From assembly GCA_016793265.1 (NCBI GenBank), contig JAEUHT010000022.1:1-40604 (forward strand): a stretch of 40,604 nt of DNA, given 5' to 3'. The DNA is from Planctomycetota bacterium. GTDB taxonomy: Bacteria; Planctomycetota; UBA1135; UBA2386. The notes beneath the pieces were generated by a model that was given only the letters and a program-made list of their open reading frames with translations, made no database searches and was not told where the DNA came from. Of the stretch, positions 1 through 40,604 are shown one piece after another. Every line of letters begins with the position of its first letter. Positions within the stretch are counted from its first letter, which is position 1. Made by a program: the position numbers and the translations under genes.

Positions 1-214
1 CCGGATCCTGCTCCGGCACGACGAACACGAGCAGCGGCCGCCCCTCCTCGTGCGCGCGCGCCACCGCCGCCCGCAGTTGCTGCTCGCGCGACGGAGCGGC
101 CGGCGCCGCCGGGTCCTGCGGCTGAAACCAGCGGGCCAGCCAGGCCGGTGCGGCACCGAGGCCCGCGGTGGTGACGGCGGCAGCGAACAGGGAACGGCGA
201 TCGAAGGTGTCCAT
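1..214 (-). CDS. Tat-signal secreted protein, N-terminus only (partial)
   Basis: The first 71 residues of a minus-strand protein are present; the rest lies left of the window. It opens with ATG at 212-214 and a twin-arginine type leader: MDTFDRRSLF followed by an Ala/Gly/Thr-rich hydrophobic stretch (about residues 9-26) and a Pro/Ala-rich linker. The last residues, EEGRPLLVFVVPEQDP, resemble the first beta strand of thioredoxin-like domains in which an Ala-rich helix precedes a 'GKPLLVFV'-type strand, but no CxxC is reached, so the fold is only a guess. What is seen is a coherent frame without stops and a credible Tat leader. The product is presumably exported folded across the inner membrane. 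Its start is separated from the radical SAM gene by 87 bp and both are transcribed leftward. Confidence 0.7.
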   Translation of the reverse strand, partial: MDTFDRRSLFAAAVTTAGLGAAPAWLARWFQPQDPAAPAAPSREQQLRAAVARAHEEGRPLLVFVVPEQDP

Positions 215-301
215 GAGGGCGGGCGGCGAACGGCGAGCCGCAGCGCGAGTTCCAAAGCCGGCAAGGCGCCCATGCTACCGGCCGGCGTGCGAGCCCGCCG
301 C

Positions 302-1561
302 TCACCTCCCGTCCGCCAGCCCCTTCGCCACCCGTTCCTGCTGCTCCCACTGCCCGTAGAGCTGCCCCTTCGAAGCGAGGTGACGCAGCCGCCGCCGCTG
401 CTCCGGCCCCAGCACCCCGGGGGCCGCCTTGCGCAGCGGCGTGCCCGGCAGCGGCATGAACGTGTGCCCGTGCACCTTGGCCCCGCGCGCGACCAGGCGG
501 TCCATCAGACCGAGCGTCGCTTCGACGTCGGTGGCCTCTTCGCCGGGCAGCCCGAACAGGAAGTCGACGTGCGGCACGAAGCCGTGCTCGATCGCGAGCG
601 CCGCGGCGCGTTCGATCGTGGCGCTGTCGTGGCCGCGCGCGCTGGCGGCGAGCACGCGGTCGCTGCCGGACTGACCGCCGAGGATCACCGTCTTGTTGCT
701 CACCCAACGCCGCAGCAGCTGCAGGCTCGCCGCATCGACGTGCTCGGGCCGCAGCTCGCTCGGGAACGTGCCGAACCACAGCCGCCGCGACGGCCCGATC
801 TCCTCGCGCACCCCGGCGAGCAGCGCTTCGACCGCGCCCAGGTCCGGCGCCGGCCCGTTGCTGCCGTAGCTCAGCGACGTCGGCGTCAGGAAGCGGAAGT
901 CGCGGAAGCCGCGGCCGACCAGGTAACGCACCCAATGCCGCACGTTGGCGACCGAACGGTGCCGGAACGCGGCGCCGGCGAAGTACGGCGTCTGGCAGAA
1001 GCGGCAGGCGTAGATGCAGCCGCGCGTGATCTCGATCGGACCGAAGCGGTCGTGCGCGGGCCCGAACGGCGGGAAGTCGTCGAGTACGATGCGTTCGGCG
1101 CGGCCGCGGCGACGCAGGTGCCCGTCGCTGCCGAGCGAGGCGATGCCCGGTACCGAGCGCAGATCACCGCCATCGTCGAGACAGCGCACGAGGTCGCGCA
1201 CGAGCCGTTCGCCTTCGCCGATCGCCACCAGGTCCCAGCCGGCGCGCAGCGTCGCTTCGGGTTCGGCGGACGCGTGCACGCCACCGGCGACGTGCACGAC
1301 GCGCGCATCCACGACCTGCTCGCGCACCTGGCGCAGCTCTGCCGTCATCAGCCCGAAGTCCGGCGAGTAGCACGACCAGCCGACCAGCACGCGGGCGGCG
1401 CCTCGGGCCAGCGCCTGCTGCACCGCCGTCACCACCGCGTCGACGCCGTTGGCGAACGTGATCGGCACCGCGGCCGTGCGCGCATCCGTCTCGAGCGCTC
1501 CGGTCAGCGTGTGCAACGCGAACTTGCCGGTGCGGCGGTAGGCCCAGACGACGTTCACCAT
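302..1561 (-). CDS. B12-binding/radical SAM domain protein
   Basis: A 419-residue protein. The radical SAM cluster motif C-x3-C-x2-C is at C182, C186 and C189 (TRGCIYACRFC). Residues 1-130 look like a Rossmann-type B12-binding domain, with VLVGWSCYSPD and VHVAGGVHAS strands, although the usual DxHxxG cobalt ligand was not found. The end of the radical SAM region has the family-typical FMPLPGTPLR. Layout and length fit the MJ_1487/TIGR04013 group of B12-binding radical SAM proteins, whose reaction is not established to my knowledge. The ATG at 1559-1561 was chosen because the cyclo-ligase gene ends at 1555, giving a 7-bp overlap and likely translational coupling. The open frame continues far upstream, but that part is antisense to other genes and has no family resemblance. 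Confidence 0.85.
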   Translation of the reverse strand: MVNVVWAYRRTGKFALHTLTGALETDARTAAVPITFANGVDAVVTAVQQALARGAARVLVGWSCYSPDFGLMTAELRQVREQVVDARVVHVAGGVHASAEPEATLRAGWDLVAIGEGERLVRDLVRCLDDGGDLRSVPGIASLGSDGHLRRRGRAERIVLDDFPPFGPAHDRFGPIEITRGCIYACRFCQTPYFAGAAFRHRSVANVRHWVRYLVGRGFRDFRFLTPTSLSYGSNGPAPDLGAVEALLAGVREEIGPSRRLWFGTFPSELRPEHVDAASLQLLRRWVSNKTVILGGQSGSDRVLAASARGHDSATIERAAALAIEHGFVPHVDFLFGLPGEEATDVEATLGLMDRLVARGAKVHGHTFMPLPGTPLRKAAPGVLGPEQRRRLRHLASKGQLYGQWEQQERVAKGLADGR

Positions 1562-2130
1562 CGCCGGCAGCCACGTTCGGTGACGACGGCGTCGAGGCGT
1601 TGGTCGTGCGCGTCGGCCGGCAGCTCGGCGACCTCCTGGCAGGAGAACGCGACGCCGACCACGAACGGCCGCGGCGACCGGGCGGCGAGGTAGCGGTCGT
1701 AGCAGCCCTTGCCCCAGCCGAGCCGCACGCCGCGGCGGTCGAAGCCGAGCAGCGGCGCCAGTACGAGCGTCGGCACGACCGGCGCGGCATCGGCGCGCGG
1801 TTCGAAGGTCGAGAAGCCGGCGGCGACCAGCTCGTCGGCGGGCGACCAGGCGCGGAACAGCATGTCGTCGCCGACGAACGCCGGCAGACACAACGAGGCG
1901 CCGGCCCCGGCGAGCGCCATCGCCAGCGGCCGCGGATCGACTTCGCTGCGCATCGGCCAGAACGCGGCGACCACGGCGCCGGCGGCGCGTTCGCGCAGCG
2001 CCTCGAGGCCGTGGCCGGCGAGCTGCAGCGACCATTCGGCGCGCAAGGTGGGCGACAGCGCGTCGCGGCGGGCGCGCAGGTGCGTGCGCCAGGTGCGCTT
2101 GTCGGTGCCGGGAGGGAGGTCGTGCGTCAC
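1555..2130 (-). CDS. 5-formyltetrahydrofolate cyclo-ligase
   Basis: A 191-residue protein of the 5-FCL family, which converts 5-formyl-THF to 5,10-methenyl-THF using ATP and returns stored or inhibitory folate to the one-carbon pool. The N-terminus shows the usual basic helix (KRTWRTHLRARRDAL). The diagnostic motif LGWGKGCYDRYLA lies near residues 138-150 and corresponds to the family's RLGxGGGYYDR nucleotide-binding loop; here one Gly is replaced by Lys. PLLGFDRRGVRLGWGKG precedes it as expected. Length (about 190 aa) is normal. It is upstream of the radical SAM gene and overlaps it by 7 bp. Its start lies 21 bp from the stop of the ABC-F gene, so the three may be co-transcribed. Confidence 0.9.
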   Translation of the reverse strand: MTHDLPPGTDKRTWRTHLRARRDALSPTLRAEWSLQLAGHGLEALRERAAGAVVAAFWPMRSEVDPRPLAMALAGAGASLCLPAFVGDDMLFRAWSPADELVAAGFSTFEPRADAAPVVPTLVLAPLLGFDRRGVRLGWGKGCYDRYLAARSPRPFVVGVAFSCQEVAELPADAHDQRLDAVVTERGCRRW

Positions 2131-2151
2131 GGTGGCAGCAGGGTAGCGTGG

Positions 2152-3798
2152 TCAGTCGGCGGTGATCTCGGTCAGCTTGCCGTGCTCGACGTGCCAGCGG
2201 CGCGTCAGCCGCACGGTGTCGAGCATGCGGCGGTCGTGCGTGACCAGCAGCAGCGTGCCGTCGAAGGCCTCGAGGGCCAGCTCGAGCTGTTCGATCGCCT
2301 CGAGGTCGAGGTGGTTGGTCGGTTCGTCGAGCACGAGCAGATTGACGCCGCGTGCCTGCAGCAGCGCCATCGCCGCTCGGGTGCGTTCGCCCGGCGACAA
2401 CGAAGCCGCTGAACGGTCGAGGAACGTGGTGCCGAGGCCGAACTTGGCCAGCAGCGTGCGCACGTCGGCCGTGGCCCAGGCCGGCAGGTTGCGGCCGAAC
2501 GCCGTCAGTGTCGGTTCGTCGGCGACGAAGGCCAGCCGCGCCTGGTCGATCTCGCCGATGACGACGCCGGTGCCGAGCGATGCGCTGCCGCTGGTCGCCG
2601 GCAGCTGGCCGAGCAGCAGCGCGAGCAGGGTGCTCTTGCCGCCGCCGTTGGGGCCGGTGATGGCGACGCGGTCCTTGACCATCAGCTTGGTGTCGATCGG
2701 CCCGAGCTCGAACGTGCCGCGCCGCGCCACCGCCTCGCGCAACGACGCCACCAGGTCGCCCGGCCGCCCCGCCGTCGCGATCGTGAACTGCAGCTTCCAC
2801 TCCTTGCGCGGCGCCTCGACGGCCTCGAGACGTTCGAGCATGCGTTCGCTCTGCCGGACCTTCGCCGCCTGCTGCTCGGTCGTCTCGGCGCGCACCGCGC
2901 GGCCCATCTTGTCGTTGTCCTTCGCCTTGCGCCGCGCGTTGCGCACGCCCTTCGCCAGCCACGCGCGCTGCCGCCGCGCCCGCGCTTCGAGCTCGCCGCG
3001 CCGCTGCGCATAGGCCTCGTAGGCCTCGGCCGCGTGGCGCCTCGTCACCGAACGCTCTTCGAGGTAAGCCGCGTAGCCGCCGCCGTAGGTGACGACGCGC
3101 AAGAGGCTGCGGTCGATCTCGACGACCTTGGTCACCGTGCGGGTGAGGAACTCGCGGTCGTGGCTGACCAGCACCGCCGGCGCCTGCAGCTCCTGCACGA
3201 ACTGCTCCAGCCGATCGAGGCCGTCGAGGTCGAGGTCGTTGGTCGGCTCGTCGAGCAGGTAGACTTCGTAGCGCGACAACAGCAGCGCGGCGAGGCCGGC
3301 GCGCGCCGCCTGCCCACCCGACAACGCCGTCGTCGGCAGCGCGAGGTCGACGTCGAGGCCGAGGTCGGCGAGCACCGCGGCGGTGCGTTCTTCGAAGTCG
3401 GCGCCGCCGAGCCCGAGCCAGTGCTCGAGCGCGTCGGCGTAACGATCGTCGGCGCCGGCCTGGCCTTCGGCCATGTCGTGCGCCGCCTGCTGCATCGCCG
3501 CGTCCGCCGCGGTCACACCCGTGCGGCGCATCAGGAACGCATGCACCGACTCGCCGATCAAGCGCTCGGGCTCCTGCGCCAGGAAGCCGACGCTCGCCGT
3601 CTTCGGCGCCAGGTGGATCGAGCCGGCGTCCGGCGTGCGCAAGCCGGCCAGCATGCGCAACAGGGTCGACTTGCCGGAGCCGTTGGGGCCGACGAGGCCG
3701 ACGACCTCACCCGGGGAGACGACGAGGTCGAGGCCGGAGAACAGCTGGCGGCTGCCGTAGCTGGCGGCGAGGCCGCGCGCGTGCAAGGTTGCAGTCAC
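2152..3798 (-). CDS. ABC-F family ATPase (duplicated ATP-binding cassette)
   Basis: A soluble 548-residue protein with two ABC domains and no membrane segments, the ABC-F arrangement (ribosome-associated factors such as EttA/Uup and antibiotic-protection proteins). Domain 1 has Walker A GPNGSGKST (residues 37-45), signature LSGGQAARAGL and Walker B LLDEPTNDLD. An Arg/Lys-rich helical linker follows (RRQRAWLAKGVRNARRKAKD). Domain 2 has GPNGGGKST, LSPGERTRAAM and VLDEPTNHLD. The GTG start at 3796-3798 sits just before the first strand (VTATLHARGLAASYG). An ATG at 3858 (MPATRRSVV) would add 20 unconserved residues, so the start is not settled. The gene is divergent from the ECF sigma gene, sharing a gap of about 110 bp. 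The subfamily cannot be assigned from motifs alone. Confidence 0.9.
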   Translation of the reverse strand: MTATLHARGLAASYGSRQLFSGLDLVVSPGEVVGLVGPNGSGKSTLLRMLAGLRTPDAGSIHLAPKTASVGFLAQEPERLIGESVHAFLMRRTGVTAADAAMQQAAHDMAEGQAGADDRYADALEHWLGLGGADFEERTAAVLADLGLDVDLALPTTALSGGQAARAGLAALLLSRYEVYLLDEPTNDLDLDGLDRLEQFVQELQAPAVLVSHDREFLTRTVTKVVEIDRSLLRVVTYGGGYAAYLEERSVTRRHAAEAYEAYAQRRGELEARARRQRAWLAKGVRNARRKAKDNDKMGRAVRAETTEQQAAKVRQSERMLERLEAVEAPRKEWKLQFTIATAGRPGDLVASLREAVARRGTFELGPIDTKLMVKDRVAITGPNGGGKSTLLALLLGQLPATSGSASLGTGVVIGEIDQARLAFVADEPTLTAFGRNLPAWATADVRTLLAKFGLGTTFLDRSAASLSPGERTRAAMALLQARGVNLLVLDEPTNHLDLEAIEQLELALEAFDGTLLLVTHDRRMLDTVRLTRRWHVEHGKLTEITAD

Positions 3799-3909
3799 GA
3801 GTGCAGTCTGGCCGACGCTTCGCTGCGCCGCCACCACGGAGCGGCGGGTCGCTGGCATGCCCAGGCGCCGTCTGCCAGATTTCCTGAACACGGCCGGGGC
3901 CCCGATCGT

Positions 3910-4365
3910 GTGCAAGGCACCGTGCTCGCCGACACCTTCACCGCCTGGCGCCACCGGCTGCTGCGCTTCTGCACGCAGCTGCTGCGCAACGCGCACGACG
4001 CGGAGGAGGTCGTGCAGGACGTGTTCGCCACGCTCGTCGCGCGCGACGGTGCGTTCGATCTCGCCGGCGATCCCGGTGTGCTGCTGTTCCGGCTGGCGCG
4101 CAACCGCTGCATCGACGTGCGGCGCAAGCGGGCGGCGGTGGCGAGCGACAGCCTCGATCCGCCGGCGCGCGACGACCGCCCGCAGCTCGAACTGCTCGAG
4201 GCGATCGCGGCGCTGCCCTATGCGCAACGCGAGGTGCTGCTGCTGACCGCGGTCGACGGCCTCGGCTACCGCGACGTCGCCGCGATCCTCGGCCGTTCGT
4301 TGGGCACCGTCGCCAGCGAACGTGCCGCGGCGATCCTGACCCTGCGGCGGAGGCTCGCACCATGA
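3910..4365 (+). CDS. ECF RNA polymerase sigma factor, short type
   Basis: A sigma-70 family extracytoplasmic-function factor of about 150 residues. Region 2 is seen in RHRLLRFCTQLLRNAHDAEE and VVQDVFATLV, followed by LLFRLARNRCIDVRRKRA. Region 4 is LPYAQREVLLLTAVDGLGYR with the HTH DVAAILGRSLGTVASERAAA. The GTG at 3910 is chosen; a GTG at 3922 is equally possible, and no clear Shine-Dalgarno separates them. The stop overlaps the next ATG (ATGA at 4362-4365), which couples it to the membrane protein downstream, as is usual for sigma/anti-sigma pairs. It probably directs core polymerase to a small regulon in response to an envelope signal; the regulon is unknown. Confidence 0.88.
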   Translation: MQGTVLADTFTAWRHRLLRFCTQLLRNAHDAEEVVQDVFATLVARDGAFDLAGDPGVLLFRLARNRCIDVRRKRAAVASDSLDPPARDDRPQLELLEAIAALPYAQREVLLLTAVDGLGYRDVAAILGRSLGTVASERAAAILTLRRRLAP

Positions 4366-4976
4366 AGAAGAACGAGGCGCCGATCCCCGTGCGCAGCGTG
4401 TGCATCCTGCCGCGCTGGATGATGCTGACGGCCGTCGGCGGGTGCGTCGCGCTGCTGCTGCTCTGCCTCGGCTTCGTCGTCTACGGCATCGGCTGGGTCG
4501 ACGACCAGGGGCGGCGCTGGGGCGCCATCGGCGGCGGGCTCGGCGGCGCCATCGGCTGCCTCGGCGGCCTCTTCGGCGCGCTCAACGACTGGCGCCGACG
4601 GCTGCCGGCGTCGTGGCTGTTCACCTACCTCCGGCACGACCACCCGCTGCCGTTCTACCGGCGCGTGTTCTGGCCCGCGGCCGTCGCCTGCGGCATCGGC
4701 CTCTGCCTGCTGCCATGGTGCGGACGCTTCGTCTGGCAGCCGTTCCTGCACGTCGGCGGCATGCTCGCCTTCATGAGCGGGAGCATGGAGCTGATCCGCC
4801 GCCACACCGCGAAGCAGGCGCGCGCCCTGTTCGCGCTCTACGCCGACGGCGCGCTCGCCGCCGACGATGCCGCGGCGATCGACGATGCCCGCCGGAAGGA
4901 TGCGGCGTTCGACGCCGAGGTGCAGGCGTTCCAGGCCCTCGGCGAACGGCTGCGGCAACTGACGGGCGAGCCATGA
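4362..4976 (+). CDS. four-helix membrane protein, candidate anti-sigma partner
   Basis: A 204-residue protein with about four hydrophobic segments: near residues 19-43, a Gly-rich segment 52-69, 104-121 and 127-142. A charged, probably cytoplasmic C-terminal tail follows. That tail (ALYADGALAADDAAAIDDAR ... DAAFDAEVQAFQAL) resembles the 'L-x-DGELS-x-EE' helix-rich signature of anti-sigma domains, although there is no zinc-binding HxxxCxxC motif. It starts inside the sigma factor's stop (ATGA overlap). Together these suggest a non-canonical, zinc-less anti-sigma factor with the sigma-binding part at the C-terminus. This is inference; I do not recognise the family. A strong hairpin follows the stop within 3 bp. 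Confidence 0.75.
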   Translation: MKKNEAPIPVRSVCILPRWMMLTAVGGCVALLLLCLGFVVYGIGWVDDQGRRWGAIGGGLGGAIGCLGGLFGALNDWRRRLPASWLFTYLRHDHPLPFYRRVFWPAAVACGIGLCLLPWCGRFVWQPFLHVGGMLAFMSGSMELIRRHTAKQARALFALYADGALAADDAAAIDDARRKDAAFDAEVQAFQALGERLRQLTGEP

Positions 4977-4978
4977 CC

Positions 4979-5009
4979 GGGCCAGGCGGATCCCCGATCC
5001 GCCTGGCCC
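4979..5009 (+). terminator. 14-bp perfect hairpin after the sigma/membrane-protein pair
   Basis: Arms 4979-4992 and 4996-5009 are perfectly complementary (14 bp, mostly G/C) around a 3-base loop (CCC), starting 3 bp after the TGA at 4974-4976. No T-run follows, so it is not a textbook intrinsic terminator. In a high-GC genome it is still the most likely transcription end or mRNA-stabilising structure between this operon and the gene at 5080. Confidence 0.6.
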
Positions 5010-5079
5010 CACAGCCGCCGCCGCGACCGTTCGTGGGGTGATCCGGCAATCTCCGCCGGCCGGGCCGTAGTCTGCGCCC

Positions 5080-5760
5080 ATGCCCCTCGCGCGCCGCCGG
5101 CTGCTGTTCCTGACGATCGGTGCCACCCTGCTGCTCGCCGCCTGGTTCGTGCTGCCCAGATTGCGCATGGCGAAGGTCGACTTCGTGCCGCACGGCGACC
5201 CGCAGCGGGCCGCCGTCGCCGGCCGCGTGCTGGATGGCGAAGGCAAGCCGGTCGGGGGCGTGGCGGTGAAGTGGTTCGCGCAGCAAGGCGACGCGAGCCT
5301 GCTCGGTTTCCGCACCTTCCGCGGTGGCGACCTGCAGGCGATCACCGGCGCGGATGGCGCCTTCCGCTTCGATTCGGTGCCGCTGGCCGAAGGGTATGCC
5401 GCGCTCGACCCGGCATCGGGCTACGAAGGGGGGAGTGGCCACGTGCTGCCGCAGGCCGGGCACGCTGCCGAAGGCCTGCGCATCGCCGCGGAGCCGATCG
5501 GCGAGGACCGCTGGCTGCGCGGGCGGTTGCTGCATCGCGACGGCACGCCGGCCGCGGGCGTGGTGGTGCAGGTGAAGGTCGAACGGCTGCTGCGTTCGTG
5601 GCAGGGCATCGCCAGGACCGACGCCGAGGGCCGGTTCGCCGCGATGGGGCCGTGGGCCGGCGTGGCGGTCGATCTGTTGCTGCTGCCGGACCAAGGCGAA
5701 GCGAAGCCGCTCGGCACGCATCGCTTCGGCGAGCCCGTGCAGGTCACCCTGCCCGACTGA
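5080..5760 (+). CDS. membrane-anchored protein with two CarbopepD_reg-like domains
   Basis: A 226-residue protein with an N-terminal signal anchor (basic LARRR, then hydrophobic residues about 8-25). The rest is probably outside the membrane. Two carboxypeptidase-regulatory-like beta domains are visible from their first strands and turn: AVAGRVLDGEGKPVGGVAV (about 45-63) and LRGRLLHRDGTPAAGVVV (about 146-163). Each is followed by the typical 'T-D-A-x-G-x-F' turn (GADGAFRFDSVP; RTDAEGRFAAM). These are transthyretin-like folds that usually act as binding or spacer modules, so no enzymatic role is suggested. It faces the FG-GAP gene, with which it is convergent. The same domain type recurs in the proteins at 22217 and 29491. 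Confidence 0.8.
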   Translation: MPLARRRLLFLTIGATLLLAAWFVLPRLRMAKVDFVPHGDPQRAAVAGRVLDGEGKPVGGVAVKWFAQQGDASLLGFRTFRGGDLQAITGADGAFRFDSVPLAEGYAALDPASGYEGGSGHVLPQAGHAAEGLRIAAEPIGEDRWLRGRLLHRDGTPAAGVVVQVKVERLLRSWQGIARTDAEGRFAAMGPWAGVAVDLLLLPDQGEAKPLGTHRFGEPVQVTLPD

Positions 5761-5801
5761 TCGCAGCCGGGCGCACAAGCCCTCTCCACGTCCCCGAGGT
5801 C

Positions 5802-5825
5802 CGTGATCACATTCAGTGGATCACG
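5802..5825. terminator. inverted repeat between convergent genes
   Basis: CGTGATC (5802-5808) and GATCACG (5819-5825) form a 7-bp stem with a 10-base spacer that contains the stop codon of the minus-strand FG-GAP gene. Because the two flanking genes converge here, the structure could end transcription from both sides. There is no T-run, so confidence is moderate. Confidence 0.4.
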
Positions 5826-8227
5826 CCGCGCACCACGTTGCTCAGGTGGAACTGGAACCAGTCCCACAGCAGGACCTGACCGCGCAGCGGTTGCCCGACG
5901 AGCGCCGGCGAGGCGGGGATCGCAAGGTCGACCTCGCAGCCGCCGTCGATCACATACATGGTGTAGGCCGCGCAGGCGGTTGGATCGACGTAGACGGTGC
6001 CGACTCCAGGCCAGGGCGCGGCGGCCTCCTCATGACTGACCATCAACATGCCCAACATCACCGGCGTGACCACATCACGCCGGTCGAACCGCAGCGTCCA
6101 GCTGCCGAGCATCGGCGGTGCCGGTGACCACAGCAGATTGTCGCGGTTCCACAGGATCCGGCTGCCGGAGAACAGGTCGAGGCGGCCATCGTGGTCGAGG
6201 TCGACCAGCGCGCCGGCTGGGCCGACGTCGGGCACCAGGGTGAACGTGGTGCCCGAGTTCATCAGCAGGTGGCTCTGGGTGCCGATCACGATCAGCAGAT
6301 CGTCGGCGCCGTTGTGGTCGATGTCCTGGACGATGCCGTTGGTCACGGCGCCGAGGCCGGCGGGCAGCCACGCGTTGGTGTCGTTGGAAAACCCGGTCCC
6401 CGTGTTCTTGATCATGCGACTGGCGCCGGCGGCAGCACCGAAGAACAGGTCCATGTCGCCGTCACCATCACAGTCGATCGCCGCGATGCAGGTCGCCGAG
6501 GCCGGCACGTAGGCAGCAAACGAGCTCATCACCGTCCAGGTACCGCCGTCGTTCCGCAGCCAGCGACTCTCGTGGATGATGTCGTCGTCACCATCCCCAT
6601 CGACGTCGGCCAGCAGGATCTCCTCATGCAACGGCGGAGTGCTCGCCGTCGCCGACACCACCGGTGACACGTCGACCCAGCCCGCGCCACTGCGGGTGAA
6701 GATCATCGGGCCGGTCCGCAGCGTCGAGCTGAACACCAACTCGTCCCCCGGCTGCCCGTCGAGGTCTCCAGCCCGCACCCGGTATGCCGGGACAGGCAGC
6801 ACCGGCGCCGTGGCCGGCACCGGCACGCCGTTGACGAAGTCGAAGTACGACAGCCACGGCACGGTGATGAGTCCGAGCACGCCACCTGGCGCCGGTGTGA
6901 CGAAGGCCGCATCACTTCCGGTCAACGAGCCGAACCGCCACGTGCGCTCGACCTCGCCGGGCAGTGGCGCGTCGGAACCGAGCCTCAGCCCATAGCTGCC
7001 GATGACCAGGACGTCGTCGATCGGCGGCGAGGCGCTGCGTTGCCGCGCTTCGATCCGCCTTGGCGTCAGGGGAGACGACAACAGGCCGACCGAAGCGACC
7101 CAGGGATTCTCGGTGTAGAGCGGACCCGTCGCGAGGTTGCGGACGAAGCCGATCTTGTTGCCCGCGATGATGTCGAGGCGACCATTGCCGTCGAGGTCGA
7201 TCAGCAGCGGGTTGCCCTGCAGATTGCCACCCGGAAGCGGCTGGAACACGAACTGCATCGGGCCGGTCTGCAGGTATATGCCGGTGCGGCTCACCCAATC
7301 GGCACGTCCGTCGCCGTCCCAATCTCCTGCTTCCGCAGTGAACAGGTCCTGGATCTCTGGCGTCGTGAGGTCGACCGGCGTCACCGTCCAAGAGCCCGTG
7401 CCTCCGGTCACCAGCCAGGCGCCGAAACCGCCGGCCGCTGACATGCCGATGACGTGGATATCGAGCGAACCATCGCCATCGAAGTCCGCGACCTGCACCT
7501 GCGAGATGAACCCGAACCCTCCCGTCGACGGCAGTGTCTCTTCGGTGAAGGCCCCGCCCCCCTGATTGCGCCAGACGCGCAACGTCATCGGACCCAAGCC
7601 ACCGCCGTTCTTGACGACGTCCTGGTCGCCGTCGTGGTCGAGGTCCACGACGAAGAAGCCATGCTGTTGGCGGTCGAGCCCCGCAAGGACAGTGGAGGTC
7701 ACATCGGTGAACGCACCGGCCCCGTCGTTGGCGAACAGCAGCAGCGAACCGTTGTTGGCCAACCAGTCGAGGTCGCCGTCGCCGTCATAGTCGATGAACG
7801 CTCCCGGCAAGGGGGCAAGGGCGTAGACATAGATCGACGGATCGACCGCGAACGCACCACCACCTACGTTGCGCACCAAGGAAGTGCCGGTGCAGACGTC
7901 GGGCAGTCCATCGCCGTCGTAGTCGCCCATCGCCTGCGACACCACCCATGTGGCGGTGGCCGTGGTGAGCCCGGACGCCATGAGCGTGAACCGCCCACGG
8001 CCATCATTGCGATAGTAGTTCGTGCTGTTCGCGCCCGAACCACCGGCGAGCACGTCGGGATGGCCATCCCCGTCGACGTCGATCACCATGCGGTTGCTAC
8101 CGCCATAAGCCGAGCCCGGCGACGGTGGACTACCGGGGTACATGCTGCGCTCGTGCTCGACGAAGTACTGGGCGCACAACCCGGACGCGAAGGCGGCGAA
8201 CGTGAAGACTCTCGGTGCAAAACGCAT
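5813..8227 (-). CDS. secreted FG-GAP/VCBS repeat protein
   Basis: An 804-residue exported protein. The signal peptide is MRFAPRVFTFAAFASGLCAQ, with likely cleavage after residue 20. At least twelve Asp-rich calcium-binding loops of the FG-GAP/VCBS type follow, for example DVDGDGHPDVLAG, DYDGDGLPDVCTG, DFDGDGSLDIHVI, DVDGDGDDDIIHE, DCDGDGDMDLFFG and DLDHDGRLDLFSG, so the body is probably a beta-propeller. The last ~100 residues form a separate domain ending near IPASPALVGQPLRGQVLLWD, a pattern I associate with C-terminal modules of secreted planctomycete proteins; that association is from memory. The start is supported by GAGGG six bases upstream of the ATG. Likely extracellular or surface-bound; the ligand is unknown. 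Confidence 0.9.
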   Translation of the reverse strand: MRFAPRVFTFAAFASGLCAQYFVEHERSMYPGSPPSPGSAYGGSNRMVIDVDGDGHPDVLAGGSGANSTNYYRNDGRGRFTLMASGLTTATATWVVSQAMGDYDGDGLPDVCTGTSLVRNVGGGAFAVDPSIYVYALAPLPGAFIDYDGDGDLDWLANNGSLLLFANDGAGAFTDVTSTVLAGLDRQQHGFFVVDLDHDGDQDVVKNGGGLGPMTLRVWRNQGGGAFTEETLPSTGGFGFISQVQVADFDGDGSLDIHVIGMSAAGGFGAWLVTGGTGSWTVTPVDLTTPEIQDLFTAEAGDWDGDGRADWVSRTGIYLQTGPMQFVFQPLPGGNLQGNPLLIDLDGNGRLDIIAGNKIGFVRNLATGPLYTENPWVASVGLLSSPLTPRRIEARQRSASPPIDDVLVIGSYGLRLGSDAPLPGEVERTWRFGSLTGSDAAFVTPAPGGVLGLITVPWLSYFDFVNGVPVPATAPVLPVPAYRVRAGDLDGQPGDELVFSSTLRTGPMIFTRSGAGWVDVSPVVSATASTPPLHEEILLADVDGDGDDDIIHESRWLRNDGGTWTVMSSFAAYVPASATCIAAIDCDGDGDMDLFFGAAAGASRMIKNTGTGFSNDTNAWLPAGLGAVTNGIVQDIDHNGADDLLIVIGTQSHLLMNSGTTFTLVPDVGPAGALVDLDHDGRLDLFSGSRILWNRDNLLWSPAPPMLGSWTLRFDRRDVVTPVMLGMLMVSHEEAAAPWPGVGTVYVDPTACAAYTMYVIDGGCEVDLAIPASPALVGQPLRGQVLLWDWFQFHLSNVVRGVIH

Positions 8228-8559
8228 GACGGTCCCTCAGCGATGGAACGATCAGGTCGGAGGGGGTTCCCGACCCACTGCCCCGATGGGATCGCAGCTT
8301 CGTCAGGGAGTCAACCCGCACGACGCATGCAGCGGCGTCGCGACAGCCGCTCTTCGACAGAGCTCACCGGGTCGTGAGCCAGGCGCGCGGGGCCGACACG
8401 GTATGGCTCACTTGGCCAATCGCTGCCACGCTGGGCAGTAGTTCGTAGCCGAACCGCGCGGAGCCCCATGCCATCGGGCGCGGCGCCAACCGCCGGGAAT
8501 GCGCACTGCGGCTGGAATCCGCCGCAGCAGGCGAGCACTAGACTGCCGGGCCTGCCGCC
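8228..8559. other. 332-bp gap between divergent genes
   Basis: This gap separates the divergent FG-GAP (minus) and methyltransferase (plus) genes and must hold both promoters. Apart from the Shine-Dalgarno GAGGG of the FG-GAP gene just inside its left edge, I see no tRNA, no clear hairpin and no small gene with coding character. No -35/-10 pair could be assigned with confidence. Confidence 0.5.
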
Positions 8560-9258
8560 ATGCCTATCACCGCCCTGTTCAACCGACTGTCGGTTCGTTC
8601 CAGGCGCATCAAGATGGAGATGCTGCAGCGCTACGTGCCGCTGCGTGGGGACGAACGTATCCTCGACATCGGCAGCCAGGTGGACCCGCAGTCGCGGCAG
8701 CTGCTCGAACGCTGCGAAGACCCGTCGCGCATCACCGCGATCAACATCCGCGACGAGCACCTGGCGGCGATCCGCGCCGCCTTTCCGGGTGCGCGCACGA
8801 TGGCCTGCGACGCCCGCAAGCTGCCGTTCGCCGATCAGAGCTTCGACCTCGTCTACAGCAACGCGGTGCTCGAGCACGTCGGTGACTTCGCCGATCAGGC
8901 GCGCATGGCGGCGGAGGTGCGCCGCGTCGGCCGGCGTTGGTTCCTGACCACGCCGAACCGCTGGTATCCGTTCGAGTTCCACGCCCGCATGCCGTTCCTG
9001 TCGTGGCTGCCGCCGCGCTGGATGCACCGCGTGGCGCGCTTGTGGGCCTACAACCACGTGCACCGCCGCTACCAGTCCGGCAACGACTACTCCGACGTGC
9101 ACCTGCTCAGCGCGCGGCAACTGCGGCGCCTGTTCCCCGACTCGCTGGTGCTGAAGCCGCGCGTCACGTTCTGGCCGGAGACGCTGGTCGTGGTCGGGCC
9201 GGTCGACGCAAGTGGCAGGCTGCTCGACCCGCCGGCGAACGAGCCCACCGGCGCCTGA
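8560..9258 (+). CDS. SAM-dependent methyltransferase, class I (type 11-like)
   Basis: A 232-residue protein with a Rossmann methyltransferase core: motif I ERILDIGSQVDP (about residues 32-43; the usual GxGxG is degenerate), an acidic strand end (AINIRDEHLAAI), ACDARKLPFADQSFDLVYSN (motifs II-III) and VLEHVGDF (motif IV, the 'xLEH' of Methyltransf_11). The remainder, WFLTTPNRWYPFEFHARMPF and onward, resembles methyltransferases that act on small molecules or cell-envelope sugars and lipids. The substrate cannot be read from the sequence. It is followed after 138 bp by the DGQHR protein on the same strand; they may or may not be co-transcribed. Confidence 0.85.
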   Translation: MPITALFNRLSVRSRRIKMEMLQRYVPLRGDERILDIGSQVDPQSRQLLERCEDPSRITAINIRDEHLAAIRAAFPGARTMACDARKLPFADQSFDLVYSNAVLEHVGDFADQARMAAEVRRVGRRWFLTTPNRWYPFEFHARMPFLSWLPPRWMHRVARLWAYNHVHRRYQSGNDYSDVHLLSARQLRRLFPDSLVLKPRVTFWPETLVVVGPVDASGRLLDPPANEPTGA

Positions 9259-9381
9259 CCGCGAGCGACGCCAGCGACCGGCTGAAGCGCCCGGCGCAGC
9301 AGCGATCCGGCAGGGTCGACCAGCATCCCTTTGCCAAGCCAAGCTCGGCCGCGCAAACTCTCCGCCCAACCGCCAACCCGC

Positions 9382-9386
9382 AGGAG
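9382..9386 (+). promoter_or_regulatory. ribosome binding site deciding the DGQHR gene start
   Basis: AGGAG lies 10 bases upstream of the ATG at 9397. It selects that start over the in-frame ATG at 9331, whose extra 22 residues are Arg/Pro-rich and look non-coding. Confidence 0.65.
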
Positions 9387-9396
9387 ATCCCGCCCG

Positions 9397-10530
9397 ATGT
9401 TCGCCCAGCGCATGCGCCAGAAGGAGTCGGAGTTCTACTTCGTCAGCTACCCGGCCGAGGACCTGTTGCGCAAGGTGCGCTTCGTCACGCGCTTCTATGG
9501 CGAGAAGGGGCAGGTGATCGGCGGTGAGGAGCCGAAGGGCAAGCACAAGGACGTCGACGACGTCGAGCGCTACGTGCAGGCGATCGAGAAGAACTCGAAG
9601 TCGTTCCAGCGCGACCTCAACCGGCGAAAGATCCGCCAGATCAAGGACTTCTACCGCAACGAAGCGCGGCAGCCGGTGATCCCGGGCGCGGTGCTGCTGT
9701 TCACCACCGAGAAGCTCGAGTTCCAGCCGCTCAAGGGCATGGAGCGCGCCGGCAACCTGATCGAGCCGCGCAGCGACTTCCTGATCATCGACGGCCAGCA
9801 CCGCCTCGCCGGCCTGCACTTCTACCTGCAGGAGAAGGACGCCGACCGCCGCGTCGAGGTGCCGGTGGTGATCTTCGACGGCAAGACCGCCGACTTCGCG
9901 ACCGAGATGTTCGTGGTCATCAACAGCACCCACACGCGCATCAACCGCTCGCACCTGATCGACCTCTACGAGCGTATCGAGTGGGGCACCGACCCGGAGA
10001 AGAAGTACGCGGCGGTGTTGGTGCGCGCGCTCTACGAAGAGGACGACTCGCCGCTGCAGTACCACATCAACATGCTCGGTGGCCGTTCGCACCAGGAGAT
10101 GTGGATCAACCAGGCGCAGATCTTCGGCGAGGCCTTCCGGCTGATCCGCCGCAAGGAGGCACAGCATCGCTTCAAGGACGGCCGTGGTTGGAGCAAGGAG
10201 CGTGGTTATGGCCTCGTGCGCGACACCCTCAAGGCGCTGCGCACGACGTTCGGGCCGGCCTGGAGCGACAACAAGAACCACATGATCACGCGCGACGTGA
10301 CGATCTGCGCCATGCTGCGCCTGTGTGGTGACATCGCCGCCAAGATCGATGCCACGCTGATGCCCGGGCCGGACCTGGTGAAGCTGCTCGAGAAGCGCTT
10401 CGAGCCGGTGCGCGACATGACGCCGGAGTTCCGCCGCGAGGGCTTCTACGAGCGCTTCCCGGCGCGCGGCCAGATGGAGCGCATCGACATCATCAGGAAG
10501 CGCCTGGCACGGCAAGCGCGCTTCGAGTGA
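9397..10530 (+). CDS. DGQHR domain protein (DndB-like)
   Basis: A 377-residue soluble protein. The family signature FLIIDGQHRLAGL is at residues 128-140 (D132-G-Q-H-R136). A second conserved block, FVVINSTHTRINRSHLIDLY (about 172-191), matches the 'F-x-x-IN-x-x-x-x-x-x' segment of DGQHR/DndB proteins. The family is ParB-like in part. DndB regulates DNA phosphorothioation operons, and other members stand alone with unknown roles. No dndCDE, dptFGH or other DNA-modification genes occur here; the neighbours are a methyltransferase and nth (convergent, 24 bp between stops). I call the family with confidence but not the function. Composition matches the surrounding genes, so recent transfer is not evident. 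Confidence 0.85.
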   Translation: MFAQRMRQKESEFYFVSYPAEDLLRKVRFVTRFYGEKGQVIGGEEPKGKHKDVDDVERYVQAIEKNSKSFQRDLNRRKIRQIKDFYRNEARQPVIPGAVLLFTTEKLEFQPLKGMERAGNLIEPRSDFLIIDGQHRLAGLHFYLQEKDADRRVEVPVVIFDGKTADFATEMFVVINSTHTRINRSHLIDLYERIEWGTDPEKKYAAVLVRALYEEDDSPLQYHINMLGGRSHQEMWINQAQIFGEAFRLIRRKEAQHRFKDGRGWSKERGYGLVRDTLKALRTTFGPAWSDNKNHMITRDVTICAMLRLCGDIAAKIDATLMPGPDLVKLLEKRFEPVRDMTPEFRREGFYERFPARGQMERIDIIRKRLARQARFE

Positions 10531-10554
10531 CCCTGGCGGGTGGCGCCGCGCCCG

Positions 10555-11310
10555 TCACGGCGCCGCCGGGCCGCCGCCCTCGCCACCACCTTCGATCAAC
10601 CGCTGCGTGTGCGCGGCGCGGTCCTGCCAGGTGCCGAGGCTGTCGCCTTCGCGCGAGGGACACAGCTCGAACAGCGGGCAGTCGGCGCAGCGCGGCCCCT
10701 TGGCGAGGCACACGTAGCGGCCGAGCAGCAGCAGGCGGTGGCCGATCGTGATCCACTGCTCGCGCGGGAACTTCAGACACAGCTCCGCCTCGACCTTGTC
10801 GGCCCCGTCCGCCGTGCTCAGACCCAGGCGCCGGCTGACGCGGCCGACGTGGGTGTCGACGACGATGCCGGCGGCGATGCCGTAGGCGACCCCGAGCACG
10901 ACGTTGGCGGTCTTGCGGGCGACGCCGGGCAACATCACCAGCGTCGCCATCTCGCGCGGCACCTCACCGCCGTGCTGGGTGTGGATGGCGAGGCTGGTGC
11001 CCTGGATCGCCTTCGCCTTGTTGCGGAAGAAGCCGGTGCGGTGCACCACGCCCTCGACCTCCTCGCGGGGCGCCGCGGCGAGCGCCTCGGGCGTCGGCCA
11101 CTTCTGGAACAGCAGCGGCGTCACCGAGTTGACCGTGCGGTCGGTGCTCTGCGCGCTGAGGATCGTCGCGATCAACAGCGTCCAGGCGTCGACGTGGTCG
11201 AGTTCGCAGCGCGGGTCGGGGATCGCGACGGCCAATCGTCGACCGACTTCACCTGCATCTGGCGCGGATCCCGACCGGGTCGGTTCGGCTGGCTTCTTGC
11301 GGACGGCCAC
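10555..11310 (-). CDS. nth: endonuclease III (DNA glycosylase/AP lyase)
   Basis: A 251-residue base-excision repair enzyme that removes oxidised pyrimidines and cuts the abasic site. Seen: the helix-hairpin-helix LPGVARKTANVVLG with catalytic lysine K133; catalytic aspartate D152 in VVDTHVGRVSRRLGL; and the [4Fe-4S] loop C201-x6-C208-x2-C211-x5-C217. LLIATILSAQSTDRTVN is the typical N-terminal block. The start is GTG (11308-11310). About 20 extra residues at each end are low-complexity. It is the last gene of the minus-strand prfB-purH cluster, 32 bp after the yggS-type gene. Confidence 0.95.
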   Translation of the reverse strand: MAVRKKPAEPTRSGSAPDAGEVGRRLAVAIPDPRCELDHVDAWTLLIATILSAQSTDRTVNSVTPLLFQKWPTPEALAAAPREEVEGVVHRTGFFRNKAKAIQGTSLAIHTQHGGEVPREMATLVMLPGVARKTANVVLGVAYGIAAGIVVDTHVGRVSRRLGLSTADGADKVEAELCLKFPREQWITIGHRLLLLGRYVCLAKGPRCADCPLFELCPSREGDSLGTWQDRAAHTQRLIEGGGEGGGPAAP

Positions 11311-11342
11311 GGGCCGGGATTAGAGCGCCTGGCCGGCGCGGC

Positions 11343-12038
11343 TCAATCTCGGGCCCCGAACACCGCGGTGCCGACGCGAACGAGCGTCGACCCGGCCGCG
11401 ACCGCCGCGGCGAGATCCCCCGACATGCCGAGGCTCAGCACGGACAGCGGCAGGCCGGTCGCGGCGCGCAGCTCGTCGCGCAGCCCGACCACGCGGCGGA
11501 ACACCGGCAGCGGGTCGCCTGCGAGCGGCCCCATCGCCATCAGGCCGCGCACGCCCAGCGCCGGGCAGTGGGCGAGCACGTGCTCCAGCAGCGCCGCCGC
11601 AGCCGCCTGTTCGCAGCCGTGCTTCGTCGGTTCGCCGGTGGCGTGGATCTGCAGCAGCACGTCGAGACGGGCGCCGCGGCGAACGAGCTCCCGCTGCAGC
11701 TCGTCGGCGAGCCGTTGTCGATCGAGGCTGTGCACGAGCACGAGCCCGGGCACGGCGAGCAGGTCGCGCACCTTGTTGGTCTGCAACGAACCGATCAGGT
11801 GCCACTGCAGGCCGGTCAGGTCGCCGAGGGCCGCGGCCTTGGTGACCAGCTCCTGCACGCGGTTCTCGCCGAACGCGCGCTGGCCCGCGGCCCAGGCCTC
11901 GCGCACGGCGGCGGCCGGGTGCGTCTTGCTGACCGCGAGCAGCTGCACCGCATCGGCAGCGCGGCCGTGGGCACGGCAGGCATCGGCGATCGCCGCCCGC
12001 ACGGCCTCGAGGCCCCGCCGGATGCGGTCGCCGGTCAC
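11343..12038 (-). CDS. yggS: YggS/PLPBP family pyridoxal phosphate homeostasis protein
   Basis: A 231-residue single-domain PLP-binding TIM-barrel protein of the YggS/PROSC family, which buffers free PLP and affects amino-acid metabolism and has no known catalytic activity. The PLP lysine is K38 in LLAVSKTHP. FGENRVQE, WHLIGSLQTNK, VHSLDR, GLMAMGPL and LSLGMSGDL are the conserved family blocks in order, ending with VRVGTAVFG. The GTG start at 12036-12038 overlaps the stop of the preceding gene (GTGA), which supports it. An open frame continues upstream but only antisense to that gene. It sits between the 119-aa gene and nth. Confidence 0.93.
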   Translation of the reverse strand: MTGDRIRRGLEAVRAAIADACRAHGRAADAVQLLAVSKTHPAAAVREAWAAGQRAFGENRVQELVTKAAALGDLTGLQWHLIGSLQTNKVRDLLAVPGLVLVHSLDRQRLADELQRELVRRGARLDVLLQIHATGEPTKHGCEQAAAAALLEHVLAHCPALGVRGLMAMGPLAGDPLPVFRRVVGLRDELRAATGLPLSVLSLGMSGDLAAAVAAGSTLVRVGTAVFGARD

Positions 12039-12394
12039 GGCTCGTCCCAGTGGCGCGTCAGCGGCCCCGGGAACAGCACGCGCCCACGCCGCACCAGCGC
12101 CTCGCGGCCTTCGACCTGGAAGCCGGTCAGCAGCGCGTCCCACGCTTCGTAGTGATCGCTGCTGCGAACCCACTGCCGCAGCGCGTGGCCGACGCGCGCA
12201 TCCCCGGGATGGCGATCGCCGAGGTGCCGCGCCAGCTTGCGCATGAACGCCGCCACTTCGCTGCGGAAGGTGTCGGGCGTGACCTCCTCGGGCCGGAAAC
12301 CGAAGTCCTTGATGAGCTCGGCCCGACAGCCGGCGGCGACCTGCTCGAGCGAGGCGCCGAGCAGCACGTCCTCGACCGCGGCGGCGATGTCCAT
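12035..12394 (-). CDS. conserved-looking 119-aa protein of unknown function
   Basis: I do not recognise this protein. It is soluble, mixed-charge and helical, and contains the segments LIKDFGFRPEEVTPDTF and VRSSDHYEAWDALLTGFQVE. It has no cysteine cluster, membrane segment or signal peptide. It is held tightly between purH (5 bp upstream) and the yggS-type gene (4-bp GTGA overlap), which argues that it is real and translated with them. The neighbours suggest a housekeeping context, but no role follows from that. Confidence 0.75.
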   Translation of the reverse strand: MDIAAAVEDVLLGASLEQVAAGCRAELIKDFGFRPEEVTPDTFRSEVAAFMRKLARHLGDRHPGDARVGHALRQWVRSSDHYEAWDALLTGFQVEGREALVRRGRVLFPGPLTRHWDEP

Positions 12395-12399
12395 GGTGA

Positions 12400-13980
12400 T
12401 CAGTGGCGGAAGTGGCGCTGGCCGGTGAAGGTCATCGCCATGCCGTGGTCATCCGCGGCAGCCACCACCTCGGCGTCGCGCTTGCTGCCGCCGGGCTGCA
12501 CCACCGCGGTGGCCCCGGCCGTGGCACAGACGAGCAGGCCGTCGGCGAACGGGAAGAACGCGTCGCTGGCGACGACGGCGCCCTTGGCGCGCGGCCCGGC
12601 CTTGTCGACCGCGATCTTCGACGAATCGACCCGGCTCATCTGGCCGGCGCCGACGCCGACGGTGCAGCAGGCGCCGTCAGCTTCGACCTGCGCCAGCACG
12701 ATGGCATTGGACTTCACGTGTTTGGCGACCAACCACGCGAAGGTGAGGCCGAGCTGCTCCCGGTCGTTCGGCGCACGCCGCGTCGCGACCTCCTGCTTCG
12801 GCGCCTCGGCCGGGAAGTCGGCGGTCTGCAGCAGAAAGCCGCCGAGCACCTGCCGGGCCACGAAGCGCCGCCGCTGCATCGCATCCGGCACGCCGCCGAG
12901 GTCGAGCACGCGCACGTTGGCGCCCCAGCGCGCCTGCAGCAGCACGTCGAGCGCGGCCGGGTCGACGTGCGGCGCCACCACGACCTCGAGGAAGGTGCCG
13001 CTCTGCACGATGGCCGCTGCGGTGGCGGCATCGAAGGTGCGGTTGGTGGCGAGGATGCCGCCGAAGGCCGACACCGGGTCACTGGCCAGCGCCAGCTCGA
13101 ACGCGCGCGGCAGGTCGCCGGCGACCGCGGCGCCGCACGGGTTGTTGTGCTTGACGATCACACACGCCGTGCGCTCGAACTCGAGCGCCAGCGCCAGCGC
13201 GGCATCGGCGTCGAGGATGTTGTTGTAGCTGAGTTCCTTGCCACCGAGCTGCTTCGACGCGGCGAGGCTCGGCAGCGATTCGCCGAGCGCGTAGAAGGCG
13301 GCGCGCTGGTGCGGGTTCTCGCCGTAACGCAGGTCCTGCAGCTTCTCGCCGGCGAAGGCGACCCGGCTGGCGAAGAACGGCTCTTCGGGCATGGCGCGCC
13401 GTTCGCAATCGAACCACTGCGCGATCGCGGCGTCGTAGGCAGCCGTGTGGGCGAAGGCCTTGGCGGCGAGCTTGCGCAGGAACTCCGGCGGCAGCGTGCC
13501 GCCGTTCTCCCGCAGGGCACGCAGCACGTCGGCATAGTCGTTCGGGTCGACGACGACGGCGACACTCTGGTGGTTCTTGGCGGCGCTGCGGATCATCGCC
13601 GGCCCGCCGATGTCGATCTGCTCGACGATCTCGGCGCGCGAGATGCCGGGCTTGCGCACCGTCTCGCGGAAGCGATAGAGGTTGACGCAGAGCACGTCGA
13701 TGCGGTCGATGCCGTGCGCCTGCATCGCCGCCAGATGGCTCGGGTCGTCGCGGCGCGCCAGCAGGCCGCCGTGCACCTTCGGGTGCAGCGTCTTCAGGCG
13801 CCCGTCCATCAGCTCGGGGAAGCCGGTGTAGTCGGCGACCTCCTGCACTTCGACCGCGGCGTCGGTGAGCGCGCGGCGCGTGCCGCCGGTCGACAGCAGC
13901 GCGAAGCCGAGCTCCTGCAGCCCGCGGGCGAACTCGACGATGCCGTGCTTGTCGGTGACGGACAGCAGCGCGCGTCTCAT
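12400..13980 (-). CDS. purH: bifunctional AICAR transformylase/IMP cyclohydrolase
   Basis: A 526-residue enzyme catalysing the last two steps of purine synthesis (AICAR to FAICAR to IMP). The N-terminal IMP cyclohydrolase domain (MGS-like) shows LLSTGGTRRAL, DGRLKTLHPKVHGGLLARR and NLYRFRETV. The AICAR transformylase domain shows LRYGENPHQRAAF, LSYNNILDADAAL, VIVKHNNPCGAA (with the catalytic K-H pair) and FFPFADGLLVCATAGATAV. Length is normal. The ATG at 13978-13980 lies in the prfB stop (ATGA overlap); the longer open frame upstream is antisense to, or in a different frame from, prfB. 10-formyl-THF is its co-substrate. Confidence 0.97.
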   Translation of the reverse strand: MRRALLSVTDKHGIVEFARGLQELGFALLSTGGTRRALTDAAVEVQEVADYTGFPELMDGRLKTLHPKVHGGLLARRDDPSHLAAMQAHGIDRIDVLCVNLYRFRETVRKPGISRAEIVEQIDIGGPAMIRSAAKNHQSVAVVVDPNDYADVLRALRENGGTLPPEFLRKLAAKAFAHTAAYDAAIAQWFDCERRAMPEEPFFASRVAFAGEKLQDLRYGENPHQRAAFYALGESLPSLAASKQLGGKELSYNNILDADAALALALEFERTACVIVKHNNPCGAAVAGDLPRAFELALASDPVSAFGGILATNRTFDAATAAAIVQSGTFLEVVVAPHVDPAALDVLLQARWGANVRVLDLGGVPDAMQRRRFVARQVLGGFLLQTADFPAEAPKQEVATRRAPNDREQLGLTFAWLVAKHVKSNAIVLAQVEADGACCTVGVGAGQMSRVDSSKIAVDKAGPRAKGAVVASDAFFPFADGLLVCATAGATAVVQPGGSKRDAEVVAAADDHGMAMTFTGQRHFRH

Positions 13981-15087
13981 TTCTTGACCTCGTCCTTCTT
14001 CATCTTCAGGTAGCCGTTGATGAACGGGTCGAGATGCCCATCCAAGACGCCGTGCACGTCCGAGGTCTCGACGTCGGTGCGCAGGTCCTTGCACATCTGG
14101 TAGGGCTGCAGCACGTAGCTGCGGATCTGGTTGCCCCAGCTGATCGAGCCGCGGTCGCCGTAGAACTTCGCCAGCTCCGCCTCACGCTTGGCCTGTTCGA
14201 GCTGGAACAGCTTCGATCGCAGCGTGCGCATCGCCGAGTCGCGATTCTTGTGCTGGCTGCGTTCGGCCTGGCAGGCGACGACGATGCCCGACGGGATGTG
14301 GGTGATGCGGATCGCCGACTCGGTCTTGTTGACGTGCTGGCCACCGGCGCCGGAGCTGCGGAAGGTGTCGACCTTGAGGTCTTCCTTGCGGATCTCGACC
14401 GAGATGTCGTCGTCGAGCTCGGGCACCACTTCGACCGAGGCGAACGACGTCTGCCGGCGCGCCTGGCCGTCGAACGGCGAGATGCGCACGAGCCGGTGCA
14501 CGCCCTGCTCCGCCTTCAGCTTGCCGTAGGCGTAGGGGCCGCGGATCGAGATCGTGGCGCTCTTGATGCCGGCTTCCTCGGCCTTCTGGAAGTCCGTCTC
14601 CTCGACCACGAAGTCCTGCCGCGCCGCCCACTTGATGTACATGCGCAGCAGCATCTCGGCCCAATCCGAGGCATCGACGCCGCCGGCGCCGGCCTGCAGC
14701 GTGACGATGGCGTTCTTCGGGTCGTGCTCGCCGCCGAGCATGAGTTGGAATTCCAGCTCGTCGAGCTTGCTGTGGATCTTGCCGGCGGTGTCGGCCAGGT
14801 CGGCCTCGACCGCGGCCGGATCGTCGGCGCCGAGCTCGAGCAGCACACGGCCGTCTTCGATCAGCCGCAGCAGGCTCTCGATCGGCTCGACGACCTGGAA
14901 GCAGGTCTTCTTCTTGGTGACGACGACCTGGGCGCGTTCTGGTTCTTCCCAGAACCCAGGCTGGGTCATCTGGTGTTCGATGTCGGCGAGTTCACGATGG
15001 CGGCGAAGGTAGTCAAAGACTCACCTTGAGCGAGTCGACGCGCTCCTCGGCCGCCCTGAGGGCGTCACGGTGCTCTTGCAGTCCCAT
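13977..15087 (-). CDS. prfB: peptide chain release factor 2, with programmed +1 frameshift
   Basis: RF2 recognises UGA and UAA stop codons and releases the peptide. Two frames must be joined. Frame 0 starts at ATG 15085-15087 and encodes 24 residues (MGLQEHRDAL ... SLKVSL), ending in CTT TGA at 15018-15013. Skipping the T at 15015 gives L-D-Y-L-R-R and continues into the main frame to 13977, a total of 369 residues. The SPF codon-recognition tripeptide (about 203-205) and the GGQ catalytic motif (about 248-250) then fall within two residues of the E. coli positions. An annotation that ignores the shift would start at MTQPGFWEEPERAQ (14969) and lose 39 residues. The stop overlaps purH by 4 bp. 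Confidence 0.95.
15012..15027 (-). promoter_or_regulatory. prfB programmed frameshift signal
   Basis: On the minus strand this reads AAGGTG-AGT-CTT-TGA-C: a Shine-Dalgarno-like AAGGTG (15027-15022), a 3-base spacer, the slippery CTT (15018-15016), the in-frame TGA (15015-15013) and a following C. Order and spacing match the classic RF2 autoregulatory site, in which low RF2 allows +1 slippage at CUU-U. Confidence 0.95.
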
Positions 15088-15533
15088 GGGATCGGTTCGG
15101 GCGGCTCGACTGGAGCCGCGTTCGAGGGCGGCCATAGGAGCATCGCCGCGCGGCGATTTCCAGGAACGAACCGGAGCGATCGGCAACCGCGGGAGGACAA
15201 GAAGGGCTCGCGACAGGCACTGCAGGCAAAGGATCGAAGTCGGCGAATCATGGCCCGTCGCGAGCCCCGTGTTCGTTCGGGCAGCGCCAGGCGCTGCGGG
15301 CTCATTCTCGGCGGTCGCCAAGGGCGCATGAGCACTGCGTTTCTGGCGCCGCCCGCGCGCCGGCGGCGCGGCCGCGGCGGCGGCACGATCGTATGGGCGG
15401 CTCGGCTGCCCGCGGCGCGGCGATGGCCGCACAGGACTTCTCGCAGTGGGACTTCGGGCGGCGGCGGCCGGCTCGCGTCGACGAAGTCGGCAGGCGGAAC
15501 GATGCCGGCGCTGGCAGCGCGGCGGCGCGCGCG
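15088..15533. other. 446-bp region without a recognised gene
   Basis: This lies between the prfB start and the end of the small gene at 15534. Open frames on both strands are Arg/Pro/Ala-rich with no family features and look like high-GC noise. The part nearest prfB presumably carries its promoter. I found no tRNA-like cloverleaf and no confident promoter. Confidence 0.5.
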
Positions 15534-15788
15534 TCAGAGGCCGAGCAGGCGCTGCAGGCGCGCCATGAACTGGCTCCACGCCTGGCGCGCCCGCTGCAGG
15601 TCCTCGCGGATCTGCACGTCGCGCTCGAAGGTCTCGGCGAGCATCTCCAAGAGCGGCACGCGAGCATGCTCGGGCGTCCCTGGATCGAGGATGCCGACGA
15701 CCATCGGCCGCACCGCCGCGAGGAAGGCCGGATCGGCGTTGCGATGACGCGAGGAGAGTTCGCTGAGCAGGGAGTCGACGCGGTCCAT
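15534..15788 (-). CDS. small helical protein of unknown function (84 aa)
   Basis: An acidic-basic helical protein with no cysteines, signal peptide or membrane segment, beginning MDRVDSLLSELSSRHRNADP and ending FMARLQRLLGL. I do not recognise it. The ATG at 15786-15788 has GGGAAG about 8 bases upstream, which supports it. It lies downstream of the Fis-type regulator on the same strand (130-bp gap) and may be co-transcribed. A dimeric coiled-coil or helical-bundle role is plausible but unproven. Confidence 0.6.
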   Translation of the reverse strand: MDRVDSLLSELSSRHRNADPAFLAAVRPMVVGILDPGTPEHARVPLLEMLAETFERDVQIREDLQRARQAWSQFMARLQRLLGL

Positions 15789-15918
15789 CAAGGTTGCTTC
15801 CCGGCGGCCATCTGGAGCACAGGCCAGCCGGAACAGCCTACCACGCCATTTCGGTGCGGCGCGTGCAGGCCATCGGCGCGCAGCGGCAACCGGCCATGCC
15901 AGCGCCGGCGCCGCCCCC

Positions 15919-16329
15919 TCAAATCGTCATCGAGTTCGAGCCCTGGGTGCGCTTCCGCGCGAGGGCCTCGGACGAGCGGTAGCTCTTGAGCTTGTTGTAG
16001 AGCGTCTTGGTGTCGATGCCGAGGCTGCGCGCCGCTCGGGTCTTGTTGCCGTTGTGGGCGGCGAGTACGCGCTGGATGTGGCGCTTCTCGACCTCGGCCA
16101 GCGTGAGCTTGAGGTTCTCCTCGAGGTTGTTCTCCCCGACCAACCGCTTCAACGAAGCCGAGGGTTCGACCAGCACGAGGTCGAACTCCGAGCCTTCCAA
16201 GCGGCCGCGCAGCTCGTCGAGCGACGAGCAGGTGGAAGTAAGGCAACCCCACTCCGCTACTGGTTTGGCCAGCACGGCGCCGGTGGGGTCATTCGAGGAG
16301 TAGAGCAGGAGGCGTTTGCCGAGGGTCAT
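15919..16329 (-). CDS. Fis-type HTH protein with a shortened receiver-like N-terminus
   Basis: A 136-residue protein. Residues 75-117 are a Fis-family helix-turn-helix: LAEVEKRHIQRVLAAHNGNK then TRAARSLGIDTKTLYNKLKSY, as at the C-terminus of NtrC/PrrA-type regulators. Residues 5-60 (LLLYSSNDPTG ... EFDLVLVEPSASLKRL) resemble the first half of a response-regulator receiver: a strand, an acidic pocket, and 'DLVLVEP' where the phosphorylated Asp strand would be, but with Glu/Pro in its place. There is no AAA+ domain. It is probably a DNA-binding regulator no longer controlled by phosphorylation. The ATG at 16327-16329 is chosen; the open upstream frame has no coding character. Confidence 0.8.
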   Translation of the reverse strand: MTLGKRLLLYSSNDPTGAVLAKPVAEWGCLTSTCSSLDELRGRLEGSEFDLVLVEPSASLKRLVGENNLEENLKLTLAEVEKRHIQRVLAAHNGNKTRAARSLGIDTKTLYNKLKSYRSSEALARKRTQGSNSMTI

Positions 16330-16642
16330 GTTGTCGTGCGCTTGCCTGCGATCCTGGGCCGTGAGAGACGGGCTCCTGGGAGAGAATCGGAGGACTTGGG
16401 TCAGAGGGGAGAGGGTCCGGGGGGCGTCCTGGTTTGCTACGGCACGTTGACGAGGACGCGAGCGCCCCGTCGACATTTCCACGGCAGAGAAGGGCGCACG
16501 GGAGACGATCCTGAGAGCAGCGAAGGCCGCTTCGATCGGGACCGCCCAGGGCGTCGATCCACGTCGTGGGGAAAGCCGCCGCCCTTGGGACGGGCCACAA
16601 GTGGCCACAACCCCCAGCAACCAGGGAACTGCGACCCAGTCT
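16330..16642. other. 313-bp gap upstream of the Fis-type gene
   Basis: The gap between the lipoprotein stop and the Fis-type gene start holds no convincing gene. The only clear structure is the tandem/palindromic TTGTGGCC motif at 16593-16610. The promoter of the Fis-type gene should lie here, but no -35/-10 pair stands out. Confidence 0.5.
16593..16610. promoter_or_regulatory. candidate operator: tandem GGCCACAA with central palindrome
   Basis: GGCCACAA occurs twice with a 10-bp period (16593-16600 and 16603-16610). The first copy and its neighbour also form the palindrome GGCCAC-AA-GTGGCC. One-helical-turn spacing plus dyad symmetry suits a DNA-binding dimer. It lies about 265 bp upstream of the Fis-type gene and 33 bp upstream of the lipoprotein stop on the minus strand. 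Binding is inferred only. Confidence 0.3.
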
Positions 16643-17602
16643 TCAGTCGAAGCGTTGGCTGCTGAAGGAGATGTTGCCCGAGGCCGAGCGCAACACCACC
16701 TTCAGGCGGCCATCGCCGATGCTACCCACCATGGCGGCCGAGTAGGGACCCACCTTTTCCGCTAGCAGCCCGAAGCCGTTGCCGACGCGTCCAACCTCGG
16801 CGCGGGCATCGACTTCGAACGTCGTCGCCGGCGGCACCAGCAGCTGTACGTTGCCGCGCCCGGTGACGAGGCGGATCTGGTCCGCCGGGCGACGCACCAG
16901 CGCCTGCATGTCGCCCGCCTTGGCGTGCAGATCGAGGTTGCCCTCGTGACCGTAGGCAATCACATTGCCGCGGCCAGTGACGCCAATGACGTCAGCATGA
17001 CAATTCGCGAACATGAGGTCGCCGCGCCCGGTGGACACCTTCGTCGCCGCGGCACGATTGGCGACGGTGACCACACCACTGCCCGCGACGACGATCTCGA
17101 TCGGTAGATTGGCCGGTACGCGGAACCCCGCCTCGATGCCGAGCACCCCCTGCACACCTTCTGGCAGGCTCGGGCCACGCAACACCAGCAGGCTTGGGTT
17201 TGCCGGGTCCGGCACCGCGGCGAACCCGAACGGCACCTTCTCGATCGCCGCGAGGGCCTCGGCGGTGTCGGCGGCGCGGCGCATGCCGCCGGCGATGTGC
17301 ACCTGGCCGGCGTCGCCGCTGTCGAACTGGATGGTGCCGTTGTCGACCTCGATGCGCAGGCTCACGGAGCCAGGTGGGATGACGACGTCGGCCTGACCCT
17401 CGAACACGGAGCGGTGCCCCAGGGCCCCGCCACAACCAGCCAGCAAGCCCGCGGCCAGCAACAGGCAACCCGGACCGACGCAGCGCCGGCGGCCGTTGGC
17501 ACTGGTTCTTGCGGCGTCGGGCCCTGGCACACGGGGGTCGCGGATCACGGCACTGCAACCGGGCCGGGACCGGGGATTTTCGTCGGGTCGGAGTTTCGTC
17601 AT
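16643..17602 (-). CDS. lipoprotein with DUF4097-like beta domain
   Basis: A lipobox LLAGC follows CLLLAAGL, so the mature protein is probably lipid-anchored at the cysteine (residue 57 from the ATG at 17602). That makes an unusually long leader; GTG starts at 17548 or 17530 would give 39- or 33-residue leaders, and the true start is undecided. The mature part is a repetitive right-handed beta structure: VSLRIEVDNGTIQF, GSGVVTVANRA, STGRGDLMFANC, TGRGNVIAYGHEGNLDLHAK, VTGRGNVQLLVPP and SASGNISFSS. These are the alternating 'x-G-x-(G/N)-x-x-hydrophobic' strands of DUF4097/head-GIN adhesin-like domains. It is divergent from the second ECF sigma gene. Function unknown. Confidence 0.8.
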   Translation of the reverse strand: MTKLRPDENPRSRPGCSAVIRDPRVPGPDAARTSANGRRRCVGPGCLLLAAGLLAGCGGALGHRSVFEGQADVVIPPGSVSLRIEVDNGTIQFDSGDAGQVHIAGGMRRAADTAEALAAIEKVPFGFAAVPDPANPSLLVLRGPSLPEGVQGVLGIEAGFRVPANLPIEIVVAGSGVVTVANRAAATKVSTGRGDLMFANCHADVIGVTGRGNVIAYGHEGNLDLHAKAGDMQALVRRPADQIRLVTGRGNVQLLVPPATTFEVDARAEVGRVGNGFGLLAEKVGPYSAAMVGSIGDGRLKVVLRSASGNISFSSQRFD

Positions 17603-17677
17603 GGGGACGGCGTCGAGCGCGCCCGCGCGCCGCCAGCTCGCCGGCCGGCGCACGGTTGCCGATATTCTGCCCTCGCG

Positions 17678-18238
17678 ATGGCCACTCCCAGCCACGAATA
17701 CCAACCCGACCCGGTGACGATGGTCGCGTACCACCGGGCGTTGGCAGAGCACGCCGACAGCCTCAAGGCCTACGCCACCCGGTTGCTCAACGACCCGAGC
17801 GCGGCCGAGGACGTCGCGCAGGACTCGTTCCTGGCCCTCTACCGACACCTCAACCAGGTGCCGACCGCCGCCTTCCGGCCCTGGCTGTTCCGCGTCGCCC
17901 GCAACCTGTGCCTCGACCAGCTGCGCCGGCGCAAGTTCAAGCTGAGCCTGTTCCGCGACCTGCAGAAGGACGAGGAGCAGCCGTTCGTGCCCGCCGACCA
18001 GAACGCCGAGCAACCGGACGAGATCGCGGCGACGCGCGAGTCGCGGCAGGCCATCGAGCAGGCGATCGCCGAGCTGCCGCTCAAGTTCCGGGAGGCATTC
18101 CTGCTGTGTGAAGTCGAGGGGCTCAGCTACGAGGACGCCGCCGCCGTGATGGGCTGTCCGGTCAAGACGGTCTCGACCCGCCTGTTCCGCGCGCGCCAGC
18201 GCTTCAAATCCCTCGTCAGCCGCCTGATCAAGGTCTGA
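17678..18238 (+). CDS. ECF RNA polymerase sigma factor
   Basis: A 186-residue group 4 sigma factor. Region 2: LKAYATRLLNDPSAAEDVAQ, DSFLALYRHL and FRPWLFRVARNLCLDQLRRR. Region 4: LPLKFREAFLLCEVEGLSYE and the HTH DAAAVMGCPVKTVSTRLFRA. The ATG at 17678 begins MATPSHEYQPDPV; the open frame upstream is antisense to the lipoprotein gene. The zinc-finger anti-sigma gene begins 25 bp after the stop, so they almost certainly form one operon, with the anti-sigma holding this factor at the membrane until a signal arrives. Confidence 0.95.
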   Translation: MATPSHEYQPDPVTMVAYHRALAEHADSLKAYATRLLNDPSAAEDVAQDSFLALYRHLNQVPTAAFRPWLFRVARNLCLDQLRRRKFKLSLFRDLQKDEEQPFVPADQNAEQPDEIAATRESRQAIEQAIAELPLKFREAFLLCEVEGLSYEDAAAVMGCPVKTVSTRLFRARQRFKSLVSRLIKV

Positions 18239-18263
18239 ACCACGTGCGCGAGATCGCATCCCG

Positions 18264-19415
18264 ATGAACTGCTCCACCTGCCGCTTCGAACTCTCGCAGT
18301 GCCTCGACGGCCGCCTGGCCTCGGGACGGCGAGCGATCGTCCTGCAGCACGCGGAGACCTGCGCGGCCTGCGGCGCCTTCTGGAAGGAACTGCAGGCGGC
18401 GCAGCGCCTGACGCTGCAGCTGCAACACCCGAAGGTCGGTGACGACTTCCGCGACGGCCTCTGGGCCCGCATCCGCGCCGGCGAGGGCACGCCCGAAGGT
18501 GTGTTCCACGACGGCGTGCCGCTGTTGACCAAGCTGCGTTACGGGCTGACCGGCGCTGCCGCGGCGGCGGTGGCGCTGCTGTTCGTGACCTGGTCGCGCT
18601 CGCCGGTGGAACCCGCGCGCCACCAGGATGTCGCCAACATCGAAGCGTCCGGCAACAGCGCCCACGACGCGAGCTCCGTCGACGTCGGCCCGGACGGTGT
18701 GGGCTCGCGGCCGCGTGGCGCAGCCCGCCACGAAGAGCACGCCGGCCCGGCGATGCCGGTGTCGAGCGGCAGCCTGCCCGTCGACCAGAGCCCGATGATC
18801 TCGGCGACCCAGCCGCTGACGTTCAACCTGGTCGCGATCGAGACCGCCAAGCAGCTCGAGCAGCGCTACCTGACGGCCAGCTTCGCCGTGCAGCAGCTCG
18901 AGTCCGGCGACAACGGCGCCGCCGTGGTGCGGCAGGCGCTCGACAACGCCAACGAACTGCACGCCTTCGGCCAGGTGCTGCTCGACCTGCGCGACCACCA
19001 GCGACTGTTCTTCCAGAGCAACGAAGCCGACGCCGAGCTGCGTTTCGCGGTCAACATGCTGGCCCAGTGCCGCCGCGAACAGCGCAACGAGCAGACCGTG
19101 CGGCGCATCGTCGCGCCGGCGCTGCGCAGCAAGCTGCTCGGCAACCTGGCGCGCGTGATCACGGTGCGACCGGCGCTCGACCAGCGAGAAGACCAGGACG
19201 TGCTGCTGCAGTTGAACCTGACGCGGCCCGACATCTTCCAGAAGCTGTTCTTCGTGTTCGGCCCCGACGAGGTGGGCGGCCACGACCTGACCCTGATCCG
19301 CAGCGGCCGCGCCTTCTTCGTCGGCGACATCTGCGGCCCGAGCTGGGTGGCGCCGCGCAGCGCGGTCGAGCCGCGCGAGGGCTTCCTGCGCGTGATCGAG
19401 GCCGGCGGCCGCTGA
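18264..19415 (+). CDS. zf-HC2 anti-sigma factor with large extracytoplasmic domain
   Basis: A 383-residue protein. The N-terminal zinc-binding anti-sigma domain has CSTC near residues 3-6 and H-x3-C-x2-C (HAETCAAC, about 29-36). A single membrane helix lies near residues 93-107 (GAAAAAVALLFVTW), then a low-complexity linker. The C-terminal ~200 residues are helical and charged (ETAKQLEQRYLTASFAVQQL ... NMLAQCRREQRNEQTVRRIV), ending in a mixed domain with RPDIFQKLFFVFGPDEVGGH. The sensory part is unusually large for this family and I do not recognise it. It presumably binds the sigma factor encoded 25 bp upstream in the cytoplasm and senses a periplasmic cue. Confidence 0.88.
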   Translation: MNCSTCRFELSQCLDGRLASGRRAIVLQHAETCAACGAFWKELQAAQRLTLQLQHPKVGDDFRDGLWARIRAGEGTPEGVFHDGVPLLTKLRYGLTGAAAAAVALLFVTWSRSPVEPARHQDVANIEASGNSAHDASSVDVGPDGVGSRPRGAARHEEHAGPAMPVSSGSLPVDQSPMISATQPLTFNLVAIETAKQLEQRYLTASFAVQQLESGDNGAAVVRQALDNANELHAFGQVLLDLRDHQRLFFQSNEADAELRFAVNMLAQCRREQRNEQTVRRIVAPALRSKLLGNLARVITVRPALDQREDQDVLLQLNLTRPDIFQKLFFVFGPDEVGGHDLTLIRSGRAFFVGDICGPSWVAPRSAVEPREGFLRVIEAGGR

Positions 19416-19477
19416 ACGGGCCGCCGCTGGCGGTGGCGATGGGAGTTCGACGCCGGCGGGCAACCCGGCGCCATCGC
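19404..19477 (+). terminator. two stem-loops after the anti-sigma gene
   Basis: GGCGGCC (19404-19410) pairs with GGCCGCC (19419-19425) across the stop codon. A second structure has arms GCGATGG-x8-CGCCGG (19436-19456) and CCGGCGCCATCGC (19465-19477), with an 8-base bulge. No T-run follows. They fill most of the 111-bp gap before the VWA gene and may separate its transcription from the sigma operon. Confidence 0.4.
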
Positions 19478-19526
19478 GGGGGTAGCATACGCGCCCCTGC
19501 GGCGCGGCCCGCGGTCGCGAACCCAC

Positions 19527-21380
19527 ATGCTCCCCTGGCTCCTGCTCCCGGCTTGTCTGTCCTGGCTCCCCGCGACGCTGCCGCCGCAGCCCGCCGCAGC
19601 CGCCGCCGCGATCGCCGTTCGGCTGCCCGGTGACGACAAGGCCCTGAAGGCGCTCGACGCCTGGCTCAAGCTCTATCGCGCCGGCAAGATCGACTACCGC
19701 TCGCAGCAGAACATCGCCAAGGACTCGTTGGTCACCAAGTTCGGCCTGCCCAAGGACTCGCTCGGCTCGCCGACCTGGGCCGGCGACCTCGACGCGATCC
19801 TCGGCGAGGTGGCGAAGCTCGACACCGCCGAGGCCGCCGACGCGGTGCTCGAGGTCGCGGCGATCGGGCTCGAACAGGGCAGGGCCCAATACAAGACGTT
19901 CATGGCGCCGTTCGACGTGCGCGCCGCCGCCGAGAAGGTGATCCCGAAGTTCACCAGCGCCGCGGCCAAGGAGGCCTTCGCCCGCGCGACGCGCGGTGAG
20001 ACGAAGTTCGATCGCGACAAGGCGCCGGCGATGCGGGCGGCGGCGGTGCGCTGCCTCGGCCTGCTCGGCGACGGTGCGTTGCGACCGACGATCGAGAACG
20101 CGCTCGGCGACGGCGAGGAGATCGTGCGCATCCAGGCCGCGGAGGCGCTGGCCCGGCTCGGCGCCGACGAAGGCGCCCTGGCCCTGATCGCCGAGCTGCA
20201 GCGGGAGACCTCGGACGCAGCGTTGGTCAGCGTCGCGCAGGCGCTGCGTTCGATCTACAGCAAGTACCTGCCGAAGCCGGCAGCCCCGCCCGACGACCCG
20301 GCGAAGTCCCCCGCGGACGCCCCGACGACGCCGACCGAAGGCGACCCCGGCAGGCCGAAGGTGCCGGCCGAGGCAGCGCCCGCCGAGGCGAAGCCGACCG
20401 CCCCGCCAGAGAGCGTGCGGCTCGCCGTTCGCGCCGCGATCGCCGCCCTCGGCCGCACCACCTGGCGCGCCGACATGGCGTTGATCCGGCTGCTCGACGA
20501 CTTCCGTTCGCAGGAGACGGTGCCGGCCCTGATCGGGGTGCTCGAGCGCTTCCAGGCCAACCCCGACGACGTCAAGACCGGCAAGACCTCGGGGCTGTTG
20601 CTCTACCAGGCGCACGAACTGCTCGTGGCGATGACCGGCGCGGTGATCCCGGCCGACCAGCCGGCGAAGTGGCGCGAGCTGTGGGACCGCGAGAAGGACA
20701 AGATCGTCGTCACCCAGAAGCGCGAGCCCAAGGTCGCCGGCGCCACGGTCTCCGGCGGCTTCTGCGGCATCCCCGTGCAGGGCACGCGCGTCATCTTCGT
20801 GCTCGACCTGTCCGGCAGCATGGAATGGCCGATGGAGGAGGAGGGCACCGGCGGCAAGAAGTCGAAGTCGATCCGGCTCGACTTCGCCAAGCGCGAGCTC
20901 AACAAGGCCATCGACGCGCTGGCGCCGAACGCGATGTTCACGCTGGTGACGTTCAACGGCGACGACAAGGCCGACGTCTGGAGCAAGGAGCTGGTGCCGG
21001 CGACGTCGGCCACGCGCGAGCGGTTCCGCCGCCACGTTGCCCGGCTCGAGGCCAAGGGCGGCACCAACCTGTGGAGCGCGCTCGAGGCCGCGCTGCGCAT
21101 CAAGTCGCTGCTGTACGGCAACCGCTACGAGACGAACGTCGACGAGGTCTTCCTGCTCTCCGACGGCGCACCGACCGTCGGCGACGTCACCGACGGCATC
21201 GAGATCCTGCGGCTGGTGCAGGAGTGCAACCGCTTCGCCGGCGTGCACATCAACACGTTCTACATCAGCTCGGCGACGCCACCCGAGTACCGCCGCATGG
21301 AAGAGCAGCTCAGCATCTCGCCGAAGGAGCTGATGCGGCGCCTCGCCGCCGAGAACCAGGGCCAGTTCCGCGAGCTGTGA
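19527..21380 (+). CDS. secreted VWA protein with HEAT-like N-terminal region
   Basis: A 617-residue protein with a signal peptide (LPWLLLPACLSWLPATLPP). The first half is helical and repeat-like; VRCLGLLGDGALRPTIENAL and IQAAEALARLGADEGALALI resemble HEAT units. A Pro/Ala-rich linker sits near residues 250-295. The C-terminal von Willebrand A domain has a complete MIDAS: DLSGS at 427-431, GGTNLW (MIDAS Thr) and LLSDGAPTVGD (MIDAS Asp), so it should bind a divalent cation and a protein ligand. Such proteins usually act as periplasmic or surface protein-interaction modules. It is downstream of the sigma/anti-sigma pair and faces the 112-aa membrane-protein gene, 12 bp from it. Confidence 0.9.
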   Translation: MLPWLLLPACLSWLPATLPPQPAAAAAAIAVRLPGDDKALKALDAWLKLYRAGKIDYRSQQNIAKDSLVTKFGLPKDSLGSPTWAGDLDAILGEVAKLDTAEAADAVLEVAAIGLEQGRAQYKTFMAPFDVRAAAEKVIPKFTSAAAKEAFARATRGETKFDRDKAPAMRAAAVRCLGLLGDGALRPTIENALGDGEEIVRIQAAEALARLGADEGALALIAELQRETSDAALVSVAQALRSIYSKYLPKPAAPPDDPAKSPADAPTTPTEGDPGRPKVPAEAAPAEAKPTAPPESVRLAVRAAIAALGRTTWRADMALIRLLDDFRSQETVPALIGVLERFQANPDDVKTGKTSGLLLYQAHELLVAMTGAVIPADQPAKWRELWDREKDKIVVTQKREPKVAGATVSGGFCGIPVQGTRVIFVLDLSGSMEWPMEEEGTGGKKSKSIRLDFAKRELNKAIDALAPNAMFTLVTFNGDDKADVWSKELVPATSATRERFRRHVARLEAKGGTNLWSALEAALRIKSLLYGNRYETNVDEVFLLSDGAPTVGDVTDGIEILRLVQECNRFAGVHINTFYISSATPPEYRRMEEQLSISPKELMRRLAAENQGQFREL

Positions 21381-21392
21381 CCGCGCCGCCGG

Positions 21393-21731
21393 TCAGCGGC
21401 CCTTGGCGGCCTTGCCGCCGGTCTTGCCCTGATGGTGCCGCAGCAGCGGTCCGGTCAGCGCGATGAGCCCGCCGACGATGACGAGCACCCACGCCGCACG
21501 GTCACTCTCCCTGAGCGCCTCCGGCGGCACTTCCTTCATCGCCAGCGCCATCTTCACGTCGCCGCTCTGGAAGGCGAACGTGGCGCGGCCGACCGCGCGC
21601 CACAAGAAGAAGGTGTCGTCGACCTGGCTCTGCATGTGGCGCGCCACCGCCACCTGACCGTGCAGCACGAGGCCGCCGCCGAGCAGCACGCCACCGAGGA
21701 AGGTGAAGAACCAGCGCGCGACGCCGAGCAT
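21393..21731 (-). CDS. 112-aa membrane protein, intact copy (unknown)
   Basis: Two predicted membrane helices: WFFTFLGGVLLGGGLVLHG (8-26) and AWVLVIVGGLIALTGPL (about 80-96). Between them is a probably periplasmic loop with VDDTFFLWRAVGRATFAFQS. The basic C-terminus (HHQGKTGGKAAKGR) should be cytoplasmic. I do not recognise the family. Its first 91 bp, together with upstream sequence, are duplicated at 24317-24407, so before the insertion it directly followed the VIT/VWA gene with a 49-bp gap. In its present position it has been cut off from that gene and probably from its original promoter. Confidence 0.75.
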   Translation of the reverse strand: MLGVARWFFTFLGGVLLGGGLVLHGQVAVARHMQSQVDDTFFLWRAVGRATFAFQSGDVKMALAMKEVPPEALRESDRAAWVLVIVGGLIALTGPLLRHHQGKTGGKAAKGR

Positions 21732-21852
21732 GCCCGCATCGTCGCGCGCCGGGCGCGGCGATGCGAGCGGCGGCGGCGGTTCACTTTTTCGCCGGTTCGG
21801 CCTCGGCCTTCGGCGCCGGCGTGATGCGCACGATGCGGGCGCCGTCGCGGAA
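21641..21852. repeat. 212-bp direct repeat, left copy
   Basis: Matches 24317-24528 over 212 bp without gaps; the only difference seen is G at 21773 versus A at 24449. On the minus strand it holds, in order, the last 24 codons (stop included) of the VIT/VWA gene, 49 bp of spacer and the first 91 bp of the 112-aa gene. In this copy the 112-aa gene continues intact and the VIT/VWA end is an orphan fragment. Confidence 0.97.
21781..21852 (-). pseudogene. orphan 3' end of the VIT/VWA gene
   Basis: These 23 codons plus stop are identical to the end of the intact gene at 24457 (encoding ARIVRITPAPKAEAEPAKK). The fragment lies inside the left repeat and has no upstream gene body, since the foreign segment begins at 21853. 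It is a duplication remnant. Confidence 0.9.
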
Positions 21853-21858
21853 TGCCCA

Positions 21859-22200
21859 TCACCCTGCGACGTCCGCCCTGACTCTGCTTGTCCCAACAAC
21901 GCTGGCGAGGACGCCACCGATACTCGCCACGATCAATCGCCAGGTCCTGTCCAGCCTCAACAGGCCCCCGCCACATCCGCACGGCCCTGGGTGGACCAGG
22001 GCGACCGCGCAGCCGACCAGGAAGAACACGACCAACGCGAGCGCCGCCCCCCTCCAGTACCTCGTCAGCAGCGCACTCCCGAGTCCGATCTCCATCGTCG
22101 CAACCGAGTAGTAGACCCAGGAGGCCATTGCCCCCGGCTCTGGAGAGAGGACCTTGGCGCACCCAAAGAACAAGACTAGCAACACCAGTGCACTCTTCAT
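21859..22200 (-). CDS. MauE/DoxX-like four-helix membrane protein
   Basis: A 113-residue protein with about four membrane helices. It contains FFGCAKVLSP at the end of helix 1 and HPGPCGCGGGLLRLD between helices 3 and 4. The CGCGG sequence corresponds to the 'CGCFG' motif of MauE-type members of the DoxX-like superfamily, which are thought to move electrons or thiol redox equivalents across the membrane. The family call rests on topology, length and this motif. The start is the ATG at 22198-22200; a GTG two codons upstream is possible. It is the last gene of the inserted operon, 16 bp after the CarbopepD-like gene, and may keep the cysteine-rich product or another partner correctly oxidised. 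Confidence 0.65.
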   Translation of the reverse strand: MKSALVLLVLFFGCAKVLSPEPGAMASWVYYSVATMEIGLGSALLTRYWRGAALALVVFFLVGCAVALVHPGPCGCGGGLLRLDRTWRLIVASIGGVLASVVGTSRVRADVAG

Positions 22201-22216
22201 GAACACTAACTCCCAC

Positions 22217-23749
22217 CTATTCCACCAAGATCGCGCCACCAGCTCGGACCCTCCAATCACTCCAGGCATACCGCCTCGACAGCACCTCACGCCCGGCAAC
22301 CGTCACCCGGATCGTCAAGTCCTCCTCAGGCAATGTCATCCAACCAAGGCTCGCAAGGGGTTCGACAATCTTCTTGTCGCCACACGCAATGGCAGCAACG
22401 TGAGCATCCGGGTCCCTCCGCCCAATAGGGATATCCAGCTTCACCAAGTGGTATCCAGGAGCCACCGTGCCGACAGTCTCCGCGTGCGCTCCATCCGCGA
22501 GAACGACCTCCGATGGCTCGAACGCAATGTCCTCGACATACCCATCGCCAAACGCACTGTACGTCCCCGCCATCAGCTTCTTCCTTTCACCGGCCATGGC
22601 AACTGCTGGTGGCCGCTTGCTTCCTCCCATCCTATTGACCAGGATTCGCACGCCGTCAATCTGCCGACCCTCCTCAACTACCGTGACGAGAAGGTCTCCG
22701 GGAATGCCGACGAACTCCCTCGCGATCAAGCGCGGTCGCTCGGCCACAAGACGATCTAGTGGCTGCAGGCGACCTGCTACCACCATCCGATGGCCAGACT
22801 TCGTGCCCGTATATGTCAACTCTACCGTCTCTTGCTCCACTCCAGGAGGAAGGAACCCGCCAATGCAGTAGTCGGCCGTTGGGAAGTAGGGCATGGCCTG
22901 GTTCAGCGTGTGTGCAGACACAACCAGACTATTGGGTCGCAGCAGGCAGTCCATCGGCAGCTCTTCCAGATCCATAGCCACGCCCCAACCCCGCACGAGA
23001 TTCACTGTCACCTCACTCACCTCAGGCACGTCGAAGGATCTCGTAGCCTCCCGGCTCAAGTATCCGGACCGTGGCGCCCGAACCCAGTAGGCCCCATCTG
23101 GAAGCCCGGAGAACTCCGTCTTGCCAGACTCTCCTGTCACGCCCCACCTTATCAGCCCTCCGAACTCCACCGGCAGCACTTGGTCTCGCTTCTCCGGAAC
23201 ATCGCTGCGCCCCTTGCCGCTCGCTATCACGACATCAACTCCGGGGGCAGGCCGCCCATCAACGGTCACCTGAACGGTGACGCCCGCCCCCCGAGACAGA
23301 ACCACCTCATGGTCCAATCCATCGGTAGGAATGCACAGAAACTCGGGACCGAAGCCCGCGTGAGTGACTACAACGGCATTTCCGCACAAGGCAGCCTGGA
23401 CCACAATCCTACCAGCATTGTCGGAGCGTCCCAGAACCTCCCCGTGATTCGCTTGATCTGCACGTTGCATGGTCGCACCAGTCAAGACGGTGCCGTCGTC
23501 CGAACGCACAACCAGTACGAACTCAGGGGTCGCGCGTCGGAGCGGCGCGCCGACATCAGCCTTCTCCTGGAGGCGCTCCACCACTCCCGATTGGGCAGGC
23601 GCAGCGTGGATACTCTTGGTAGTCGGGGTGGCCGGTTGTGCTCCACCAACCCGACTACACTCCGTCCATGCCAAAGCAATCACACCCACGGCAAGCAATG
23701 CCACAGTGACCCGCCCAATCGCGCTCGTGCGTAGCGTGCGAATGCCCAT
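22217..23749 (-). CDS. membrane-anchored CarbopepD_reg-like protein of the inserted segment
   Basis: A 510-residue protein with a signal anchor (GRVTVALLAVGVIALAW, about residues 12-28) and a large extracytoplasmic part. Carboxypeptidase-regulatory-like domains are suggested by LVVRSDDGTVLTGATMQRAD, the strand VTVQVTVDGRPAPGVDVVIA and the turn GESGKTEFSGLPDGAYWVRA. The second half (from about residue 250) is less repetitive and unrecognised. The ATG at 23747-23749 lies 1 bp after the stop of the cysteine-rich gene, so the two are probably coupled. Codon use is clearly less G/C-biased than in neighbours, including the other CarbopepD-like proteins at 5080 and 29491, which supports separate ancestry. 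Confidence 0.75.
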   Translation of the reverse strand: MGIRTLRTSAIGRVTVALLAVGVIALAWTECSRVGGAQPATPTTKSIHAAPAQSGVVERLQEKADVGAPLRRATPEFVLVVRSDDGTVLTGATMQRADQANHGEVLGRSDNAGRIVVQAALCGNAVVVTHAGFGPEFLCIPTDGLDHEVVLSRGAGVTVQVTVDGRPAPGVDVVIASGKGRSDVPEKRDQVLPVEFGGLIRWGVTGESGKTEFSGLPDGAYWVRAPRSGYLSREATRSFDVPEVSEVTVNLVRGWGVAMDLEELPMDCLLRPNSLVVSAHTLNQAMPYFPTADYCIGGFLPPGVEQETVELTYTGTKSGHRMVVAGRLQPLDRLVAERPRLIAREFVGIPGDLLVTVVEEGRQIDGVRILVNRMGGSKRPPAVAMAGERKKLMAGTYSAFGDGYVEDIAFEPSEVVLADGAHAETVGTVAPGYHLVKLDIPIGRRDPDAHVAAIACGDKKIVEPLASLGWMTLPEEDLTIRVTVAGREVLSRRYAWSDWRVRAGGAILVE

Positions 23750-23750
23750 G

Positions 23751-24152
23751 TCAAAGGCACCCGCAGACATCCTGCCAGAATTGGGTGACAGCCGAGGGTC
23801 GACAAGTCTTCCCCCCTGCACAGGCCGCCCTGTCGCACTTACCCTCAATGATCTCAACTGGCTCGAAGTACCAGAATACGTAGCCGTTGCAGATGCAGAT
23901 GTCGTTTGTCCAGTGGTCTCCGCAATAGCACATCATCACGAACGGATCCGTTGGCCCGCCACTACCGGCGATGGGTCCCTGTGGGCTACTGGGGCAACCA
24001 GTATCGCACACCGTGGACACACACCTGTAGGCCTTACCCCCCGGCCAGGACGCGTCGAGCCGCCACTGGGTCGTACACTTGCATGAATCGGGCAGAGTGA
24101 GCAATGCAGCGCCGAGACAGAGAGAGAACAACAAGACCAGGAGGGCTCGCAT
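23751..24152 (-). CDS. secreted cysteine-rich protein (14 Cys)
   Basis: A 133-residue protein starting at ATG 24150-24152 with a signal peptide (RALLVLLFSLCLGAALLTLP). The mature ~110 residues contain 14 cysteines, several in CxC or closely spaced pairs: SCKC, CYC, CIC, CGC. There are also aromatic segments such as YVFWYFEP. I do not recognise the fold; such density implies several disulfides or metal binding outside the cytoplasm. It is the first gene of the inserted operon. Its frame stays open upstream into the truncated copy of the 112-aa gene, so a 218-aa fusion is formally possible, but the good signal peptide favours the start given here. Confidence 0.7.
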   Translation of the reverse strand: MRALLVLLFSLCLGAALLTLPDSCKCTTQWRLDASWPGGKAYRCVSTVCDTGCPSSPQGPIAGSGGPTDPFVMMCYCGDHWTNDICICNGYVFWYFEPVEIIEGKCDRAACAGGKTCRPSAVTQFWQDVCGCL

Positions 24153-24193
24153 GTGCTTCGAGTGCGGAGAATGGGGGAACCCGAACCACATGG

Positions 24194-24237
24194 CCCCCCC
24201 CCCGGACAAGAATGCAAGGTGCTTCCTATTCCTTGCA
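24194..24237 (-). promoter_or_regulatory. leader of the inserted operon: hairpin and C10 run
   Basis: Upstream of the cysteine-rich gene lie TGCAAGG (24213-24219) and CCTTGCA (24231-24237), a 7-bp inverted repeat with an 11-base spacer, and a run of ten C's at 24194-24203 (G's in the transcript sense). TTGCAA with GCATTC about 17 bases later on the minus strand could be a weak promoter. Both readings are tentative. Confidence 0.3.
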
Positions 24238-24316
24238 AGTTCCCGGGACCGCCAGGACCGCCTGCCAAAGCGCGTCGTTCGCCAACCGCCAAGGTGTCGA
24301 ACATGGCGACTCGGTA

Positions 24317-24407
24317 GCGCCACCGCCACCTGACCGTGCAGCACGAGGCCGCCGCCGAGCAGCACGCCACCGAGGAAGGTGAAGAACCAGCGCGCGACGC
24401 CGAGCAT
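24317..24407 (-). pseudogene. truncated 5' end of the 112-aa membrane-protein gene
   Basis: The first 30 codons (MLGVARWFFTF to HGQVAVA) match the intact gene at 21731 and then run into foreign sequence. The start codon, first membrane helix and natural upstream context directly after the VIT/VWA gene are kept. If still translated, the frame has no stop until the end of the cysteine-rich gene at 23751. Confidence 0.85.
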
Positions 24408-24528
24408 GCCCGCATCGTCGCGCGCCGGGCGCGGCGATGCGAGCGGCGACGGCGGTTCACTTTTTCGCCGGTTCGGCCTCGGCCTTCGGCGCCGGCGTGA
24501 TGCGCACGATGCGGGCGCCGTCGCGGAA
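24317..24528. repeat. 212-bp direct repeat, right copy
   Basis: The partner of 21641-21852, with one mismatch (A at 24449 instead of G). In this copy the VIT/VWA gene end is attached to its gene, while the 112-aa gene start is truncated where the inserted segment begins at 24316. The single difference falls in the spacer between the two genes. Confidence 0.97.
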
Positions 24529-26727
24529 CACGATGCGCTCGCCGAGCGCGAGCACCTCGCTCAGCTTCTTGTCCTTGCGCTGCAGCTCGAACCAGGCGTC
24601 CGAGAACGCCTCGATGCTCACCGCCAACGTCGCCCAATCGGCCGGCAGCCCCTGTTCGACGAGGTCGTCGCCGACCGCGACGAAGACCCGGCCGCCGGCG
24701 CGGCGCACGAGGGCGTTGTCGCGGGCCTTGCCGGCGTTCTTGGCTTCTTCGTCCTTGGCTTCACCGCCGGCGACCTCGAGGCTCTCCCGGATCGCCTCGG
24801 CGCCGGTGCGCGTCTTGCCGAGGTCCTGCAGCCGGGACGGGCTGGCCGACGACGGCGCCGATGGCCCGGCCGGGCCACCGGTGGCCGGCCCAGAGGGTCC
24901 GGCCCCACCACCACGCCCCCCACCCGCCGGCGGCACCGCCCCGTCACCGCGTTGCCGCCGCGCCAGCCGGTCCTGTTCTTCGAGGATCAACTGCGACGTG
25001 TACGGCGTGACGATGCCGTACTGCGTGGCCAGCCGCCGCACCTCGTCGATGAGCTCCTGCTTCGGCCCGCTGCGGCGGATCGCGTCGAGCATGGCCGCGA
25101 CGTGCTGCCGCGCCCACAGCGTCTTGACGAACGCGTATTGCGCCATCGCCGCCGGGAACTCGACCGTGAACACGTACTCGCGCTCGACGCCGTTCTGCTT
25201 GCCGCGCACGCGCACGGTCTGCTTGCCGGCACCGCGGTAGCGGCCGACGATCTGGATCTGCTCGCCGCAGAACAGGTCGGGCAGGTGGCCCGGGTGCACG
25301 TCGAAGGCGTCGAGGGTGTCGCACCGCAGTTCGACGTCGGTCAACGCTGGTTCGGCGAGCTTCTGGCACAGGGCGTCGACCTTGACCTCGATCTTCTCGT
25401 TCTGCCGCACAAAATCGCGCGCCCCGTGGTGCTGGATCACGAGGTCGTCGAGCAAGCGCACGTCGATGTCGTCGCCGACGCCGAACGCGAAAACGCGCAT
25501 CGCCTGCTTGTCGACCTGCTTGGTCAGTTCGAGGATGCGGCCCGGATCGGTGACGCCGACGGTCGGCATGCCATCGGTGACGAAGACGATCTGCGGCAGC
25601 AACGCGGGCCCGTCGTTGGTCGGCAGCGGCACTTCGAGCGCCTGCTTCAGCGCATCCGCGATGTTGGTGCCACCCATCGCCTGCACGGCGTCGATGCGGG
25701 CCAGCGCCGTGGCCACGTTCTCGGCCGACGCCAGCACCGGCGAGGCGAAGAACGTCTGCACGCCGGACGCGAACGTCACCACCTGGAACAGGTCCTGCTC
25801 GCGCAGGCGGCCGACGAACGCGCGCAGCGCCGCCTTGGCCTGCACCAGCTTCACGCCCTGCATCGAGCCCGAGGTGTCGAGCACGAATTGCACGCAGCGG
25901 CGCGGCGGCTCCTTGCCGGCCAACGAACGCGGCGGCGACACCAGCATGGTGAAGTAGCCCGCCTCGTCGCCGCCGCGGTAGGGCAGCAGGTGCAGGCCGA
26001 ACTCCTGCTCGCTGAGGCCATAGACGACGCGCAGGTCGTCGAGCTGGTCGATGCGGCCTTCGAGCGAGACCGTCGCCTCGTGCTCACCGAGGCGGCGGAT
26101 CTCGGCGTTCGCCTGCGGCGTCAGCACCGATCGGATCGCCGTCTGCGACTTGATGCGCACGCTGAGGCCGATCGGCCCGACCGCGGCGTCACCACGCTGC
26201 GCCGCGCGCAGCGGCCAGGCCCACTCGTAGAGCCCGCCGGTCGGCGCCAGCACCTGCCGCAGCCGCACCGTCACGCCGACCTCACCGTTGGCAGGGATCG
26301 GGTAGATGCGCGCCCGCAGCAGCCCTTCGCCCGCGTATTCGAGCAGCCCCGGATCACGCCGCTGCCGCACGATCGCCTCATAGATGCCGCGCGCCTGGTT
26401 GGCGTCCAGCACCTCCCCTTGCACCTCCTTGCCGCCCACCGTCATCGTGAACCCGTCGGCGAAGGCACCGGCCGGCAGCGGCAGGAACCAGGTGCCTTCG
26501 GCGTCGCGTGAACCGTCGTTGCGGAACACCTGGTCGATCGTCGTGGTGGCGATGCCATCGACGATCTCGGCGTTGACCGCGGTGCGCGTGATCGAGACCC
26601 CGCCGGTGCGCGGCGCCAGGGCACCGGGCGGTCGCGGGGCCTCGCCGGGCGACGGGCCGATCAGCAGGCCCTGGGCGAGCAACGGCGCAGAGAAGACGAA
26701 CGGCAACAGACGCAGCAGCGGTTTCAT
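24457..26727 (-). CDS. VIT and VWA domain protein, exported
   Basis: A 756-residue protein with a signal peptide (KPLLRLLPFVFSAPLLAQG). The VIT (vault/inter-alpha-trypsin) domain covers about residues 45-170: VNAEIVDGIATTTIDQVFRN and YEAIVRQRRDPGLLEYAGEG are its hallmark blocks. The VWA domain has a full MIDAS: DTSGS at 284-288, MGGTNIADAL and FVTDGMPTVGV. A C-terminal helical part (QYGIVTPYTSQLILEEQ) and a Gly/Pro-rich linker follow. Three ATGs occur in a row; GAGG lies 6 bases before the third (26725-26727), so that is taken as the start. It is probably a periplasmic or surface protein-interaction component. Its former downstream partner is now 2.7 kb away because of the insertion. Confidence 0.92.
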   Translation of the reverse strand: MKPLLRLLPFVFSAPLLAQGLLIGPSPGEAPRPPGALAPRTGGVSITRTAVNAEIVDGIATTTIDQVFRNDGSRDAEGTWFLPLPAGAFADGFTMTVGGKEVQGEVLDANQARGIYEAIVRQRRDPGLLEYAGEGLLRARIYPIPANGEVGVTVRLRQVLAPTGGLYEWAWPLRAAQRGDAAVGPIGLSVRIKSQTAIRSVLTPQANAEIRRLGEHEATVSLEGRIDQLDDLRVVYGLSEQEFGLHLLPYRGGDEAGYFTMLVSPPRSLAGKEPPRRCVQFVLDTSGSMQGVKLVQAKAALRAFVGRLREQDLFQVVTFASGVQTFFASPVLASAENVATALARIDAVQAMGGTNIADALKQALEVPLPTNDGPALLPQIVFVTDGMPTVGVTDPGRILELTKQVDKQAMRVFAFGVGDDIDVRLLDDLVIQHHGARDFVRQNEKIEVKVDALCQKLAEPALTDVELRCDTLDAFDVHPGHLPDLFCGEQIQIVGRYRGAGKQTVRVRGKQNGVEREYVFTVEFPAAMAQYAFVKTLWARQHVAAMLDAIRRSGPKQELIDEVRRLATQYGIVTPYTSQLILEEQDRLARRQRGDGAVPPAGGGRGGGAGPSGPATGGPAGPSAPSSASPSRLQDLGKTRTGAEAIRESLEVAGGEAKDEEAKNAGKARDNALVRRAGGRVFVAVGDDLVEQGLPADWATLAVSIEAFSDAWFELQRKDKKLSEVLALGERIVFRDGARIVRITPAPKAEAEPAKK

Positions 26728-26733
26728 CATCAT

Positions 26734-26740
26734 CCTCGGG
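26734..26740 (-). promoter_or_regulatory. ribosome binding site choosing among three ATGs
   Basis: Minus-strand CCCGAGG directly abuts the first of three consecutive ATG codons. Only the third (26725-26727) has normal spacing, 6 bases, so it is the likely start of the VIT/VWA gene. Confidence 0.6.
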
Positions 26741-26844
26741 TCCAGGCCGGGCGAGGCGCAGCGCGGCGGGGGGCGCGCGCAACGCTACCGCCGTGCCGGG
26801 GTTCCCGGACATTCCCGGCGCCCGCTGCGCGCCGTGGCACCGCC

Positions 26845-27576
26845 TCAACGCAGAGGCAGCTTGCAGTCGCGAGCGTCGAAAACGACCTCGAAGCGCGGCG
26901 CCAGCCGTCGCACGAGCTCCTGCGGCGTCTTGATCTGGGCGGCGGTGACGCGGGCGACGACCTCCCGCGGCCCGGTCTGGTCCATGTTGTTGGTGCACAA
27001 CAGCACGTCGCCCGGCAGCTTGAAGCGCAGCGTGACGTCGAGCCCGGCCAGGCTCTGCTGCCGCTTCTGGAAGAAGCCCTCGGCGACCGGGTCGGTCTCA
27101 CCCTGCATCTTCTCGGCGCGGGCCCGCGCCTCGACCCACGCCGCCTTGCCTTGCGGATAGAGCGTCAGCCGGGCCGTGCCCGGCTGTGGCCCCGCCGCCA
27201 GCACCCATTCCGCGGCGCTGCCGCACAGGGGGCTCTGCTGCAACGTGCCGAAGTCCGGGAATGCCGCCACGAGCTCGACCGAACGCTGGCCAGGGTCCTT
27301 GGTCACCTTGTGGGTCTTCACCTCGAGGCCGGCGTCGCGCAGCTCCTGCGCCACCAGCTTCTCGTCGAACGCCGCCGCCGGCCCGCCCGCCGACGCCGCC
27401 GGCAGGGTCGCCGCCTTGGCCCGTTCGAGCTCCTTCAGCGTCGCCTCCTTCATCACCAGCCGCACCGCCTGGATGCCGCTGCCGTCGGCGGCGAGTTCGA
27501 TGGTCTGCTCCATCTCGAGACAGGCCGTCAGCGACAGCAGGAACGGCAACCACACGACGATCCGGGGCAAGCGCAT
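26845..27576 (-). CDS. lipoprotein of unknown function
   Basis: A 243-residue protein with signal RLPRIVVWLPFLLSLTAC; the lipobox LTAC gives a lipidated Cys19, and an acidic residue follows (CLEMEQ). The mature part begins EQTIELAADGSGIQAVRLVM, a beta-rich start common in planctomycete lipoproteins with an 'xxxDGSGxxxxxx' strand, and ends with a domain containing DVTLRFKLPGDVLLCTNNMD. Two later cysteines may pair. I do not recognise a named family. An ATG at 27600 would add 8 residues; the one at 27574-27576 gives a more typical signal peptide. It precedes the VIT/VWA gene by about 110 bp on the same strand and may share its operon. Confidence 0.8.
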   Translation of the reverse strand: MRLPRIVVWLPFLLSLTACLEMEQTIELAADGSGIQAVRLVMKEATLKELERAKAATLPAASAGGPAAAFDEKLVAQELRDAGLEVKTHKVTKDPGQRSVELVAAFPDFGTLQQSPLCGSAAEWVLAAGPQPGTARLTLYPQGKAAWVEARARAEKMQGETDPVAEGFFQKRQQSLAGLDVTLRFKLPGDVLLCTNNMDQTGPREVVARVTAAQIKTPQELVRRLAPRFEVVFDARDCKLPLR

Positions 27577-27704
27577 GGAACTCTGATCGACCGTTGCCAT
27601 CGGCCGGCTGGAGCGCCGGTGCGGTGTCGCGAACGCCGACAAGAACCTCGCGGCCGCCGGCCGGAACCTGCGGCAATCGCGAGCGGCTTCCGTAGCATCG
27701 CCGC

Positions 27705-28688
27705 ATGCTCGCCGCGTTGCCCGCCGGTGCCTCCTGGGCCCACGACCTGCCCGCCCTCGCCATCCTCGCCGGCCTCGCCGTGCTGGTGGTCGGCGCCGAC
27801 GTGCTCGTGCGCGGCGCCGTCTGGATCGCGCTTGCGCTCGGCATCAGCCGAATGGCCGTAGGTCTGACCCTGGTCGCGATGGGCACGTCGATGCCGGAGC
27901 TGCTCGTCAGCTTCACGGCCGCGCATTCCGGGCACAGCGACATCGCCATGGCGAACGTGCTCGGCAGCAACGTCGCCAACATCCTGCTGATCATCGGCGT
28001 CTCGGCGGCGATTCGCGCGATCCACCTGAAGACCGACAAGCTCGAGTTCGCCTACATGCTGGTGGCGACGGCGATGGCCGGGCTGCCGTTCGTGTTCAGC
28101 GGCCGGCTCGACCGCCCGCTGGCTGGCGCGATGGTCGGCATGCTGGTCGTGTTCTGCACGCACCTGATGCGGCGCGAACAGCGACGGCCGCGGCCGCCGG
28201 AGCACCACGAACGGCCGAAGGGTGGCCCGGTCGGGTGGCTGCAGCACCTCGCCTTCCTCGGCGCCGGCCTCGTCATGCTGGCCTACGGCGCCGAGTGGCT
28301 CGTCGACGGCTCCGTCGCGGTGGCCAAGTCGATGGGGCTCAGCGACGCCATCGTCGGCATGACCATCGTCGCCGTCGGCACCAGCCTGCCCGAACTCGCC
28401 ACTTCCGCGGTGGCCGCGGCCAAGGGCCACTCCGAGATCGCGATCGGCAACGTCGTCGGCAGCAACATCTTCAACGTCGGCGCCGTGCTCGGCATCGCCG
28501 GTCTGCTGCAGCCGTTCGCGGTCGACGTCGCGGCCCTCGACTGGCTGATGATCGCCACCGTGGTGTCGGCGGTGCTGCTGACGCTGGTGATGAAGACGCT
28601 GCACGGCGTGCCGCGGCTGGTCGGGGTGGCCTTCCTGGTCTCCTACGCTTGCTACCTCGCCGCCGAGGTGGCGCGCATGCCGGGCTGA
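27705..28688 (+). CDS. CaCA family Na+/Ca2+ (cation) exchanger
   Basis: A 327-residue inner-membrane antiporter with about ten hydrophobic segments and the two inverted alpha repeats of the family: GLTLVAMGTSMPELLVS (about 53-69), then NVLGSNVANI; and GMTIVAVGTSLPELATS (about 218-234), then NVVGSNIFNV. The Glu in each SxPEL motif is the cation ligand. A cytoplasmic linker rich in Arg/Pro/His (RREQRRPRPPEHHERP) joins the halves. Length and motifs fit the YrbG-type bacterial exchangers; ion specificity is not readable. It is divergent from the lipoprotein gene. Confidence 0.93.
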   Translation: MLAALPAGASWAHDLPALAILAGLAVLVVGADVLVRGAVWIALALGISRMAVGLTLVAMGTSMPELLVSFTAAHSGHSDIAMANVLGSNVANILLIIGVSAAIRAIHLKTDKLEFAYMLVATAMAGLPFVFSGRLDRPLAGAMVGMLVVFCTHLMRREQRRPRPPEHHERPKGGPVGWLQHLAFLGAGLVMLAYGAEWLVDGSVAVAKSMGLSDAIVGMTIVAVGTSLPELATSAVAAAKGHSEIAIGNVVGSNIFNVGAVLGIAGLLQPFAVDVAALDWLMIATVVSAVLLTLVMKTLHGVPRLVGVAFLVSYACYLAAEVARMPG

Positions 28689-28716
28689 GCCGGCGGCATG
28701 GCGCTACGATGCGCCG

Positions 28717-29478
28717 ATGCTCGCGGTCCTGCTCGTCCCCGTTCTGCTCTGGCAAGAGCCGGAGCCGCCGCCGGAGCCGTCCCCGGCGCCCAAGGTCGAG
28801 GCCCCGGCACCGGCGGCGCCCACCGCACCCGTTGTGGTGATCGACGACGCCAAGGCGAAGGTGCTGGTCGCCGAGTTCACCAAGTCGCTGAAGGGCACGC
28901 CGTCGATGGCGCAGAAGACGCAGGCGCTGCAGAAGCTCGCCGGCAGCGCCAACAAGTTGCTGGTCAAACCGCTCGCGCAGGTCGTCGAGACCGACAAGTC
29001 GATCGTCGTGCGCAAACACGCGGCGCAGCTGCTGGTCGAGCAACCGGCGGTGGAAGCCAACCCGACGGTGCGCAAGCTGCTGCGATCGGCGCGCGTCGGT
29101 ACCGCGCCGGCGGTGATGGCCGAGCTCGTGCGCGGCCTCGTACGCTGCGGCTACGAGCAGAAGCAGTGGCCCGACCTCGCCGACCTGTTCGAACAGACCT
29201 GGCACCCGGACCGCGTACCGCTGCAGGAGGCCCTGCTCGACCTCGTCATCGCCACCAAGGAGAAGCAGGCGATCCCGCTGCTGTTGCGCAACCTCGACGC
29301 ACCGGAGCCGAAGGACCCGCACGCTCCGGACAACCCCCCGGCCGAGTACTGGAAGGCGCGCTGGGAGTCGTGGGCGGTGTGGAAGGGCAAGGTGAAGGAC
29401 GCCCTGTTCGCGCTGACCGGGCAGCGCTTCAGCACCGCCGCGGAAGCCGAGGCCTGGTTGAAGAAGAACCCGGGGTGA
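28717..29478 (+). CDS. secreted helical-repeat protein of unknown function
   Basis: A 253-residue protein with a short signal-like N-terminus (MLAVLLVPVLLW), a Pro/Glu/Ala linker and a helical body. Units such as IVVRKHAAQLLVEQPAVEAN and APAVMAELVRGLVRCGYEQ look like degenerate HEAT/ARM repeats, similar in style to the first half of the VWA protein at 19527. No catalytic motif is visible. It starts 28 bp after the antiporter stop on the same strand, so co-transcription is likely. It converges with the large CarbopepD-like gene (12 bp between stops). Confidence 0.75.
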   Translation: MLAVLLVPVLLWQEPEPPPEPSPAPKVEAPAPAAPTAPVVVIDDAKAKVLVAEFTKSLKGTPSMAQKTQALQKLAGSANKLLVKPLAQVVETDKSIVVRKHAAQLLVEQPAVEANPTVRKLLRSARVGTAPAVMAELVRGLVRCGYEQKQWPDLADLFEQTWHPDRVPLQEALLDLVIATKEKQAIPLLLRNLDAPEPKDPHAPDNPPAEYWKARWESWAVWKGKVKDALFALTGQRFSTAAEAEAWLKKNPG

Positions 29479-29490
29479 GCCGGGCCGGGT

Positions 29491-32433
29491 TCACTGGGGC
29501 GCCAGCTGCAGGTCGACCGTGACGGTCTCGCCGGCCTTCACCTCGACCTCGCGCCACGCCGAGAACCTCGACTCCCCGTCGCCGACCGACTGCGCGCGCA
29601 CTTCGTGTCTGCCGGCTTCGAGGCCGCCGATGCGGTAGCTGCCGCCCATCGCCATCTCGCTGTTCTCGTCGGTGGTGCCCAGCTTGCGGTGCGCCACCAG
29701 CGCCATGCCGACCGCCTTGCCGTCGCTGCCGGTGACCTTGCCGCGCACGGTGCCGGCGCCGGTGAGCTCGACGCGGCCGGCGTCACTGACCTGACGTTCG
29801 ACGACCACGATCTGCCGCAGCGATGCCTTGGCGTAGCGGCGGTGGCTGATCTCGATCGCATAGGTGCCGACCGGCACGTTCTCGATCACCGCTTGGCCGG
29901 CGGCGTCGGTGCGCACGCGTTGGGCGCCGAGCGTCATCGTCGTCGCCTCGGGGCCGCCGCTGCCGTCGAACGTGGTCATGGCGACCATCATCACGCGGCG
30001 CTCGGCCGGGGCCGCGTCGCCTTCGACAGAGGGCTCGATCTCGATCTCGGCGCCGGCCACCGGCTCGCCGCTGTCCTTGGCGACGACGAGGACGCGCAGC
30101 GAACCGACGTGCAGCTGCAGGTCCTGGCGCAGCTCGCGCACGTTCGGCGGCACCACGATCGCCTGCTTGGCCTTGACCACCTGGTCGCCGGTGCCGAATC
30201 GCAGCACGTAGTTGCCTGCCTCGACACCTTCGATCACGTAACCACCGTCGGCCGCGGTGAGGACGCGCTGGGCGCCGCCGAAGCCCGGCATGCCGGGCAG
30301 GTCGAGGCCCGGTTCGTGCTCACCTTCGAGCGCGACGCTCGCCGCCGCCAGCGGGCCGTCGGCGCCGGTGACGATGCCGCGGATCGTGGCCAGCAGCGGC
30401 TGCCGCAGCTGCACGGCGACGGTGCGCCCGGCCACCACGGTGACCGGCTGCGCCGAGCTGGCGAGCGTCGGCGAGTCGCCGGCGAACGAGATCATCATGT
30501 CGCCCATCGCTGCCGCCTTGGCCGGCCGCGCCAGCGCGGCGGTGTATTGGCCGGCGATGAGGCCGCCGAGCACGGCCCTGCCCCGCTCGTCGCAGCGCCG
30601 GTTGGTCGGTTCCGCCGCGGCGGTGCCATCGGCCGGCGTCAGCCAGACCTCAGCGCCGGGCACCGGTTGGCCTTCGTTGTCGGCGACGGTGATCTCGACC
30701 TTGCCGGGCAACCGCAGCCGCAGCGTGGCATCGGCCGTGCCCGCGCGCGGCAGCACGATCGGCACCGCCGCCGCCTTCGCCCATTCGGCGTGGGTGGCGA
30801 CGACCTCGAAGTCCCCGGCCGGCAGGCCGCGCACGAGCGCGATGCCGTCCTGGTCGGTCTTGCCGCTGCCGACGTCGGCATCCGCGCCGTGGATCGCGAC
30901 CCCACCATCGCCGTCCTCGACGGCGACGCGCCGGGCACGGAACATGCCGCCCGGGGCTTCGTCCCCACTCTGCGGCCGCCGCACCAACACGCTGGCGCCG
31001 GCGACCGGCTTGCCGTCGTCGTCGAGCACCGTCACCTTGGCGGTGGCGCCGAGATCGGCCACCAGCCGCACGCCCTTGATGGTCTGGCCCGGCAGCACAC
31101 GCACACCATCCTGCTGGGCGGGGCGGTGGCCATCGCCGCGCGCGGCGACGACGACGTCACCGGGCTTGACGTTCTCGACGCGGAAGCTGCCATCGGCTGC
31201 CGTCGTCGCGCGGGCGCGGCCGTCGCCGAGATCGCCGAAGTCCATCTCGTCGAAGGTGGCACCGCCGAGGCCCTTGCGCGGCGCAACCGCGTTGACACGG
31301 CTGCCGGCGATCGCCGCGCCGCCGGCGTCGACGAGCACGCCTTCGACCGCGCCGAGGCGATCGACCCGCAGCAGCAAGTTGCCGGTGCCGACCTGGACCT
31401 CCGGCAACGTCAGCGAAGCGTGCCCTGGCCCGAAGACGCGGATCGTCGCCGCTTCCTCGTTGAGGCCGGCCAGCGTGAAGAAGCCGTGCGCATCGGTCGT
31501 GGTCGCCTCGTCGGCGGTGAAGCGCTCGACGTCGACGCCGCCGCGCGACTCCTTGCGCTTGCTCGCCACCTTCATGCCGGCGACGCCGACGCCGCGGTCG
31601 TCGACGACCTGGCCGGCGATCGTATTGCCCGGCTTGACCACCAGCACGAGGTCGGTGCGCTGCTGCTCGGGCGCCAGCACGAAGTCCTCGACGGTCGGCG
31701 CGAACCGCCCCGACAGGGTACGCAGGGTCCACTTGCCCGGCCGCAACTTGCCGATCGAGAACGTGCCGTCGGCCGCGGTCTTGCTCTCGCTGGTGCCACC
31801 GATCAGGCCGACCGCCGCCGCCACCTTGACGTCGGCCACGGGCTGGCCGTTCTGGTCTTGCACGACGCCGGCGAGCACGCTGGCGCGCAGCACCGTCAGC
31901 GCGCCGAGGTCCTGGTCGCCCTGGCCGCCGCGGAAGTTCGTCACCGGCGCCTCGAACACGAACTCCGCCGCCGCCAGGTCGAGCGCGCCGCTGCGATCGC
32001 GCGCGAACTCGAAGCGGAAGCTGCCATCGGCGGCGCTGGTCACCGTCGCCGGTTGCTCGCGGCCGGCCGCCGGACGCACGGGCAGGTCGACGAAGTCGAC
32101 ACCGTCGAGCGTGGGCCAGGTCCTGGCCTCGAGCAGGATGCCGGCGCGCGCGGCGCCGTCGGGGCCGACCAGGCGTCCACGCACGACGTAGCGTGCGTCC
32201 GCCGGCGGCAGCACCTCGGGCCGCGCTTCGACGCGTTCGCCGACGTTGGCGGCGGCATTGGCAGGAACGGCGGCCGCCCCCCCCGCGCGCTCGGCGGCGG
32301 CGGCCTGTTGGTCGGCGGCGACGGCGACGGGCGCCGGTCCCTGCGGGGCAGCACCCGGATCCCGATCGAAGAAGAACCAGGCGGCAGCCGCCAGCAGGGC
32401 GACGCCAGCGACGAGTATGGCTTTGACGTTCAT
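29491..32433 (-). CDS. large membrane-anchored protein with many CarbopepD_reg-like domains
   Basis: A 980-residue protein. An N-terminal signal anchor (AILVAGVALLAAAAWFFF) is followed by a low-complexity Ala/Pro linker (about 25-75). The body is a chain of roughly eight to ten transthyretin-like modules, recognised by repeats of 'V-x-G-x-V-x-D-x-x-G-x-P-V-A-G-A' and 'T-D-x-x-G-x-F-x-(V/I)': for example LAGVVQDQNGQPVADVKVAA, KPVAGASVLVRRPQ, NEGQPVPGAEVWLTP, IRGIVTGADGPLAAASVAL and VRGKVTGSDGKAVGMALVA. It probably projects from the membrane as an elongated adhesive or structural rod. The ATG at 32431-32433 has no clear Shine-Dalgarno. It is divergent from the M24 peptidase. Confidence 0.88.
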   Translation of the reverse strand: MNVKAILVAGVALLAAAAWFFFDRDPGAAPQGPAPVAVAADQQAAAAERAGGAAAVPANAAANVGERVEARPEVLPPADARYVVRGRLVGPDGAARAGILLEARTWPTLDGVDFVDLPVRPAAGREQPATVTSAADGSFRFEFARDRSGALDLAAAEFVFEAPVTNFRGGQGDQDLGALTVLRASVLAGVVQDQNGQPVADVKVAAAVGLIGGTSESKTAADGTFSIGKLRPGKWTLRTLSGRFAPTVEDFVLAPEQQRTDLVLVVKPGNTIAGQVVDDRGVGVAGMKVASKRKESRGGVDVERFTADEATTTDAHGFFTLAGLNEEAATIRVFGPGHASLTLPEVQVGTGNLLLRVDRLGAVEGVLVDAGGAAIAGSRVNAVAPRKGLGGATFDEMDFGDLGDGRARATTAADGSFRVENVKPGDVVVAARGDGHRPAQQDGVRVLPGQTIKGVRLVADLGATAKVTVLDDDGKPVAGASVLVRRPQSGDEAPGGMFRARRVAVEDGDGGVAIHGADADVGSGKTDQDGIALVRGLPAGDFEVVATHAEWAKAAAVPIVLPRAGTADATLRLRLPGKVEITVADNEGQPVPGAEVWLTPADGTAAAEPTNRRCDERGRAVLGGLIAGQYTAALARPAKAAAMGDMMISFAGDSPTLASSAQPVTVVAGRTVAVQLRQPLLATIRGIVTGADGPLAAASVALEGEHEPGLDLPGMPGFGGAQRVLTAADGGYVIEGVEAGNYVLRFGTGDQVVKAKQAIVVPPNVRELRQDLQLHVGSLRVLVVAKDSGEPVAGAEIEIEPSVEGDAAPAERRVMMVAMTTFDGSGGPEATTMTLGAQRVRTDAAGQAVIENVPVGTYAIEISHRRYAKASLRQIVVVERQVSDAGRVELTGAGTVRGKVTGSDGKAVGMALVAHRKLGTTDENSEMAMGGSYRIGGLEAGRHEVRAQSVGDGESRFSAWREVEVKAGETVTVDLQLAPQ

Positions 32434-32573
32434 GAGAGAGCTGGTGAGAGGCGCGCGAAGACGGCGCCCGGTCGATGGGAACTCCCAACCCCGGCGGCAC
32501 GGGGCCGATCGCCCGGAGACTACGAGGTTCAGCGCATGACCGGAACGGCGCCGGCTCCTACGCTGCCAGGGTC

Positions 32574-33986
32574 ATGCCCAATCCCGCCCACTACAAGCGT
32601 CGTCGTGCCGAGTTCCTCGCCGCCATCGACACCCCGGTCCTGCTGATGGCGGGCGGTTGGATCTCGCGCAACTACCCGGCGAACTGGAACCCGTTCCGCG
32701 CCGACAGCAACTTCCTGTTCTTCTTCCCCGAGCCGGAGGCGAACGCCGCGGCTTTGTTCGACCCCAAGGACGGCTCGGTGGTGCTGTTCCTCGACGAACG
32801 CACGCAGGCCGACGCGCTGTGGCACGGCGCCGTGCCGAGCTTCACCGACATGAAGCGCGCGCTCGGCGTCACCGCCGTCGAGCAGCGGGCCGAGCTCGCC
32901 AAGGTCGTGCGCAAGAAGATCGGTCGCCGCCGGCTGCGTTGCCTCGCCATCGCCGACGCCCGCGCCACGGCGGAGGCCGCCGCGCTCAGCGGCGAAGCGC
33001 TCGACTTCTACAGCAGCGCGCGCATCGGCGACGAGGACCTGCTGCGCGTGATCGCGCACCTGCGCCTGCACAAGGACGAGGCGGAGCTCGCCGAGATGCG
33101 CATCGCCGCCGGCGTCACGCGCGAGGCGCATACGCTGGCGATGGCCCGCACGCGGCCTGGCATCTACGAGCAGGAGCTCGTCGGCCACGTCGAGGGCACG
33201 TTCGCCCGGCACGGCTGCGTGCCGGCCTACAACACGATCCTGTCGGTGCGCGGCGAGGTGCTGCACAACCATGCCCACGGCAACCTGATGCTGGAGACGG
33301 ACCAGGTGTTGCTCGACGCCGGCGCCGAACGCCCGTCCGGCTACTGCGCCGACGTCACCCGCACCTGGCCCGTGAACGGTCACTTCTCACCCGAGGCGCG
33401 CGACGTCTACGACATCGTGCTCGCCGCCGAGAAGGCCGCGATCGACGCCGTCCGGCCGGGGGCGCGTTACCGCGACGTGCACATGACGGCCGCGCGCGTG
33501 CTCGCCGACGGCCTCGTGCAGCTCGGCCTGCTGAAGGGCGACCCTGGCGCCCTGGTCGAGAGCGGCGCCCACGCGCTGTTCTTCCCACACGGCACAGGCC
33601 ACCTGCTCGGCCTCGACGTGCACGACATGGAGGCGTTCGGCGACCTGATCGCCTATGGCAAGGACCGCCAGCGCAGCAAGCAGTTCGGCACCGCCTACCT
33701 GCGCCTCGACCTCGACCTGGCGCCGGGCATGTGCGTCACCATCGAGCCCGGCATCTACTTCGTGCCGGCCATCCTGCGTGATGCGGCGTTCAAGAAGCAG
33801 TTCAAGGGCCAGGTCGACTTCCGCCGCGCGGAGGAGTTCTTGACCATGAACTCGCTGCGTGGTTTCGGCGGCATCCGCATCGAAGACGACGTCGTCTGCA
33901 CGGCGGCCGGCCGCGAAGTGCTCACCGCGGCGATCCCGAAGGAACGGCTCGCGGTCGAAGCGCTGGTCGGCAGCGGCGTGGCGTGA
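32574..33986 (+). CDS. M24 family metallopeptidase (Xaa-Pro aminopeptidase-like)
   Basis: A 470-residue cytosolic enzyme of the creatinase/aminopeptidase P fold that removes N-terminal residues preceding proline. The N-terminal creatinase-like domain includes RADSNFLFFFPEPEANAA. The dinuclear metal ligands are all present: D248 (LLDAGAE), D260 (DVTRTWPV), a histidine in HGTGHLLGLDVHD (339-351; H343 fits), E391 (TIEPGIYF) and E437 (RIEDDVV). This is the complete D-D-H-E-E set. A short insertion lies between the last two ligands (FKKQFKGQVDFRRAEEF). The ATG at 32574 fits the family N-terminus; an open frame further upstream is unlikely to be coding. Confidence 0.93.
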   Translation: MPNPAHYKRRRAEFLAAIDTPVLLMAGGWISRNYPANWNPFRADSNFLFFFPEPEANAAALFDPKDGSVVLFLDERTQADALWHGAVPSFTDMKRALGVTAVEQRAELAKVVRKKIGRRRLRCLAIADARATAEAAALSGEALDFYSSARIGDEDLLRVIAHLRLHKDEAELAEMRIAAGVTREAHTLAMARTRPGIYEQELVGHVEGTFARHGCVPAYNTILSVRGEVLHNHAHGNLMLETDQVLLDAGAERPSGYCADVTRTWPVNGHFSPEARDVYDIVLAAEKAAIDAVRPGARYRDVHMTAARVLADGLVQLGLLKGDPGALVESGAHALFFPHGTGHLLGLDVHDMEAFGDLIAYGKDRQRSKQFGTAYLRLDLDLAPGMCVTIEPGIYFVPAILRDAAFKKQFKGQVDFRRAEEFLTMNSLRGFGGIRIEDDVVCTAAGREVLTAAIPKERLAVEALVGSGVA

Positions 33987-33990
33987 CGGG

Positions 33991-34425
33991 TCAGGCCGCC
34001 GGCGGATACAGCAGCAGCGGCACGTGCGCCTGCCGCACGATCTGCTCGGCGACCGAACCGAGCAAGAGCCGCCGCAGGCCGCTGCGGCCGTGCGTCGCCA
34101 TGGCGATGTAATCGGCCTTCTCCTTGGCCGCAAAGTCGACGATTGCGCGCGACACGTCGGCGGCTTCGAGCAGCACGACCTTGGTGCAGACGTCGCGGCC
34201 GAATTTGTCGGCCAGGTCGTCGAGCGACTTCTGCCAGTCGCGGCGCACCTGCTCGGGGTCGGGGTAGACGGCCATCAGGCCGCCCGCGGTGGGCTCGAAC
34301 GGCAGGTCTTCGATCACCGTGAACAGGGTCACGGTGAGGCCGAGCTTCTGCGCCAGGGCCTTCACCGGCGCGAACGCTCGCTGCGATTCCTGGGACAGAT
34401 CGGTGGTCAGCACGATGCCGGGCAT
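33991..34425 (-). CDS. universal stress protein (UspA family)
   Basis: A 144-residue single-domain USP. It begins MPGIVLTTDLSQESQRAFAP, with the strand ending in Asp that contacts ATP. It ends with the nucleotide-binding block ATHGRSGLRRLLLGSVAEQI (109-128), a near match to G-x2-G-x9-G-S in which the first Gly is Ala. VPLLLYPP closes the fold. It is probably an ATP-binding cytoplasmic stress protein. The ATG at 34423-34425 has GGAG six bases upstream within a short inverted repeat. It converges with the M24 gene (4 bp) and is divergent from the CBS-pair gene, a pairing often seen among energy-stress genes. Confidence 0.9.
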   Translation of the reverse strand: MPGIVLTTDLSQESQRAFAPVKALAQKLGLTVTLFTVIEDLPFEPTAGGLMAVYPDPEQVRRDWQKSLDDLADKFGRDVCTKVVLLEAADVSRAIVDFAAKEKADYIAMATHGRSGLRRLLLGSVAEQIVRQAHVPLLLYPPAA

Positions 34426-34439
34426 TGCAGGCTCCTGCA
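34426..34439 (-). promoter_or_regulatory. ribosome binding site inside a small inverted repeat
   Basis: On the minus strand TGCAG-GAGC-CTGCA directly precedes the ATG of the USP gene. The Shine-Dalgarno GGAG straddles the left arm and loop, and the right arm touches the start codon. Folding could limit initiation; with only 5 bp of stem the effect is uncertain. Confidence 0.35.
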
Positions 34440-34604
34440 GGTCTGTGGGGCACCCGGCACCGTGCACCGGCACGCCACCGTCTGTCCCGATACGGGGAGC
34501 ATGCGTCGCGAAGGGCGCAGCCGCCATGCGTAGATGTGCCACCGGCGGCCCGAAAGCGAAACTTCTGCCAACTCGCGAACTTGCACGGGTGAGTAGGTCC
34601 TCTC

Positions 34605-35123
34605 ATGCCACCCACCACTCCGACACCATCCACATCCCCGAGCCTGGCCGCGGCGACGCTGCTGGCGCGGGACATCATGCAGCGCGACCTCATCACCGTG
34701 CAGGCCAGCGACACGGTCAAGGAGGTCGAGCGTGTGCTCGTCGACGCCCGCATCAGCGGCGCGCCGGTGCTCGACGACGACGGCCAGCTGCTCGGCATCG
34801 TCTCGATGCACGACATCATGCGACATCACGCCGACTGTGACGACCTGCCGACGACCGTGGACTCGCACGTCTTCGACGACCTCGTCGACGAGACCGAGAC
34901 GGTCGCCTTCGAACGTGATGGTGACGCCGCCTGCGCCGGCGACCTGATGACGACCGAAGTGGTCGGCGTGCGTCCGGACGCGCTGCTGACCGAGGTCGCA
35001 GCGGTGATGGTCAAGGCCGGCGTGCACCGCGTGATCGTGCGCAGCGGCCGCCGCCTGCTCGGCATCGTCAGCAGCATGGACCTGATGCGCGCGTTCTCCG
35101 GCGCGGTGCGCCCGAAGACCTGA
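34605..35123 (+). CDS. CBS-domain pair protein
   Basis: A 172-residue soluble protein built of two CBS domains: about 23-73 (ARDIMQRDLITVQASDTVKE ... LLGIVSMHDIM) and about 112-162 (GDLMTTEVVGVRPDALLTEV ... LLGIVSSMDLM). Each ends in the usual 'G-I-V-S-x-x-D-L/I' strand. Such pairs bind adenine nucleotides (AMP, ATP, SAM) and sense energy status. An acidic insert between the domains (VDSHVFDDLVDETETVAFER) and a Pro/Thr-rich N-terminus are not conserved features. It is divergent from the USP gene with a gap of 179 bp, so the two may share control. Confidence 0.92.
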   Translation: MPPTTPTPSTSPSLAAATLLARDIMQRDLITVQASDTVKEVERVLVDARISGAPVLDDDGQLLGIVSMHDIMRHHADCDDLPTTVDSHVFDDLVDETETVAFERDGDAACAGDLMTTEVVGVRPDALLTEVAAVMVKAGVHRVIVRSGRRLLGIVSSMDLMRAFSGAVRPKT

Positions 35124-35156
35124 GCGCGCAACGCGCCGCCACCGACCGGCGCGACC

Positions 35157-36368
35157 TCAGGCCTGGTTCTGGCCGCGGAAGCGCGCCAGATCCCCGACAC
35201 CGAGCGCCTTCTCCACGTCCGTGAGACCAGCCGTCGCCAGCGCGGCGAGGCGCCGTTCGTAGTCGGCGCGCAGCTCGGAGGTCTGGAACGCGGCGCCCTG
35301 GCTCTGGCCATACGCGAGCAGCGCCAGCGTCAGGTCGCTGATGGCAACCATCGTCAGCAGGATGCCGCCGGCGGCTTCCAGCAGCAGGTGGATGGCGGTA
35401 GTCCAGCTCATCGATTGCAGGCTGAACAGGTAGTAGACGAACAGGATCACGCCGCCGAGCTGCGCGAGCCCGGCCTGCTGCCGCAGCCGACCCACGACCG
35501 GGCCGACCTCCTCCGGCGAGTGCGCCCGCACCAGGTCCTTCGCGCGGCGCACGTAGAGCAGCGGACCGATGGCGAGCAGCACGAGCGCGCCGATCAGCAC
35601 CATGCTGCCCTCGACCTGGCTGAGCACGCTGAGGATCAGCATCAGGAAGCCGACGAAGATCGGTGCGAACAACACCGTCAACCAGCCCGGCGCGGCCGCC
35701 TGCGGCAGCAGCGTCTTGATGAGCAGCGAGCTGCGGATGATGCCGGGGAACAGCGCCAGCAGCTTCGGCAGGATCGTGCTGACCAGCGCCGTCGCGATCG
35801 CGATGCTGATCGCCATCTTCACCTGCGCGCCGCCGGCCGCCTGCCCGAACTGACCGAACGCCCCCTGCTGGTCGAGGTGCGAGAAGTCGAGCGAATGCGA
35901 CCACGGCCACGACGCCACCAGCAGCGGCAGCACCAGCGACGTGATCCAGGCCCAACGCGCGAAGCCGCGCGAGCGCGACACCCGCCACCACTGCGTCGCC
36001 GCGAACAGGGTCAGCCCCGCCATCGCCAGCTTGACGAACAGCAGGAACTCCTGCAGCCCGTCGAGCACCTCGATGTTCTGCTGGCCGAAGTTGGCCGCGT
36101 TCTCGCCGAGCTCCTCGCGGATCGGCTTGTGCTCGATGATGGCGATGAGCCCGGCGATGCACAGCAACACCGCCGACACCCACAAGGCGCCGCGCCGCCA
36201 CGCCACGTAGTCCTGCGCCAGCGGCTCGTTGATGTTGGACCGAGTACTCAGCTCCTGGCGTTCGGCGGCATCGGCCTGGCTCTTCGAGAAGTCCGCCGTC
36301 AGTGCGCGGCGCAGCAGGCGAACCGGAAGCGATTGGAGCACGGGAGGCAGCTGGCTGGTCTCGGTCAT
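35157..36368 (-). CDS. multi-pass membrane protein of unknown function
   Basis: A 403-residue protein with about eight hydrophobic segments: near 62-80, 110-125, 139-155, 185-205, 228-250, 253-275, 310-325 and 329-350. The N-terminus is cytoplasmic and charged (LTADFSKSQADAAERQELST). The C-terminal ~60 residues are soluble and helical (TSELRADYERRLAALATAGL). No transporter, kinase or channel motif is visible and I do not recognise the family. It starts at ATG 36366-36368, 59 bp downstream of the PLP-enzyme stop on the same strand, so the two might be co-transcribed. Confidence 0.75.
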   Translation of the reverse strand: MTETSQLPPVLQSLPVRLLRRALTADFSKSQADAAERQELSTRSNINEPLAQDYVAWRRGALWVSAVLLCIAGLIAIIEHKPIREELGENAANFGQQNIEVLDGLQEFLLFVKLAMAGLTLFAATQWWRVSRSRGFARWAWITSLVLPLLVASWPWSHSLDFSHLDQQGAFGQFGQAAGGAQVKMAISIAIATALVSTILPKLLALFPGIIRSSLLIKTLLPQAAAPGWLTVLFAPIFVGFLMLILSVLSQVEGSMVLIGALVLLAIGPLLYVRRAKDLVRAHSPEEVGPVVGRLRQQAGLAQLGGVILFVYYLFSLQSMSWTTAIHLLLEAAGGILLTMVAISDLTLALLAYGQSQGAAFQTSELRADYERRLAALATAGLTDVEKALGVGDLARFRGQNQA

Positions 36369-36427
36369 GGGAGCTGGTAGTTTCGGGGACGGCCCACAGT
36401 GTGACCGCAGACCCGCTGCAGTCCAAA

Positions 36428-37369
36428 TCAGTGCCGCTGCGGCAGCCAGGCGAAGTCGGTGTTGCCGCCGCTGAGCACCATGCCGATGCGGCGGCCAGCC
36501 AGCTCTGGCTCGATCGACCGCAAGGCCGCGAGCACGGTGGCGCCGCTCGGTTCGACGACGATCTTCATGCGCTGCAGGAAGAAGGTCGCCGCGGCCACGA
36601 TCGCGTCTTCACCCACGGTCACCACCCGCACATGGTGCTGCCGCAGCAGGTGGAAGTTCGGTTCGCCGAGGCCGGTCATCAGCCCATCGCCCCAGGAGCG
36701 CGCGCCGTCGACGCGCGGCTGCCGGACGCCGGTCGCCAGCGAACGCGCGGCGTCGTCGACCGCCTGCGGTTCGGCCGCCAGCACCGCCGCCTGCGGCCGC
36801 AGCGCCGCCACCGTCACCGCGGTTCCCGCACACAGGCCGCCGCCGCCGACCGGCGTGATGACGAGGTCGAGTTCGGGCACCTCTTCGAGCAGCTCGAGCG
36901 CCGCCGTGCCCTGGCCCGCGACCACCAACGGATCCTCGAACGGGTGCACCAACGTCATGCCACGCTCGCGTTGCAACCGCGCGCTGACCGCGTCCCGTTC
37001 GGCCGCGTTGCACAGCACCACCTCGGCGCCGTAGCCGCGCACCGCCGCGACCTTCACCGCCGGCGCCGAATCGGGCATCACGACGAGGCACGGCACGCCG
37101 CGCTTCCTCGCCGCATAGGCGAGGGCCGCCCCGTGATTGCCGCTGCTGTGGGTCAGCACCCCGCGCGCCGCCGCCGCCGCCTCGAGGCCGAACACCGCGT
37201 TGCAGGCCCCGCGCGCCTTGAAGGCGCCGACCTTCTGCAGGTTCTCACACTTGGCGAACACCCGCGCGCCGAGCTCGTGGTCCAGCGTCTGGCAGGTCAG
37301 CACCGGCGTGCGGTGCACATGGCCCCGGATGCGCGCGGCGGCGGCCCGCACGTCGGCGAAGGTGATCAC
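36428..37369 (-). CDS. threonine/serine dehydratase-like PLP enzyme
   Basis: A 313-residue fold-type II PLP enzyme. The Schiff-base lysine is K51 in ENLQKVGAFKARGA; the substrate-carboxylate loop is SSGNHGAALA (75-84); the phosphate-binding glycine loop is PVGGGGLCAG (173-182); SGGNTDF is near the C-terminus. The protein lacks the ACT regulatory domain of biosynthetic IlvA, and its size fits catabolic threonine dehydratases and serine racemases. Those two activities cannot be separated from sequence by eye. It deaminates threonine or serine to the 2-oxo acid or interconverts serine enantiomers. It lies 76 bp downstream of the glycosidase gene on the same strand. Confidence 0.88.
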   Translation of the reverse strand: MITFADVRAAAARIRGHVHRTPVLTCQTLDHELGARVFAKCENLQKVGAFKARGACNAVFGLEAAAAARGVLTHSSGNHGAALAYAARKRGVPCLVVMPDSAPAVKVAAVRGYGAEVVLCNAAERDAVSARLQRERGMTLVHPFEDPLVVAGQGTAALELLEEVPELDLVITPVGGGGLCAGTAVTVAALRPQAAVLAAEPQAVDDAARSLATGVRQPRVDGARSWGDGLMTGLGEPNFHLLRQHHVRVVTVGEDAIVAAATFFLQRMKIVVEPSGATVLAALRSIEPELAGRRIGMVLSGGNTDFAWLPQRH

Positions 37370-37445
37370 GACGGCCTCGCCTGGTTCGCGAGGTCATCGA
37401 CGACGGCAGACAGCGATCCCATCCGCATCCGGCTCCCTCGGCTGC

Positions 37446-39569
37446 TCAGTGCGCCTGGATGCGCAGCCGGCCGTTCTTGCGGTCGACGTCGAGCAGCTTG
37501 TTGCCGAGCGGCATGCCCTGCAGCTTGAAGTCGATCGGGTCGCCGATCGGGTCGTCCTGCACCTCGCCGTAGCGGATCGCGAAGCCGCAGGCGATGCGGA
37601 AGATGTTGTCGAGCACGAACGCGTTGAGGTGCATGTCGACGCCGCGGTAACGCGAGCCGACACCCGTCTCCGGGTGGTAGTGCTCGAACGAACTCGCGGA
37701 GCCGCTGCCCTCGGCGGTGCCCGACAGCATGTTCACGGTCTTCTTGAGCAGCTCGGTGGCGAGCTTCTGCGCGCGCTTGTTGCCGCGTTCGGCCCAGTAG
37801 GTCAGGCCTTCGAGGATGTGCGTGTTGACGACCGGCCAGACGCGGCCGTTCCACGGGCAGCCCTTGCGCGTGCCCTTCCAGCGCCCGGTCGGGTCGAAGG
37901 TCGAGTCGCTGACCGAGATGCTCGGCACCGGGTACTTGGTCCAGAACTCCTCGCGGCTCGACAACAGGTCGAGCATGCGATCGACCTGCTTCTGGTTCGG
38001 GATGTCGGTCGCCAGCGGGTAGAAGCCGACCGCCGCCTTGACGTTGGTCTTGCGGCGATTGTCGGGATCGAGGTCCATGAAGATGCCGGCCTTCTCGTCC
38101 CACATCTTCTTGCGGATGGTGTCGAGGATGACCTCGGCCTCCGCCTGGAAGCGGTTGGCCATGGCCTTCTCCTGGATCTCCTCGGCGACCTTGTAGAGCC
38201 ACTTGACCATCCGGTAGCGGAACACCGACGCGTCGATGCCCTTGAGCCGGAACTGCTCGGTGAACTCGATGGCGCGGTCGGCCTTGTCGTCGATCACCGT
38301 GTAGCGGCGCGAGAACTCCTGGCCGGCCTCGAAGTGGTTGACGATGTCGGTGAGGCCACTGCCCTCGGGGTCGCGGTTGTTGGCGAGCCACTTCACGTAG
38401 CGCTGCATCGCCATCAGCACGGCCTTCTTGGTCGCCTTGTCCGGGTGGATCGCGTCGAGCGCTTCGAAGCCACCGCCCCAGTCGGCGTGATAGAAGTCGG
38501 CCGAGTCGAGGCCGCTCATGAAGACGCGGCCCGGCACCTGCCCGTTGTGCAGGATGTTCTCGAAGAACACCTTGAGGCAGCCGCGCGCCAGCGTCGGATC
38601 CTGCAGCCAGCGCGCCTCGCGCATGATCGCCGGCGTGCTGAAGCTGGTCGGCTGGTGGAAGACGCCGTTGCCCTCACAGACCGAGGCCGAACTGAACAGG
38701 CCGGCGCCGTGCGGCTGCCGCAGCAGGTTGAGCAGCTCGAAGCGGTGGCGCACCACCCGCTCGATCTCCTTGTTCTCGCAGTGGAAGCGCGGCACCTTCT
38801 CCCAGAACGACGCCCAGCCGTTCTCGTCCTTGGCGTCGGGCCGGCGGGCGCGGAAGTTGACGCCCTTGCCCTTGAACACCACGTTGGCCTCGAAGCGGTG
38901 CGCGAGCTTGGCGCCGGCCTTCAGCGACACCGGCCGGAACAGGCCGGCGTAGACGCGCGAGCCGGCGACGATCGGGCTCGGCTTCTCCATCGGCCGCTTG
39001 GCGCGCGGCGTCGGCAGCCCGTCCATGTCGAACCAGGGCGTCTCCTCGAAGTCCGGCCGATCGCTGCCGCCCTCGGCGAAGAACGCCTGCAGGCAGCGCG
39101 CGCCTTTGCTGTCGGGGCTCGAGTAGTGGATGTCGGTCGGCACCTCGGGCTTGCCGAGCATGCGGCGGATGCGGAAGCTGTCGCCTTCGAGCGAGACCGG
39201 TTCGCCTTCGGGGTCGGTCGTCGTCCACATCACGACGGTGACCTCGCGGTCGGCCTTGCCGGCGTTGTGGAACTCGATCTCGCTGACGAAGCGGTCGTCG
39301 GTGGTGACGAAGCGGCGCTCGACGAGCTTGATGCCGCCCTCCTCATCGAAGTGCAGCACCGCCTTGCCGTCCTCGACTTGCACCTGCCGGCAGTGCATGG
39401 CCAGCGGGCGCTCGTTCTCGAGGATCGCCAGGAAGAAGACGGATGGCACTACCGCGCTGCTGATGCACGCCTCGTCGGCGAACCCCAGGGCGTCCGCGAA
39501 TCGCGGGTAGCGGGGCGCATACAGGCAGTAACCACCACCAGCCAGGGCGTACTTTTTCTTCTGATTCAT
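37446..39569 (-). CDS. GH63/MGH1-like glycoside hydrolase (predicted cytosolic)
   Basis: A 707-residue protein without a signal peptide. The first ~270 residues are beta-rich (SEIEFHNAGKADREVTVVMW), like the supersandwich domain of GH63, GH37 and related enzymes. The rest is an (alpha/alpha)6-barrel with landmarks FHQPTSFSTPAIMREARWLQ, SGLDSADFYHADWGGGFE, FEAGQEFSRRY and CPWNGRVWPVVNTHILEGL (W573-N-G575), the last being the 'G-x-V-W-P-x-N' block of MGH1-like glycosidases. Probable action is on alpha-glucosides such as glucosylglycerate, trehalose-like sugars or glycogen-derived oligosaccharides; the substrate is not determined. The ATG is preceded by a weak GGAA. An upstream gap of about 280 bp separates it from the glycosyltransferase. 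Confidence 0.8.
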   Translation of the reverse strand: MNQKKKYALAGGGYCLYAPRYPRFADALGFADEACISSAVVPSVFFLAILENERPLAMHCRQVQVEDGKAVLHFDEEGGIKLVERRFVTTDDRFVSEIEFHNAGKADREVTVVMWTTTDPEGEPVSLEGDSFRIRRMLGKPEVPTDIHYSSPDSKGARCLQAFFAEGGSDRPDFEETPWFDMDGLPTPRAKRPMEKPSPIVAGSRVYAGLFRPVSLKAGAKLAHRFEANVVFKGKGVNFRARRPDAKDENGWASFWEKVPRFHCENKEIERVVRHRFELLNLLRQPHGAGLFSSASVCEGNGVFHQPTSFSTPAIMREARWLQDPTLARGCLKVFFENILHNGQVPGRVFMSGLDSADFYHADWGGGFEALDAIHPDKATKKAVLMAMQRYVKWLANNRDPEGSGLTDIVNHFEAGQEFSRRYTVIDDKADRAIEFTEQFRLKGIDASVFRYRMVKWLYKVAEEIQEKAMANRFQAEAEVILDTIRKKMWDEKAGIFMDLDPDNRRKTNVKAAVGFYPLATDIPNQKQVDRMLDLLSSREEFWTKYPVPSISVSDSTFDPTGRWKGTRKGCPWNGRVWPVVNTHILEGLTYWAERGNKRAQKLATELLKKTVNMLSGTAEGSGSASSFEHYHPETGVGSRYRGVDMHLNAFVLDNIFRIACGFAIRYGEVQDDPIGDPIDFKLQGMPLGNKLLDVDRKNGRLRIQAH

Positions 39570-39721
39570 TCCGAGTTCCGTGGCGAAGGGCGCGACCCTT
39601 CCTCGGCTATTGGATTGTCATTGCGCCCAACAGGAACTCCGGACAGTCGGACCTGGCCTCTCAAGTTGCTGATTCAGAAGTGCTTGCGACTGCGCGTTCG
39701 CACCGTCCGGCTCCTGCCAGC

Positions 39722-39738
39722 ATCCGGTATTGCCGGAT
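39722..39738 (-). terminator. small hairpin downstream of the glycosyltransferase gene
   Basis: ATCCGG-TATTG-CCGGAT forms a 6-bp stem and 5-base loop in the 282-bp gap, 114 bp beyond the stop at 39852. It could end the glycosyltransferase transcript or be a regulatory dyad for the glycosidase gene. There is no T-run; evidence is weak. The rest of 39570-39851 shows no gene. Confidence 0.3.
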
Positions 39739-39851
39739 AATGGGAGGGCTTTGGTTCGCATCTTGATGCCTGCAGAAGCACAGTCAAGGGCTTTCCAGCC
39801 ACGGCACCGACACTTCGGCAGCGACTGCCAACCGGAGCAGCCCTGGCGGGC

Positions 39852-40604
39852 TCAGCCGAGCGCCCGCCAAGGGTCGACGACCTCGACGGTGCGGCGGCCG
39901 CCGGCTGCCGCAGAGAGCACCTGGGCCAAGAGGCCGGTCAGCCGGCGCCGCGAGAACCCGACCAGCCTTTCGCGCGCACAACCGCGGTGGGCGGCGCCCC
40001 GTTGCCAGGCCGTGAACAACGTGCCGAGCGCGGCCGCGATCGCCGCCGCATCGGTGGCGCCGGCGACCAGGCCGGCGTCGAGCCGGCGCACGAGATCGGC
40101 CCCGTCCCCCTCCGGCAGCGCGGCGAGCACGGGCCGTTCGCTGGCGAGCGCTTCGTAGAGCTTGCCGGGCACCACGAGCGCACGTTCGCCGGCCGGCAGC
40201 CCGTGCAGCGGCACGAACACCGCGTCGGCCGCGGCCAGCGCCGCGATCGACTCGCGGTGCGGCAGGTAGCCCTCGGTGCGCACGACGTCGCCGATGCCGA
40301 GCGCGTGGATCAACCGTTCGTGCGATGCATCGGCGCGCCCGAACAACCGCACCGCCAGCCGCGCGCGCGCCGCCGGGTTGGCGCCGAGCCACGCCGCCAC
40401 CGCGTGCAGCAGGTAGTAGCCGGTGCGCCCCAGCGGCTCGATCTGGCGATGGCGCACGCGGCGCCAGCGGTTGCGCGTCAGCCCCGGCGGCAGGTCCGCC
40501 GGATGGAACGTGCCCATGTGCACGAGCGTGAACGGCCGCGCCGGGTCCGCGCCGGGCGCCGCGGCGCCGGCGAAGTCCTCCTCGTCGTAGCCGTTCGGGA
40601 TCAC
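39852..40604 (-). CDS. glycosyltransferase, GT-B type (C-terminal part, 5'-truncated)
   Basis: 250 residues are visible; the gene begins right of the window. The first visible residues, IPNGYDEEDF, are the conserved linker block of GT4-type enzymes ('V-I-P-N-G-x-D'), normally located in the middle of the protein, so about half is missing. LVHMGTF begins the C-terminal Rossmann domain. RTEGYLPHRESIAALAAAD and VPGKLYEALASERPVLAAL form the nucleotide-sugar-binding region with the 'P-x-K-x-x-E' glutamate. It probably transfers a sugar from an NDP-sugar in cell-envelope or polysaccharide synthesis; donor and acceptor are unknown. Confidence 0.87.
   Translation of the reverse strand: MIPNGYDEEDFAGAAAPGADPARPFTLVHMGTFHPADLPPGLTRNRWRRVRHRQIEPLGRTGYYLLHAVAAWLGANPAARARLAVRLFGRADASHERLIHALGIGDVVRTEGYLPHRESIAALAAADAVFVPLHGLPAGERALVVPGKLYEALASERPVLAALPEGDGADLVRRLDAGLVAGATDAAAIAAALGTLFTAWQRGAAHRGCARERLVGFSRRRLTGLLAQVLSAAAGGRRTVEVVDPWRALG

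Follow-up and report, generated by a model that had tools for sequence, protein, structure and literature searches.

A three-gene operon in a planctomycete genome with the anatomy of an insertion with long target duplication

The entry of accessory and defence genes into chromosomes without a recombinase is an open question, and it is raised by a locus in the window analysed here (the whole stretch of DNA studied, 40,604 nt long, corresponding to the entire contig C251 of a draft genome of 316 contigs that is 81% complete), where a three-gene operon stands between two long and almost identical direct repeats. The repeat and the lower GC of the DNA that it encloses had been noticed in the original prediction, made from the letters of the sequence alone, and both observations prove exact: the copies, at 21641-21852 and 24317-24528, are identical at 211 of 212 bases, the sole mismatch being a G at 21773 against an A at 24449; they lie 2676 bp apart from start to start, with 2464 bp between them, and the GC content is 0.61 in the insert, 0.75 in the repeat and 0.71 in the flanks. 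GC3 follows the same trend, with values of 0.66-0.81 in the genes of the insert versus 0.92-0.96 in the neighbouring genes. A 212-bp repeat at 99.5% identity greatly exceeds what chance would produce, given that just 6 direct-repeat pairs (at least 50 bp long, at least 85% identical and 0.3-8 kb apart) were counted in 1.16 Mb of comparison DNA of the same lineage. The repeat consists of the first 91 nt of a gene encoding a 112-aa protein, a spacer of 49 nt and the last 72 nt of a VIT/VWA gene, and the locus is organised as follows.

21393 to 21731, minus strand: intact host gene for a 112-aa protein, which occupies the orthologous position in relatives and shares its first 91 nt with the left repeat.
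21641 to 21852, no strand assigned: left copy of the 212-bp target duplication; it joins and completes the 112-aa gene, contains the last 72 nt of the VIT/VWA gene as an orphan piece, and is single-copy in nine relatives.
21853 to 24316, minus strand: inserted segment, 2464 bp, GC 0.61; missing from the empty sites of relatives, with no other copy in the genome.
21859 to 22200, minus strand: cassette gene 3, encoding a MauE-like membrane protein of 113 aa that bears a motif of CGCxG type.
22217 to 23749, minus strand: cassette gene 2, encoding a 510-aa protein in which CnaB/Ig-like beta domains come after an N-terminal membrane helix; it weakly resembles CarboxypepD_reg.
23751 to 24152, minus strand: cassette gene 1, encoding a secreted, Cys-rich protein of 133 aa in which seven cysteines are invariant across eight diverged relatives.
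24153 to 24316, minus strand: cassette leader of 164 bp, which separates the right repeat from the start of gene 1 and is presumably the promoter region.
24317 to 24528, no strand assigned: right copy of the 212-bp target duplication; it joins and completes the VIT/VWA gene, contains the first 91 nt of the 112-aa gene as an orphan piece, and is single-copy in nine relatives.
24457 to 26733, minus strand: intact host gene for the 758-aa VIT/VWA protein; the right repeat includes its last 72 nt.

The direction of the event is given by the relatives, in which a search for an empty site had been recommended by the original prediction. Among 60 relatives searched, nine of which were aligned, at least nine members of the same family (G030, G027, G018, G001, G003, G009, G023, G017 and G026, at about 66-76% nucleotide identity) have the 212 bp once and lack the insert, the 112-aa gene directly adjoining the VIT/VWA gene in all of these nine genomes; a joined, single-copy construct aligns over the site in 9/9 of them, the alignment being split elsewhere in G017 and G026. 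The insertion is therefore the derived state, and the 212-bp repeat represents target sequence that was duplicated upon insertion with both neighbouring genes left intact; the host origin of the repeat, which had been proposed from its gene content, is thereby confirmed. No relative was found with the same arrangement and diverged repeats, the pattern named beforehand as contrary to this interpretation. As anticipated, the 99.5% identity of the copies indicates a recent insertion, and homologous recombination between them could later delete the cassette cleanly, which would restore the empty site. At the same spot, G031 contains a different insertion (a 699-aa gene, GC about 0.70), which was discarded as a case of duplication, its two sides sharing just a weak similarity of 100 bp at 64%.

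The inserted genes form a compact operon on the minus strand, genes 1 and 2 being one base apart and the stop of gene 3 falling 6 bp from the left repeat. The model of the 510-aa protein, predicted with moderate confidence, comprises several beta domains preceded by a membrane helix; its best PDB matches are CnaB/Ig-like domains of pilins, with low TM-scores because the arrangement of the domains is not fixed; the same protein scores 25.2 bits against CarboxypepD_reg (PF13620), under the gathering cut-off of 32.3. Gene 3 scores 20.2 bits against MauE (PF07291), below the gathering cut-off of 27, and is thus named MauE-like only, whereas the predicted structure of the 133-aa Cys-rich protein was of low confidence and was set aside. 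Scans of the three genes with Pfam and PADLOC found no transposase, integrase or site-specific recombinase, in line with what had been stated from the open reading frames, and no similarity to restriction-modification proteins; no second or source copy of the insert occurs elsewhere in the genome, and no plasmid or phage match to the insert or to its main protein was found.

Integrase-driven genomic islands that use the 3' end of a gene as their target are flanked by att direct repeats and restore the end of that gene. The present insert differs from them in lacking an integrase and in having a repeat that is specific to its site, with no constant att. The target is doubled on either side of the insert, as in transposons with target-site duplication; however, the duplications of insertion sequences measure 1-14 bp (PMC11708052), whereas those described here are variable in length (59-230 bp) and are accompanied by neither a transposase nor shared ends. 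The anatomy matches instead that of insertion with long target duplication (Nobusato, Uchiyama, Ohashi & Kobayashi 2000, Gene 259:99-108, as presented in PMC1643837 and also in PMC3154945). In the accounts given there for Helicobacter pylori, a block of genes that a related genome lacks is bordered by long direct repeats, which derive from the target and are single-copy in the empty genome, an arrangement that no known mechanism of transposition explains. These features are all found at the locus under study, where the target without insert is single-copy in relatives, the repeats derive from the target and there is no recombinase; restriction-modification genes, which according to PMC1643837 are frequently the cargo in H. 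pylori, are an associated rather than a defining feature there and are absent here. With respect to those accounts, both the host and the cargo are new, the lineage being unrelated and the inserted genes being a secreted Cys-rich/MauE-like cassette or, at other loci (see below), an AAA_14/DUF4143 gene or ShosTA; no report of long target duplication in Planctomycetota, a group with which gene content and GC would agree, was found in the literature searched.

The reading preferred here, to which a probability of roughly 0.6 is assigned, is that the three-gene operon came by horizontal transfer, that it entered between the 112-aa and VIT/VWA genes and that the 212-bp target was duplicated in the same event, by host repair and not by a cassette-encoded enzyme. 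In the most likely course, a break with widely staggered cuts in its two strands would have received the incoming DNA, fill-in of the overhangs leaving one copy of the stretch on each side; alternatively, a replication end might switch template, copy the foreign DNA and resume upstream, with the same product. Since the duplication covers a gene end together with a short spacer, both neighbours stay whole, and the insertions that persist would be expected to display exactly such an arrangement; in this way an insert lands at a gene boundary with its neighbours unbroken and leaves a scar that can be both dated and searched for. As to the repair pathway, Ku is encoded in the source genome and in 17 of the 34 genomes of the family, a presence that is suggestive only; it was not found in G004, which carries a cassette with a possibly ambiguous 138-bp repeat, nor in the genus-mates of G004, so that Ku was rejected as a necessary factor and end joining by Ku is not established.

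Profile searches detected diverged relatives of the three cassette proteins throughout the order, and at many loci two or all three of the genes are adjacent, often in lower-GC DNA and at unrelated genomic sites; in G006, a fragment of phage-integrase type adjoins two such cassettes (L059). Direct repeats on both sides were found at six of the 52 cassette loci examined, as listed below.

Locus at 21641-24528: repeat of 212 bp, 99.5% identity.
L087: repeat of 230 bp, 95%; empty site in G095, of the same genus, measuring 745 bp against 783 expected for one copy.
L081: repeat of 107 bp, 97%; empty site in G001 and G017, where 58-80 bp separate the flanking genes, and a less tight one in G015.
L074: repeat of 59 bp, 97%; no clean empty site among relatives, which have variable material there or lack the left gene.
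L080, in G004: repeat of 138 bp, 97%; ambiguous, because the repeat is present three times, one copy being at a contig end.
L056: repeat of about 290 bp, 72%, decayed; no relative was found in which both flanking genes are adjacent.

The sequence of the repeat is local and different at each site, and includes the 3' end of a host gene at the 212-bp locus, L074 and L081; at the ends of the inserts, no shared sequence is evident by eye among the five cassette loci compared. Near-identical repeats (59-230 bp, at least 95% identity) flank 5 of the 43 testable cassettes, the 212-bp locus and the ambiguous L080 included. Under the threshold used for this count (a repeat of at least 50 bp and at least 85% identity), the background frequency for blocks of equal size across the 1.16 Mb of comparison DNA is 0.32%. 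With the 212-bp locus excluded, the probability of observing at least 4 flanked cassettes out of 42 is about 1.1e-5, a value to be taken as a guide and inexact, as the comparison DNA comes mainly from the source genome and a handful of relatives. Moreover, cassettes are insertions and most genes are not; the enrichment hence shows that the scar occurs on insertions, and does not identify the cassette as its maker. The other 38 of the 43 cassettes have no detectable flanking repeat, so that fast decay or other routes of entry must be allowed for. Four further candidates were rejected as insertions: in L153, L168 and L051 the repeats lie within tandem paralogous genes or have the length of a gene duplication, and in L091, where the left repeat sits at the start of the contig, the right one coincides with the 3' end of a complete gene, possibly reflecting a tandem gene.

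The signature is not confined to the cassette cargo. In the same genome, the end of an aminotransferase-like gene is duplicated over 69 bp around an AAA_14/DUF4143 gene (L115; PADLOC candidate PDC-S01), this being one further clear case in 848 kb; its single-copy empty site is present in G016, G007 and G009, where the joined construct can be aligned over its whole length, with one in-register match of the repeat. In G009, a duplication of 192 bp surrounds a ShosTA operon (L123). That related blocks in this lineage and unrelated genes of defence type bear the same signature suggests that they were acquired by a common route that has received little study; the recurrence of the signature in one lineage, with single-copy empty sites, makes the mechanism testable by comparative genomics, the candidates being Ku/LigD, competence or an unknown gene.

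The same recurrence bears on the alternative put forward in the original prediction, namely a single crossover of Campbell type between the chromosome and a circle that carried the cassette and already possessed 212 bp of the locus, which would thereby have been doubled. Such a crossover yields the exact product observed, and near-identical copies are the expected trace of homologous recombination within a species; indeed, excision at an existing insertion would create a circle of this kind, and the process may well spread the insertion among strains. Circle formation and reinsertion have also been proposed for transposed genes of Arabidopsis, non-transposon sequences flanked by genic direct repeats of host origin that are found at the empty orthologous site (PMC2869330), although that case concerns a plant. 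As the origin of the insertion, the circle is nevertheless unlikely: it needs the prior capture of a host fragment at each of several unrelated targets, with unrelated cargo, and the searches for plasmid or phage sequences gave no match. Recurrence at unrelated targets, with different repeat lengths and unrelated cargo, is better explained if the duplication arises in the course of insertion than if a circle was pre-loaded each time, and duplication by host repair is favoured.

A recombinase encoded outside the insert, acting in trans and making long staggered cuts as part of a dedicated and unrecognised mobility system, would agree with the presence of one cassette family at many sites, strongly enriched for duplications, and with the phage-integrase-type fragment beside the two L059 cassettes; it is rendered quite unlikely by the lack of an evident common sequence at the insert ends, by the variation of the repeat in sequence and length from site to site and by the finding of the same signature around unrelated cargo. 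The more general proposal that the lineage possesses dedicated, unrecognised machinery for inserting small operons (defence genes, secreted Cys-rich cassettes), with duplication of tens to hundreds of target bases, is regarded with equal doubt; if correct, such machinery would be a form of gene mobility unlike known transposition. A tandem duplication of the 212 bp followed by later capture of the cassette between the copies would lead to an identical final product, but it requires two independent rare events per site, at several sites, and no bare tandem pair was seen at the locus in the relatives examined; it is considered very improbable. The slimmest chance is that of an assembly artefact: although the genome is a draft of metagenome type, in which the window makes up a single contig, and although the G092 and G004 contigs end inside equivalent repeats, the two copies are not the same (1 base of difference here, up to 5% at the remaining near-identical loci, 28% in L056), both junctions are continuous within one contig, and an artefact is made unlikely by the independent genomes that show the same anatomy with diverged copies, empty sites being known at four loci.

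The strong divergence of the cassettes between sites and their scattered positions suggest a role of the family in conflict or competition, and its composition allows the guess that a redox-matured secreted protein acts with a surface-anchored partner; a limited search found no described system made up of a seven-cysteine secreted protein, an anchored CnaB/Ig-like protein and a MauE-like protein. Comparison of eight of the Cys-rich proteins shows that seven cysteines are invariant, and the MauE-like proteins have in common a C-G-C-x-G motif, of which all but the first G is invariant.

Target duplications also enclose cargo other than the cassette, both in the window's own genome (G000) and in a relative (G009):

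G000, contig C165, 2040-2107 and 3429-3497: 69-bp target duplication, the second such insertion in the window's genome.
G009, contig C100, 167-358 and 2254-2445: 192-bp direct duplication (97%), bounding a ShosTA-like operon.

The cargo enclosed by the 69-bp duplication is an AAA_14/DUF4143 gene (PADLOC PDC-S01), and the empty site, in single copy, is present in G016, G007 and G009; the sequence duplicated around the ShosTA-like operon is the 3' end of the adjoining gene.

At one cassette locus in a related genome (L080, G004:C119), the bounding repeat occurs in three copies (2619-2734, 4738-4875 and 7675-7812), one of which sits at a contig end; these may be the trace of successive insertions, or else an unrelated repeat. 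At another (L081), the duplicated target that adjoins the cassette is followed on its right by a second extra segment (G009:C58 5284-6380), and both cassette and segment are absent from relatives. In G092, two contigs (C45 at its start, L146, and C15 at its end, L147) stop within sequence matching the repeat of cassette locus L087 and have 84 identical bases in common, as if the assembly had been broken there by a repeat-bearing insert.

The boundary between the 112-aa and VIT/VWA genes may be a favoured landing site: in the relative G031 (C282, about 1330-3429) the same boundary is occupied, though by a different gene, of 699 aa and host-like GC, with no clear repeat flanking it. Differing material of 1.8-3.2 kb adjoins the pyruvate dehydrogenase genes in several relatives (L142-L145) at the position of cassette locus L074, a possible insertion hot spot.

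A phage-integrase-type fragment (G006:C19 3119-3613) has a cassette of the window's family on either side, all three on a single 8-kb contig. Within the window, one further region resembles cassette gene 2:

29491-32433, minus strand: 980-aa ORF, several stretches of which match the gene 2 profile.

These stretches are beta-domain repeats, and the region lies outside the cassette insert.
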